Source: a virus. From it: DNA of 36,050 nt. The position numbers and the translations under genes were made by a program. The notes beneath the pieces are model-generated. The model made no database searches and was not told the origin of the DNA. It worked only from the letters and a program-made list of their open reading frames with translations. Shown piece after piece: positions 1 to 36,050 of this stretch. Each line of letters opens with the position of its first letter. Position 1 is the stretch's first letter. Location: positions 1-36,050 of the IMG/VR virus record IMGVR_UViG_3300042939_000219. The stretch is one strand, 5' to 3'.

Positions 1-188
1 GCGGAGGGCACTTCGGTTCACGGCTTGTACAGATGTATACTGTCAGCCACTAAAGGAGACTGCGATGACTATACGAGAGTTGCTGATTGAGCGGTACGCC
101 CCGCTGCGTGGATTGAAGGACCGGAGCGTGGTCATATTCGGCCAGACCGTGGACAGGCTCGAGGAGTTCCTCGGGCGAACCGCCACGC
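1..188. repeat. Terminal direct repeat, left copy
   Basis: This stretch is repeated at the right end (35863-36050) over its full length, with one difference (G at 62, C at 35924). It covers the integrase promoter region and the first 41 integrase codons. The repeat has no independent content, so the simplest reading is a circular or circularly permuted genome cut open at an arbitrary point with about 188 bp of overlap. A true short terminal repeat cannot be excluded, but a break inside the integrase gene argues against it. Confidence 0.95.
13..50 (+). promoter_or_regulatory. Candidate integrase promoter with inverted repeat
   Basis: TATACT at 36-41 is a near-consensus -10 box 23 nt before the integrase ATG. 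No good -35 box sits 16-18 bp upstream. An ACAG-N7-CTGT inverted repeat (29-32 and 40-43) overlaps the -10 box and could bind a regulator such as the divergent excisionase-like protein. The same sequence lies at 35875-35912 in the right copy. Promoter activity is inferred from the motif only. Confidence 0.45.
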
Positions 189-985
189 TGGAGGACTTCA
201 CGGACCTGCAGATGGCCAAATACCTTCGCTGGAGAGCCCAGACGCCTTGTCGCAGGCGTTTGCCAGCACCGGCCACTGTGGCCAAGGACAGGGCACATCT
301 GGTCGCTCTGGCCAACCTAGCGGCCCGCAAGCGGCTGATACCCGAGTTCGTGGATTTCCCAAGGCTCAAGGTGCCAAAGAAGCCGCCACGCGGGTACACC
401 GTCGAGGAGATGTCGGCCCTCATACGCCAGGCCCGCTACCGGATCGGGCACATCGGCAAGGTGCCGGCGTCGTGGCTGTGGATGACCATCACGCGGGCTG
501 AATGGGAAACCGGCGAGCGGTGCGGATCTCTGCTGCGGCTGCGGTGGACCGAGGTGGACTTGGCCAGGCGGACAGTCACCCTGCTCGGGGAGAACCGAAA
601 GGGCGGCGTCGAGACCATCGAGCGGTCTATCAGCGAAGAACTGGCCTCGTGGCTGGCAACTCGTGCCCAGCCGACCGGGCTGGTTTGGCCGTGGCTGGAG
701 CACCGCAAGGAGCGGAGTTTCTACACGTCGTTTAGGCAGATGGCGGAAAAGGCCGGCGTCACGCCACGCGGCACACACGCGATCCGCAAGAGCAGCGGTT
801 CCTACGTGAAGGCCGGGGGCGGGGATGCCACCGAGCACCTGGGCCACGCCAACCCGAGGACCACCAGGGACCACTACTTTGACACCCGGATCACCGGGCG
901 GCAGTCGGCCCTGGACTACCTGCCACCGCTGGATCTTGATGGCCGGAAGCCACCGGCCAGCGACGGCGATAGGCCGGCGGCGTGA
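65..985 (+). CDS. int: Tyrosine recombinase (phage integrase)
   Basis: This 306-residue protein would integrate and excise the phage genome at att sites. Residues 1-105 form an N-terminal SAM-like/core-binding region; the catalytic domain follows. The conserved set is visible: Arg152 (in GERCGSLLRLRW), Lys179 (ENRKGG), His238-x-x-Arg241 (HAIRK), His261 (LGH) and the nucleophile Tyr271 (RDHYFD). The ATG is preceded by a strong AAAGGAG. It is the only rightward gene and is divergent from the excisionase-like gene that lies just upstream across the circle junction. The C-terminal tail after residue 285 is polar and probably disordered. Whether it is serving as a phage integrase rather than a dimer resolver is not shown, but the length and context fit an integrase. 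Confidence 0.93.
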   Translation: MTIRELLIERYAPLRGLKDRSVVIFGQTVDRLEEFLGRTATLEDFTDLQMAKYLRWRAQTPCRRRLPAPATVAKDRAHLVALANLAARKRLIPEFVDFPRLKVPKKPPRGYTVEEMSALIRQARYRIGHIGKVPASWLWMTITRAEWETGERCGSLLRLRWTEVDLARRTVTLLGENRKGGVETIERSISEELASWLATRAQPTGLVWPWLEHRKERSFYTSFRQMAEKAGVTPRGTHAIRKSSGSYVKAGGGDATEHLGHANPRTTRDHYFDTRITGRQSALDYLPPLDLDGRKPPASDGDRPAA

Positions 986-1055
986 CCGAGCAAGCGGGGA
1001 GGCGACGCGGGGGAAAGGGATGAAAACCCTACGCCGCCTCAACCCGCCGCCCGGC
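986..1055. other. Convergent intergenic gap
   Basis: The integrase and the last leftward gene end facing each other across 70 bp. I see only a weak AGGG-ATGAAAA-CCCT hairpin and no T-tract terminator on either strand. An attP core could lie here or upstream of int, but nothing in a single sequence identifies it. Confidence 0.4.
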
Positions 1056-1235
1056 TCACGCATCTCGTCTGCGCGCCCGCTCGACGGCGAGCTCGCCTTT
1101 CACGCGGGACAACTCTGCGAGCAGCCGCATGACGTGGGCCGCCATGGTGCCGCTGGTCCCGGTGTACGCCCCGCTGAACTTGCGGGCGTCCCACTCGCAC
1201 TGAGCCAGGTAGGCGTCGGTCAGCGGCTCAGCCAC
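1056..1235 (-). CDS. Small hypothetical protein, end of the leftward gene array
   Basis: This 59-residue protein is not recognised. The chosen GTG start (1233-1235) overlaps the end of the preceding gene and has GGGAG seven bases upstream. The N-terminal half is mixed (EPLTDAYLAQCEWDARKF); the C-terminal half is a charged helix (MRLLAELSRVKGELAVERARRR) likely to be a short coiled coil. It is the last gene before the convergent integrase, so it sits at the distal end of the leftward transcripts. The start is the main uncertainty. Confidence 0.5.
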   Translation of the reverse strand: MAEPLTDAYLAQCEWDARKFSGAYTGTSGTMAAHVMRLLAELSRVKGELAVERARRRDA

Positions 1236-1794
1236 TGGCGTGCTCCCGGTACACCACCAGTGCGATGGCGGCATAGGCAGCGATATCCAGCAGCGTGTCC
1301 TCAACGCCGTCGAACTCGACTTCGCCACGGCGAAAGAAACTTCTCAGCCGCTGCATCTTGTCGGCCATCCGCAGCACGCACCCAGCGTAGGCCGGCACGT
1401 TGATCACGTCGGCCGAGTTACGGATGTTGGCCAGGGCGTCTTCGTCCACGCCGTAATCCAGCGTCTTGCGCAGGTGCAGCGACCGAAGCTCCTCGAGCAC
1501 GGCCACGAAAGCGTCCGTGCCGGGCCGGTACTTTGGCGGCTGCGTGTCCCACTCGGCGTAGGTCTCGCTGAGCACGCCGTCGCCGGCTTGCCGCTGCAGC
1601 AGGTGTTCGATGACAGGCACGTCGGCCGACGATTTGTCGGTTTGCATTTCCTCGGTACTTGCGACGGAGTGCCTAGGTTTTGTCGTTGGCGACACGTATC
1701 CCACCATCTTCGGGTCATCGGCCGGCGTGGCCGCCATTCGCTCGCTGACTGCCGCACGGATGGCTGCGCTGGATTCTTCGAGGGTCGTGGTCAT
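1228..1794 (-). CDS. MazG-like / nucleotide-modification-associated (DUF1599-type) protein
   Basis: The protein has 188 residues: an unstructured polar N-terminus (1-60) and an all-helical C-terminal domain (about 60-182). The pattern LRKTLDYGVDED (109-119), then RMADKMQRLRSFFRRG (142-157), then VEDTLLDIAAYAAIAL (164-179) is the signature of the DUF1599 / nucleotide-modification-associated domain 1 family. That family is related to MazG/dUTPase-like NTP pyrophosphohydrolases and is common in phages. By family knowledge it could hydrolyse or handle modified nucleotides; the substrate is unknown. It starts in an ATGA overlap with the metallophosphoesterase gene, suggesting coupled translation. 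Confidence 0.75.
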   Translation of the reverse strand: MTTTLEESSAAIRAAVSERMAATPADDPKMVGYVSPTTKPRHSVASTEEMQTDKSSADVPVIEHLLQRQAGDGVLSETYAEWDTQPPKYRPGTDAFVAVLEELRSLHLRKTLDYGVDEDALANIRNSADVINVPAYAGCVLRMADKMQRLRSFFRRGEVEFDGVEDTLLDIAAYAAIALVVYREHASG

Positions 1795-2867
1795 TCCTTG
1801 GCCTTTCGTAAGTCACGGTCGCAGAACAATGGATAAGCCCGCGTCACCTCGTTGCGGCCGTGGTCGATGATGGCCATGCCCTGGCACGGCCGCTCTGGTG
1901 ATGCGACACGCTCAGCGTATGGCGAATGTCCAATCACGCTGCCGTTGGCGACGTAGCGTGCGCCACGCAGCCAGCCCCAAGAGTGGTAGTGGCCGAATAT
2001 GGTCAGGTTCGCTTTGCGGCCTGCGTCCCAGCGGGCGATTGCTTTGCTCGCTGGCAAGGCCAAGCCGTACACGCCACCAGCAAACCTGATTGAGTGGCCA
2101 TGAGTCGTGCGAACGAGGAACCCGTCGAGATCCACATAGCCCAGGTGGCCTTCGGCAATCTGCCACCGCACGTTTGTGTTCTTCTCCTCGCGTGCGAGCG
2201 TGAAGTACATCAGCTGCTCCCACGAATGATCGAGCTCCGTGGCGATTCGGTTTTTCTCGGTGCTTCGCCCATGGTTGCCGGCGTTGGTGCAGACGATGAC
2301 TTGCTCGGCGTGCGTGGCCACGCTGTCGATGAGTCCACGCAAACGCTCCGCAATCCAGCGGGTGGCGTTCATCGGGGAGAGTTGGGCCACCTCGACGCAG
2401 TCAGGGTGTATGTGCCCAGTCAGAAAGTCGCCGCCCAACCAGATGAGCACCCGCCGCACGTCGGCCTGGTTCCGCTCGTGTTGTAGGCAATCCAGGAACC
2501 GCTCCTCAAGCTCGGCCAGCCGCTGCTGGCACACGTCGAGCGAATAGTCGTTCTCCCCGTTGACGGTCTCGGGAAGCACCCGCTCCTCGCAATGCACGTC
2601 CGACAGCATGAGAATCGCCGTGGCGTCATGCTTGGCACGCTTTCGGCCTTTGACGCTTTTGGTCAAGGACACGGACTTCACGCCTTGCAGCGATGCCAGT
2701 GAGTCGCCCCGCTCGCGCTCCTTGTCGATCTGGAGCAACGCCGCCTTGTATCGGCTCCTGAGCGTGGCTACCTCGCCCCGCAGTCGGGCCAACTCGGCGT
2801 CAGCCGCCAGGCGGTCGGCGTCGGCGATTGACGCGGCCACCTCGTCGGTCAGTCTGCGACTAGCCAT
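1791..2867 (-). CDS. Calcineurin-like metallophosphoesterase with N-terminal coiled coil
   Basis: A 358-residue protein. Residues 1-60 form a charged heptad-like helix (ADAELARLRGEVATLRSRYKA). Residues 84-300 carry the dimetal phosphoesterase motifs: SDVH (89-92), GGD (145-147), GNH (197-199), THGH (255-258) and GHYH (292-295). Members act on phosphodiesters, phosphoproteins or DNA ends (SbcD/Mre11 are relatives); the substrate here is unknown. The ATG has GGAG seven bases upstream and overlaps the end of the 81-residue gene by 19 bp. The neighbouring MazG-like protein suggests a role in nucleotide or nucleic-acid metabolism, which is inference. Confidence 0.88.
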   Translation of the reverse strand: MASRRLTDEVAASIADADRLAADAELARLRGEVATLRSRYKAALLQIDKERERGDSLASLQGVKSVSLTKSVKGRKRAKHDATAILMLSDVHCEERVLPETVNGENDYSLDVCQQRLAELEERFLDCLQHERNQADVRRVLIWLGGDFLTGHIHPDCVEVAQLSPMNATRWIAERLRGLIDSVATHAEQVIVCTNAGNHGRSTEKNRIATELDHSWEQLMYFTLAREEKNTNVRWQIAEGHLGYVDLDGFLVRTTHGHSIRFAGGVYGLALPASKAIARWDAGRKANLTIFGHYHSWGWLRGARYVANGSVIGHSPYAERVASPERPCQGMAIIDHGRNEVTRAYPLFCDRDLRKAKE

Positions 2868-3094
2868 TTCTCGACTCCTCGCTGGCCGATGTCGATGCCA
2901 CGAGCCTGCAAGGCCTTTGACAGTGCCGTGGCCGTGCCGGTCTTCGTGCCGCCCAACGCTCCGCTGCGGTACTGCCGCCGCACCTCTTCAAGCTCGGCGA
3001 GCAGGTCCGCCGGCACCTTCTCGTGCCACGGCTTGAATCCTTTCTTGGGCAGCAAGCCCTGCACGTCCTCGAGCAGCTTTGTTGACTTAGGCAT
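2849..3094 (-). CDS. Small putative DNA-binding protein
   Basis: This basic 81-residue protein is predicted to be helical. Its C-terminal half (about 50-78, TALSKALQARGIDIGQRGVEKWL) looks like a helix-turn-helix, and a similar sequence occurs in small phage proteins of unknown function. No catalytic motif is present. The ATG is preceded by GGAGG and overlaps the end of the HExxH gene by 8 bp. A regulatory role is possible but not shown. Confidence 0.6.
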   Translation of the reverse strand: MPKSTKLLEDVQGLLPKKGFKPWHEKVPADLLAELEEVRRQYRSGALGGTKTGTATALSKALQARGIDIGQRGVEKWLVAD

Positions 3095-3371
3095 CCTTCA
3101 CCTCCTTGTAGCCAAGGCTCACGAGCGTGCGCCTGATCACCTTCGCCGCCTCGGTCACGCTCTCCTCAGAGATCGTCGGGCCGAGTGCCGCGTGCAGCAG
3201 CTCGTGCACGATGGTCTCCATGCGAGCCCCGCCACGCAGCCGCTCGTCAATCAGAATGCGGGGCCGTGCGGCGTTGGGAAAGAACGTCCACCCGGCAGCG
3301 TCGCCAGTGAGACGGGTGAACCGCAGCAGCCACCGCTTGCCGTCTATCGTGACGTGGTGGTCTTCTGGCAC
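3087..3371 (-). CDS. Small HExxH metallopeptidase-like protein
   Basis: The 94-residue protein carries a zinc-metallopeptidase motif, HELLH at 56-60 (METIVHELLHAALG), on a predicted helix. A beta-rich N-terminus precedes it and a helix with acidic residues (TISEESVTEAAKVI) follows; an acidic residue there could be the third zinc ligand. It resembles short SprT/IrrE-like minimal metallopeptidases found in phages. The GTG start follows GAGGTGAAGC. The substrate is unknown and activity is not proven by the motif. It sits in the accessory block after the tail fibre. Confidence 0.72.
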   Translation of the reverse strand: MPEDHHVTIDGKRWLLRFTRLTGDAAGWTFFPNAARPRILIDERLRGGARMETIVHELLHAALGPTISEESVTEAAKVIRRTLVSLGYKEVKDA

Positions 3372-3374
3372 GCT

Positions 3375-3521
3375 TCACCTCGTGGCCGCCAGGTAGAGCC
3401 CCACATTGGCGAACGCATAACCGGCGTAGGCAATCGCCAGCCCGCTCTTCCCGTGCCAGGCGAGATCCGCCGCCACGTAGGCGTACACGACGCCTGTGAG
3501 TGCAATGAGCCAGCCGGCCAT
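3375..3521 (-). CDS. Small two-helix membrane protein
   Basis: This 48-residue protein has two hydrophobic helices (about 3-20 and 28-45) joined by a short AWHGKSG turn, with no soluble domain. The ATG has AAAGGG upstream. Comparable tiny membrane proteins occur in many phages. A holin-like or superinfection role can be imagined, but it is far from the lysis block and nothing in the sequence decides it. Confidence 0.6.
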   Translation of the reverse strand: MAGWLIALTGVVYAYVAADLAWHGKSGLAIAYAGYAFANVGLYLAATR

Positions 3522-3556
3522 TTGGTGCCCTTTCACCCGCCACACTAGCGGGGGCG

Positions 3557-3928
3557 TCAACCGGCGGCCTTGGACCTGGCACGGTTGCAGGCAATGCGAA
3601 TGAGCCATTTGGCCCCGTAGTCGCTCCACGGCAGGATGGTCTGCCGGTTGGCAAGCCGCTTGTAGTGCTCCTGCCGCATGGCGTTGACGATCTCGTTCAT
3701 GCCCGGCCCCTCGCACCAGGCTGGACCGTTGGCGTTCATGCGTCGGGCCATCTTGTTGCACGAGCAGCCCATGTTGGCGGTCAGGCCGAACCAATCCTTC
3801 AGCAGCCGCTTGAGCTCGGTGCCAGGGCCGTCGCCAACGGCATCGCCAGGAGCAGCAGCAGCCGCACCAGTGCCGCAGTCACGGTACACGACCCGCCCGT
3901 TCGCAATGACTTTTTCGGCGCAGCCCAC
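3557..3928 (-). CDS. Hypothetical protein with paired cysteines
   Basis: A 123-residue protein starting at a GTG with AGGAG eight bases upstream. The core reads GPGTELKRLLKDWFGL, then GCSCNKMARRMNANGPAWCEG, then a basic C-terminal helix (AKWLIRIACNRARSKA). From memory this arrangement recurs in proteins from Planctomycetes and their phages, where the GCxC...MNxxGPxxC segment may bind metal; its function is not known to me. It follows the big fibre gene by 19 bp and is probably co-transcribed with it. Host assignment rests partly on such genes. Confidence 0.65.
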   Translation of the reverse strand: MGCAEKVIANGRVVYRDCGTGAAAAAPGDAVGDGPGTELKRLLKDWFGLTANMGCSCNKMARRMNANGPAWCEGPGMNEIVNAMRQEHYKRLANRQTILPWSDYGAKWLIRIACNRARSKAAG

Positions 3929-3947
3929 TCAAAAGGCTCCTGCTTGG

Positions 3948-6287
3948 TCACTCGTTTACGTCTGTGATCTGAATAGTGAACGACTTGTCAAAATAAAATC
4001 CGCTTGTGTCTGTCGTGCGAATGGTCACGCTCGCCGATGGCTCTTGCTCGTAGTCAAATGCCCTAGACGTTTTGAGCACATTCCCCACGATCTGAAATCC
4101 ATCGCCGCTGACGATTGTATATGTGTGCGAGTCGTTGAACGCCGGGTCGTTTAGGTCGGCGTCCGTGGTTGTCAAGGTTCCGACAGTGGTGCTGGAAGGC
4201 TCGTTTTCTGCCACTGTGTTTGACGATAGCGTGATGTCAGTCGGTGCGCTGCTGATGACCAGCGTTGATGTTGTGGAAACATACTTGGCCTTCACCTGGG
4301 TGCCGGTAAGCGTTGGCGCGTAGCTCTGCTGTGTCGAGCCGCCGAACAGCACGTACTGAGCTTCAGGCGCTGGATCGCCAGTGAAGTCCACTGTCAGCGT
4401 TGTATTGGTAAACGTCGCCGAGTCCGCAAGGCTGCCTGGATTCGTTTTGATGTCCGTGAACACGACGGTGCCGTACAGGAACGACACGGTGCCGCTAGTG
4501 TTGAGCGTGCGAACCATCCGCACTTCGCCTGTGTAGCCAGGCATGCCGAACGTGATGTCTACCGTGGGGTCTCCGGTGCCGGCAGCATTCTTCATGAAGC
4601 CGCCAAAGAAAGTCGTGGAGCCGCCATCGGCCACGAGCGTTACGGCTCTGCCTAGCCGCACGTCGTTCTGGAAATCGACAGTGCCCGAGCCGCGACCGCC
4701 GACAACGACCGTCTGATCGCCGCTTGACGCTTGCACGCTGATGACCTTGTCGGTCGAAAATCCGCCGTCGATGAAAAGCCGAGCCGTTCCGCCAATGCCG
4801 GATGCGGTGTCGCCAACAAGCACCTCCTGCACGCCGGCTGCGCCAAAAGCACCGGACGAACCAAAGGCGTCGCGGCCAGCAACCAACGTGCCCTGCTTTA
4901 CCTGAACAGGCTCGGTGAATGTGTTCGCGCCGCTGAGAACCCACAAGCCAGTGCCGCTCTTTACAACGGTTGTGGTGTAGCTCAAAGACGCATCAGAAAT
5001 AGCACCGGCAATCTCGTTGTCCTCGGCGTTCGTGCCCGTCAGTGTCAGCGTCCGTGAGCAGTCGCCAGCGTGCGTGATAGGCGTGGTCAGAATAAGTGGA
5101 TCTGTGCCGCTCGCGTCAATGGTGGCGTCTCCACGCATGACGATTGTCGCATTGCTCGTGTGTCCCGGCCCGGTGTACAGCAGCGTGGTCACGCAGTCAT
5201 ATTCGCAATTTCCGAGCCACACGGTGATGTCGTTGCAGCCCGAGAACTCAAGCGACTCGGTGTCAGTCGGCAACTGCTTCCAACACACAGTCACGGACAA
5301 ATCACAGAAGGCACTGCCGCATGGCACAGGCTCGATGTTAAACGCATCCCAGCACATCACGAACGTCTGGCTAAACGAAACAAAATCGCAGCTGCATTCG
5401 GCAGTTGGAGCGACCAGCGTGCCGTGGATGCGTATCGGCGACTTCGTGGTGCCGGTCACGGTCACTTCAATTGTGTCGCTAAACTCAGGCTGCCGGCTCT
5501 TGCGTGGCTGATAGAACGTCAGCCCGTACCCCTTGCTGGCGTGCGTTTCGCAGCAGCACAACGTGAGCGGATCTCGGCAGCGAAACAGCCCCTCTTCGCA
5601 CTTCTCGCACTCCGTAGAACCGACCCCTTGGAATTGACCGCCAGCCGCTTCGCACTCGGCCTGTGTCATCGGCGAGTTTTCGTGAGGCACGAGCTCGCCG
5701 TCTTCTTCGACACAGCACGCCCCCTTGCATGCCGTGGGGCACGGCTCAGTGTCTAGAGTGCCGGTGCAATCGGCCTGCTCTGTCGTTTCGCAAACGACCT
5801 GCCCGTCTGAGTTTTCTGTGCAGCAGGACTGCGGGCATCCGTCGTAGCAACAACGCAAAGCAGACCACTCGTGAGCGCAGTCGGCCTCGAGAGTGTCAGT
5901 GCAGTTGTTTCCATCGCAGCATCGGCCCTTGCAGCCAGTAAAGTTGCCCTGTAGGTCAAATGGAAATACCGTAGTCAAAGCATCGCACACAGGACAGCAC
6001 AAGTCTTCCAACAAGTCAGCCATGTTGACCAACTCTTGGACGCGGCCGTCGAAGATTTGCTCTGGCAGGCAGCCGCAGCACTGGTCGTTTTCCCCCCAAC
6101 GGAAGAATGCCTTGCCCTCTGGGCATGGGTTGTCATTCGGGTGCCACGTGTCACCGCAACACTCGCCAGAGTTTTTTGGAGTGCGCCATACACCGCCGCA
6201 GCACACGCCGTCACAACACGTTGCGCTGGCCACAATTTTGCCATCGCGTAGAACCGGGCCACCGTCGTTGAACGGAATGGTGGTCAT
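3948..6287 (-). CDS. Large mosaic tail fibre / adhesin: Cys-rich, autotransporter-repeat and cadherin-like parts
   Basis: A 779-residue protein in three parts. Residues 20-410 hold 46 cysteines, with three tandem units of the form CxxxCC...AxC (about 119-137, 151-174, 187-212). Residues about 430-670 are Gly/Thr/Val-rich beta strands, including an autotransporter-associated repeat (GLWVLSGANTFTEPVQVKQG, 448-467). Residues about 675-779 look cadherin-like (VAENEPSSTTVGTLTTTDAD, ending ITDVNE). No cysteine occurs after 410. The last tail-module position and the adhesive domains suggest a receptor-binding fibre or tip protein. The ATG overlaps the preceding stop (ATGA). No intramolecular chaperone domain is evident. 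Cys-rich units of this type are, as I recall, frequent in secreted planctomycete proteins. Confidence 0.75.
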   Translation of the reverse strand: MTTIPFNDGGPVLRDGKIVASATCCDGVCCGGVWRTPKNSGECCGDTWHPNDNPCPEGKAFFRWGENDQCCGCLPEQIFDGRVQELVNMADLLEDLCCPVCDALTTVFPFDLQGNFTGCKGRCCDGNNCTDTLEADCAHEWSALRCCYDGCPQSCCTENSDGQVVCETTEQADCTGTLDTEPCPTACKGACCVEEDGELVPHENSPMTQAECEAAGGQFQGVGSTECEKCEEGLFRCRDPLTLCCCETHASKGYGLTFYQPRKSRQPEFSDTIEVTVTGTTKSPIRIHGTLVAPTAECSCDFVSFSQTFVMCWDAFNIEPVPCGSAFCDLSVTVCWKQLPTDTESLEFSGCNDITVWLGNCEYDCVTTLLYTGPGHTSNATIVMRGDATIDASGTDPLILTTPITHAGDCSRTLTLTGTNAEDNEIAGAISDASLSYTTTVVKSGTGLWVLSGANTFTEPVQVKQGTLVAGRDAFGSSGAFGAAGVQEVLVGDTASGIGGTARLFIDGGFSTDKVISVQASSGDQTVVVGGRGSGTVDFQNDVRLGRAVTLVADGGSTTFFGGFMKNAAGTGDPTVDITFGMPGYTGEVRMVRTLNTSGTVSFLYGTVVFTDIKTNPGSLADSATFTNTTLTVDFTGDPAPEAQYVLFGGSTQQSYAPTLTGTQVKAKYVSTTSTLVISSAPTDITLSSNTVAENEPSSTTVGTLTTTDADLNDPAFNDSHTYTIVSGDGFQIVGNVLKTSRAFDYEQEPSASVTIRTTDTSGFYFDKSFTIQITDVNE

Positions 6288-6769
6288 GACGCTGTGGAGC
6301 ACGACGTAATGTCGTACCAACGTATGCACTGATTCGCGTCGTGCCCAAGCATCTGCACGTTCGTGCCTTGATAGCCAGGCAGGATACTCATGTCGAAGCC
6401 GGCGATGTATCTAGTGCATGTGGCCGTGTCTGGGTGAACCGCGACGGCGTACCATCCGAAGCCATTGTTGCCAAGTGCGACCCACTGACACGTGCTGTTG
6501 CCTGACACGCTCAAAAACTGATTGTGCGCTACGACCGTGATGGCAGAGGCCACGCTGCCGGGCGTGCCGTTGTAGATGGTGACAACAGCAGACGAGCTTG
6601 CTGGCCAGTTTGTGCCAGAGTGGCGAGCAAGCATGAGACGCACACCGCGAGACATGGTGGCGTCTTTCTCGCCGCTCAAGTCTAGGCGTGGCTCGTCACG
6701 CTCGACCAGGCGAACGGCCTTGCCGATACGCTTGGCGTCGTTGAGTGAAAAGCCGAACGTGTCAGCCAT
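6284..6769 (-). CDS. Putative minor tail protein
   Basis: A 161-residue protein. The N-terminal 45 residues are charged and helical (LNDAKRIGKAVRLVERDEPR); the rest is beta-rich with small residues and four cysteines (QWVALGNNGFGWYAVAVHP). I do not recognise a named domain. It starts seven bases after GAGGAG, four bases after the previous stop, and overlaps the fibre gene. It probably forms part of the distal tail or links the fibre to the tail, on position alone. Confidence 0.6.
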   Translation of the reverse strand: MADTFGFSLNDAKRIGKAVRLVERDEPRLDLSGEKDATMSRGVRLMLARHSGTNWPASSSAVVTIYNGTPGSVASAITVVAHNQFLSVSGNSTCQWVALGNNGFGWYAVAVHPDTATCTRYIAGFDMSILPGYQGTNVQMLGHDANQCIRWYDITSCSTAS

Positions 6770-6772
6770 CCG

Positions 6773-7153
6773 CTACTCCTCGAAGACGACGTAGCGAATC
6801 TTTCCTGTGGTGCCGTAACCCTTGGCAGCCAGCGTAATGGTCGGCACAAGTGGCACGACGGCGGCGGCCCCACGCCCGAGCTTGCAAAACTCTTGGATGT
6901 TTGTGCCGTCGTACGAGCCGATGGCGACATACGCTGTGCCGCTGGTGGCCGTGCTGAGATTGCGGAACCCGGCGTATCCTGCCGACGAGATTGCCCCTTT
7001 AGAGAGCGTTGAGACGGCCGTGCTCACGGTCACGATTTGAGCGTGGACGCCTTGTGCGGCCTGGTTAAACCGCAGGCCAGACGCGGAAAAGGTTTCGTTG
7101 TGGTTGCCGTTGGCGACCGCCACATTGAGCGACAGCGTGACTTCATTGGCCAT
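6773..7153 (-). CDS. Putative tail structural protein
   Basis: The 126-residue product is rich in Ala, Gly, Ser, Thr and Val with alternating hydrophobicity, as in beta-sandwich tail or decoration proteins. A segment about AVSTLSKGAISSAGYAG to AYVAIGSYDG suggests an Ig-like fold, but no family is certain. The ATG is preceded by AGGAG. It lies between the 301-residue tail protein and the fibre-proximal genes, which supports a virion role. Confidence 0.58.
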   Translation of the reverse strand: MANEVTLSLNVAVANGNHNETFSASGLRFNQAAQGVHAQIVTVSTAVSTLSKGAISSAGYAGFRNLSTATSGTAYVAIGSYDGTNIQEFCKLGRGAAAVVPLVPTITLAAKGYGTTGKIRYVVFEE

Positions 7154-7162
7154 GACTAACTC

Positions 7163-8068
7163 CTACAAAAGCCCGCAAGTGCGGAGCATGGTGGTGTGGT
7201 CCTTCTCTTCGTACGGCTTAATGCTCAGCACGCCTGGGTCTTCTCCGACAGCCTTGGCAGTGCCGTCTGCATTGAGCGGCACAGGCTTGCTGACAGGATT
7301 GCCGCCCTTGTCCATGATGGCCCGACGCTCGCTGCCGACGATTTCGTGATAGCCAACGTCGTAGTAGCGGATCTTCCAATCGGCCGGGTTGTAGGTCCAC
7401 TCAACCGACACGCTCCAGACCTGATTCTTTTGGTCAAACTCGGCACCGTATCCAGTGACTCGCAGCGTATATGGTGCCGCCCCCAGGAAGGCGATCTGGT
7501 TGCACGTGTTGAGGTACGTGAAGAGCGTGGCGAAGTCTGGGGCCGTGACGTTGGAATTGGTGAACGTCAGCCGCAGCAGGGCCGTGTCTTCCTCAAGCCC
7601 ATCAACCGGGTCGCCTGCCGAATTGAGCGGCGGCTTAATGGGAGCGTCTGGGTCGGCTTGATTGGACTCGCTCGCTGGTCGCCGCTCTTGCAGCGACTGA
7701 ATGCTAATCTTCAACCACGTGCGATCCTCGTCCGACTGATTTGGGTCGTCCGTGTCTTCTTCCGGCTTGGCGTCGTAGTTGACTGTAACCTTGACGCAGA
7801 ACTCGTTCTCATCGTCGTAATACTGAAAGTCTCTGCCGGTTACATAGAACTGAATGCCGCCGACATTCGTTTCGTCGTTAATGTGCGGAATCTTGCTGTT
7901 GCCAAACTCAGGCCACGTCGCGGTGTCATTCTTGATGGCACCAAAATCTGGCGCGGCGTCGCAAATGACTAGCAGTTCCACCGAGCCGGTGTACTGAATC
8001 GAGCCCTTCTCGGACTTCGTTTCCTTGAACTGAAACGACCGCAGCTGTCGGACGGTGCGAATGGCCAT
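7163..8068 (-). CDS. Putative distal tail / baseplate-hub protein
   Basis: A 301-residue acidic, beta-rich protein with many aromatic residues. It follows the tape-measure gene directly (3 bp gap), where distal-tail or hub proteins are encoded in siphophages, so that role is inferred from order. No protease or lysozyme domain is visible. The N-terminus (MAIRTVRQLRSFQFKETKSE) is basic. A strong ribosome-binding site is lacking, so translation may be coupled to the preceding gene. Confidence 0.6.
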   Translation of the reverse strand: MAIRTVRQLRSFQFKETKSEKGSIQYTGSVELLVICDAAPDFGAIKNDTATWPEFGNSKIPHINDETNVGGIQFYVTGRDFQYYDDENEFCVKVTVNYDAKPEEDTDDPNQSDEDRTWLKISIQSLQERRPASESNQADPDAPIKPPLNSAGDPVDGLEEDTALLRLTFTNSNVTAPDFATLFTYLNTCNQIAFLGAAPYTLRVTGYGAEFDQKNQVWSVSVEWTYNPADWKIRYYDVGYHEIVGSERRAIMDKGGNPVSKPVPLNADGTAKAVGEDPGVLSIKPYEEKDHTTMLRTCGLL

Positions 8069-8071
8069 CGG

Positions 8072-9673
8072 CTACACCATTGCCACTTGTGCTTGGCCGA
8101 AGCCTGGGATTTCACGCACGGCGGCGGCAACGTCCTCGATGCCGTCAGCGGCCCGCTCGGTGTTGTCGGCCGTCTGCTTGGCGGCGTCGGCACCGGAAAG
8201 CCGAGGATCGCCGCCACGGGCCAACATGTTGCGGTAGGACTCGCCGCCAGATGAGCCAACGACGATGGCGTTGAGCTCTGACGAGGCGGCCTTGATGGCG
8301 GCACCGATGCTTTGGCCGGCAGACGTGGCGGCGGCAGAGGCGGCAGAAGATTGAGCAGCGGCCTGCGCTGCCGCAAACTCACGGTCAAACGCCGCAAAGG
8401 GGCTGCCGATGTTTTGGACGGCAGACGCAAACGTGTCGGCCGCAGCCTGGCCGTACATCTCTCCCATCTGGCTCGCGCCATCAGCCAGCTGTGCCGTGCC
8501 CTGAGCACCTTGAGCGAGCGAGTCCGCAAGATCAGTAAACCCAGACGCCTCGGCCAGGCCAGCCATGCCTTCCATGACGTTGGCAACGCCGTCGAGGATG
8601 ACGCTAAACACCTCGCTGAACATCTGCCCAATCTGGGAGCCCAACGCCATAAACACTTGGAAGATGCCAGTGAGCAGCGTCATCGCGCCGACGACCATGC
8701 GGATGCTGAACACCAGCCCGTCAGCCAGCGTCTTTGCAATGGTCCACCCAGCGGTGTTCTTGGCGAAGAAATCCACGATGAGGTTGGCCACGGTCGTGAT
8801 GGCTGGGGCAAGTTCCGCCAGAAACTGATTGACGAAGCCCTGCATCGGAATGGCAAGTCTGCCAAGGGCGTCGTTCATCTGCTGGATGCCGGCAACTTGG
8901 GCGTCAGTTAGGTTGACACCAAAAGCCTGCCGCATCTTTTCAACTTCAGCGGTGGCGCCTTTTGCTGTCTCCTCAATAAAGCCCATGGCCTGAGCACCGC
9001 TCCGGCCAAAGATCGCAATAGCAGCGGATGTTCTCTGTGCCGCACTCGGCAGTGCCATGATGCGCTGAGCGATGAGCTCAAACTGCCGCTGCGGATCAAG
9101 TCCTTGCAAATCGCCAAGGGTCAGATTCAGCGTTGCAAAGGCTTTCTTTGCCGTAGCGCTGCCGTTGGCCAGAGCACCAAGGCCACGAGTCATCGTGGTC
9201 ATCATGCCAGTGAATTGCTCTGTGCTGACGCCTGCCTCATCAGCAACCTGGGCAAGGGTCTGAAAGGTTGACACAGACATGCCGAGCCGTCTTGCCGCCT
9301 TGCCCGCAGCATCTAGCGACGATGCGGCTTCGCCTAAGGCACGAAACGGTGCAGTAATTGCCTGCACAACAAGCAAAGGTACAAGCAGCGTTTTTAGCGC
9401 CAATGAGAGAATTCTGACGCCGACGGCGGCCATGGTGGCGGATCGGCCCATACCAAGCACTGAAGCCGCGAACGAGCCAAACAGACCAGGGATATCAGAA
9501 AACAATCCGCCGGACTCTTCTGCCGCTGCGTTTAAATCGCCGAGGCTTCCTGAAGTGCCGGAAGACATGCGACGAAACGCGGACAGCTGCTTGCTGGCGT
9601 CCGACAGCCCGGCCGTCAATCCGCCCGTGCTGGCGGTGATGCTGACGTTGACGCGACCGAAATTATTGGCCAT
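8072..9673 (-). CDS. Tail tape measure protein
   Basis: A 533-residue protein, long and Ala/Gly/Ser-rich, predicted helical, with hydrophobic stretches near 85-110 and 330-350 typical of tape measures. Segment ATTMTRGLGALANGSATAKK-like motifs and the LGMSVSTFQTLAQVADEAG segment (about 130-148) match the TP901/lambda H class of tape measures. It sets tail length and may be injected with DNA; a protein this short implies a short tail. It sits directly after the chaperone pair and before the distal tail gene, the canonical place. The ATG has only a weak GAGA upstream. Confidence 0.92.
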   Translation of the reverse strand: MANNFGRVNVSITASTGGLTAGLSDASKQLSAFRRMSSGTSGSLGDLNAAAEESGGLFSDIPGLFGSFAASVLGMGRSATMAAVGVRILSLALKTLLVPLLVVQAITAPFRALGEAASSLDAAGKAARRLGMSVSTFQTLAQVADEAGVSTEQFTGMMTTMTRGLGALANGSATAKKAFATLNLTLGDLQGLDPQRQFELIAQRIMALPSAAQRTSAAIAIFGRSGAQAMGFIEETAKGATAEVEKMRQAFGVNLTDAQVAGIQQMNDALGRLAIPMQGFVNQFLAELAPAITTVANLIVDFFAKNTAGWTIAKTLADGLVFSIRMVVGAMTLLTGIFQVFMALGSQIGQMFSEVFSVILDGVANVMEGMAGLAEASGFTDLADSLAQGAQGTAQLADGASQMGEMYGQAAADTFASAVQNIGSPFAAFDREFAAAQAAAQSSAASAAATSAGQSIGAAIKAASSELNAIVVGSSGGESYRNMLARGGDPRLSGADAAKQTADNTERAADGIEDVAAAVREIPGFGQAQVAMV

Positions 9674-9676
9674 GGC

Positions 9677-10326
9677 TTATCTCGGGATCGCGTTCAGCGT
9701 GGCGAGGATCTGATCCGGTGTCTGCGCCCGCTTCGGAACCGGCAGGAACTCCTCTGGCTTCTTGACGGGCTGCCGCTTTCCTCGGTTGGCGTTGTATCTC
9801 TGGGCGATGGCGACCGCGTCACGAAGCCACTCGTCACCCCACGGCTCGAGTAGGTAGTAACCCATCCAGCCGTACAACTGATCGACGCTCATCTCGTCGG
9901 CCAGCCGCTCCACGTCCCAGATGCCGAGCTTTAGGGCCAGCCGGTACAGGAACGCGAGCACCGGTGACCGCTCTATTTTCCCGCAGCCTCCTCCACGGCG
10001 TTGCCGCCGATGCCGTTGAGCTTGAACCCGGCGTCCACGATGGCCTGGACCACGTCGCTGTCGAGCTCGCCGATCCACTCGGCGTCGGCATCCTCGAACA
10101 TCCGCGTGCCGTCTTCGTTCACCACCACCATGGCGACGAATCGTGCCCGCACGTTGTCCAGATTGACGCCGCCAACCTTGCCGCCGGTCACGATCTGCTC
10201 AAACTTGTCGCGGTCCTTGGCAGAGAACTTGGCGACGTAGATGGTGCCGCCAAGCTCGGGCACCTCGAGGGCCACACGGGGGCGTACGCCACGCTTGGCC
10301 TTTATCTGCTCACGAGTCAGAGCCAC
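9677..10326 (-). CDS. Tail assembly chaperone, frameshifted long form (GT-like)
   Basis: The 117-residue short product would be extended by 99 residues if ribosomes shift -1 at the heptamer at 9976-9982, just before the UAG. The extension (IERSPVLAFLYRLALKLGIW...) contains LYGWMGYYLLEPWGDEW, matching the T-type region of siphophage tail chaperones, and it has no start codon or ribosome-binding site of its own in this frame. The fused 216-residue protein would, as in lambda gpGT, bridge the tape measure and tail tube protein during assembly. The reading is established for the family; frameshift efficiency here is not measured. Confidence 0.85.
9973..10326 (-). CDS. Tail assembly chaperone, short form (G-like)
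   Basis: A 117-residue protein ending in UAG. It has a beta-rich N-terminus (VRPRVALEVPELGGTIYVAKF) and a helical C-terminal part with ARFVAMVVVNEDGTRMFEDADAEWIGELDS, a pattern seen in gpG-like chaperones. It lies between the tail tube gene and the tape measure, as in lambda and HK97. Its last codons form the slippery site for the long form. No enzyme motif is present. Confidence 0.85.
   Translation of the reverse strand: MALTREQIKAKRGVRPRVALEVPELGGTIYVAKFSAKDRDKFEQIVTGGKVGGVNLDNVRARFVAMVVVNEDGTRMFEDADAEWIGELDSDVVQAIVDAGFKLNGIGGNAVEEAAGK
9976..9982 (-). promoter_or_regulatory. -1 ribosomal frameshift site GGGAAAA
   Basis: Read on the - strand, the frame-0 codons GGA AAA are followed directly by the UAG stop. 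A preceding G makes the canonical X XXY YYZ heptamer. Slipping back one base gives GGG AAA, then ATA GAG, entering the 99-residue extension. Lambda G-GT uses GGGAAAG. No strong downstream pseudoknot is obvious by eye. Confidence 0.85.
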
Positions 10327-10347
10327 AGTCCGCGCCTCCTGTCAGCA

Positions 10348-10749
10348 CTAGCTCGGCAGCGTGCCGCTGAGCTTGATGGTGAGCGTGCCGCTCATCATGT
10401 CCTCCATCTGGGCACCAGCCTCGAAGCCGGTGGCATAGCCCAAGGCGCTCCACAGTTGCGTCGTGGTCCCGCCGGCAGCCCAGTAGACATTGACCGTCTG
10501 ATTGGTGGCGACGTTGGCCAGGTCGGCAGTCGGCTTGATGCCGGGGTCGAAGAGCACCTCGACCGAGAGCTCGCCGGGGTCATAGATGGCAGACGCTACG
10601 AACTCCTTGGCGGATGAGGTCATGTGCGTGGCGTCGGCGACAGCACGAGAAATCCCGCCATGATTGACGCCAGTGATCTTGTAGCCGGTCGCCGTGTGGA
10701 GTGCGGTGCCGAATCCGACGTACGTGCCCTGCCCAATGTCAACTGCCAT
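10348..10749 (-). CDS. Major tail (tube) protein
   Basis: A 133-residue protein with the tail-tube pattern: an N-terminal GTYVGFGTALHTATGYKITGV, a central AKEFVASAIYDPGELSVEVLFDPG (about 47-70), then alternating beta strands to EDMMSGTLTIKLSG. It should polymerise into stacked hexamers around the tape measure. It lies between the tail terminator gene and the chaperone, which fixes the role by order. The DPGELSVEVLFDP region is the best sequence evidence for the tail-tube family. Confidence 0.82.
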   Translation of the reverse strand: MAVDIGQGTYVGFGTALHTATGYKITGVNHGGISRAVADATHMTSSAKEFVASAIYDPGELSVEVLFDPGIKPTADLANVATNQTVNVYWAAGGTTTQLWSALGYATGFEAGAQMEDMMSGTLTIKLSGTLPS

Positions 10750-10756
10750 GGCTTTC

Positions 10757-11170
10757 TCAAGCCTCCGTGAAGGTAATTTCTACTGACAAATCCGTACGGT
10801 AAATCGGCAACTGCTCGCCGTTGTTTGGCGGCTCCTGCGTGTCGTCGTCGCTCTTCACGACGGCCAGCCGGATGCTGTCTGTCTGCTTGAATTGTAGGGC
10901 GAGCCGTATGGCACGCGCTAGGTTTCGCACCCCGACCAACGACTCTCCGATGGCCGAAATCGTGAACGAAACGCGAGCAAGACCCGTCATCCCACGCGAG
11001 TGCATGAAAGGCCCTCGACTCGTGTTGTCGCGTTGATAAACGATGCACGGCAATGCCGCCCCCTGCGGAGCCTGCACAGCGTAGATCCGGCTGCCGACAT
11101 AACCGGCAACGGAAGAATCGGCAGACATGAGGCTGACTAGAGCCTCGTCAATGTGGGTTGGAGTGGGCAT
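10757..11170 (-). CDS. Tail terminator / tail completion protein (DUF3168-like)
   Basis: The 137-residue product begins with a helix (IDEALVSLMSADSSVAGYV), then RIYAVQAPQGAALPCIVYQRDN, the typical opening of DUF3168 tail terminators (lambda gpU and HK97 gp11 class). It continues in beta strands to YRTDLSVEITFTEA. It would cap the tail and join it to the head. The ATG touches the preceding gp10-like stop by one base (TGATG overlap of neighbouring genes). Position between gp10-like and tail-tube genes agrees. Confidence 0.85.
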   Translation of the reverse strand: MPTPTHIDEALVSLMSADSSVAGYVGSRIYAVQAPQGAALPCIVYQRDNTSRGPFMHSRGMTGLARVSFTISAIGESLVGVRNLARAIRLALQFKQTDSIRLAVVKSDDDTQEPPNNGEQLPIYRTDLSVEITFTEA

Positions 11171-11757
11171 TACTTCTTGCCGTACATCTTGCGGATAGCC
11201 TGTCGCTCAGCCTCAGAGATGGCCTTGCCAAGCGAATCGCCGAGTTTGCCGATAAGCCGTTGCTTGATCTGCGGCAGATTGGCATCGGCCCACCGCTTGA
11301 ACTTGTCGCTCTTGGGCATACCCTTGACCTGGCCAAAGAAAATCATGCCGCCTTCAGACCCGCCGATGCGGGCGACCTTGCCACGCAGGTACGGGTACTT
11401 TGATGCGTTGGCCAGCGGAACTTTGAGAACCCAGTTGTTGGGCTGGCGGTACTTGGTCCCGTTCTCTACCCACCAAGCGTGGAAGCCCTTTTCTGAGTTG
11501 TTGCCGCCAAGCTTTGAGCGGTAGCCAAGGATGCCGACCGCTGTGGCGTTTCGCTTCTTCTTCTCCACCTTGACGCCAACACTGCGGCGAAGGTTGCCGG
11601 TCGGGCCTCGAGGAGTCAAAGCCTTGATTTCTGGGATCTCGTCTTTTGCAGCCTCGCGGACGGCGGCCCCAAGGTACTTCTTCTGAATGCTGCCAGACAG
11701 CCTGGAGAAACCCTCCAGAATCTGCTCGACGCCTTCCACGGTCATGTCTGTGTCCAT
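11170..11757 (-). CDS. HK97 gp10-like neck/tail protein
   Basis: A 195-residue basic protein. Residues 5-60 have the gp10 pattern: GVEQILEGFSRLSGSIQKKYLGAAVREAAK, then IPEIKALTPRGPTGNLRRSVGVKV. A longer than usual C-terminal helical tail (ADANLPQIKQRL...KMYGKK) follows. Proteins of this class sit at the neck between the head completion protein and the tail terminator. The start shares one base with the preceding stop, so translation is probably coupled. Confidence 0.84.
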   Translation of the reverse strand: MDTDMTVEGVEQILEGFSRLSGSIQKKYLGAAVREAAKDEIPEIKALTPRGPTGNLRRSVGVKVEKKKRNATAVGILGYRSKLGGNNSEKGFHAWWVENGTKYRQPNNWVLKVPLANASKYPYLRGKVARIGGSEGGMIFFGQVKGMPKSDKFKRWADANLPQIKQRLIGKLGDSLGKAISEAERQAIRKMYGKK

Positions 11758-12080
11758 CAGTCCACGACCTCCGACACCAGCAGCTCGTGCTCCTCGCGGC
11801 GGCCACGCTCCACGGCCGACATGATTTCAAACGTGCGGCCATCCGCCGTCAGCCGCATTTTCGGTTTGAGCCCGTTTGTGTACCGCATGCGGACTCGGTG
11901 CGTCACCACGCCTTCGTTGGCCATGGCGTTGATGGCCTCGTTTCCGCTCAGCGGCAAAATGGCGATCCACCGCGTGGCGAACGTGGACCAGGCCAGTTCC
12001 GGCTCGCCGATGCTGTTGGTGCTCTCGGTTGGAGTCTGCACCGTGGCGAGCGTGTCCATGTCGCCGGAACGCAGTGGCAT
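11757..12080 (-). CDS. Head-tail joining / head closure protein
   Basis: The 107-residue protein fits the phage head-tail joining family (SPP1 gp16 class). It has MDTLATVQTPTESTN, then WSTFATRWIAILPLSGNEAINA, then VVTHRVRMRYTNGLKPKMRLTADGRTFEIMSA. It closes the filled capsid after packaging and provides the tail docking surface. The ATG has GGAG eight bases upstream. Genes on both sides are neck proteins in the standard order. Confidence 0.87.
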   Translation of the reverse strand: MPLRSGDMDTLATVQTPTESTNSIGEPELAWSTFATRWIAILPLSGNEAINAMANEGVVTHRVRMRYTNGLKPKMRLTADGRTFEIMSAVERGRREEHELLVSEVVD

Positions 12081-12083
12081 GGC

Positions 12084-12491
12084 CTACGCTCCGTAGATGA
12101 CCAGCGTGTAGGACGCCGTGCCGCTGTAGGCAGACACGTTGAACCCAGCAGTGCCACCAGACCGGCTGTCGCAGACCGACAAGCGATTGCCGCCAGAGAT
12201 GGCCACGCCAGCACCGGTGGCCTCGCTGCATACGGCGGCGGCCGAGGCGGCGAACGCAAAGCGGCTCACGCTGGCAAACGAGACGGCAGCCCCGGTCGAG
12301 TCCTTGTACGTGCTGGGCGCAACGGCGATGGCAACGGCGGCCGTGCCGCAGGTGCCAGATACCAGGGCCACCTTCCCGCTGCTGTAGGCGTCGGTGCTCG
12401 TGACCACCAGCCGCTTGAGCGACTGCGTCCCGGCACTCGTCGCCGAGTCCGAGAACGCCACGTCCACGGCAATGCGTCCTTCAATGCTCAT
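12084..12491 (-). CDS. Putative structural protein, Ala/Ser/Val-rich
   Basis: A 135-residue beta-rich protein with low complexity (Ala, Ser, Val, Gly), starting in an ATGA overlap with the connector gene. No domain is recognised; VAFSDSATSAGTQSLKRLVVTS and SVCDSRSGGTAGFNVSAYSG are the clearest segments. The placement between connector and head closure genes suggests a virion accessory protein such as a decoration or neck protein. That is inference from order. Confidence 0.58.
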   Translation of the reverse strand: MSIEGRIAVDVAFSDSATSAGTQSLKRLVVTSTDAYSSGKVALVSGTCGTAAVAIAVAPSTYKDSTGAAVSFASVSRFAFAASAAAVCSEATGAGVAISGGNRLSVCDSRSGGTAGFNVSAYSGTASYTLVIYGA

Positions 12492-13141
12492 GCGTACTGC
12501 TTCCACTTCAATGGCTCAAGCAGGGCGTGAACGCCTATCGGGACGTTTTGGCCCACGCTGCCGACTGCCTCCCGGTTGGCGTACCAGTGCCCCACCAGCA
12601 TCTTGATGGCATGCACCGCCGGCTTCGGCACGTTGGCGGCCCCTCCGTACCCGGCTAGGTACGTGATCTGCACGGCCTTGTCATCGAGCCGCACGTTTGG
12701 CCAATCCTCGAGGTACAGCGGGTAGACCAATGCAGGAACGTGGTCGCGGTCCAGGCGGAACTGTTGCGTTCCAGACTGCGCCCACGTGAGTGTCTGTGTG
12801 GTGCCGGCCGAATCCACATACGAGATAGTCACCGTGGCGCTCGCGGCAGTCGCGTTCAACCGCACCGGCGGGCGCGGGAGCTCGATGCGGAGGCTCGGAA
12901 AGTCATCGAACGCCACGGTGTATTGCTTGTCGGCGAACGTGCGGTCGCAGTAGTCCTCGCACCACGTCGTGGCGGCATCGACCAGGCCGCCGATGTAGGC
13001 ATCGTCATCGGCGAAGTCCACGACTCGCAGATGAGCCTTGGCGTCCTCCACGCTCACGGGCCGGTCGCCCGTGCCGCTCGCGGTGGCGACCACAAGGCTG
13101 CGGTAGCGGCTGCCCGTCTGCGGCAGTTCCCAGTTACGCAC
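12488..13141 (-). CDS. Head-tail connector protein (HK97 gp6-like)
   Basis: A 217-residue protein from a GTG with GGAGG seven bases upstream. The N-terminal helical part DRPVSVEDAKAHLRVVDFADDDAYIGGLVDAATTWCEDYC matches the gp6-like connector family; a beta-rich middle and a C-terminal helical segment (PKPAVHAIKMLVGHWYANREAV) follow, also typical. It would form the ring below the portal. Its position after the capsid genes and before head closure agrees. Confidence 0.87.
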   Translation of the reverse strand: MRNWELPQTGSRYRSLVVATASGTGDRPVSVEDAKAHLRVVDFADDDAYIGGLVDAATTWCEDYCDRTFADKQYTVAFDDFPSLRIELPRPPVRLNATAASATVTISYVDSAGTTQTLTWAQSGTQQFRLDRDHVPALVYPLYLEDWPNVRLDDKAVQITYLAGYGGAANVPKPAVHAIKMLVGHWYANREAVGSVGQNVPIGVHALLEPLKWKQYA

Positions 13142-13370
13142 GCTTGGGCCTCCCTCGCTTGGCCTTGGCCACCGGAGCCACCGCCCGCTCAACCGCCGGC
13201 TCGGGGGCCGTGGCGAACTCGAACGCCGGGGGCTCGACGTGCCGCACGGCGTACCGCTGGAGCTCGAGCGTGCGGGCCAGCCCGCCCGTGACGGGCACCA
13301 CCTGGCCAGCCTTGTACGCTGCGTATGACCGCAGGAACCGGACCTGCACCATCGGGATCGCCGTGCTCAT
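13134..13370 (-). CDS. Small basic head-region protein
   Basis: A 78-residue protein. The first half (VQVRFLRSYAAYKAGQVVPVTGGLARTLELQRYAV) is a compact beta-like module similar to small proteins found between capsid and connector genes in many siphophages. The second half is a disordered Ala/Pro/Lys tail ending KRGRPKRA, resembling an AT-hook-like basic tip. It begins in an ATGA overlap with the glycosyltransferase gene. Function unknown; structural or DNA-contacting roles are both possible. Confidence 0.6.
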   Translation of the reverse strand: MSTAIPMVQVRFLRSYAAYKAGQVVPVTGGLARTLELQRYAVRHVEPPAFEFATAPEPAVERAVAPVAKAKRGRPKRA

Positions 13371-14137
13371 TTCCACACGTTCTCCGGTGGCCTGCCGCCT
13401 CGGTCCCAGAAATCGCCAGGGTGCTGCAGGCTCGCTCGCATGTTCTGGTCGGGCCACTTGATCCACACCTCGGCGTGGCCCAGCACGACCCGAGGACACA
13501 CGCCAATCTTCAGCCCAGCCTTCTGAGCCGTGACCCAGAACGCTATGTCGTCGTCCATCCGGCCTTCGTCCCACCGGCCCTGGTCGTTGGGCCTGCCGAT
13601 GAACCACGGGTGAGGCATCTTTTTCAACGCCTCTGCCTTTAGCATCGTGAATCCGAAGTGGGCCGTGTTGGCTTGCACCACGTTGTGGTAGACGAAGTGA
13701 TCGCGGGCCACCTCGGCCACACGCTCGCCCTGGTCAGACATCATCGTGAACAGCGGCTCTTCCGTGCGTCGCTTCATCTGCACGGCCGCCACGCAGTCGT
13801 AACCGCTGGCCACGGCGTACGTCAGCAGCCGAGGAACGGCGTCTGCTTCCCAGACGCTGTCATAGTCCAGCGTGAGAATCCACAGCGGCGGGGCTTGCGG
13901 GTCGTTGTCAGCCTCGACGATGTCGGTCAGTACCCGCTCCAGGCACTGGCCCCAGAACGCACCCTCCAGGCGAATCGGGGAAATGCCGTACGGCACCAGG
14001 CCACGAGCCCAGCAGAACATGTGGTCCTGCCAGCCGAGCCGAGGCACGGACATGGCACAGTGCACACGGATCGGCCCGCTGCCGGTCTGAATGATGGCAG
14101 GCTTGACGCCAGCCACCGCCGAAGTCGCCGCGCCCAC
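13367..14137 (-). CDS. Glycosyltransferase-like protein inside the head module
   Basis: A 256-residue GT-A-type protein. The probable DxD metal-sugar motif is D91-Y-D93 in WILTLDYDSVW, and a second acidic cluster, MDDDIAFW (194-201), matches the catalytic-base region of such enzymes. It would transfer a sugar from a nucleotide donor; acceptor unknown. The GTG start has GGAGGA just upstream. Its setting between capsid, connector and decoration-like genes is unusual and suggests virion glycosylation, but it may act on any surface. The call rests on motifs and length; the subfamily is not assigned. Confidence 0.72.
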   Translation of the reverse strand: MGAATSAVAGVKPAIIQTGSGPIRVHCAMSVPRLGWQDHMFCWARGLVPYGISPIRLEGAFWGQCLERVLTDIVEADNDPQAPPLWILTLDYDSVWEADAVPRLLTYAVASGYDCVAAVQMKRRTEEPLFTMMSDQGERVAEVARDHFVYHNVVQANTAHFGFTMLKAEALKKMPHPWFIGRPNDQGRWDEGRMDDDIAFWVTAQKAGLKIGVCPRVVLGHAEVWIKWPDQNMRASLQHPGDFWDRGGRPPENVWK

Positions 14138-14177
14138 GGCTCCTCCTTCGTTGGAGTTGTCGTTCTACCGTCTTCGC

Positions 14178-14639
14178 TCAGCCAAAGACCACGCGGTTGG
14201 TGACATTGGCATCGGCCGCCGAATCGACACCCGCCTCACCGCGACCCAGCCGGGCCGCAATGACGATGTCGTTGTTGGTGCCGTTCGCCGTCGCATCCGC
14301 AGACGGCGTGACCGCCACCTGCAGATAACGCCGCAGAGCCTTCGTCGGGATCTCGAAGCGAGTCACGTTCACCGTGGCCGTGTTGCCAACGCCGGCCAGC
14401 GTGTAGTCCGTGCCTTGGACCAAGCCGCTGATCGCCGCGTAGCTGCCGTCCGTGTCGCTGTGCCGAACGGCCACGACGCTGGGGGCAGACGTGTTGGCGA
14501 GCGACCGGTAGCACACGTCGATGCTGACCGAGTCGTAGCCGAGGCAGTCAATCGCCACGGTGTGCGTGCCCGCAGAGGCAACGCCCGCAACGCCGGGGCT
14601 GATCGAGATGACGGACTTGCTGTTGGCCGCGTGGTTCAT
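14178..14639 (-). CDS. Putative head decoration / accessory capsid protein
   Basis: A 153-residue beta-rich protein with the segments VAIDCLGYDSVSIDVCYRSL and LVQGTDYTLAGVGNTATVNVTRFEIP. Similar proteins follow capsid genes in diverse phages, where they are usually annotated only as structural. It begins 28 bp after the major capsid gene, with AAGGA ten bases before the ATG. Two cysteines flank a strand near the N-terminus. Decoration of the capsid surface is the favoured guess. Confidence 0.62.
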   Translation of the reverse strand: MNHAANSKSVISISPGVAGVASAGTHTVAIDCLGYDSVSIDVCYRSLANTSAPSVVAVRHSDTDGSYAAISGLVQGTDYTLAGVGNTATVNVTRFEIPTKALRRYLQVAVTPSADATANGTNNDIVIAARLGRGEAGVDSAADANVTNRVVFG

Positions 14640-14667
14640 GGATTCTGGTTCCTTGGGTTGGTCAGGA

Positions 14668-15972
14668 TTACAGGAGCAGGGCCACAACCGGGCCAGCCGT
14701 CGAAGCGTCGCCCACGTCCGAGGTCACCGCGTCGTAGGACACCGTGGCTTGGAAGTAGGTCTGGTCGAACTCGATGTACCGGTCGGTGCTCGCCCGCACC
14801 GCGACGGCACGCCGCAGGGCGAAGTGGCTCGACCGCTTCATGTCACCGAAGAGAGCCACGACCTGGTCGGTGGCGGCGGACTTCCGCATGACGTTGTTGA
14901 AGAACACCGGCCAGCCGAGGAACGTCGGCCGGCGGGCACCGTCGAGCACCTCGTTGGCGAGGGCACCGCTGCCGCCGAGGGCCAGCGACTGCATCGCCAG
15001 GGCGTGCATCTGCGGCGTGACGTACCAGCCGCAGGTCGGGCTCTGGAGAGCGTAGGTCGGAGCCTTGGCCACGGTGGCAAGGAAGTCATCGACCGTCAGG
15101 CTGGTGACAGCCGTCTGAGCCGAGTTGTTGATGCCAGCCGTAAGGGTCTCGTTCTCAAACTTCCACTGGATGCCACGGATGCCACCGTAAAGGCTGGCCC
15201 CGGTGCCGATGAAGCCGTCTTCGTCGATCCGCTGCGCGATGGCCAGGGCGAACTCTTCAGCCACGAGCCCGGCGAGGTCAATCGCAGAGTCATCGATCAG
15301 CTGGTTGGGAACGCGGGTTCCGACGCGAACTTCCTTGCTGGACAGCATCACGTTGTCGGTCGCCATGTCGGTCGCCTGGGTCTCGGCATTGGCGCCCGTG
15401 TGGTACGCCGTATTGCCGCCAACGCGACGCGGGATGTAGAGCGTGTCGCTCGTCATCTGCAGGTTGTTGGCCTGCGCCGGAAACGCACCGAACTGCTCGA
15501 CCAAGCGGATGACCGTCGAGGCGAACGTGTCAGGAATGAACACGCCGCCCTTGTTGTTGTCGTTGGGCGACAGGGCACGGGCCTCGACGTTCTTCTCGTA
15601 CCACGAGCGATCCTCGGCACGGCCGAGAACGTAGCCACGAATCCACCGGCCGCACGCCTCGGCGTCGCTGGACGAGCGGAAGTGGCGGGCCTTGCCGCTC
15701 AGCGAACGCTCGGCAGCCGGAGCCGGGGCCGCCGGAACGGCGGCAACCTCGACGGGCTTGGCGGTCGCGGCAACCTTGCCACGCAGGGCGGTGATCCGCT
15801 CGGCGATGGCGTGCTCGCGGGCGAGCTCCTTCTCCAGGTGCTCGGCCTCGCCGGCCAGCTTCTCCATCTCGGCGACCTGCTCGGCGGAACGCTCTTCGAC
15901 CTTGGACAGGTCATCGAGCATGGCGGCCACAGCGGCGGCCCGGTCCTGAAGCTTGGTGAGTTGGCTGGCCAT
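14668..15972 (-). CDS. Major capsid protein, HK97 fold with N-terminal delta domain
   Basis: A 434-residue precursor. Residues 1-70 are a long coiled coil (LDDLSKVEERSAEQVAEMEK...), the scaffold-like delta domain that is removed by the U35 protease. An Ala/Pro-rich linker follows (about 75-90), then the HK97 fold from about 105. Diagnostic segments are GGVFIPDTF, VGTRVPNQLIDDSAIDLAGLVAEEF, IDEDGFIGTGAS and GARRPTFLGWPVFFNNVM. The ATG chosen (15970-15972) has GGAG eight bases upstream; a GTG three codons earlier is less likely. A hairpin lies in its leader. Confidence 0.95.
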   Translation of the reverse strand: MASQLTKLQDRAAAVAAMLDDLSKVEERSAEQVAEMEKLAGEAEHLEKELAREHAIAERITALRGKVAATAKPVEVAAVPAAPAPAAERSLSGKARHFRSSSDAEACGRWIRGYVLGRAEDRSWYEKNVEARALSPNDNNKGGVFIPDTFASTVIRLVEQFGAFPAQANNLQMTSDTLYIPRRVGGNTAYHTGANAETQATDMATDNVMLSSKEVRVGTRVPNQLIDDSAIDLAGLVAEEFALAIAQRIDEDGFIGTGASLYGGIRGIQWKFENETLTAGINNSAQTAVTSLTVDDFLATVAKAPTYALQSPTCGWYVTPQMHALAMQSLALGGSGALANEVLDGARRPTFLGWPVFFNNVMRKSAATDQVVALFGDMKRSSHFALRRAVAVRASTDRYIEFDQTYFQATVSYDAVTSDVGDASTAGPVVALLL

Positions 15973-15990
15973 CCTTGGCACTCCGTAGTT

Positions 15991-16022
15991 GTGAACGGTG
16001 ACAGTCCGTGTCTGTCGTTCAC
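15991..16022. other. Bulged hairpin in the capsid gene leader
   Basis: GTGAAC...GTTCAC (15991-15996 and 16017-16022) encloses GACAG...CTGTC with a 3-nt bulge on one side. There is no T tract, so it is not a usual terminator. On the - strand it ends 18 nt before the capsid ATG and could stabilise or mark the processed 5' end of the capsid mRNA. Confidence 0.5.
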
Positions 16023-16047
16023 GCTACGCCACGCCTATGGCCTGCAC

Positions 16048-16230
16048 CTAGCGTTTCGGTTCTATGGCAGAACGACGCCACACCTGCTGGGCTGGCGTGA
16101 CAACCTTGCCGCGAAAGTCGCAGCACTGGCACTCGACGTACCGCACCTGCTGGTCGCCCGCTGCCTTGCTCGTGTACGTGCGAATGCGACCCTTGCCGCA
16201 CTGTGGGCAGATGTCACCGGGTCTGGCCAC
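16048..16230 (-). CDS. Small zinc-ribbon protein between protease and capsid genes
   Basis: A 60-residue protein from a GTG with GGAG eight bases upstream. The N-terminal CPQCGKG (CxxC) and later VECQCCDFRG (CxxC) are four spaced zinc ligands, as in zinc-ribbon or rubredoxin-like knuckles. It overlaps the protease gene by 17 bp. Ribbon proteins often bind DNA or partners, so a role in capsid assembly or in gene control is possible. The family is not recognised. Confidence 0.62.
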   Translation of the reverse strand: MARPGDICPQCGKGRIRTYTSKAAGDQQVRYVECQCCDFRGKVVTPAQQVWRRSAIEPKR

Positions 16231-16921
16231 GCAAAAAGCTCCGAAGGCGGGCGGCACGCAGCCGCAGACCAGCGGCCATCGCCGGCCGCAAATCAGTCAG
16301 CACCGCAGCAGCCGGAACATCGACCTGCTCCTGAGATGCTAACCACGCCTCCAAGCTTCGACGGGCGACGCTCGTGGTCGAACTTGGATAAGCCGGATGG
16401 GTCACTACGGAAACATCGAAAAGGCCAGACACCTCGCGGATGGATCGCCTTGGCTTGCCGTCCTCGCCCTGCGTCCACTGTTCGCCCTTGCCATCAGCGG
16501 GCACCGTAAACGCGAACGACGAGCCACGCAGGTCGGAACGGGCCACGAGCTCACCGATGGTGCGGCCCAGTTCCGTGTTGGGCAGCACCACCGAATACCG
16601 CAGCCCCTTGTCATCGCTGGTGAGCTCGAGCGTCCCGCTCGAGGTGCGGCCCAGCAGTTGGTTGGGGTCGTGGTTAAACAGGGCCACCACGTCCTGCTTG
16701 CCACGCTGGCGGCTCAGCACCTTGTCAAAGGCACCCGGCAGGATGGTCTCGCGGAAGCCGCCGAGATCCACGCTGAGCGTGTTGTATCGCACGGCGTAGC
16801 CGGTGAGCACGGGCCGCCCATCGGCGCGAGTTTCGACCACGGCACCGCCGTCCTCGGAAAACTCCCAATCTCGCCGCTCGACTTGCTCGGCAACCATGAT
16901 GCCGTCGTGTTCGTCAGCCAT
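16214..16921 (-). CDS. Prohead protease, HK97 / U35 family
   Basis: The 235-residue protein has the U35 pattern: VLTGYAVRYNTLSVDLGGFRETI, LPGAFDKVLS, catalytic His84 in FNHDPNQLLGRT, and the serine in LRGSSFAFTV (134 or 135). It should cut the delta domain off the capsid precursor and mature itself. The start overlaps the portal stop by 8 bp. The C-terminal Ala/Arg-rich tail may be cut off. Order portal-protease-capsid is canonical. Confidence 0.93.
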   Translation of the reverse strand: MADEHDGIMVAEQVERRDWEFSEDGGAVVETRADGRPVLTGYAVRYNTLSVDLGGFRETILPGAFDKVLSRQRGKQDVVALFNHDPNQLLGRTSSGTLELTSDDKGLRYSVVLPNTELGRTIGELVARSDLRGSSFAFTVPADGKGEQWTQGEDGKPRRSIREVSGLFDVSVVTHPAYPSSTTSVARRSLEAWLASQEQVDVPAAAVLTDLRPAMAAGLRLRAARLRSFLRGQTR

Positions 16922-18179
16922 CGCTCGTCTCCGTACTTGTGGTGCTGTCTGCCGACATGTCCTCGCTTGTGCCGTCCGCAACCTCGGCCACGTCTTCAGT
17001 GGCGTCGCCGGGCGTATCTTCAACCTCACCAGGCGAGTCATTCTCTGGCGACTGCATCGGCCCAAGGTTTTCTTTCTGCCGCACCTCTTCGGGCGACATC
17101 CACCCGTTTCGGATGGCAATCTCATACGCCTGGTAGCGGCTGGTGATGTCGCCACGCAGAAGCCCCTCGACCAAGAACTCGGCGTACAGGTCGCCATCCT
17201 CGGGCAGCACGTCACGCTCAATGGCACCCTCAATGCGACGCAGCCACGGGGCGATGGTGAACTTCTCAAAGCTCACCATCTCGCTCTGCAAGTTCCCCCA
17301 AGTTGCTCTGCCCAATTCTTGGATCATGTGCGGCGGCATCCGCCAGACACGGCAGATGGCCAGCAACGACTGCATCCAGAGCTCGGCCAGCTGACTCTCT
17401 TGGTTGGTCGCCGAGACGCTGTCGGCCTTGAGCCCGTTGGAAAGAATCGCCGTGCGGCCAGCCTTGGCCGGGCCTCGATGGGCGGCCTCCCACTGGTCAC
17501 GCAGCTGCTCGCGGACCTCGCGGGGCAACGCCTGGTCAGTGTGCAGGATGATGCCGGGCTGGGCATTGTTCCTGTAGAACGTCGCGGCGTACTGCTCGAG
17601 GGCACGAGCCAGGGCGATGGCATCGCGGCCGAGCTCGACCGGCACCTCGCCGTGGATGCCGTCGAACGACAGCCACCGCACGTGCATGATCTGGTCATCG
17701 CGGTACGCCTGCTGCCGGCCCGTCTGCGGGTCGGTCCACACGTACGACAGCGACATATCGCCTTCTTGCACGACCTTCATGCCGGCCGGATTCAGCGGGT
17801 GCAGTTCGCTGACGCTGCCGCGGTCGCCGGCCACCTTGTACTGGTACGAGTTGCCGTAGAAGCCAAGGTGCAGGCACATCTGCTCGACCCACTCGTAGCG
17901 GGTTTGCCACTTGTTGGGCCGGCGGGCGAGCACCCCGTACAGCGGGAGATCCTTGGCACGCTCGCTGTTGTGGTCATCCAGCCGGCGGTACAGATGCAGC
18001 GGCAGGCTCGCCACCGTCTCGGCCACCACGCGGGCACAGGCGAAATACGCCGCCGTCTTCATCGCCGTCTCGGGCGTGATCCTCACGCCGCTCTCGGCGG
18101 CCATGGCGACAAGGTCATCCCACCGGCTCATGCGGGTGCCGAGGAAGTTGATCTCTGGCCGTGCGGCTGTCGCGTCCAT
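16914..18179 (-). CDS. Portal protein, HK97 family
   Basis: The 421-residue protein is the dodecameric gate for DNA packaging. Diagnostic parts are RVVAETVASLPLHLYRR (about 50-66), VEQMCLHLGFYGNSYQYKV, DQIMHVRWLSFDGIHG, LERYAATFYRNNAQPG-like RALEQYAATFYRNNAQPGII, ICRVWRMPPHMIQELGRATWGNLQ and the acidic C-terminal tail. The ATG (18177-18179) is five bases after the terL stop, with AGGACGC directly before it. The acidic Ser/Thr-rich tail after about 380 is probably disordered. Confidence 0.94.
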   Translation of the reverse strand: MDATAARPEINFLGTRMSRWDDLVAMAAESGVRITPETAMKTAAYFACARVVAETVASLPLHLYRRLDDHNSERAKDLPLYGVLARRPNKWQTRYEWVEQMCLHLGFYGNSYQYKVAGDRGSVSELHPLNPAGMKVVQEGDMSLSYVWTDPQTGRQQAYRDDQIMHVRWLSFDGIHGEVPVELGRDAIALARALEQYAATFYRNNAQPGIILHTDQALPREVREQLRDQWEAAHRGPAKAGRTAILSNGLKADSVSATNQESQLAELWMQSLLAICRVWRMPPHMIQELGRATWGNLQSEMVSFEKFTIAPWLRRIEGAIERDVLPEDGDLYAEFLVEGLLRGDITSRYQAYEIAIRNGWMSPEEVRQKENLGPMQSPENDSPGEVEDTPGDATEDVAEVADGTSEDMSADSTTSTETSDG

Positions 18180-18184
18180 GCGTC

Positions 18185-19795
18185 CTACCAGAAGGAGATT
18201 TCGGGCATATCGGCGGGCTTCATGCTCTCGCCCATGTGAACGCCTACGGCCATGATGGTGGCCACGACGGCGTCCACTCGCTCCGTGCTCTTGGCCTTGC
18301 TTACCTTCAGATTCCCGGCCGGATCTGTCTGGACGGCCGCGTTTCCTAACTGCCAACCTACCAACGGATTCAATCCAAACCGCACCTTTCCATCGACCAC
18401 AAGAGCTTCCAGGCGGCGCGTCGGCGCTGTCATGGACGCAAAGCCCTGGCCGTACAACGTGACCGGCAGCCCCTCGTCCGAGAGCTCGGTGGCCAACTGC
18501 GTCGCGTTCCATCTGTCGATGGCCAACTTGCGAACGCGGTGCTTCTGGGCGAACTCCAGAATGTCGGCCTTCACTCGTTTGTAGTCCGTGCTGCGGCCCT
18601 CGGTGTACGTGAGCCACCCGTCCCGGTGCCACGCCGTGTACTGCACACGGTCGTTTCGCTCCCGCTCGGCGGCGTTGTGCTCGGGGATCCACGCCATCAC
18701 ATGCACGTCGTAGCCGCCGGCATCGTTGGGGGCCACGGCCGCAAACGCCGTCGTGTCGTAGTTGCTGGCCAGGTCGAGCCCGCACCACACGTCCCGGCCC
18801 TCGAGCGGCTCGGAAATCGGCTGCATGCACGCGGCAATCTGGTCGGGCCGCAGCCACCGCACATCCGACGTGGTGGGGATGTTGAGCCGATACCTCAAGA
18901 ACGAGTTGAGCTTGGTGGCTGAGTTCTCTGCCTCGCGGCAGTCAGCCGCGAAGGACTCCTCGCTGATCGTCTCGCCGAGCGACGGGTTGGCCTTGTGCCA
19001 CACCTTCGGCGATTTCCAATCATCCTCGCGGTCGGCGGCGTAGATGCAGCCAAAGAACGAAGGGTCAAAGGCCGGGTCGGCCATACACCGCTCGGCATAG
19101 TCGTGCTGCTCGTACCAGATGTGCGACTTGTTCGCCTCGCCGGCCGTTGTGATCGACACGGGGCAGAGCGGTTGCCGACGCGCCGCACCGCCGTAGCGGA
19201 GTGCGTCCCATAAACGCCGGTCGCCCCTTTGGGCATGCAGCTCATCGAATAGCAGGCAATGCACGTTCAGCCCCTCGGCCCGGAACGCATCCGCCGACAA
19301 CACGCGGTAGAACGAGTTACTCGCCCGGTGCACGATGGTCTTCCGCGAGTCGAGCACCTCGAGCACCTTCGACAGTGCCGGTGACGAGCGGACCATCGAC
19401 GCCGCCTCGCGGTAGATGATGCCGGCCTGCTCGCGGTCGCTCGCCGCACCGTAGATTTCCGCCCCGGCTTCGTTGTCCGCGAGCAAGGCGTAGAGGCTGA
19501 TGCCGGCGAGCAGCGTGGACTTCCCGTTCTTCTTCGGGATCTCGATGTACGCCTGGCGGTACTGTCGCGTACCGTCCGGCTTACACCGACCGAAGATCTC
19601 GCCAAGCACGTACTTCTGCCACGGCAGCAGCAGGAACGGCTGCCCGGCTGTCTGGCCCTTTGAGTGCTTCAGCACCTTTTCAAAGAACTCATAGACCCGC
19701 TTGACCTTGGCTTCGTCCAGGCCAGGCCGATGCTTAGCCGTGGGCGGCGAAGAACTCTTCGAGCTCGTCTTTTTTGACTTCGACTTGCGTGGCAA
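18185..19795 (-). CDS. terL: Terminase large subunit, HK97-like
   Basis: A 536-residue packaging motor. Walker-A-like IPKKNGKST (86-94), Walker B LLFDELHA (181-188; D184 E185) and the nuclease-site acids Asp341 (CGLDLASNYD), Asp427 (DRWNATQ) and Asp508 (TERVDAVVA) are visible. The start is a TTG with AGGA seven bases upstream, overlapping terS by 62 bp; the first 25 residues are Lys/Ser-rich and could instead be untranslated. It would translocate DNA into the prohead and cut it. Neighbouring portal and terS confirm it. Confidence 0.95.
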   Translation of the reverse strand: MPRKSKSKKTSSKSSSPPTAKHRPGLDEAKVKRVYEFFEKVLKHSKGQTAGQPFLLLPWQKYVLGEIFGRCKPDGTRQYRQAYIEIPKKNGKSTLLAGISLYALLADNEAGAEIYGAASDREQAGIIYREAASMVRSSPALSKVLEVLDSRKTIVHRASNSFYRVLSADAFRAEGLNVHCLLFDELHAQRGDRRLWDALRYGGAARRQPLCPVSITTAGEANKSHIWYEQHDYAERCMADPAFDPSFFGCIYAADREDDWKSPKVWHKANPSLGETISEESFAADCREAENSATKLNSFLRYRLNIPTTSDVRWLRPDQIAACMQPISEPLEGRDVWCGLDLASNYDTTAFAAVAPNDAGGYDVHVMAWIPEHNAAERERNDRVQYTAWHRDGWLTYTEGRSTDYKRVKADILEFAQKHRVRKLAIDRWNATQLATELSDEGLPVTLYGQGFASMTAPTRRLEALVVDGKVRFGLNPLVGWQLGNAAVQTDPAGNLKVSKAKSTERVDAVVATIMAVGVHMGESMKPADMPEISFW

Positions 19796-20201
19796 GCTTC
19801 GTCCTCGAGGAAGGCGTCAGCCCGAACTCACTCAACAGGCTAGCCTTCATGGCAACCAGCGAGCGGTAGAGCGGCCCGGCCGGGTTGGGCTTCACGCCAC
19901 CCAGGTCGGTGTGCATCACGGCACCGCCCGCCCGCAGCTGCAGCAGGCACGACTGCTCGGCCGAGTGAACCTCGCACAGCGTGGCCAGGGCTTCGCCGTC
20001 GCCCGTAGTCAGCACGCCCATCCGCGACAAGATGCCGGCGAGCTCGTGCCACTTGGCCACGGCGATCTCGTCAACGGCGAGACGCTCGGGCATCGGCGGC
20101 ACTCCGATCGGTGCCGATGGCTCGCGCTTTCGCGGCCCCTTAGCGGTGCCTTCAAGAATCCGAAGGGCTGTCGGCTTCGGCCTGCGTCCTGCTTTTGCCA
20201 C
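19734..20201 (-). CDS. terS: Terminase small subunit, P27 family
   Basis: A 155-residue protein from a GTG with AGGAG five bases upstream. The sequence GRRPKPTALRILEGTAKGPRKREP, then WHELAGILSRMGVLTTGDGEALATLCE and a C-terminal LSEFGLTPSSRTKLATQ, is typical of P27-like terminase small subunits that bind cos/pac DNA and stimulate TerL. It overlaps terL by 62 bp. The 213-bp stretch upstream may hold the packaging site. Confidence 0.92.
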   Translation of the reverse strand: MAKAGRRPKPTALRILEGTAKGPRKREPSAPIGVPPMPERLAVDEIAVAKWHELAGILSRMGVLTTGDGEALATLCEVHSAEQSCLLQLRAGGAVMHTDLGGVKPNPAGPLYRSLVAMKASLLSEFGLTPSSRTKLATQVEVKKDELEEFFAAHG

Positions 20202-20234
20202 GATTACTCCTCGGGCGATTGTTAGGAACCACAC

Positions 20235-20447
20235 GAAACTGCACGTTGCGTACCGCTCGACCCCCCCCTACTTTGCCGGCAAAATGTTCAAAAAACCCGA
20301 GAGATTTCGATGCCGCGCGGGGGTGCTGCCCCGTACGCGGTTTATCTTTCACGGCCAAAAGTTTTCACAATGCCGTTCTGGCAGCCATGCGTTTTGCCCT
20401 TGTTTTCTAGGCGTTTCTGCATGTCGCATGCGTTTCGTCCTTTTTTT
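20235..20447. other. Intergenic region before terS, candidate cos/packaging region
   Basis: This is one of the longer non-coding stretches of the leftward array. It holds two near-copies of a 39-bp repeat overlapping the HNH stop (20386-20465), a 10-bp GC-rich hairpin (20313-20340), an A6 run (20290-20295), a C8 run (20261-20268) and a weak promoter-like pair (TTGTGA at 20365-20370 and GATAAA at 20341-20346 on the - strand). In HK97-type phages cos lies next to an HNH gene and terS, so cos here is plausible but unproven. Confidence 0.5.
20313..20340. repeat. GC-rich hairpin upstream of terS
   Basis: CCGCGCGGGG pairs with CCCCG-TA-CGCGG through ten base pairs with a 2-nt bulge and a GTGCTG loop. 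On the - strand a T6 run follows only after 17 nt, so it is a poor intrinsic terminator. It could be a packaging-site element or an attenuator in front of terS. Confidence 0.5.
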
Positions 20448-20465
20448 CTAGGTGTTTCCGCACTT
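20386..20465. repeat. Tandem imperfect repeat, period 41 bp, at the HNH gene end
   Basis: Two copies (20386-20424 and 20427-20465) share most positions, including the minus-strand pattern GGAAACACCTAGAAA / AGAAACGCCTAGAAA followed by an AAGGAC or AAGGGC and an ATG. The second copy supplies the HNH stop codon, so the repeat looks like a duplication of a gene-end plus start signal. It yields short minus-strand ORFs of 26 and 7 codons. A real duplication event or binding-site array fits equally. Confidence 0.75.
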
Positions 20466-21272
20466 GCGATGCACGATTCGTTCGTCACCAGTTCGCGGCG
20501 TGTATTTCGCCCACCATTCGTTGGCCCTGCCTGACTGCATGGCACGCTCTGGGTCTGTTGCGATGCGTGCTTCGCATTGCGATGCGGGTGCCTCAACCAC
20601 AACGACCCGGTCGCAACCCAGCCGGTCCGCCCACCATTGACGATGGATGGCGTCGGGCTCAGTGACCACCAGCCAGGCCCGTGCATGTCGCTTGGCCTCT
20701 GCCTTGCTCAGCGTACCGATGATGTCATTCCGCTTTCGCACAGCAGGGCCGATCCACTTGGCTGGCCATGCGTGCAGCGTGGTGCCAGCCATGCCGGATG
20801 CGATCACGTCCAGGTCGATCACCAAGTCGGTCGGCCCCTTGTGCATATCCACGTATGTGCTCTTGCCAGACGCAGGAGGGCCACAGACAAGCGTCACAGG
20901 GATGACGGCTGGCCGTATCCATTCAGGGTGCAACGTCCACTTCTGCGATGACTCGCGGCCCTGCATCTCGCGTCGCGTCTTCTTGCTGTGGCACGAGGCA
21001 CACAACGTCTGCAAGCCAGACACATCGTCGCTCGGCAATTCGCTCTTGCGGACCACGTGATCGACGTGGGCATTGCGACCAGCTACGATGCGGCCACAGC
21101 CTGGAGCCTGGCACTGGTAGTTATCCCGCAGCAGCACCTCACGCCGTGCGGCCTTCCACCCTTGCGAGCAATAGCCTCGAGCGGTTGCCGATGGACGATT
21201 CGTGTCTGGTGCCCGTGGCCGCTTTCGCTGCCCAACCCACGGCGGCTTGAACGTCGGCAGCCTATCGGGCAC
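20448..21272 (-). CDS. HNH endonuclease fused to a P-loop kinase-like domain
   Basis: A 274-residue two-domain protein. Residues about 33-100 are an HNH nuclease: zinc pairs C54/C59 and C91/C94, core His69 and Asp71-His72 (HVDHV), and His95. Residues 124-260 are a P-loop domain with Walker A GPPASGKS (131-138) and an IDLDVIA segment (152-158), like T4 PNK-type or AAA-like kinases. HNH proteins beside terminases promote cos cleavage in HK97-type phages; the kinase might act on DNA or RNA ends. The combination is unusual. The GTG start has AAGGG five bases upstream. Function of the fused part is inference. Confidence 0.85.
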   Translation of the reverse strand: MPDRLPTFKPPWVGQRKRPRAPDTNRPSATARGYCSQGWKAARREVLLRDNYQCQAPGCGRIVAGRNAHVDHVVRKSELPSDDVSGLQTLCASCHSKKTRREMQGRESSQKWTLHPEWIRPAVIPVTLVCGPPASGKSTYVDMHKGPTDLVIDLDVIASGMAGTTLHAWPAKWIGPAVRKRNDIIGTLSKAEAKRHARAWLVVTEPDAIHRQWWADRLGCDRVVVVEAPASQCEARIATDPERAMQSGRANEWWAKYTPRTGDERIVHRKCGNT

Positions 21273-21273
21273 G

Positions 21274-21630
21274 TCAGCCCTTCATGATGACCGTGGCCAC
21301 AGCCCCGGTGCCGGCCGTATTGCTCTGGCACAGCTTGATGTACTGAGCCGAGAACACCTCGTCGGGCATAGCGTACGTGCGACCGAGGGCCGTGTGCGGT
21401 GCGGTCGTAATCTTCACCGCAGCCCCGTCCTTGTCGTACAGCTGATAGAAGGGGCCGTTGGTCGTGTCGGACACGTAGAGGTCAATCTGCGTGACGTTGG
21501 TGTTGAGCGTGCCGATCATGACCTGGCCGCCGGCCATGTCGAACATGGGCAGCGTGATGACGGTGCTGGTCGCCGTGGTCAGCGTGGCGGCGTAGGTCTT
21601 GCTCTTGCGGCGGATCTTTGACTCGCTCAT
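21274..21630 (-). CDS. Putative minor structural protein
   Basis: A 118-residue protein with a basic N-terminus (ESKIRRKSKTY) and beta strands (VITLPMFDMAGGQVMIGTLN; IDLYVSDTTNGPFYQLYDKDG). It has no recognised domain. The ATG is preceded by AAGGAG and its stop lies directly before the HNH gene start. It belongs to the block between the LamG-like protein and the packaging genes, so a fibre-associated or virion role is likely but unproven. Confidence 0.58.
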   Translation of the reverse strand: MSESKIRRKSKTYAATLTTATSTVITLPMFDMAGGQVMIGTLNTNVTQIDLYVSDTTNGPFYQLYDKDGAAVKITTAPHTALGRTYAMPDEVFSAQYIKLCQSNTAGTGAVATVIMKG

Positions 21631-21722
21631 CTCTCGTCTCCTTGGTGGCTCGGGGCGTGGTGCCCGATGCGTGGCCTAGTGTTTAGGTTACGCCGTCAAT
21701 GGCGTGCGGGCGTGGCTTGCAG
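21631..21722. other. Short intergenic gap
   Basis: Only a small ACGCC-GTCAAT-GGCGT inverted repeat (21690-21705) is visible. It has no T tract, so no terminator can be called. Confidence 0.35.
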
Positions 21723-22004
21723 TCACGGCATCTGCGGCAGCGCCGCCTGGTACTCGGCCTGCGTGATCTCCTCGACGGCACCGCTAGCGATTAGTTGGGG
21801 GAGGAGCGTGGACGCTGGCTCCCATGTGGCGAACTCGTCATTCACCGCCAGGAGCAGTCGGCCCGCGTTGTCTTGTGGGGCAACGCTTGCAGGATCAAAG
21901 CAGGTCAGCGTCTTGCCGTCCGGAGTCGGATGCCCCCACGCGGCGTCAAGTTGCAGGCGGATCGACTCGTAGAGCGTTTCGTCAGCGGTGCGGAAGAATC
22001 TCAT
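21723..22004 (-). CDS. Putative tail-fibre accessory protein
   Basis: A 93-residue protein starting in an ATGA overlap with the LamG gene. It runs MRFFRTADETLYESIRLQLDAAWGHPTPDGKTLTCFDP, then an acidic segment TQAEYQAALPQMP. This pattern recurs in small phage proteins next to tail-fibre genes, from memory, but without assigned function. It may be a fibre assembly or attachment partner of the adjacent LamG protein. Confidence 0.6.
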   Translation of the reverse strand: MRFFRTADETLYESIRLQLDAAWGHPTPDGKTLTCFDPASVAPQDNAGRLLLAVNDEFATWEPASTLLPQLIASGAVEEITQAEYQAALPQMP

Positions 22005-22723
22005 GCGACAGTGATCCCCCACTTCTTGCCGAGATACTTGTGGATTGCGGATCGCTCAGTAGCGCTGACGGTCTTCGTGTACACCAAGATTTCCCCGATG
22101 TATCCATTCAGCACAAAACTGCCACCGCGGCTTCCGATCCAGTGCGTGGTGCCGGAAAAAATCGGTTGCTCGGTGAACGCCCCGCCGAAAATTGTTTGCG
22201 ATGAACCGTCGATATAAATGGCAGAGCCGCCCACCGGAGAGTCGTACACAACCGACACCACTTGCGCGGCCGTGGTCGAAAACGGCGTCCCGGTGTTGAC
22301 GCTCACGCCTGTAGACGGGTGTTGTAATTGCAGCGACCCGAAACTCTGATTCTGCCGCAGGTTGAAGTTGTTTCCGTCGCCAGCCGTGTAGGTCATGCCG
22401 AAACTCGTGTAAGCCACGACTCTTTGCACGAAAAACATCGAAACTGGGTACGTCGTAAAGGGCTCGCTGCAACTGAGCGTGTCGTTTGATCCGTCAAACG
22501 CCAGGGCCGTCTTGCCGTTGATGGTGGTGAGCGTGGGGCGATTGTTCGCCGTAGTCTGGGCAAACACCTTGCCGGATGCCTTGTCCTTCCACTCGCTGAC
22601 GGCAGACGAAACCAGCGTCAAAGATGCGGAATCGTTGCCGTCCAGCCACAAGGCCAGCCCGGCGATCTGCTTGGGGTTGAACCCGCTCGCCCGTGGCCTC
22701 AGCAGTCTGTTGTTCATCGCCAT
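22001..22723 (-). CDS. LamG / concanavalin-A-like lectin domain protein
   Basis: A 240-residue protein. After about 18 basic residues comes IAGLALWLDGNDSASLTLVSSAVSEWKDKASG, typical of phage and bacterial LamG-like domains. It ends ILVYTKTVSATERSAIHKYLGKKWGI, the usual last helix of this family. Such domains bind sugars or fold as tail spikes, so a receptor- or glycan-binding virion role is likely. The ATG has GGGAG ten bases upstream. It lies near the lysis block rather than with the main tail genes, so delivery as part of the virion is inferred. Confidence 0.82.
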   Translation of the reverse strand: MAMNNRLLRPRASGFNPKQIAGLALWLDGNDSASLTLVSSAVSEWKDKASGKVFAQTTANNRPTLTTINGKTALAFDGSNDTLSCSEPFTTYPVSMFFVQRVVAYTSFGMTYTAGDGNNFNLRQNQSFGSLQLQHPSTGVSVNTGTPFSTTAAQVVSVVYDSPVGGSAIYIDGSSQTIFGGAFTEQPIFSGTTHWIGSRGGSFVLNGYIGEILVYTKTVSATERSAIHKYLGKKWGITVA

Positions 22724-22726
22724 GCG

Positions 22727-22996
22727 TCAGTTTCTCCCCGGCTCGGGCGTGGTCACGCTGGTCGTGTATGCCTTCTCTCGCGGCTGTAGTGCATAGAGCA
22801 GGCGTGTCTGCTCGGTGATGGCCTCAGCGATGCCCTTCTGCGTCTCGCCCAACTGCCGCACGAACGACCTGTGCTCCTCGACCAGTGGCAACAGAACGTC
22901 ATTCCGCAGCACCCATCCGGCAGCCAACGCTACCAAAGTGGGAAAGCCCCACTTGTTCAGGATGTCGAACATAGTTTCCTTCGCTGCGTCAGTCAT
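22727..22996 (-). CDS. Small membrane protein, holin candidate
   Basis: The 89-residue protein has one N-terminal membrane helix (WGFPTLVALAAGWVL, about 16-30), then an amphipathic/coiled segment HRSFVRQLGETQKGIAEAITEQ and a polar tail. This layout resembles BhlA/YvrJ-type holin-like proteins. It starts inside the end of the upstream gene (8-bp overlap), in a cluster with a peptidase and a lipoprotein, which supports a lysis role. Pore formation is not shown. Confidence 0.6.
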   Translation of the reverse strand: MTDAAKETMFDILNKWGFPTLVALAAGWVLRNDVLLPLVEEHRSFVRQLGETQKGIAEAITEQTRLLYALQPREKAYTTSVTTPEPGRN

Positions 22997-23339
22997 GGTG
23001 TCGGCTCTCGCGGACGAGTAAACGCATGCTGGATTGGTTCTCCTGCCGCTCCAGCCACCAGCGTATGAGGATCTTTACAACCTCTTGCACCAACGCCCCC
23101 AGCACGAGCGTCAGGATGATGCCCATGCCGTACTCGTGGCGTACCTGGCGTTCGATGTTCTTGGCCATGTGCTTGCCGACCACGGCCGTCTCTGCAGCGT
23201 CGCACTGTTGCAGCACCGGGATGGGCCACGCGGCGACGGCACGGCGAACGATGCGGCCGACGATCCGGCGGCCAGCGATGGTTCGCTGGATGGTTGGCAC
23301 ACGGTCCCAGGCGTACTGCTCGAGGTCGTCCATTGTCAT
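22989..23339 (-). CDS. Membrane protein with C-terminal membrane helix
   Basis: A 116-residue basic protein. Residues 20-40 hold an Arg-rich region (AGRRIVGRIVRRAVA); one hydrophobic helix lies near 71-93 (GMGIILTLVLGALVQEVVKIL), followed by a basic tail. It starts in an ATGA overlap with the lipoprotein gene and ends overlapping the holin candidate. It could be part of the lysis cassette (holin, antiholin or inner spanin partner), but I see no decisive spanin features. Confidence 0.55.
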   Translation of the reverse strand: MTMDDLEQYAWDRVPTIQRTIAGRRIVGRIVRRAVAAWPIPVLQQCDAAETAVVGKHMAKNIERQVRHEYGMGIILTLVLGALVQEVVKILIRWWLERQENQSSMRLLVRESRHHD

Positions 23340-23635
23340 GGCTTGCACTTCCCGTCTGCGCACTTGACCACGCTCTTGGGCTCGCGGCCCGTGCCGCCGC
23401 ATGCGGTGCATGTGATCTTGATGCGGCCGTCTCCCACGTAACCGAGCCCGTCGCAGTTCTTGCACTTCCCGTCGCTCGGCGGTGCCGGCGGTGCCGGCGT
23501 GGGGGCGATCTCCGCACGCATCCGCACGACCATGCGGGCCGTCTCGGCGGCCAGGTCGGCAGTGATCCCGCCGTCGCCTGGCAGCGTGGCGACGCAGCCG
23601 GCCATGACGATGACGAAGGCGAGCAGGAAACGCAT
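23336..23635 (-). CDS. Putative lipoprotein with DnaJ-type zinc-knuckle motifs
   Basis: A 99-residue protein. The N-terminus MRFLLAFVIVMAGC is a lipoprotein signal ending at a VMAGC lipobox (Cys14). A Pro/Ala linker follows, then KCKNCDGLGYVGDGR and CTACGGTG (two CxxCxGxG knuckles, as in DnaJ), and KCADGKCK. It would be anchored in a membrane facing the periplasm. Membership of the lysis block suggests a spanin-like or regulator role; the knuckles suggest metal binding or a disulphide-rich ectodomain. The start overlaps the peptidase stop (TGATG). Confidence 0.68.
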   Translation of the reverse strand: MRFLLAFVIVMAGCVATLPGDGGITADLAAETARMVVRMRAEIAPTPAPPAPPSDGKCKNCDGLGYVGDGRIKITCTACGGTGREPKSVVKCADGKCKP

Positions 23636-24558
23636 CAGAGAATCCCCCGCAGCCAATCGTCTGGCAGTTGCGTTGGCTTGAAGCCGCTGAACCCGGCGTA
23701 GACGTAGGAGTCACGCCCGCTGAGCATGCGGTCGCACACGTCAGCGTCGATCCAGAACGAGCAATTGCGAACGGCGGCCGGCATGTCGTGCGGGTAGTGC
23801 TTGCCGACCGTGTTGGAGTCGCCCCACGAATTGGCACAGAGCAGGCCGGGCCGCTTGCCGTAGCGGGCACCGATCAGGCACATGCAATGCCACCAGACGC
23901 CGCCGGCACGGCAGAAGCCGTCATCGTCACGGCTCATGGAAAAGCCCTGCCCGCTGCACACAACGACCGGGTAGCCGTTGCTGATGGCAGCAGCCGCCTG
24001 CTCAAAGTTCACCGCCAATGTAGTTTCCGCACACCGCCGCTCCTTGGCGAACGGCTCGAGCACGTCGGGCACACCGTTGCGGCCCCATTCGCGGTCCCTG
24101 GCCTGCTTGTCTTCCTCGCGGATGATCGTCCCGCCGTAGTCCACGCCGTAGTGCAGCGAGCCAAAATCTCTGATGGCCTTGGCGGCGTGGAAGCCCGTTG
24201 ACCCGTCGCCGCCCGTGTTGGCACGGATGCCACGGGCTTCGACACGGGAGAACCCGTAGAGGCTCGATTCAATCGTGCGGCCCTTCCACGCCTCTGGCTC
24301 TTTCCGCCAGTGAATGTCGCACGCAGCGAGCACGTCCACTGCGAGCGACGAGCCCCAGCCCACGCAGCTGCCGACGTTTCCCTGCGAACCTCGCCGCCAG
24401 GTGGGCGAGCACGCCAGCAGGGCCGGGTACAGCATCACGTCCTCGCCGGCCGCCCGCAGGTCAGGCCCGGCCGATGCGAGCGTCGGGTGCGGAAGAGTCG
24501 CTACGAACGACTCGGCGCCGGCAGGATCGGGCACATAGCCCATGCCACGGTCGGCCAT
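23635..24558 (-). CDS. Papain-like (C1) cysteine peptidase, candidate lysis enzyme
   Basis: A 307-residue protein. The papain tetrad is visible: Gln59, Cys65 in QGNVGSCVGWGSS (six residues apart, as in papain), His224 (WWHCMCLIGAR) and Asn243 (CANSWGD). No signal peptide is obvious. C1A peptidases cleave proteins; the target might be cell-envelope protein. It is the only plausible lytic enzyme I can see in the genome, sitting between membrane proteins. The ATG has AAGGGG upstream. A processing or virion role is the main alternative. Confidence 0.82.
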   Translation of the reverse strand: MADRGMGYVPDPAGAESFVATLPHPTLASAGPDLRAAGEDVMLYPALLACSPTWRRGSQGNVGSCVGWGSSLAVDVLAACDIHWRKEPEAWKGRTIESSLYGFSRVEARGIRANTGGDGSTGFHAAKAIRDFGSLHYGVDYGGTIIREEDKQARDREWGRNGVPDVLEPFAKERRCAETTLAVNFEQAAAAISNGYPVVVCSGQGFSMSRDDDGFCRAGGVWWHCMCLIGARYGKRPGLLCANSWGDSNTVGKHYPHDMPAAVRNCSFWIDADVCDRMLSGRDSYVYAGFSGFKPTQLPDDWLRGIL

Positions 24559-24561
24559 GCG

Positions 24562-25167
24562 TCACCCCTTGCCAACGCCGGCCCATGCCACGGCCTTACA
24601 GAACGCCACGTAGCGGGCACGCACGTCCGAGGTGACCGGCACCACGTCCTTGCCCAGTGCGGTCGCGTAGGCGGACTCTACGGCCTTCCGCAGCGATTCG
24701 TTGCTGCCAGGAACATGCCCGCCAATCCGCCGCCACCCGATGTCCACGGCCACGGCCGTGAACGCCCGCAGGGACCGCGTGTCGGAAAAAACCACCTCGG
24801 TGGTGACGGCGTCGCCGGCCGCCACGGTCGCCGCCTTGGTCCAGATTTCCGCCCACAGGGCACGGTCAACGGCCGACGCACCACCCAGGGCATCGGCGAC
24901 GGGCTGCACGAGCGTCTGCATCTCGGCACTCGGCGTCTCGACCGTTACAGCGGGAGCCGAGGCGGGCAGCTGCGGCAGAGGGATCTTGCCCCAGCCGGCA
25001 GCGAGGAGCAGGCATGCGGCGGCGACCCTGGCGAGCAGCCCGGCTTTTTCTTTTGCGGCTTCCACCGCACGGTGCGCTGCGGCTTGGATCTGTGACCAGA
25101 AGGGAGCAGCGAGTAGAGCCGCCGCAGCAGCCACGGCAGCGGCGCGAAGAGCAGCGTCATAGCTCAC
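24562..25167 (-). CDS. Ala-rich membrane protein
   Basis: A 201-residue protein from a GTG in a GTGA overlap, with GGAGG seven bases upstream. Residues 8-25 (AAVAAAAALLAAPFW) and about 43-58 (VAAACLLLAAGWGKI) are hydrophobic helices; the remaining 140 residues are soluble (SLRAFTAVAVDIGWRRIGGHV, DVRARYVAFCKAVAW). It may be a holin or anchored lysis accessory, judging by its position directly before the papain-like peptidase. No family is recognised. Confidence 0.58.
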   Translation of the reverse strand: MSYDAALRAAAVAAAAALLAAPFWSQIQAAAHRAVEAAKEKAGLLARVAAACLLLAAGWGKIPLPQLPASAPAVTVETPSAEMQTLVQPVADALGGASAVDRALWAEIWTKAATVAAGDAVTTEVVFSDTRSLRAFTAVAVDIGWRRIGGHVPGSNESLRKAVESAYATALGKDVVPVTSDVRARYVAFCKAVAWAGVGKG

Positions 25168-25469
25168 CGAATGGCCTCCACCTGCAGCAACAGCCACCGC
25201 ACCATGGCCTCGCCTTCCTTGGTCTTCAGCATGTCAGCGAGCAGCCGCACCAGTTGGTCATCGGCCTGGGCCTTCGTCTGAGACGCCAGCCACTCGGCGG
25301 CCTCGCTGACGATGAGCGACTTCCGGTACGGGTCGAGCTCGGCAACGAACCGCTGGCCGTACCCGATGAGCGGCGACCACTTCTGCAGCAGCATCAGCGA
25401 CTGCCAGAGGTTGAGCGAGTTGCCGTACTTGGCGGCCTCGGCTGGCGATGCTCCAAACTGCTCGGCCAT
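25164..25469 (-). CDS. Small helical hypothetical protein
   Basis: A 101-residue helical protein: QFGASPAEAAKYGNSLNLWQSLMLLQKWSP, then an acidic/Leu-rich C-terminus DDQLVRLLADMLKTKEGEAMVRWLLLQ. The ATG (25467-25469) has GGAGG nine bases upstream. An alternative start at 25598, also with GGAGG, would add 43 residues, but that extension uses several rare codons (ATA, AGA, CTA), so I prefer the shorter form. Function unknown; it opens the lysis-like block. Confidence 0.6.
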   Translation of the reverse strand: MAEQFGASPAEAAKYGNSLNLWQSLMLLQKWSPLIGYGQRFVAELDPYRKSLIVSEAAEWLASQTKAQADDQLVRLLADMLKTKEGEAMVRWLLLQVEAIR

Positions 25470-25625
25470 TAGATGCGTCCTCCGTGACGTGATGCGTCCG
25501 CGACTGTATCGGCCGTCGCTGTGGCTGATGCCTATCGACCAGGCCGGTATCTCGACGCGGCGTCTTTCGCCGTTACGGTCCCGAGCGAATCCGGGCATGG
25601 ACGGCCTCCGTGCCGCACCTTCACT
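25470..25625. other. Intergenic gap before the lysis block
   Basis: A 156-bp gap, with a small CGGCG-AAAGA-CGCCG hairpin on the - strand. No convincing promoter or terminator is visible. A late promoter could lie here since it separates the sugar-modification genes from the lysis genes, but the best -10-like TACAGT has no -35 partner. Confidence 0.35.
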
Positions 25626-26303
25626 TTACGCACCAGCGGGCTCGGCCTTGCGGGTTTCCCTGGCAGCCACACGCCGCAGCATCTCGACCTTCGGATCAAC
25701 TCCGATGCACCAGTTGGCGTGCCACGCGACGCACCCAGGTGGAACGTCGAACGACTCCCCGGCCCACACGGTGCGGTTGCCGAGCGTCGCCCAGTTGCAC
25801 ACCTTGTCCGATGGCAAGACGCTGATAGGCACCGGCAACTCGCCGTGCATCTGCTCGCATTGCATCCGCAGTTGGTGAATCACGTCTTGGTCTGGCAGGT
25901 TCCAGATGGGCGACAGGTCGGAAATGAGTCGCCAGAAAGCGTGCGTCCTCGAGGTGGACCGGAACAGCATCACGCCGGCACACCACTGCACCACGTCATC
26001 GCTCATGGCGATCTCGTCGAAGCCCTGCGTGGCTATCTGACGCTCGGCCCACGCCGCCAAGCCGGGCAATAAGACAACGTCCGAGTCCACGTACAGCGTC
26101 GGCTCGCCATCCATCGGCAGCCGCATGAGGCAGTCGAGCTTGTCGAGCATGCAGTCATTCCAGCCTTCTCCCTTGAACGAGCCGGTCGGGCACCGCTGCC
26201 GATACTGGGTGGCTCGCACGTCTGAGAACCGTGCGGCCCGAGACAGCACGAACTGCTCGCACATGGCCTTGTGCGTCGGCGTGTAGTAGGTAACGAGTCG
26301 CAT
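25626..26303 (-). CDS. Glycosyltransferase-like protein with DxD motif
   Basis: A 225-residue protein whose central motif YVDSDVVLL (71-79, D73-x-D75) is the DxD of GT-A glycosyltransferases such as families 8 and 77. The N-terminus MRLVTYYTPTHKAMCEQFVLSR and the later GVMLFRSTSRTHAFWRLI support this. The ATG is two bases after the preceding stop. It is one of two glycosyltransferases that lie next to a methyltransferase; the donor and acceptor are not predictable. Confidence 0.8.
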   Translation of the reverse strand: MRLVTYYTPTHKAMCEQFVLSRAARFSDVRATQYRQRCPTGSFKGEGWNDCMLDKLDCLMRLPMDGEPTLYVDSDVVLLPGLAAWAERQIATQGFDEIAMSDDVVQWCAGVMLFRSTSRTHAFWRLISDLSPIWNLPDQDVIHQLRMQCEQMHGELPVPISVLPSDKVCNWATLGNRTVWAGESFDVPPGCVAWHANWCIGVDPKVEMLRRVAARETRKAEPAGA

Positions 26304-26305
26304 GA

Positions 26306-27076
26306 TTAGCAAGGGTGATGAGCCCGCAGTGCCCTCGTACTTGAGGATGACACCTCGTGCCACTCGTCCACGCGAGGGCCGGGTGTCGTTTCGATCCAGT
26401 GGCGGTTTAGGTGGTGCTCACGATGCCACGCCGCGCCGGGCACGTGAGCACCACCCTCCGCGCCAATGTTCTGCACGCGAGCCAGCATCGGCCGCACTTC
26501 GTAGCGGTCGCGTCGCGTAAGCTTGTCTATGACCGTGTCCCACGAAACCTGCCGGTCATCAGCCGGCCAGTGCTCGCGGATGCTTTCCCAGCGGTCACGC
26601 CAGGTGGCCCAGCCCCACGGCGTGAACCACGCCTCACGAAAGACGGCGTTGCGGTAGCCAACCTCCTCGACCGGCGTCCGCTGGTAGCCGCACACGGAAA
26701 ACACAGTCGCGTCTTTCTCGTACACGGTCAGCCCCCAATCGGCAAACCGCAGGAAGTCGCGGCCTGGCACGGTGTCATCTTCCATGGCAATGACGCGATC
26801 ATGGTGGTCGAACCCGTACGCCAGGGCCGAGTACGTGTTGACGTTGCAGCCAACCTTCTGGCTACCAACCATGACGAATGCCTTGACGTGCGGCAGCTGC
26901 GTGAACGCGGCGGCAATGCTGATGACCTCGTCGTTGACGGGCTCGCACAGCAGGCCGATAGGGAAGCGGTCCACGTCATCGCAGCGGGCCAGAGCATCGA
27001 GCACGGTCTTGGTGTAGCCGGGCCGGTTGCACAGCGTCATCACGACGCACGTGTTTCGTTTCTGGTTAGTAGCCAT
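26306..27076 (-). CDS. Glycosyltransferase, GT-A (family 2 / GNT-I-like)
   Basis: A 256-residue protein: VVMTLCNRPGYTKTVLDALARC (opening beta-alpha of a GT-A fold), AMEDDTVPGRDFLRF (EDD at 99-101, DxD equivalent), and FREAWFTPWGWATWRDRW, a strong signature of GNT-I-like sugar transferases. It would transfer a sugar to a phage or host glycan. It overlaps the end of the HTH gene by 11 bp. Codon use is like its neighbours, so a recent transfer is not indicated. Confidence 0.84.
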   Translation of the reverse strand: MATNQKRNTCVVMTLCNRPGYTKTVLDALARCDDVDRFPIGLLCEPVNDEVISIAAAFTQLPHVKAFVMVGSQKVGCNVNTYSALAYGFDHHDRVIAMEDDTVPGRDFLRFADWGLTVYEKDATVFSVCGYQRTPVEEVGYRNAVFREAWFTPWGWATWRDRWESIREHWPADDRQVSWDTVIDKLTRRDRYEVRPMLARVQNIGAEGGAHVPGAAWHREHHLNRHWIETTPGPRVDEWHEVSSSSTRALRAHHPC

Positions 27077-27356
27077 GGACTGCCGTGCTGCTGTAGATGG
27101 TGTGCGGCTCGCCGACCCACCGCAGCTTCCTGTCGGTCGGCGTCCAGTTTGTTTGTTGGGCCAGGCACCGCAGCCGGATGACCTCTGGTGTCGGTGGGGC
27201 TTCGTCGTCGTCTGCGCCATAGCGTTTCTGCAGTCCGTACATCATGCGGAGCTTGGCAAGCGTCGAGAACGAGTAGCCGAGCACAGACGCGATCTCGGCC
27301 AGCGGCACGCCTTGCTGCCACATGCGTTCAAATCGCCGCCTGGTGCGTTCGTCCAT
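27066..27356 (-). CDS. Small helix-turn-helix protein
   Basis: A 96-residue protein. Residues 1-37 (DERTRRRFERMWQQGVPLAEIASVLGYSFSTLAKLRMMYGL) form a helix-turn-helix like those in GcrA-type or sigma-70 region 4 proteins. The C-terminal part is unstructured. It resembles the 98-residue HTH protein at 28630-28926 in design. It may regulate the neighbouring sugar genes or be a small terminase-like adaptor; neither is proven. Confidence 0.65.
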   Translation of the reverse strand: MDERTRRRFERMWQQGVPLAEIASVLGYSFSTLAKLRMMYGLQKRYGADDDEAPPTPEVIRLRCLAQQTNWTPTDRKLRWVGEPHTIYSSTAVHGY

Positions 27357-27360
27357 GGTG

Positions 27361-27891
27361 TCACCCAACGATGACCCACCACGATGGGCATGGCTCGTGC
27401 GTGATGCCGCACGGGCCGCCGCACGTGACAGCCACAGCCTTCCGCACCTCAAAGGGCGGCTGGTTGTAATAGTCGTGCCCGGCGAGAACGCCGCCGACTC
27501 TGACTTTGGGAGCCCACGCCAAGATGTCGCGGCGGCAGCCATCAAACGAGTGGTCGGCGTCGATGTAGACGAAGTCCAGCGAGCGATCCGCAAATCGCTC
27601 GGCGGCCTGCATCGAATCGCCACGCATGACATGCACGCGGTCTGCGTACTGGCTGGCCACGGCCATGGCTTGCCGGAATCGCTCCTCATGCTCGGAGTCT
27701 GGGCCGTTCATTACATCGTCGTAACCTTCGATGTGTGCCCAGCGGTCAACCATGACGTACTTGCCGGGCCACAGAGCCAGGAACGCGGCCGAGTATTTGC
27801 CCTCGGCCACGCCCACCTCGACGGCCGTGCCGTTTAGCCCCATGGCCTGCAGGTACAGCGGGAACATATTGCGGTGTACTGGGCGGATCAT
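27361..27891 (-). CDS. Class I SAM-dependent methyltransferase
   Basis: A 176-residue protein: AVEVGVAEGKYSAAF (23-37) is motif I for SAM binding, YVMVDRW is motif II, and DFVYIDADHSFDGCRRDI carries the motif-IV Asp. This is the Methyltransf_24 type, common in glycan or secondary-metabolite methylation. It begins in an ATGA overlap with rusA. With two neighbouring glycosyltransferases it may methylate a sugar, but a substrate cannot be read from sequence. Confidence 0.82.
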   Translation of the reverse strand: MIRPVHRNMFPLYLQAMGLNGTAVEVGVAEGKYSAAFLALWPGKYVMVDRWAHIEGYDDVMNGPDSEHEERFRQAMAVASQYADRVHVMRGDSMQAAERFADRSLDFVYIDADHSFDGCRRDILAWAPKVRVGGVLAGHDYYNQPPFEVRKAVAVTCGGPCGITHEPCPSWWVIVG

Positions 27892-28286
27892 CGCACCCGC
27901 ACGGTAGTCCGTGCCTCCGTGCCGTAACTCTTCTCCACGACCAGGCGAGCCACGCAGGTGTCATCGCCGACCACGTCCTGCAGGGCGTCGAGCACGGCCT
28001 TGGCGATGTTGTCCACGTCTGGCCTTGGCAATTTCGGGGCGTCTGGCTTCACGCCGCTTTTACGCAAGTGCGACTTGGGCCGAGCAAACACGGCGTCGAT
28101 CACGACGCTGAGCGGCTCGCCGGTGTCGCTGAGCCCAGCCGCTCGAGCAGCTGCTGCCAGCGATTGCCGGTAGGCATGCACCGGATGCTTCGCGGGCACA
28201 TACGCCCGTGCGAACCCGCCCCGAGTCGAGACGCGCGGCCTCGGCTGCGGGACGGGCTCGCCAGGAATGCTGAACGTGATCGCCAC
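27888..28286 (-). CDS. rusA: RusA-family Holliday junction resolvase
   Basis: A 132-residue protein starting at GTG. Segments GEPVPQPRPRVSTRGG, VHAYRQSLAAAARAAG and PRPDVDNIAKAVLDALQDVVGDD define RusA. The catalytic acids Asp90, Asp92 and Asp108/109 are present. It cuts four-way junctions and branched DNA, resolving replication or recombination intermediates before packaging. It works naturally with the RecT annealase encoded at 34041-34703. No truncation is seen. Confidence 0.94.
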   Translation of the reverse strand: MAITFSIPGEPVPQPRPRVSTRGGFARAYVPAKHPVHAYRQSLAAAARAAGLSDTGEPLSVVIDAVFARPKSHLRKSGVKPDAPKLPRPDVDNIAKAVLDALQDVVGDDTCVARLVVEKSYGTEARTTVRVR

Positions 28287-28289
28287 TTC

Positions 28290-28571
28290 TCACCGGTAGC
28301 GGATCACGGCGAACCACATGCGACGGGCCGGCGAGTAGGCGACACCTTCCTCAACGATGACGCGGCGGCCGAAGTAGCAGCAGTTCCGCCGGGCCTGCTC
28401 GGGCGTCGAGCCCATGCCGATGCCCTCGTATTGGCCGCACGACGAATGCACGAGCACGCCGCGCCGGGCGATGATCGCGGCATGATCCTGGGCCGTGACG
28501 ATCACGACCGGGCCGGCGGCTTCAGCCGTGAAGCACGCCACGGCCACCAGGCAAGCGAGAAGCAAACGCAT
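28290..28571 (-). CDS. Small exported protein with signal peptide
   Basis: The 93-residue product has a signal peptide (MRLLLACLVAVACFTAEAA, cut likely after residue 19). The mature part has three cysteines (SCGQ, NCCYFGRR) and a C-terminal WFAVIRYR. I recall similar short exported proteins in Planctomycetes, without known function. The ATG has GGAGG seven bases upstream. It is placed between an HTH gene and rusA, so it may modify the host envelope rather than serve in replication. Confidence 0.65.
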   Translation of the reverse strand: MRLLLACLVAVACFTAEAAGPVVIVTAQDHAAIIARRGVLVHSSCGQYEGIGMGSTPEQARRNCCYFGRRVIVEEGVAYSPARRMWFAVIRYR

Positions 28572-28629
28572 GAGTCATCCTCCGTGAACTCCCGGTATCC
28601 GCCGGGACTCACGCAGGATGGCGAGCGTG

Positions 28630-28926
28630 TCAAGCAAAGCGGGCCGCACGCCGTTGGTGCGACGCCCGCTTCGATGATGCGTCATCAGTCTCTGCAAGCC
28701 GCTCTGCCATGTGCTTCGCCCGCAGTTCCGCCTTGAGCCGCGCAATCTCTTCCAGCGACGGGTCCGACGAGCGTGTCTTCATGGGCTTGGGCCTGGCCGG
28801 CAGTTTGTATTGCTGTGCCCACCTCGAGATAGTGGACGTGGCAACGCCAAACCGCCGGCCAATGGCCTCAAACGTCTCGCCGTCCGCCCACATGCGATGC
28901 AGGATGGCGACTCGCTGGTTCTCCAC
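28630..28926 (-). CDS. Helix-turn-helix protein
   Basis: A 98-residue protein from a GTG with GGAGG seven bases upstream, three bases after the dnaN stop. VAILHRMWADGETFEAIGRRFGVATSTISRWAQQYKL (6-42) is a clear HTH of the sigma-70 region 4 / Tnp type. The rest is a charged helix (SLEEIARLKAELRAKHMAERL) likely for dimerisation. A transcription regulator is the leading guess. It shares its plan with the 27066-27356 protein. Confidence 0.7.
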   Translation of the reverse strand: MENQRVAILHRMWADGETFEAIGRRFGVATSTISRWAQQYKLPARPKPMKTRSSDPSLEEIARLKAELRAKHMAERLAETDDASSKRASHQRRAARFA

Positions 28927-28928
28927 GC

Positions 28929-30032
28929 TCAGCCCTCCGCAGCCAGCGGCATGATGACGCCGGTGTAGGGACCGCAACGCAGCAGCACCCGGCTCTGTGC
29001 GTCAGCAACGTACACGTCCACCTGCGGCTCTTCGTCAGCCGGAAGGTGACGCAGGAAGTCGTGCAGGAACTTCGGGTCGAGCTTTGTGCTCGATGTCGTG
29101 CCGGCCGACACCACGTCGCACGACACCCGGCTCTCGCCGTACTCGGCCGAGCGGCCCGCCAGCGTCAGCGTGTCGCTCGTCCACGCCAGGTCGATGCCCT
29201 TCGACTGCTCGCTCGTCACGATGGCCGCAGCGTCAACCGCCGACAGCAGATCCGCGACGTTGAGCACCGACGCCTCGCCTTCCGGCTCGCCGACCACGTC
29301 ACGCCACCTGGGAAAACGGCCGTCCACCAGCCGGCCCGTGATGGTCACGGCGTCGAGCGTGAAACGCACCTCGCTGGCGTTGGCCTCGACCTGCACCGAG
29401 CCGTCGCCTACGGCCATGCTGGCTGCGATAGCCATGAGCCGGCCCGGCACGATGGTCTGCGAGTCATCCACCGCCTGGTCAGTCTCGGTCTCAACGCACG
29501 AGAGCCGCCTGCCATCGGTCGCCACCCACGTGGGGTTGCCGTTCGTCACGTCGATGAGCACGCCGCCCAAGGCAAAGCGGCTGGACTCGGTGTCCGTGGC
29601 GTAGACGGTCGAGCGAGCCGCACGGGCGAACTGGTCCGCCGGCAGCCGGCAGATGGCCTTGAGCCCTGCCGGCTCCCACGTCGGGTACTCGGCCGCGTCC
29701 TCCGTTGGCAGCGTCCACGAGCCGGCACCGCACTTCACCACCACGCTCGTGCCCTTCGGCGTCAGCGTCACGCTGTCACCGGTCGCCGTCCGCAAGATGG
29801 CCGCGAGCTTCATGGCCGGCAGCAACACAGCGTCGCCGTGGTAGTCAATCTCGCGGTCGATTCGCACCTCGAGGTCCGTGCCCGTGAGCAGCCCGTCACC
29901 GAGGCGGACGTTCTGCAGAATCGGCTTCGGGCTTCTCGCCGCCACTGCCTTGGCCACAGCCGCCAGGGCTTCGCTCAGTGTCGTGCGGTCCAACGTGATG
30001 CCAGCCTTGCGTTCCTTCGTTGCCGTAGCCAT
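28929..30032 (-). CDS. dnaN: DNA polymerase III beta sliding clamp
   Basis: A full-length 367-residue clamp. Diagnostic segments are PILQNVRL, SSRFALGGVLIDV, VATDGRRLSCVETE, GRFPRWRDVV, FLHDFLRHLP and the C-terminal YTGVIMPLAAEG. It would encircle DNA and tether a polymerase; no phage polymerase gene is visible, so it should recruit the host replicase or repair enzymes. The ATG (30030-30032) has AAAAGGA upstream. Length equals bacterial DnaN, so it could be host-derived. Confidence 0.95.
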   Translation of the reverse strand: MATATKERKAGITLDRTTLSEALAAVAKAVAARSPKPILQNVRLGDGLLTGTDLEVRIDREIDYHGDAVLLPAMKLAAILRTATGDSVTLTPKGTSVVVKCGAGSWTLPTEDAAEYPTWEPAGLKAICRLPADQFARAARSTVYATDTESSRFALGGVLIDVTNGNPTWVATDGRRLSCVETETDQAVDDSQTIVPGRLMAIAASMAVGDGSVQVEANASEVRFTLDAVTITGRLVDGRFPRWRDVVGEPEGEASVLNVADLLSAVDAAAIVTSEQSKGIDLAWTSDTLTLAGRSAEYGESRVSCDVVSAGTTSSTKLDPKFLHDFLRHLPADEEPQVDVYVADAQSRVLLRCGPYTGVIMPLAAEG

Positions 30033-30141
30033 GTGACATCCTTTTCTTTGAGAGTGAACAACCAACCAAAAGACCCAGCACGAACGTGAGGGCCAGACTG
30101 ATGTGGCCGATGCTGATCAAGGCGAACTCGGTGAAGGTCAC
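29896..30141 (-). CDS. Small membrane protein overlapping the dnaN start
   Basis: An 81-codon ORF beginning with GTG in a GTGA overlap. Residues 4-28 (TEFALISIGHISLALTFVLGLLVG) form one membrane helix followed by a basic patch (SLSKKR), and the last 46 codons overlap the dnaN coding region in another frame. The N-terminal part looks real and the overlapped tail is low-complexity, so the functional protein may be only the first part. A real but short phage membrane protein is the favoured view. Confidence 0.45.
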   Translation of the reverse strand: MTFTEFALISIGHISLALTFVLGLLVGCSLSKKRMSHGYGNEGTQGWHHVGPHDTERSPGGCGQGSGGEKPEADSAERPPR

Positions 30142-30377
30142 AGCCCCATCCCCGGATCGTCCTCGTCCTTCAGCAGCGGGTACTTCCTCGCCGCCATCTC
30201 GGCCTCAACCACTTCCAAGATTTTCGACGTGGCCAGCTGCCGGGCCATGAGCTCGTGAATCGTGTCGTGGGCCTGCTCGAGCAGCAGCCGGGACTCATCG
30301 TCCACGTCATCACGCCACGCAGATGCAATGCACGCCTGGGCGACAGCCTGCGGCGACGGCTTGCGACGCGGCCTCAT
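30138..30377 (-). CDS. Small hypothetical protein in the replication operon
   Basis: A 79-residue protein starting in an ATGA overlap with the LexA-like gene and ending in a GTGA overlap with the next. It has a basic N-terminus (RPRRKPSPQAVAQACIASAW), then an acidic helix (DDESRLLLEQAHDTIHELM) and AEMAARKYPLLKDEDD. No family is recognised. Translation coupling suggests a small accessory of the replication/regulator genes. Confidence 0.55.
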   Translation of the reverse strand: MRPRRKPSPQAVAQACIASAWRDDVDDESRLLLEQAHDTIHELMARQLATSKILEVVEAEMAARKYPLLKDEDDPGMGL

Positions 30378-30592
30378 GTCACCACCTCGATTCCCCGAAC
30401 GGCGTGAGCACGGCGGCGGATGAGACCCTTCCGCTCCAACGCTCGGATGTGACACATGGCACCGTTGGGCGAGGTGAAGCCAAAGTGGTCCATGATCTCG
30501 CGGACGGTTGGCCCGCTCATCTGCGAACGCTCGCGGATGAAATCAAGAACCTCACGCTGGCGGTCGGTGGGTGGTGTGTTCGTGGTGGTCAT
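30374..30592 (-). CDS. LexA-type winged-helix protein without the protease domain
   Basis: A 72-residue protein matching only the LexA DNA-binding domain: TDRQREVLDFIRERSQMSGPTVREIMDHFGF (HTH about 28-44), then AMCHIRALERKGLIRRR. Full LexA carries an autoprotease domain that is absent here, so RecA-triggered self-cleavage is impossible. It may repress an SOS-box-like site or its own operon, or interfere with host LexA. It overlaps the replication gene by 4 bp. No repressor of CI type is seen elsewhere, so it is one candidate for the lysogeny switch. Confidence 0.8.
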   Translation of the reverse strand: MTTTNTPPTDRQREVLDFIRERSQMSGPTVREIMDHFGFTSPNGAMCHIRALERKGLIRRRAHAVRGIEVVT

Positions 30593-31446
30593 AGATCCTC
30601 CTCCTTGAGTTTCACGGCGGCCGCAAGTGCGGCGGCTTCCTTGGGCGTGCGATACGGGGCCGGGGCGTACTGCTCACGCCATGCCTTCGGCGGCGGCTTG
30701 TCATCGGGCCGGCGGCCAGGCTCACGATGCGTCCCGCCACGGTCCTGGCACTTGCTCAGCCACACCGTGGTGAGCCAGCGTCGCCAGTTCGACTTACGTG
30801 CCTTCTTGGGGTTCGCCTTGAGCCACTGGTTGGCCTTGGCGAGTTCAACGGGAAGGTCAGCCGCCGGGTAAGCCTGTGACCATTCCGCATGGTCAGCGTC
30901 GGTGATTCCCTCCCAGCCTGATTCCGCACTCCACCGAAGCGGATCGGCAGGCTTCGAGCACCGCCGCCGCAGCGGCGTGCTCGGAGCATCCAAAGGATTA
31001 GAGGTAGAAGGAATAAAGGTAGAAGGATTAAAGGCGCAAGAAGCCGGGGGATTTCCCGGCTCCATCGTTGGATTTCCCGGCTTTGCGTTTTGCTCGGGAA
31101 AAAAGATGGTTTCCGCCGATTCATCGGGCGGCGGCAGCCCTTCGTCACGCTCGTCGGGGTGACACCGCTGGTGCTCCCCGAAAGTCGGGATCTCAAGCAC
31201 CTTCACGTCGCCCGATTCGTAGGCTCGGACGAAGCCCCTGTCGGCCAGCTGCTTGAGCAGGCAGACGATGTCGCAGTTGTCGTATGGGAAGAGCTCTGCC
31301 TTGATACGCAGCGGGCGGTACTCCATCCGCCCCTGGCTGTCGGCAAGCGTCCAGAGCCCGACGAAGAGCAGACGAGCCATCGGCTCGCACTCGGCCAGGT
31401 ACTCGTTCTTGAAGAACGACGGCTTGATGCTACGGGTGCGGGCCAC
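30589..31446 (-). CDS. Replication initiation protein, O / DnaT-like
   Basis: A 285-residue protein from a GTG with AGGAGG six bases upstream. The N-terminal winged-helix-like part reads RTRSIKPSFFKNEYLAECEPMARLLFVGLWTLADSQGRM and RAYESGDVKVLEIPTFGEHQRCHPDE, as in phage replisome organisers. A Pro/Ser linker follows, then a DnaT-like C-terminal domain (WSQAYPAADLPVELAKANQWLKANPKKARKSNWRRWLTTVWLSK). It would bind the origin and load the host helicase. The Pro/Ser linker (about 130-165) may hold the origin iterons in DNA form; none is obvious by eye. Confidence 0.8.
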   Translation of the reverse strand: MARTRSIKPSFFKNEYLAECEPMARLLFVGLWTLADSQGRMEYRPLRIKAELFPYDNCDIVCLLKQLADRGFVRAYESGDVKVLEIPTFGEHQRCHPDERDEGLPPPDESAETIFFPEQNAKPGNPTMEPGNPPASCAFNPSTFIPSTSNPLDAPSTPLRRRCSKPADPLRWSAESGWEGITDADHAEWSQAYPAADLPVELAKANQWLKANPKKARKSNWRRWLTTVWLSKCQDRGGTHREPGRRPDDKPPPKAWREQYAPAPYRTPKEAAALAAAVKLKEEDL

Positions 31447-31960
31447 AAGCCACCTCCTGGCACTCGTGAACTCGGGCACCAGCGACTTCGCAGAGAAAGA
31501 TTTCGGCCGGCACAAGCCTGCCTACAGTGACGTTGCGCTGTTCGTACTTTTGCTGCTCAACAGCGCGGAAGTCTTCAATGCGAATCGCGGCCTCGTAGCC
31601 TTCGCCGTGCGCCCATCTACGCAATTCGCCGATCTGGCATGTGTACAGCGTGTGCGTGTCGTTAAAGGCGTACGCCAGCCGCGTGCGGTCGGAATAGTGG
31701 TACAGCCAGCCATTAACTCCGTTGCGGATGTCGCTCCACGTCTCAATGAACAAGTTGCCTGTGTGCCTGGCCTCTGCCTTCAGTTCGACCTCAATGGCGT
31801 CTTGGTGCCTGCAGCTAGCCAACCACCTGTCTCCGTACCGGTGCTGAGTCTGAATGTTTTCAGGAACCGGCCGCACCGTGTAACCGCATGGCAATTGCGT
31901 CTGCAAAAACGGAAAAACCCACGACGCTGCGTACCGGGCCACCTTTTCAGAGTCGTTCAT
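31430..31960 (-). CDS. Putative PD-(D/E)XK-type nuclease
   Basis: A 176-residue protein. Asp44 (RYGDRW) and E59-L-K61 (EVELKAE), fifteen residues apart, form a plausible PD-(D/E)XK core, with the following FIETWSD strand. The remainder (GWLYHYSDRTRLAYAF) is beta-rich. It starts 14 bp inside the methyltransferase end with AAGGACGC upstream. It could be the exonuclease partner of RecT or a phage resolvase. Family is not certain, and an inactive protein is possible. Confidence 0.55.
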   Translation of the reverse strand: MNDSEKVARYAASWVFPFLQTQLPCGYTVRPVPENIQTQHRYGDRWLASCRHQDAIEVELKAEARHTGNLFIETWSDIRNGVNGWLYHYSDRTRLAYAFNDTHTLYTCQIGELRRWAHGEGYEAAIRIEDFRAVEQQKYEQRNVTVGRLVPAEIFLCEVAGARVHECQEVACGPHP

Positions 31961-33011
31961 CGAAAAGCGTCCTTGCTACTTCGTTGCCGTACACCATCCA
32001 GTTTTGAACGGTTTCACGCCCGTAGAGCTCGAGGTACGGGCCGTGACTGACTGACTCAACTAGCGACCGTACATCTCGCGGCTTCTTACTGTGCGCCGTT
32101 CGGTCAAACTGCCCCCACGACATGCAGTCGCGCCGGCGAAACTCTGGCTTCCCACGAATGCCAAGCAGCATGAACTCGTGCGAAACACGCCAGTAATTAC
32201 CGATCCCCATTTGCGGCTTGACCCAAACGAAGCACGACTTGTACTCAAAGCCCCACGCTTCAATAACGCGCTTGGCGTCAAACAGGAATGCGTTGGTTGT
32301 CCACAGGTGCAGGTGGCAATCATCTGCGGCCAGCTGCGCTACAGGCTCTTCGCAAATCTCGTCAACGGTCATCGTGGACTTGTACTCGTTCTCGACGTTC
32401 GCCCTGGTTGCTTTGTTGCTGTAGGCCCACGGCGGATCTGCATAGATGCAGCCGTACCGCAGGCCACGCTGCACGAGTTCGCCCAGGTCGCTAACAGCAC
32501 CAGACTCGTACTCATCAATGCTAGGCTCGACTGCTTCCGGCTTCAGTTTTGCGGCCAACTTGAGCGCGGCTGACTGCGTCATCTCATCGCCGGCCTCACG
32601 GCACGAGGCAATCCACGCCTCAAACTGCTCCTCTGGCAGCTGAGCGATTTTCTGAAAGCGGCTGGACTGCATGTGAGTAAGCCCGAGAGAACCAACTAAC
32701 ACGCTGTTAGTTGATTTTCTGTCGCCGCCGCGACCGCCAGTAATCTCTGGCAGCATTGCCCCAAGTTGACGCTCGGCTCGACGCACAATCTCCATTCCCT
32801 CAAGCACGGCCTCGGCCCCAACGTCACGCCGAGACTTAGCCAGCCTGACGGCGGCCTCGCCAACGTCACGCACCGTCTTCAAGTCTTCAACAGTGACCGC
32901 CTCTGCCAGCTGCCGCCTGGCGGCCGAGCAGAGAGCGATCACCTTGTCTTTTGTGTTGTCCATTTGTGTGCCTGTTGCGTCAGCGAACTGTCGGCAGCGG
33001 AACTGCGGCAT
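31947..33011 (-). CDS. MT-A70-family N6-adenine DNA methyltransferase
   Basis: A 354-residue protein. The C-terminal half has the DPPW catalytic motif (192-195, CIYADPPWAYSNK), HLHLWTTNAFLFDA (about 233-246), FVWVKPQMGIGNYWR and PYLELYGRE, as in MT-A70-like phage enzymes. Residues 20-160 are helical and resemble ParB/DUF3102-like regions (EIVRRAERQLGAMLPEI). It likely methylates adenine to protect phage DNA from restriction. The ATG at 33011 has AAGGAGG seven bases upstream. Confidence 0.9.
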   Translation of the reverse strand: MPQFRCRQFADATGTQMDNTKDKVIALCSAARRQLAEAVTVEDLKTVRDVGEAAVRLAKSRRDVGAEAVLEGMEIVRRAERQLGAMLPEITGGRGGDRKSTNSVLVGSLGLTHMQSSRFQKIAQLPEEQFEAWIASCREAGDEMTQSAALKLAAKLKPEAVEPSIDEYESGAVSDLGELVQRGLRYGCIYADPPWAYSNKATRANVENEYKSTMTVDEICEEPVAQLAADDCHLHLWTTNAFLFDAKRVIEAWGFEYKSCFVWVKPQMGIGNYWRVSHEFMLLGIRGKPEFRRRDCMSWGQFDRTAHSKKPRDVRSLVESVSHGPYLELYGRETVQNWMVYGNEVARTLFDERL

Positions 33012-33064
33012 ACGTGTGCCTCCTTGCGTTGTTTTCTGAACCAGCAGCTACCGTGGCGCACGCG

Positions 33065-33619
33065 TCAAGCTAGCGCCTCGGCGGATGGCTGATCGTCTTC
33101 GCGTAGCCGTGGGTGCGGGCACGCCAAGAAAATTACCGTCATGAGGTAGGCCAACTTGCAGGCGGCTTTGGCTGCGTACTCAACGTCGCCGGCCTTCACG
33201 GCATTGAGGTATGTCGCTGCCCACACGGCGGCGTTGCTCACCATGAGGCACGGCACCAGCCCGTATCCGGTTTCTGGCGGCACGTTGGCCCAGCCGCTTG
33301 GCTGCATCCAATCGCGCCCCGTGGCAAACGCGACGAGCATGTGGTCGAACAACGCAACCGCTGGCCAACCGCACTCGCGGTAGCCGCTTTGAGCGAGCAG
33401 CTTGCGGCACCGCTCTTTTGTCTGCATCGCTGTCAAGTTGTCGCTCGCGTCGATCATGACGTTGCCATCGACGCTGGCGACCGGCTCAAGCAACCGCTCT
33501 TCGGCAGCCTCGAACCAGTTCGGTTCTTGCACTACAAAGTCGTTCGCCGCTGCAATCGGCTTCGGTTCCGCCGGCACCGCCACCAAACGCTCAAGCACTT
33601 GTCGTGCAAACTCGTTCAT
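33065..33619 (-). CDS. Hypothetical early protein
   Basis: A 184-residue protein of unknown family. It has an acidic linker around 35-55 and a helical core (ERCRKLLAQSGYRECGWPAVALFDHMLVAFATGRDW) that then runs into a hydrophobic helix (AAYLTMVIFLACP-type, LAYLMTVIFLACP). The ATG has the motif ACACGAAAGGA nine bases upstream, shared with the recT and 89-residue genes. Its function cannot be read; membrane association of the tail is possible. Confidence 0.6.
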   Translation of the reverse strand: MNEFARQVLERLVAVPAEPKPIAAANDFVVQEPNWFEAAEERLLEPVASVDGNVMIDASDNLTAMQTKERCRKLLAQSGYRECGWPAVALFDHMLVAFATGRDWMQPSGWANVPPETGYGLVPCLMVSNAAVWAATYLNAVKAGDVEYAAKAACKLAYLMTVIFLACPHPRLREDDQPSAEALA

Positions 33620-33783
33620 GGTCACGCATCCTTTCGTGTGTATTGGCCCCGTGACGTGGGGCACTCGGTCGCATCACCCTGGGAGGTAGGGCTGCGACTG
33701 CCGGCGTTGGTCCGCACTGGGCCGGCTTTACGGGCGGATGCAGCCGAAGAAGGAGGCCGCTCGGGCAACCGCGTGCCGCTGGT
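33620..33783. other. Intergenic region between two early genes
   Basis: A 164-bp gap holding the 33619 gene leader, the ACACGAAAGGA motif at 33629-33639, and a small GCCCC-ACGTCAC-GGGGC hairpin on the - strand (about 33647-33663). No clear promoter or terminator appears. A tRNA-like GTTGCCCGAGCGGCC stretch lacks T-loop and acceptor. Confidence 0.4.
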
Positions 33784-34044
33784 TCAGTCGCTCGCCTCCG
33801 GTGGTGGCTGAAACGTCGGCGGGCTGTAGCGTTGCGGCGGCTCGTACTTGTGCAGCCGCTCGGTCAGATCCGCGATGACTCGCTCGTAGTAGTGACGCTG
33901 GCGGTCAACGTTCGCCTGCATGTGCTCAAGCTGCTTCACAAAGTCGGCCATCCGCGTGCGGCCAGCGTTTTCAAGAAACACGACCACGTCCGTGAGCGTG
34001 AACGACAGCGGCTCGTCGCCGTACCGAATAGTGCGGCTTCTCAT
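33784..34044 (-). CDS. Small coiled-coil hypothetical protein
   Basis: An 86-residue protein whose start overlaps the recT stop by four bases. The first part is beta-like (RTIRYGDEPLSFTLTDVVVFLEN); the middle is a coiled coil (FVKQLEHMQANVDRQRHYYERVIADLTERLHKY, about 35-67) and the tail is Pro-rich. It may bind RecT or serve as a small early accessory. No family recognised. Confidence 0.6.
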   Translation of the reverse strand: MRSRTIRYGDEPLSFTLTDVVVFLENAGRTRMADFVKQLEHMQANVDRQRHYYERVIADLTERLHKYEPPQRYSPPTFQPPPEASD

Positions 34045-34703
34045 GCCGTCACCTCGTGCTCGGCGACCTCGTGCTGGAACTCCTGCCCGTTGTCTTCGGC
34101 CTCAATGGTGCGGGCCGGCAGCCTTGGCTGATGCACCGTGGCGTGATTGACCGTGACGTTCACAGCCGGACGCATACGGTCGGCTTCGTCTGGGTCAACG
34201 ATCCCAGAGAACCCGAAGGCGTAGCGGATGGCTTGGATGGCGGCCTTGTGGCGAAGCATCCGAGCGGGCCACTTTTTCCACGGCTCAGTTCCTTGGCGGC
34301 ACTCAGCCAGGTACTCCGTGACTTCGACTGGGTGGCTCCGGTCCTTGCGATGCACCTGGGCCGTGATGGCCACCAACTGCCCGTCCTCGCTCAGCCGGTC
34401 CACGAACGTGATGCCGTCATAGGCAGCGTGGTTGTTGGCCATCGTCATCCAGCCGTCGATGCCGACGATGGGCTGAATGCCGCCGCCCCTTGTTGGGAAG
34501 GCGTAGATCTCCTTCGTCACTGGGTTCAGCCCGTACTCGTTGGCCACCAGCAGGAAGGCAGCGAACTGCTCCTTAGTGGCCTTGTCGCACCCGCAGGTGG
34601 CCCGCACCGTTTGCTCGAAGGCGGCCGGCTCCATGCCGAACTTTGTGGCCATCGACAGCAGGATGCTCTTGCGGTCGGTCGTGTTTGCAATCGTCGTGCT
34701 CAT
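34041..34703 (-). CDS. recT: RecT-type single-strand annealing protein
   Basis: A 220-residue protein; the core FAAFLLVANEYGLNPVTKEIYAFPTRGGGIQPIVGIDGWMTMANNH (about 43-90) and AVEVTEYLAECRQGTEPWKKWPARMLRHKAAIQAIRYAFGFSG-like region define the RecT/Bet annealase family. It anneals complementary strands during phage recombination and replication. The start at ATG 34701-34703 has GAAAGGA six bases upstream; the earlier frame in the leader is not conserved. An exonuclease partner is not obvious, although the 31430 protein is a candidate. The leader carries repeated AGGACGC. Confidence 0.9.
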   Translation of the reverse strand: MSTTIANTTDRKSILLSMATKFGMEPAAFEQTVRATCGCDKATKEQFAAFLLVANEYGLNPVTKEIYAFPTRGGGIQPIVGIDGWMTMANNHAAYDGITFVDRLSEDGQLVAITAQVHRKDRSHPVEVTEYLAECRQGTEPWKKWPARMLRHKAAIQAIRYAFGFSGIVDPDEADRMRPAVNVTVNHATVHQPRLPARTIEAEDNGQEFQHEVAEHEVTA

Positions 34704-34931
34704 CTCGCGTCCTTTCGTGTCTGCGTCCTTTTGAAAATCCCGCTCGGCGTCCTGCGTTGCGGGTGGTTCGTGCGTCCTTGCTCTGGCGTCTCCGACGCCA
34801 CTCCTTCCACCGATTGACTCCTTCTTGCGGCGGTCCTGTACGTGCGTTCCTTTGTGAAGGTGGGGCAAAAACGTAAACGGGGGGGGGGGGGGGGGGCCAA
34901 CCCAGTTCCGGTTGGCCCGGGTTTTTTTGGG
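34704..34931. other. Leader of recT with repeated Shine-Dalgarno-like motifs
   Basis: This 228-bp gap holds AGGACGC on the - strand at 34707, 34723, 34747 and 34772 (spacing 16, 24, 25), a relaxed AGGAACGC at 34844 and a TGGCGTC-TCC-GACGCCA hairpin (34784-34800). It also carries an 18-base G run (34879-34896). No clear promoter is visible; it may be an RNA leader controlling RecT output. Confidence 0.6.
34879..34928 (+). terminator. G18 tract, 9-bp hairpin and T7 run
   Basis: An 18-base G run runs into GGGCCAACC-CAGTTCC-GGTTGGCCC (34894-34918) followed by GGG and TTTTTTT (34922-34928). The T tract is on the + strand, so it would stop rightward transcription; the leftward genes would read it as A7 before the hairpin. 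It could block antisense reading into the control region. The long G run also slows polymerase or may be an assembly artefact. Confidence 0.55.
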
Positions 34932-35201
34932 TCAGTACGGGGTGTTATGGGCGGCCGTCACGGCATGGTGGACGTTGCCAACGTCGGGCACATGCCGCCG
35001 CACGTGATACGTGTCCTCGGTCAGCACCTCGACCACGACGCCCGCGAGCGTCTGGCCATTCTCGATCCAGCGGATGCGGTCGCCGACCGCGTAGGTCGTG
35101 TGCAGCTGCCCGTTTCGCAGCGTCGTGACGCCGCTCGAGACGGTGTGCTCGGGCATTCCAGCGACGGCGGCGAGGTACTCGTTGTGATGCGGATCAGTCA
35201 T
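34932..35201 (-). CDS. Small SH3-like early protein
   Basis: An 89-residue protein. Its central part GDRIRWIENGQTLAGVVVEVLTEDTYHVRR (about 38-67) looks like a KOW/SH3-like beta barrel. The ATG (35199-35201) has the ACACGAAAGGA motif seven bases upstream and a promoter-like pair 28-55 nt upstream. It is the first gene of the leftward early operon. Nucleic-acid binding is a guess. Confidence 0.65.
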   Translation of the reverse strand: MTDPHHNEYLAAVAGMPEHTVSSGVTTLRNGQLHTTYAVGDRIRWIENGQTLAGVVVEVLTEDTYHVRRHVPDVGNVHHAVTAAHNTPY

Positions 35202-35228
35202 GGCGATTTCCTTTCGTGTTGGTGGCGA

Positions 35229-35256
35229 ACTATACCGATGTTCAGTGATGCGCCAA
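35229..35256 (-). promoter_or_regulatory. Candidate early promoter for the leftward operon
   Basis: Read on the - strand, TTGGCG (35251-35256) and TATAGT (35229-35234) are separated by 16 bp and lie just before the 89-residue early gene. The -10 box matches the sigma-70 consensus at five of six bases and the -35 at four. It is the best promoter candidate for the recT-replication genes. Activity is unproven. Confidence 0.55.
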
Positions 35257-35326
35257 GGGGGCGGACCAACAAAATGAGGGGAGTCGAAACTGTGTACACC
35301 AACCAACTGTGCCGCTGTCGCTAGCG

Positions 35327-35407
35327 TTAGTTCATGCCACCAAATTGCCCGGCGGCAAGAATGCGAACGACCACCAGCACAAGCTCGATCCAAAGCTCGA
35401 CGTTCAT
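35327..35407 (-). CDS. 26-residue ORF with strong ribosome-binding site
   Basis: MNVELWIELVLVVVRILAAG... is a 26-residue hydrophobic peptide from ATG (35405-35407) to TAA (35327-35329), with GGAG seven bases upstream. It would be a single membrane helix. It lies just downstream of a TTGACA promoter-like pair, so a leader peptide or small membrane protein is possible. Its short length keeps confidence moderate. Confidence 0.5.
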   Translation of the reverse strand: MNVELWIELVLVVVRILAAGQFGGMN

Positions 35408-35454
35408 CTCAGCACTCCGTTGCGGATGACAGGTGCCACCCAACGACGGGCGGC

Positions 35455-35484
35455 ATACTAGTGCTATCGTTAGTTCCCTGTCAA
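35455..35484 (-). promoter_or_regulatory. Candidate promoter with operator-like repeat in the spacer
   Basis: On the - strand, a perfect TTGACA (35479-35484) and TAGTAT (35455-35460) are 18 bp apart and face the 26-residue ORF. The spacer contains GAACTAACGATAGC; a near-copy GAACTAACGCTAGC occurs about 143 bp downstream on that strand, at 35320-35333, over the ORF stop. A repressor could use the pair. Confidence 0.5.
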
Positions 35485-35517
35485 CGGCAGTCTGGAAAAA
35501 AACTTTGGCGGCAAGGA

Positions 35518-35763
35518 CTACCTAGATTTCCGGCGTTTCGGTGCTGCCGGCTTGGTGTCCCGCTTGCCCACGCTGCGGCTGGTCAGGTCCGAGCGCAGGG
35601 CTTTGGCGGCGGCGGCCTTCACGAGCCACGCCCGCTCGCCTGCCTTCCAGCCCTCGAGCTCCCCACGGCCCAGGAGCAGGCGTATCCAGCCGGCTGTGCA
35701 GCCGGCCAAATCAGCCGCCTCTGAGACCGTCAGCCACTCTTTGTCTGGCGATGCCACAACCAT
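35518..35763 (-). CDS. Excisionase-like MerR/HTH protein
   Basis: An 81-residue protein from ATG 35761-35763. DKEWLTVSEAADLAGCTAGWIRLLLGRGELEGWKAGERAWLV (7-48) is the excisionase-type (HTH_17) DNA-binding domain; the tail is basic (KRDTKPAAPKRRKSR). It would bend att DNA and direct excision, or control the divergent int. An upstream GTG at 35881-35883 gives 121 residues but runs into the int promoter. The ATG has only a weak GGGG upstream. Confidence 0.72.
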   Translation of the reverse strand: MVVASPDKEWLTVSEAADLAGCTAGWIRLLLGRGELEGWKAGERAWLVKAAAAKALRSDLTSRSVGKRDTKPAAPKRRKSR

Positions 35764-35770
35764 GCCCCAG

Positions 35771-35798
35771 ATGCTAACGCCGGGCGAAACGGCGTCAA
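35771..35798 (-). promoter_or_regulatory. Candidate promoter with an inverted repeat within its spacer
   Basis: On the - strand, TTGACG (35793-35798) and TAGCAT (35771-35776) are 16 bp apart. The inverted repeat ACGCCG-N7-CGGCGT (35777-35795) almost exactly spans the spacer. The -10 lies 7 nt before the excisionase ATG, so the mRNA would have hardly any leader. Autorepression by the HTH protein is a guess. Confidence 0.45.
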
Positions 35799-35862
35799 AC
35801 CAACTTCGATTTGCCTGTGCTCCCAGACCGGCCATAAATTCGACCGGAAGCACAGATATCGA

Positions 35863-36050
35863 GCGGAGGGCACTTCGGTTCACGGCTTGTACAGATGTAT
35901 ACTGTCAGCCACTAAAGGAGACTCCGATGACTATACGAGAGTTGCTGATTGAGCGGTACGCCCCGCTGCGTGGATTGAAGGACCGGAGCGTGGTCATATT
36001 CGGCCAGACCGTGGACAGGCTCGAGGAGTTCCTCGGGCGAACCGCCACGC
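35863..36050. repeat. Terminal direct repeat, right copy
   Basis: This is the second copy of bases 1-188, identical except at 35924 (C instead of G at 62). It ends inside integrase. It is redundancy from the circular map, not a second att site as far as the sequence shows. Confidence 0.95.
35927..36050 (+). CDS. int: Integrase, partial copy (start of the gene at 65-985)
   Basis: The first 41 codons of the integrase gene are repeated here and run off the window. The sequence is the same as in 65-188. It is not a separate gene; the full gene is complete at the left end. Confidence 0.93.
   Translation, partial: MTIRELLIERYAPLRGLKDRSVVIFGQTVDRLEEFLGRTAT

Follow-up and report, generated by a model that had tools for sequence, protein, structure and literature searches.

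An HNH nuclease-kinase fusion protein encoded beside cos and the terminase genes: a known phage family with an optional kinase

A protein that joins an HNH nuclease domain to a P-loop kinase domain is encoded beside the cohesive-end site and the terminase genes in the viral DNA studied here (IMG/VR record IMGVR_UViG_3300042939_000219, positions 1 to 36,050; all 36,050 nucleotides are referred to as the window). The protein family is already known and widespread (PHROG 4581), and the kinase tail is optional in phages with the same terminase. To this picture the present analysis adds the position of cos, which maps to 20328-20339 and so separates the fusion gene from the gene for the small terminase subunit (TerS). 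It also adds a near-isogenic pair of phages, one with and one without the kinase, whose swap boundary lies at cos, and the absence from the kinase of an arginine of polynucleotide kinases (PNKs).

The fusion protein and its two domains

The initial annotation proposed an HNH nuclease and a P-loop kinase in a single polypeptide beside terS, and the gene bears this out. The open reading frame has a GTG start and runs for 274 codons with no interruption, so a frame break splitting the gene into separately expressed halves is rejected. The features of the gene and its upstream neighbor are as follows.

20448-21272, minus strand: HNH-kinase fusion gene, 274 aa, single open frame
21274-21630, minus strand: 118-aa gene upstream of the fusion, its stop one base ahead of the fusion GTG
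20943-21173, minus strand: HNH nuclease domain, residues 34-110 (Pfam, match to GVE2 HNHE 5h0m, conservation)
20487-20909, minus strand: P-loop kinase domain, residues 122-262 (AAA_33, AlphaFold, Foldseek)
20859-20882, minus strand: Walker A motif GPPASGKS, residues 131-138 (conserved in fused relatives)
20805-20816, minus strand: Asp-Leu-Asp-Val, residues 153-156 (conservation, profile alignment to 4gp7), with no Arg at +3 (Ala158)

Pfam places both domains above its curated cut-offs (E 2e-8 for HNH, PF01844, residues 54-101; E 3e-7 for AAA_33, PF13671, residues 126-239), and the Walker A motif GPPASGKS noted in the initial annotation occupies residues 131-138. The best PHROG match, 4581, covers residues 31-266 (1e-48) and is named "terminase small subunit." For the 118-aa neighbor, Pfam and PHROG searches gave no confident family. 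The full fusion is kept in related contigs (L001-L010 and L030) at 74-98% identity and the kinase part has a dN/dS of 0.08-0.15, which together indicate that the pairing of the domains exceeds chance. Both domains evolve under purifying selection, and both active sites are conserved in the fused form.

The closest solved relative of the HNH part in profile searches is the packaging-type nuclease GVE2 HNHE (5h0m, E 5.6e-21). The window protein carries C54, C59, D71-H72, C91, C94, and H95, so the HNH histidines H72 and H95 are retained. The middle Asn, 80% conserved across the family, is Gly86 in the clade of the window. Reduced rather than absent nicking is plausible for such a domain, since the GVE2 mutant N109A, altered at the counterpart of Gly86, lost 60% of its activity (PMC5304195). 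The assignment of the HNH half as a nuclease is well supported, and the half presumably cuts DNA. Two other identities for the protein were considered and rejected: matches to the defense proteins DpdF, ZorE, and PtuB are weak and confined to the HNH part, and the match to an IscB-like nuclease reaches 37 bits where the cut-off is 175, again over the HNH part only.

The second domain has a well-supported kinase fold and is probably active, to judge from its conserved residues. Among 54 nonredundant fused relatives, the Walker A residues G131, P133, G136, and K137 are invariant (54/54), D153 is 98% conserved, D155 96%, R181 96%, and W253 98%. Two arginines that align with the lid region of Clostridium thermocellum Pnkp are also kept (R236 in 85% and R243 in 100%). 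The AlphaFold model has a mean pLDDT of 87.9, with the kinase domain at about 86-98 per ten-residue block. Foldseek assigns the kinase model to the NMP-kinase/PNK superfamily, with the best E-value for a dephospho-CoA kinase (3e-6). By E-value, dephospho-CoA and gluconate kinases come ahead of PNK, and shikimate kinases are favored too; the highest target-normalized TM-score among the PDB rows listed, 0.62, belongs to the PNK chain 4gp6_B. A profile of the kinase alone matches adenylate kinase 8 (1.4e-7) and then the C. thermocellum Pnkp kinase (1.2e-3) as its first PDB entries. A GTPase-like fold, which the initial annotation had named as the finding that would speak against a kinase, is rejected by Pfam, the PDB profile search, and Foldseek; no GTPase is found among the best 50 PDB matches of the model.

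The second domain is likely a 5' polynucleotide kinase, with one of the features examined absent. It has the P-loop kinase fold in common with T4 Pnk and the C. thermocellum Pnkp kinase (4gp6, 4gp7), and it aligns with Pnkp at the Walker A motif, at the Asp of the general base, and at the lid Arg. D155 falls on the putative general base of Pnkp in the profile alignment to 4gp7, a residue that we take to be D35 in T4 and D38 in C. thermocellum. The acceptor-phosphate Arg of the D-x-x-R motif is presumably R38 and R41 in the same two enzymes; the window protein has Ala158 at that position, and Arg is missing there in the aligned relatives as well. Candidates for a residue that takes its place are R181 and R211. 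Unlike Pnkp and T4 Pnk, the kinase of the window is also fused to an HNH domain rather than to a phosphatase or ligase, and Pfam finds no phosphatase domain in the protein. A second PHROG family, phrog_9644, named head maturation protease, also matches the kinase domain (residues 126-256), which suggests that another head or packaging protein may carry this domain as well.

The cos site and the terminase genes

The initial annotation put the fusion gene beside terS. TerS is indeed the adjoining gene, and to this must be added a 213-nt noncoding gap between the two that holds the mapped cos site. The elements of this region are listed here.

20235-20447, minus strand: 213-nt noncoding gap between the fusion gene and TerS, containing cos (ORF positions, contig ends)
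20352-20368, minus strand: left-arm motif GTGAAAACTTTTGGCCG, upstream of cos, conserved, accompanying the HNH type with or without kinase
20328-20339, minus strand: mapped cos, CGCGTACGGGGC on the minus strand (viral contig termini)
20304-20316, minus strand: right-arm element GCGGCATCGAAAT, candidate TerS-binding site, conserved across contig starts
19734-20234, minus strand: canonical TerS (PF05119 2.5e-17, phrog_83 7.8e-28), start possibly at 20201
18185-19795, minus strand: TerL, the large subunit, with ATPase and nuclease domains (PF20441 4e-48, PF03354 2.7e-26, phrog_9 5e-154)

The mapping rests on where viral contigs end. In the TerS scan, 20 contigs begin exactly at the base matching 20327, and more divergent contigs also begin with the same AGC. 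One relative of 38,449 bp (L103, the same as L007) starts at the base matching 20327 and stops at the one that corresponds to 20340, so that the 12 nt CGCGTACGGGGC are absent from both of its ends. Such a gap fits 3' overhangs trimmed in library making, and the cohesive ends would then be of the 3' type. HK97 has 3' overhangs of 10 nt (PMC11331095), given as 12 in one other passage. Seven further fusion loci end 8-91 nt past the fusion stop, and in the records of Lactobacillus phages A2, J-1, and LF1 and Gordonia phage McGonagall the sequence ends just past this gene. On this evidence the fusion closes the virion genome of the window's phage as its last gene, and TerS opens it.

The left-arm motif, GTGAAAACTTT(T/G)GGC with small variations, tracks the HNH type of the window whether the kinase is present or not; L149, L151, and L154 have a different left arm, as do L020-L022, in which TerS is divergent. 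The automatic motif search misplaced the arm in the window, L001, L002, L005, L006, L135, and L165; that of the window was read directly. This co-variation suggests that the HNH half may read the left arm. In the right arm, GCGGCATCGAAAT is proposed as a TerS-binding site by analogy with HK97, whose TerS site lies at +15 to +29 (PMC11331095). The gap (20235-20447) also holds a G-run, TAGGGGGGGG, and similar G-runs lie just ahead of the contig ends in four distant fusion phages (L060, L069, L082, L086).

Downstream, TerL is followed by portal, prohead protease, and capsid genes. For TerS itself, the match to many relatives starts no earlier than residues 10-16. Pfam finds no small-terminase domain family in the fusion protein, PF05119 belonging to the neighboring gene, and the idea that the fusion is the true TerS is rejected because TerS is encoded separately next door. 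The label "terminase small subunit" that public records give to HNH-kinase proteins is thus misleading. Elsewhere the window encodes two putative glycosyltransferases (Nucleotid_trans and GNT-I, 25626-27220) between the replication and packaging regions, RusA (27888-28286), a DNA polymerase III beta clamp and an MT-A70 DNA methyltransferase (28929-30065 and 31947-33011), and RecT (34041-34868).

Distribution of the family and exchange of the kinase

The suggestion that the fusion had gone undescribed does not survive comparison with existing records. The record note of Lactobacillus phage J-1 gp63 reads "HNH endonuclease/P-loop NTPase domain," ORF57 of BH1 appears as "Small terminase subunit/HNH endonuclease" (PMC6950654), and Gordonia phage McGonagall gp27, an HNH and kinase protein, is named polynucleotide kinase. 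In LJ, orf34 is a 267-aa fusion immediately before terS-terL; it shares 34% identity with the protein of the window across 201 residues. No biochemical study of an HNH-kinase fusion was found in the open-access literature searched.

The PHROG 4581 proteins J-1 gp63, LJ orf34, and BH1 ORF57 likewise have HNH followed by a P-loop, before cos or terS. Compared with these relatives, the window protein has Gly in place of the HNH Asn; compared with LJ and J-1, it has a longer interdomain insert and a C-terminal WW..Y motif that they lack. McGonagall gp27 is also fused and also sits at the genome end, yet it is shorter and about 31% identical. At the genome end of Mycobacterium phage BigNuz, the HNH and PNK parts are two separate proteins, unlike the fusion of the window: gp81, which the RefSeq copy names HNH endonuclease, and gp82, the polynucleotide kinase, with a 4-nt overlap between their genes. 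HK97 gp74 and GVE2 HNHE adjoin the terminase and cos, as the window HNH does, and have no kinase domain. In phage A2 (L023:4878-5680) what looks like a frameshift, when compared with J-1, separates the HNH half from the kinase half, and the label of small terminase subunit is given to the latter alone.

The expectation that the fusion would recur next to terS in other phages is strongly supported. A viral-contig scan with alignment A1 returned 434 relatives, from which 80 loci were kept; nearly all of these roughly 80 loci are full fusions, and in most of those with downstream sequence TerL lies about 0.55-2 kb after the fusion stop. A genome-collection scan with alignment A3 added four relatives at full length, in contigs of Pseudaminobacter, Arsenicitalea, and Devosia.

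Among close relatives, the kinase comes and goes. A TerS-TerL tree of 12 fusion contigs and 24 contigs with a kinase-less HNH gene calls for 6 changes in kinase presence or absence, 5 of them forced by well-supported branches. One near-identical pair is L010, which has the fusion, and L149, which has a different HNH protein of 306 aa. Their sequences agree completely for 940 bp upstream and to 99.06% for 3,077 bp downstream; the swap lies between about codon 18 and cos, with strict identity resuming within the cos site. In coordinates, L010:4055-4817 corresponds to L149:940-2182, the last gene being the one replaced, and the breakpoints recur in L151. Another boundary is seen between L010 and L014, which has HNH only: residues 1-70 are 100% identical and the next 25 only 40%, with divergence just after HVDH. 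None of the eight HNH-only records searched, most of them fragments, has AAA_33 above the cut-off. Since relatives whose packaging DNA is very similar (99% identical in one pair) lack the kinase, packaging does not need it.

Possible roles of the kinase at the packaging site

The reading we prefer, tentatively and at a little less than an even chance, is that the protein is the packaging HNH of an HK97-type cos phage, a cos-cleavage helper of the gp74 kind with an accessory PNK-like kinase for 5'-OH DNA ends at or near cos. HK97 gp74 stimulates cos cleavage in vitro, and the HK97 ends are 3' overhangs (PMC11331095). The N-terminal HNH domain would likewise help terminase to cut concatemers at the adjacent cos. 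The kinase, accessory at the same place, would most likely use ATP to phosphorylate 5'-OH termini in or close to cos, and cohesive ends damaged or opened by nucleases would stay ligatable. We infer nuclease activity, phosphotransfer, a polynucleotide substrate, and action at cos.

Cuts by HNH and terminase nucleases should already carry 5'-phosphates, so ordinary cos cutting offers the kinase no substrate. Circularization needs 5'-phosphates, and a kinase at the cohesive ends would matter upon their loss; one that is useful only under some conditions would match the frequent gain and loss. The preferred reading is favored by the two domains, the conserved catalytic residues, the dN/dS of the kinase, the cos-side last-gene position, the recurrence near TerL, the HNH and PNK neighbors of BigNuz, HK97 gp74, and the TM-score of 4gp6_B. 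Against it stand the dispensability of the kinase, the 5'-phosphates left by cleavage, Ala158, the order of the Foldseek E-values, Gly86, and the lack of a ligase, as the scanned ORFs of the window yielded neither a DNA nor an RNA ligase. The end-processing role at packaging that the initial annotation proposed stands insofar as a nuclease and a kinase fold share one chain whose gene abuts cos, a position in keeping with action on DNA ends, and is weakened by a kinase that the cognate terminase can do without. An optional kinase lacking the D-x-x-R Arg leaves 5'-end kinase activity not established.

The main rival, in our judgment unlikely, is that the slot next to cos acts as a hotspot where HNH alleles are exchanged, by homing-like or break-driven means, and that the kinase is a passenger or an end-processing part of the exchange rather than of packaging. 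At least five presence/absence switches on the TerS-TerL tree, the different HNH genes between near-identical flanks in L010 and L149 (and L151) with a boundary in cos, and the break between L010 and L014 after their first 70 residues all fit such exchange. Ordinary phage recombination at a genome end predicts the same pattern, however, and every allele seen encodes an HNH in the slot, as a needed packaging function would. That the left cos arm varies with the HNH allele is also expected of a functional HNH-cos pair. A more specific version of the packaging role, rather doubtful as a whole, would have the HNH half pair with its own left cos arm and nick one strand, and the kinase half keep or restore the 5'-phosphates of the cohesive ends in the face of host nucleases or phosphatases, with kinase-plus and kinase-minus alleles swapping as a cos-bounded cassette.

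Alternatively, the substrate of the kinase could be a nucleotide, some metabolite, or a base in DNA, which we consider improbable: the Foldseek preference for dephospho-CoA, gluconate, and shikimate kinases and the missing acceptor-phosphate Arg point that way, as does a weak match of 1 of 20 kinase sequences to a 5-hmdU DNA kinase model (E 0.019), but no hydroxymethyl-pyrimidine or nucleotide-synthesis genes were found among the window ORFs scanned, and the coupling to a cos-side HNH gene is lasting. Marginally less probable again is a T4 Pnk-like enzyme, merely attached to the HNH, that mends tRNA or mRNA ends cut by host defense nucleases. The domain is PNK-like, and phage Pnk and RNA ligase systems of this kind have been proposed in actinophages; the lack of an RNA ligase among the ORFs scanned makes RNA repair less likely, and the protein has no phosphatase domain, is fused to a DNA-nuclease fold, and keeps a constant cos-side position across many lineages. 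The least probable of these readings makes the P-loop domain an ATP- and DNA-binding module without a working kinase, an ATP-gated regulator of the terminase type. The names of phrog_4581 and several Lactobacillus records would agree with it, yet the canonical TerS is encoded next door, and the near-invariance of Walker A, the D155 base, and the lid Arg243 goes beyond the needs of ATP binding alone.

HNH-kinase relatives occur in hundreds of viral contigs, with hosts from several bacterial phyla, and typically lie beside terminase genes. With cos mapped and the near-isogenic L010 and L149 to compare, the question of what a kinase does at the packaging site becomes directly testable.

Follow-up and report, generated by a model that had tools for sequence, protein, structure and literature searches.

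A papain-family cysteine peptidase probably serves as the lytic enzyme in a phage lysis cassette of a new kind. Uncultured freshwater phages of a large group appear to use such a papain-type enzyme to burst their host, and they encode it next to membrane proteins, in the place that the cell-wall-cutting enzyme has in other phages. All tailed phages have to leave their host, and the lysis enzymes known to us belong to a handful of peptidoglycan hydrolase families. The observations behind this reading are the predicted fold of the peptidase, its conserved residues, its place in an operon, the lambda-like position of that operon, the exchange of the enzyme for other C1 peptidases, the membrane anchor of a sister clade (clade 2), and the lack of other recognised hydrolases; from these we infer lysis, its timing, the substrate, and the roles of holin and spanin. 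The peptidase is encoded in the window, by which we mean the whole stretch of DNA that was analysed (a virus record of 36,050 bases), and papain-type enzymes are carried by more than two hundred environmental phage contigs. The features of the window are given in Table 1.

Table 1. Coordinates of the genome ends and of the cassette genes in the window.
Feature	Position	Strand	Remarks
Terminal direct repeat, left copy	1..188		187/188 identical to 35863-36050
Terminal direct repeat, right copy	35863..36050		
Probable physical end of virion DNA (cos-like)	20327		Between HNH gene and small terminase
Small conserved protein, cassette head	25164..25469	minus	ORF 25164-25598 probably too long, because the start in most relatives matches the Met at 25469
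211-aa partner	24562..25197	minus	Hydrophobic N-terminal helices (two to three), all-helical domain
Papain-family (C1A-like) cysteine peptidase	23635..24558	minus	307 aa, ATG start
Small lipoprotein, candidate o-spanin-like	23336..23635	minus	Lipobox VMAGC, Pro-rich linker, four-Cys region
Membrane protein, holin/antiholin candidate	22989..23339	minus	One TM segment near the C terminus
89-aa protein, holin/i-spanin candidate	22727..22996	minus	N-terminal TM segment, then probable coiled coil

Search for other lytic enzymes

The window begins and ends with the same 188 bp apart from one mismatch. This suggests a complete genome of about 35,862 bp, and in a genome that looks complete the absence of a hydrolase is meaningful. 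Pfam and PHROG scans revealed no peptidoglycan hydrolase among the genes of the window, the M23 family being covered by the Pfam scans of these genes. Direct family searches found no SLT in 33 records and no Phage_lysozyme, Amidase_2, NLPC_P60, CHAP or M15_3 in 26 records; the controls were detected in both cases. Pfam scans also revealed no lytic enzyme in the listed gene families shared among 17 relatives, nor among the families listed for the unique genes of four genomes with end repeats (the A4 Pfam result lists 25 of 29 families). Unique genes were scanned in these four of the 17 relatives and left out for 13, and since the unique genes of the 13 lie outside the Pfam scan, it is the direct family searches that carry the argument for the relatives. 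A preliminary description of this DNA had seen no lysozyme, amidase, transglycosylase, CHAP or NlpC/P60 gene, and this holds: none of these, nor M15, was found in the window or in 25 related records. Among recognised families, the peptidase is the sole lytic-enzyme candidate in an apparently complete genome.

Active site and fold of the peptidase

The predicted catalytic tetrad of the window peptidase consists of Q59 (in SQGNVGSC), C65, H224 (WWHC) and N243 (ANSWG), with C65 six residues after Q59 as in papain. The reading frame is real, and its GC3 of 0.82 is in line with the coding genes of the window; the preliminary description had given the frame, the residue numbers of the tetrad and the papain Q-C spacing correctly, and the tetrad is conserved among relatives, but it had left out the strand, which is minus. 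Neither a signal peptide nor a TM segment was found in the protein.

A scan of viral contigs returned 81 close relatives of the peptidase, and a profile built from 44 of these found 123. The 44 aligned sequences show no variation at Q59, C65 and H224, and conservation of N243 is at least 90%. When 149 sequences from two clades were pooled, the Gln was present in 148/148, the Cys in 148/148, the His in 149/149 and the Asn in 148/149, and the NSWG motif around the Asn was likewise kept in 148 of the 149. Only 37 columns are invariant across clades 1 and 2, and with so few, the presence of three of the four predicted catalytic residues among them is not chance. The single Asn exception is the peptidase at L052:5561-6442, in which an internal deletion removes the NSWG motif with its Asn; this is either a dead enzyme or a sequencing error.

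An AlphaFold model made from the clade-1 alignment (pLDDT 75.7, pTM 0.83) was assigned the papain C1A fold with Foldseek and VIA-align. The nearest solved structure is xylellain from Xylella (3OIS; Z 19.6, 234 residues, 3.0 A), and papains and cathepsins align with Z scores of 15-17. A structure prediction had been proposed as a check, and the modelled fold and the Q, C, H, N tetrad together uphold the papain-family identity of the enzyme. Sequence searches were silent by comparison with the fold: the window peptidase has no usable match in Pfam, PHROG or NCBIfam and no hydrolase domain match above cut-off in any of the three, the PF00112 profile matches none of clades 1, 2 and 3 significantly, and a PDB sequence search with the protein and with its profile returned nothing significant. 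Because PF00112 is unmatched, we label the protein C1-like by fold and motifs and not a plain PF00112 member; judged by the modelled fold and the motifs, it is a C1-type peptidase from an undescribed branch. Neither PF00877 (NlpC/P60) nor PF05257 (CHAP) matches it, which speaks against an NlpC/P60 or CHAP lysin. In the collection of isolated phages that was searched, nothing matched the window's enzyme, clade 2 or clade 3; the plasmids searched with clade 2 gave no match, and no paper describing a C1-type phage lysis enzyme was found in the open-access papers searched.

Composition and conservation of the cassette

The genes at 25164, 24562, the peptidase, and those at 23336, 22989 and 22727 follow one another in this order on one strand in nearly all of the 96 loci that are long enough to show the cassette. 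A search of the lysis cassettes of relatives had been suggested in the preliminary description, which placed the peptidase among holin-like and lipoprotein genes; the same cassette was found in relatives, and the setting is confirmed by the VMAGC lipobox of the protein at 23336-23635 and by TM segments in three neighbours. The ATG of the lipoprotein gene overlaps the stop codon of the peptidase (TGATG at 23635), and the start of the 22989-23339 gene overlaps the stop codon of the lipoprotein (ATGA). The Cys region of the lipoprotein resembles a zinc ribbon (CKNCDGLGY..CTACGGTG). The helical domain of the 211-aa partner matched no known fold.

Holin and spanin roles of these proteins are suggested by topology alone. 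An o-spanin is recognised by its lipobox and an i-spanin by its N-terminal TM segment (PMC6139136). The topology found here agrees, with the VMAGC lipobox in the 23336 protein and an N-terminal TM segment and probable coiled coil (the latter recognised by eye) in the 22727 protein; the gene order does not, as an o-spanin gene is expected inside or behind the i-spanin gene, whereas here the lipoprotein gene comes first and one gene stands between the two. For this reason the pair is called only spanin-like. In lambda Rz/Rz1 the order is the reverse of this lipoprotein-then-coiled-coil arrangement.

TerL identity between phages with the same cassette ranges from 37 to 99%, and their terminase, portal and capsid genes vary widely; therefore, the cassette moves as a unit. 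As a check on selection bias, loci were also collected from three starting points other than the enzyme, which overlap in some contigs, so that the counts are not mutually independent: a C1 gene is present in 79/80 loci found by the 211-aa partner alone (the remaining contig ends 38 nt past the partner), in 16/17 loci selected by DnaN with at least 8.5 kb downstream, and in 14/14 loci selected by HNH with at least 3.2 kb upstream. The DnaN-selected exception, L279, is an incomplete contig with no C1 gene within 10 kb, and no replacement lysin was found in the sequenced part of it.

Position of the cassette in the genome

Several related contigs begin at the position of the cos-like end or align within about 10 bases of it (AGC...GGCATCGAAATC), and relative to this end the cassette lies close to the right-hand terminus of the virion genome. 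Read from 20327, the order is terminase, portal, protease, capsid, tail, integrase, RecT, replication, DnaN, RusA, cassette, HNH and end. The lysis genes of lambda and HK97 lie at the corresponding place, between the replication genes and the cos end. Several phages of clade 2 instead have the cassette between the prohead protease and major capsid genes, an atypical position for lysis genes, and because this is often so in clade 2, we regard the position as supportive and not decisive. Most TerL relatives start at the cos-like end, and the cassette is for that reason not visible in them.

Other genes of the window deserve mention. The DNA polymerase III beta clamp DnaN (28929-30065), unusual for a 36-kb temperate phage, has a counterpart of 33-77% identity in 9/9 whole relatives compared. 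A small secreted Cys-containing protein (28290-28571), possibly a regulator or inhibitor, is encoded upstream of the cassette in about 30 loci. Three glycosyltransferase-like genes lie at 25626-27220 and 13367-14137; the one at 13367-14137 is located between capsid and head-completion genes, as it is in most relatives. The tail region encodes a 793-aa protein (3948-6329) with many Cys pairs, a PATR motif and a cadherin-like domain.

Exchange of the enzyme and the membrane anchor of clade 2

Clade 2, which was reached through a distant member in a contig of a metagenome-assembled genome (MAG), comprises 118 loci, and its enzymes are about 37% identical to those of clade 1. The Gln and Cys are six positions apart in most of clade 1, the window's clade, and five apart in clade 2 and in L078. 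A third C1 clade occupies the same cassette (L403:4557-5552 and L418:4640-5635; 27-28% identical), with the motifs QTRGDC..GWAHA..QNSWG, a Q-x4-C spacing, and the His and NSWG kept. Furthermore, the genomes G017 (L061) and G037 (L172) share a second, unrelated phage backbone of 47-63 kb, in which one carries a clade-1 enzyme and the other a clade-2 enzyme at matching places with similar genes upstream. The third clade in L403 and L418 and the switch between clades 1 and 2 in G017 and G037 therefore indicate that the enzymes have been exchanged, always for another C1 peptidase.

An N-terminal TM segment is present in 64/76 called clade-2 ORFs; the other 12 begin at a contig end or have a start called too far upstream, and where they are readable the anchor lies further in. 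Because of this predicted N-terminal anchor, the clade-2 enzyme probably acts outside the inner membrane. Endolysins also come in a signal-anchored form (SAR endolysins) and a signal-less form (lambda R), and the occurrence of both an anchored form (clade 2) and a signal-less form (the window's clade) points to a target outside the inner membrane. The window peptidase was itself considered as a SAR endolysin and rejected, as the N-terminal releasable anchor is absent. A homolog of the Cys-ribbon of the lipoprotein adjoins many clade-2 enzymes, and a weak relative of the 24562 protein is encoded upstream of a few of them.

Possible host

A Planctomycete host with an atypical envelope had been proposed as the setting of a protease-based lysis, and the proposal found no support: the sole link to cellular genomes consists of two small contigs, and both of these C1 phage contigs (L082 and L098) come from one MAG labelled Alphaproteobacteria (LLD_269, Lake Lanier). 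This link may be a binning error or a hint at the host; no further match was found in 398 genomes of the phylum of that MAG. An atypical envelope is a weak argument too, because Planctomycetes possess peptidoglycan (PMC4432640).

Proposed mechanism and alternative explanations

In the mechanism that we propose, the C1 peptidase would do the work that normally falls to a lysozyme, amidase or transglycosylase. The signal-less enzyme of the window's clade would wait in the cytoplasm until the holin candidates of the cassette open the inner membrane, and its crossing would need an adjacent membrane protein acting as a holin; the sister-clade enzyme is held in the inner membrane by its own anchor, with the catalytic domain predicted on the outer side, like a SAR endolysin. 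Once outside, the enzyme may cut a load-bearing peptide bond of the envelope, in a peptidoglycan peptide or in a peptidoglycan-linked envelope protein, and the lipoprotein and the coiled-coil membrane protein may then break up the outer membrane, much as spanins do. It speaks against the lytic reading that the substrates of classical C1 enzymes are ordinary proteins and not peptidoglycan with its D-amino acids. It is possible, if doubtful, that a true protease opens the cell by cleaving an envelope-stabilising protein and not the peptidoglycan. If the peptidase is the lytic enzyme, a C1-type family is added to the lysis toolkit; protease lysis, if true, would mean that phages can open cells by a chemistry new to lysis, and an enzyme that cuts protein would show another place where the bacterial envelope is vulnerable.

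One counterpoint to the C1 enzyme as the lytic agent is the 211-aa partner, whose helical domain could be a hydrolase that has escaped recognition. The cassette would still serve lysis, with the wall cut by this or another unrecognised cassette protein, and the C1 peptidase would be an accessory that activates or releases the partner or removes host envelope proteins. Strong conservation of the partner's domain, its lack of a known fold and the strict coupling of the partner to the C1 enzyme speak for such an arrangement; however, the recognisable invariant active site is that of the C1 enzyme and not of the partner, and in clade 2 the partner has changed almost beyond recognition whereas the C1 enzyme is clearly kept. 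We consider this explanation unlikely.

A role in lysogenic conversion is unlikely as well. The cassette would then be a module for envelope modification or superinfection exclusion, expressed from the prophage, with an exported peptidase that trims host surface proteins or receptors. The phages look temperate, with integrase homologs in the window and in 15/17 relatives, glycosyltransferase genes adjoin the cassette, and upstream of the C1 cassette some relatives encode a trypsin-like serine protease that is secreted and has a GDSGG motif (L101:14488-15279, L203:9333-10121 and L208:2017-2802). Conversion genes are usually patchy, however, and this cassette accompanies its neighbours almost everywhere; a conversion role would moreover leave the phages with no recognised lysis enzyme, and the clade-1 enzyme has no export signal.

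That the peptidase is a virion or morphogenesis protein, such as a second maturation protease or an injected protease, is very improbable: in clade 2 the gene is often flanked by those for the prohead protease and the major capsid protein, but a Peptidase_S78 prohead protease is already encoded, the enzyme is tied to the cassette, not to the capsid genes, which vary among the phages that have it, and a place at the cell envelope is suggested by the clade-2 anchor and by the lipoprotein partner.

Comparison with known systems

The lytic reading of the C1 peptidase can be set against several known groups of proteins. Fold relatives in BFVD include 'Peptidase_C1' proteins of uncultured Caudovirales (among them A0A6J5TCZ4), and some bear names of peptidoglycan functions, A0A6J5MXS7 being annotated 'Peptidoglycan binding-like' and A0A8S5PQA2 'N acetylmuramidase'. 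These proteins share the predicted fold with the window enzyme but are only 14-18% identical to it and have another architecture; we know of no experiment on them. With xylellain and the papain C1A peptidases, the enzyme has in common the fold, the Q-C-H-N order and the NSWG motif, whereas it differs in its identity of about 15% without a significant sequence-profile match, in having no recognised propeptide, and in being phage-encoded within an operon of membrane proteins.

Papain-fold lysins of phages are known in the CHAP, NlpC/P60 and Amidase_5 families, of which CHAP and NlpC/P60 enzymes cut peptidoglycan (PMC10318531). Like the window enzyme, these are cysteine enzymes of the papain-like superfamily, theirs serving lysis (PMC10318531); all three are nevertheless separate families, and the window enzyme has papain's own Gln and NSWG. 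The SAR endolysins of P1 (Lyz) and N4 resemble clade 2 in the N-terminal anchor and in a catalytic domain predicted to lie outside, but the window's own protein has no anchor, and that of clade 2 is a candidate for release only. The SAR endolysins that we know of are muralytic enzymes.

The closest parallel in arrangement is offered by the S-R-Rz/Rz1 genes of lambda and by HK97-like phages, with which the cassette shares its position between the replication genes and the cos end; like that of lambda, it sets an enzyme free of export signals beside membrane proteins and a small Pro-rich lipoprotein. Unlike the lambda and HK97 cassettes, it carries a C1-type enzyme, no peptidoglycan hydrolase domain was found, its lipoprotein gene precedes the coiled-coil gene, and it includes extra conserved proteins.
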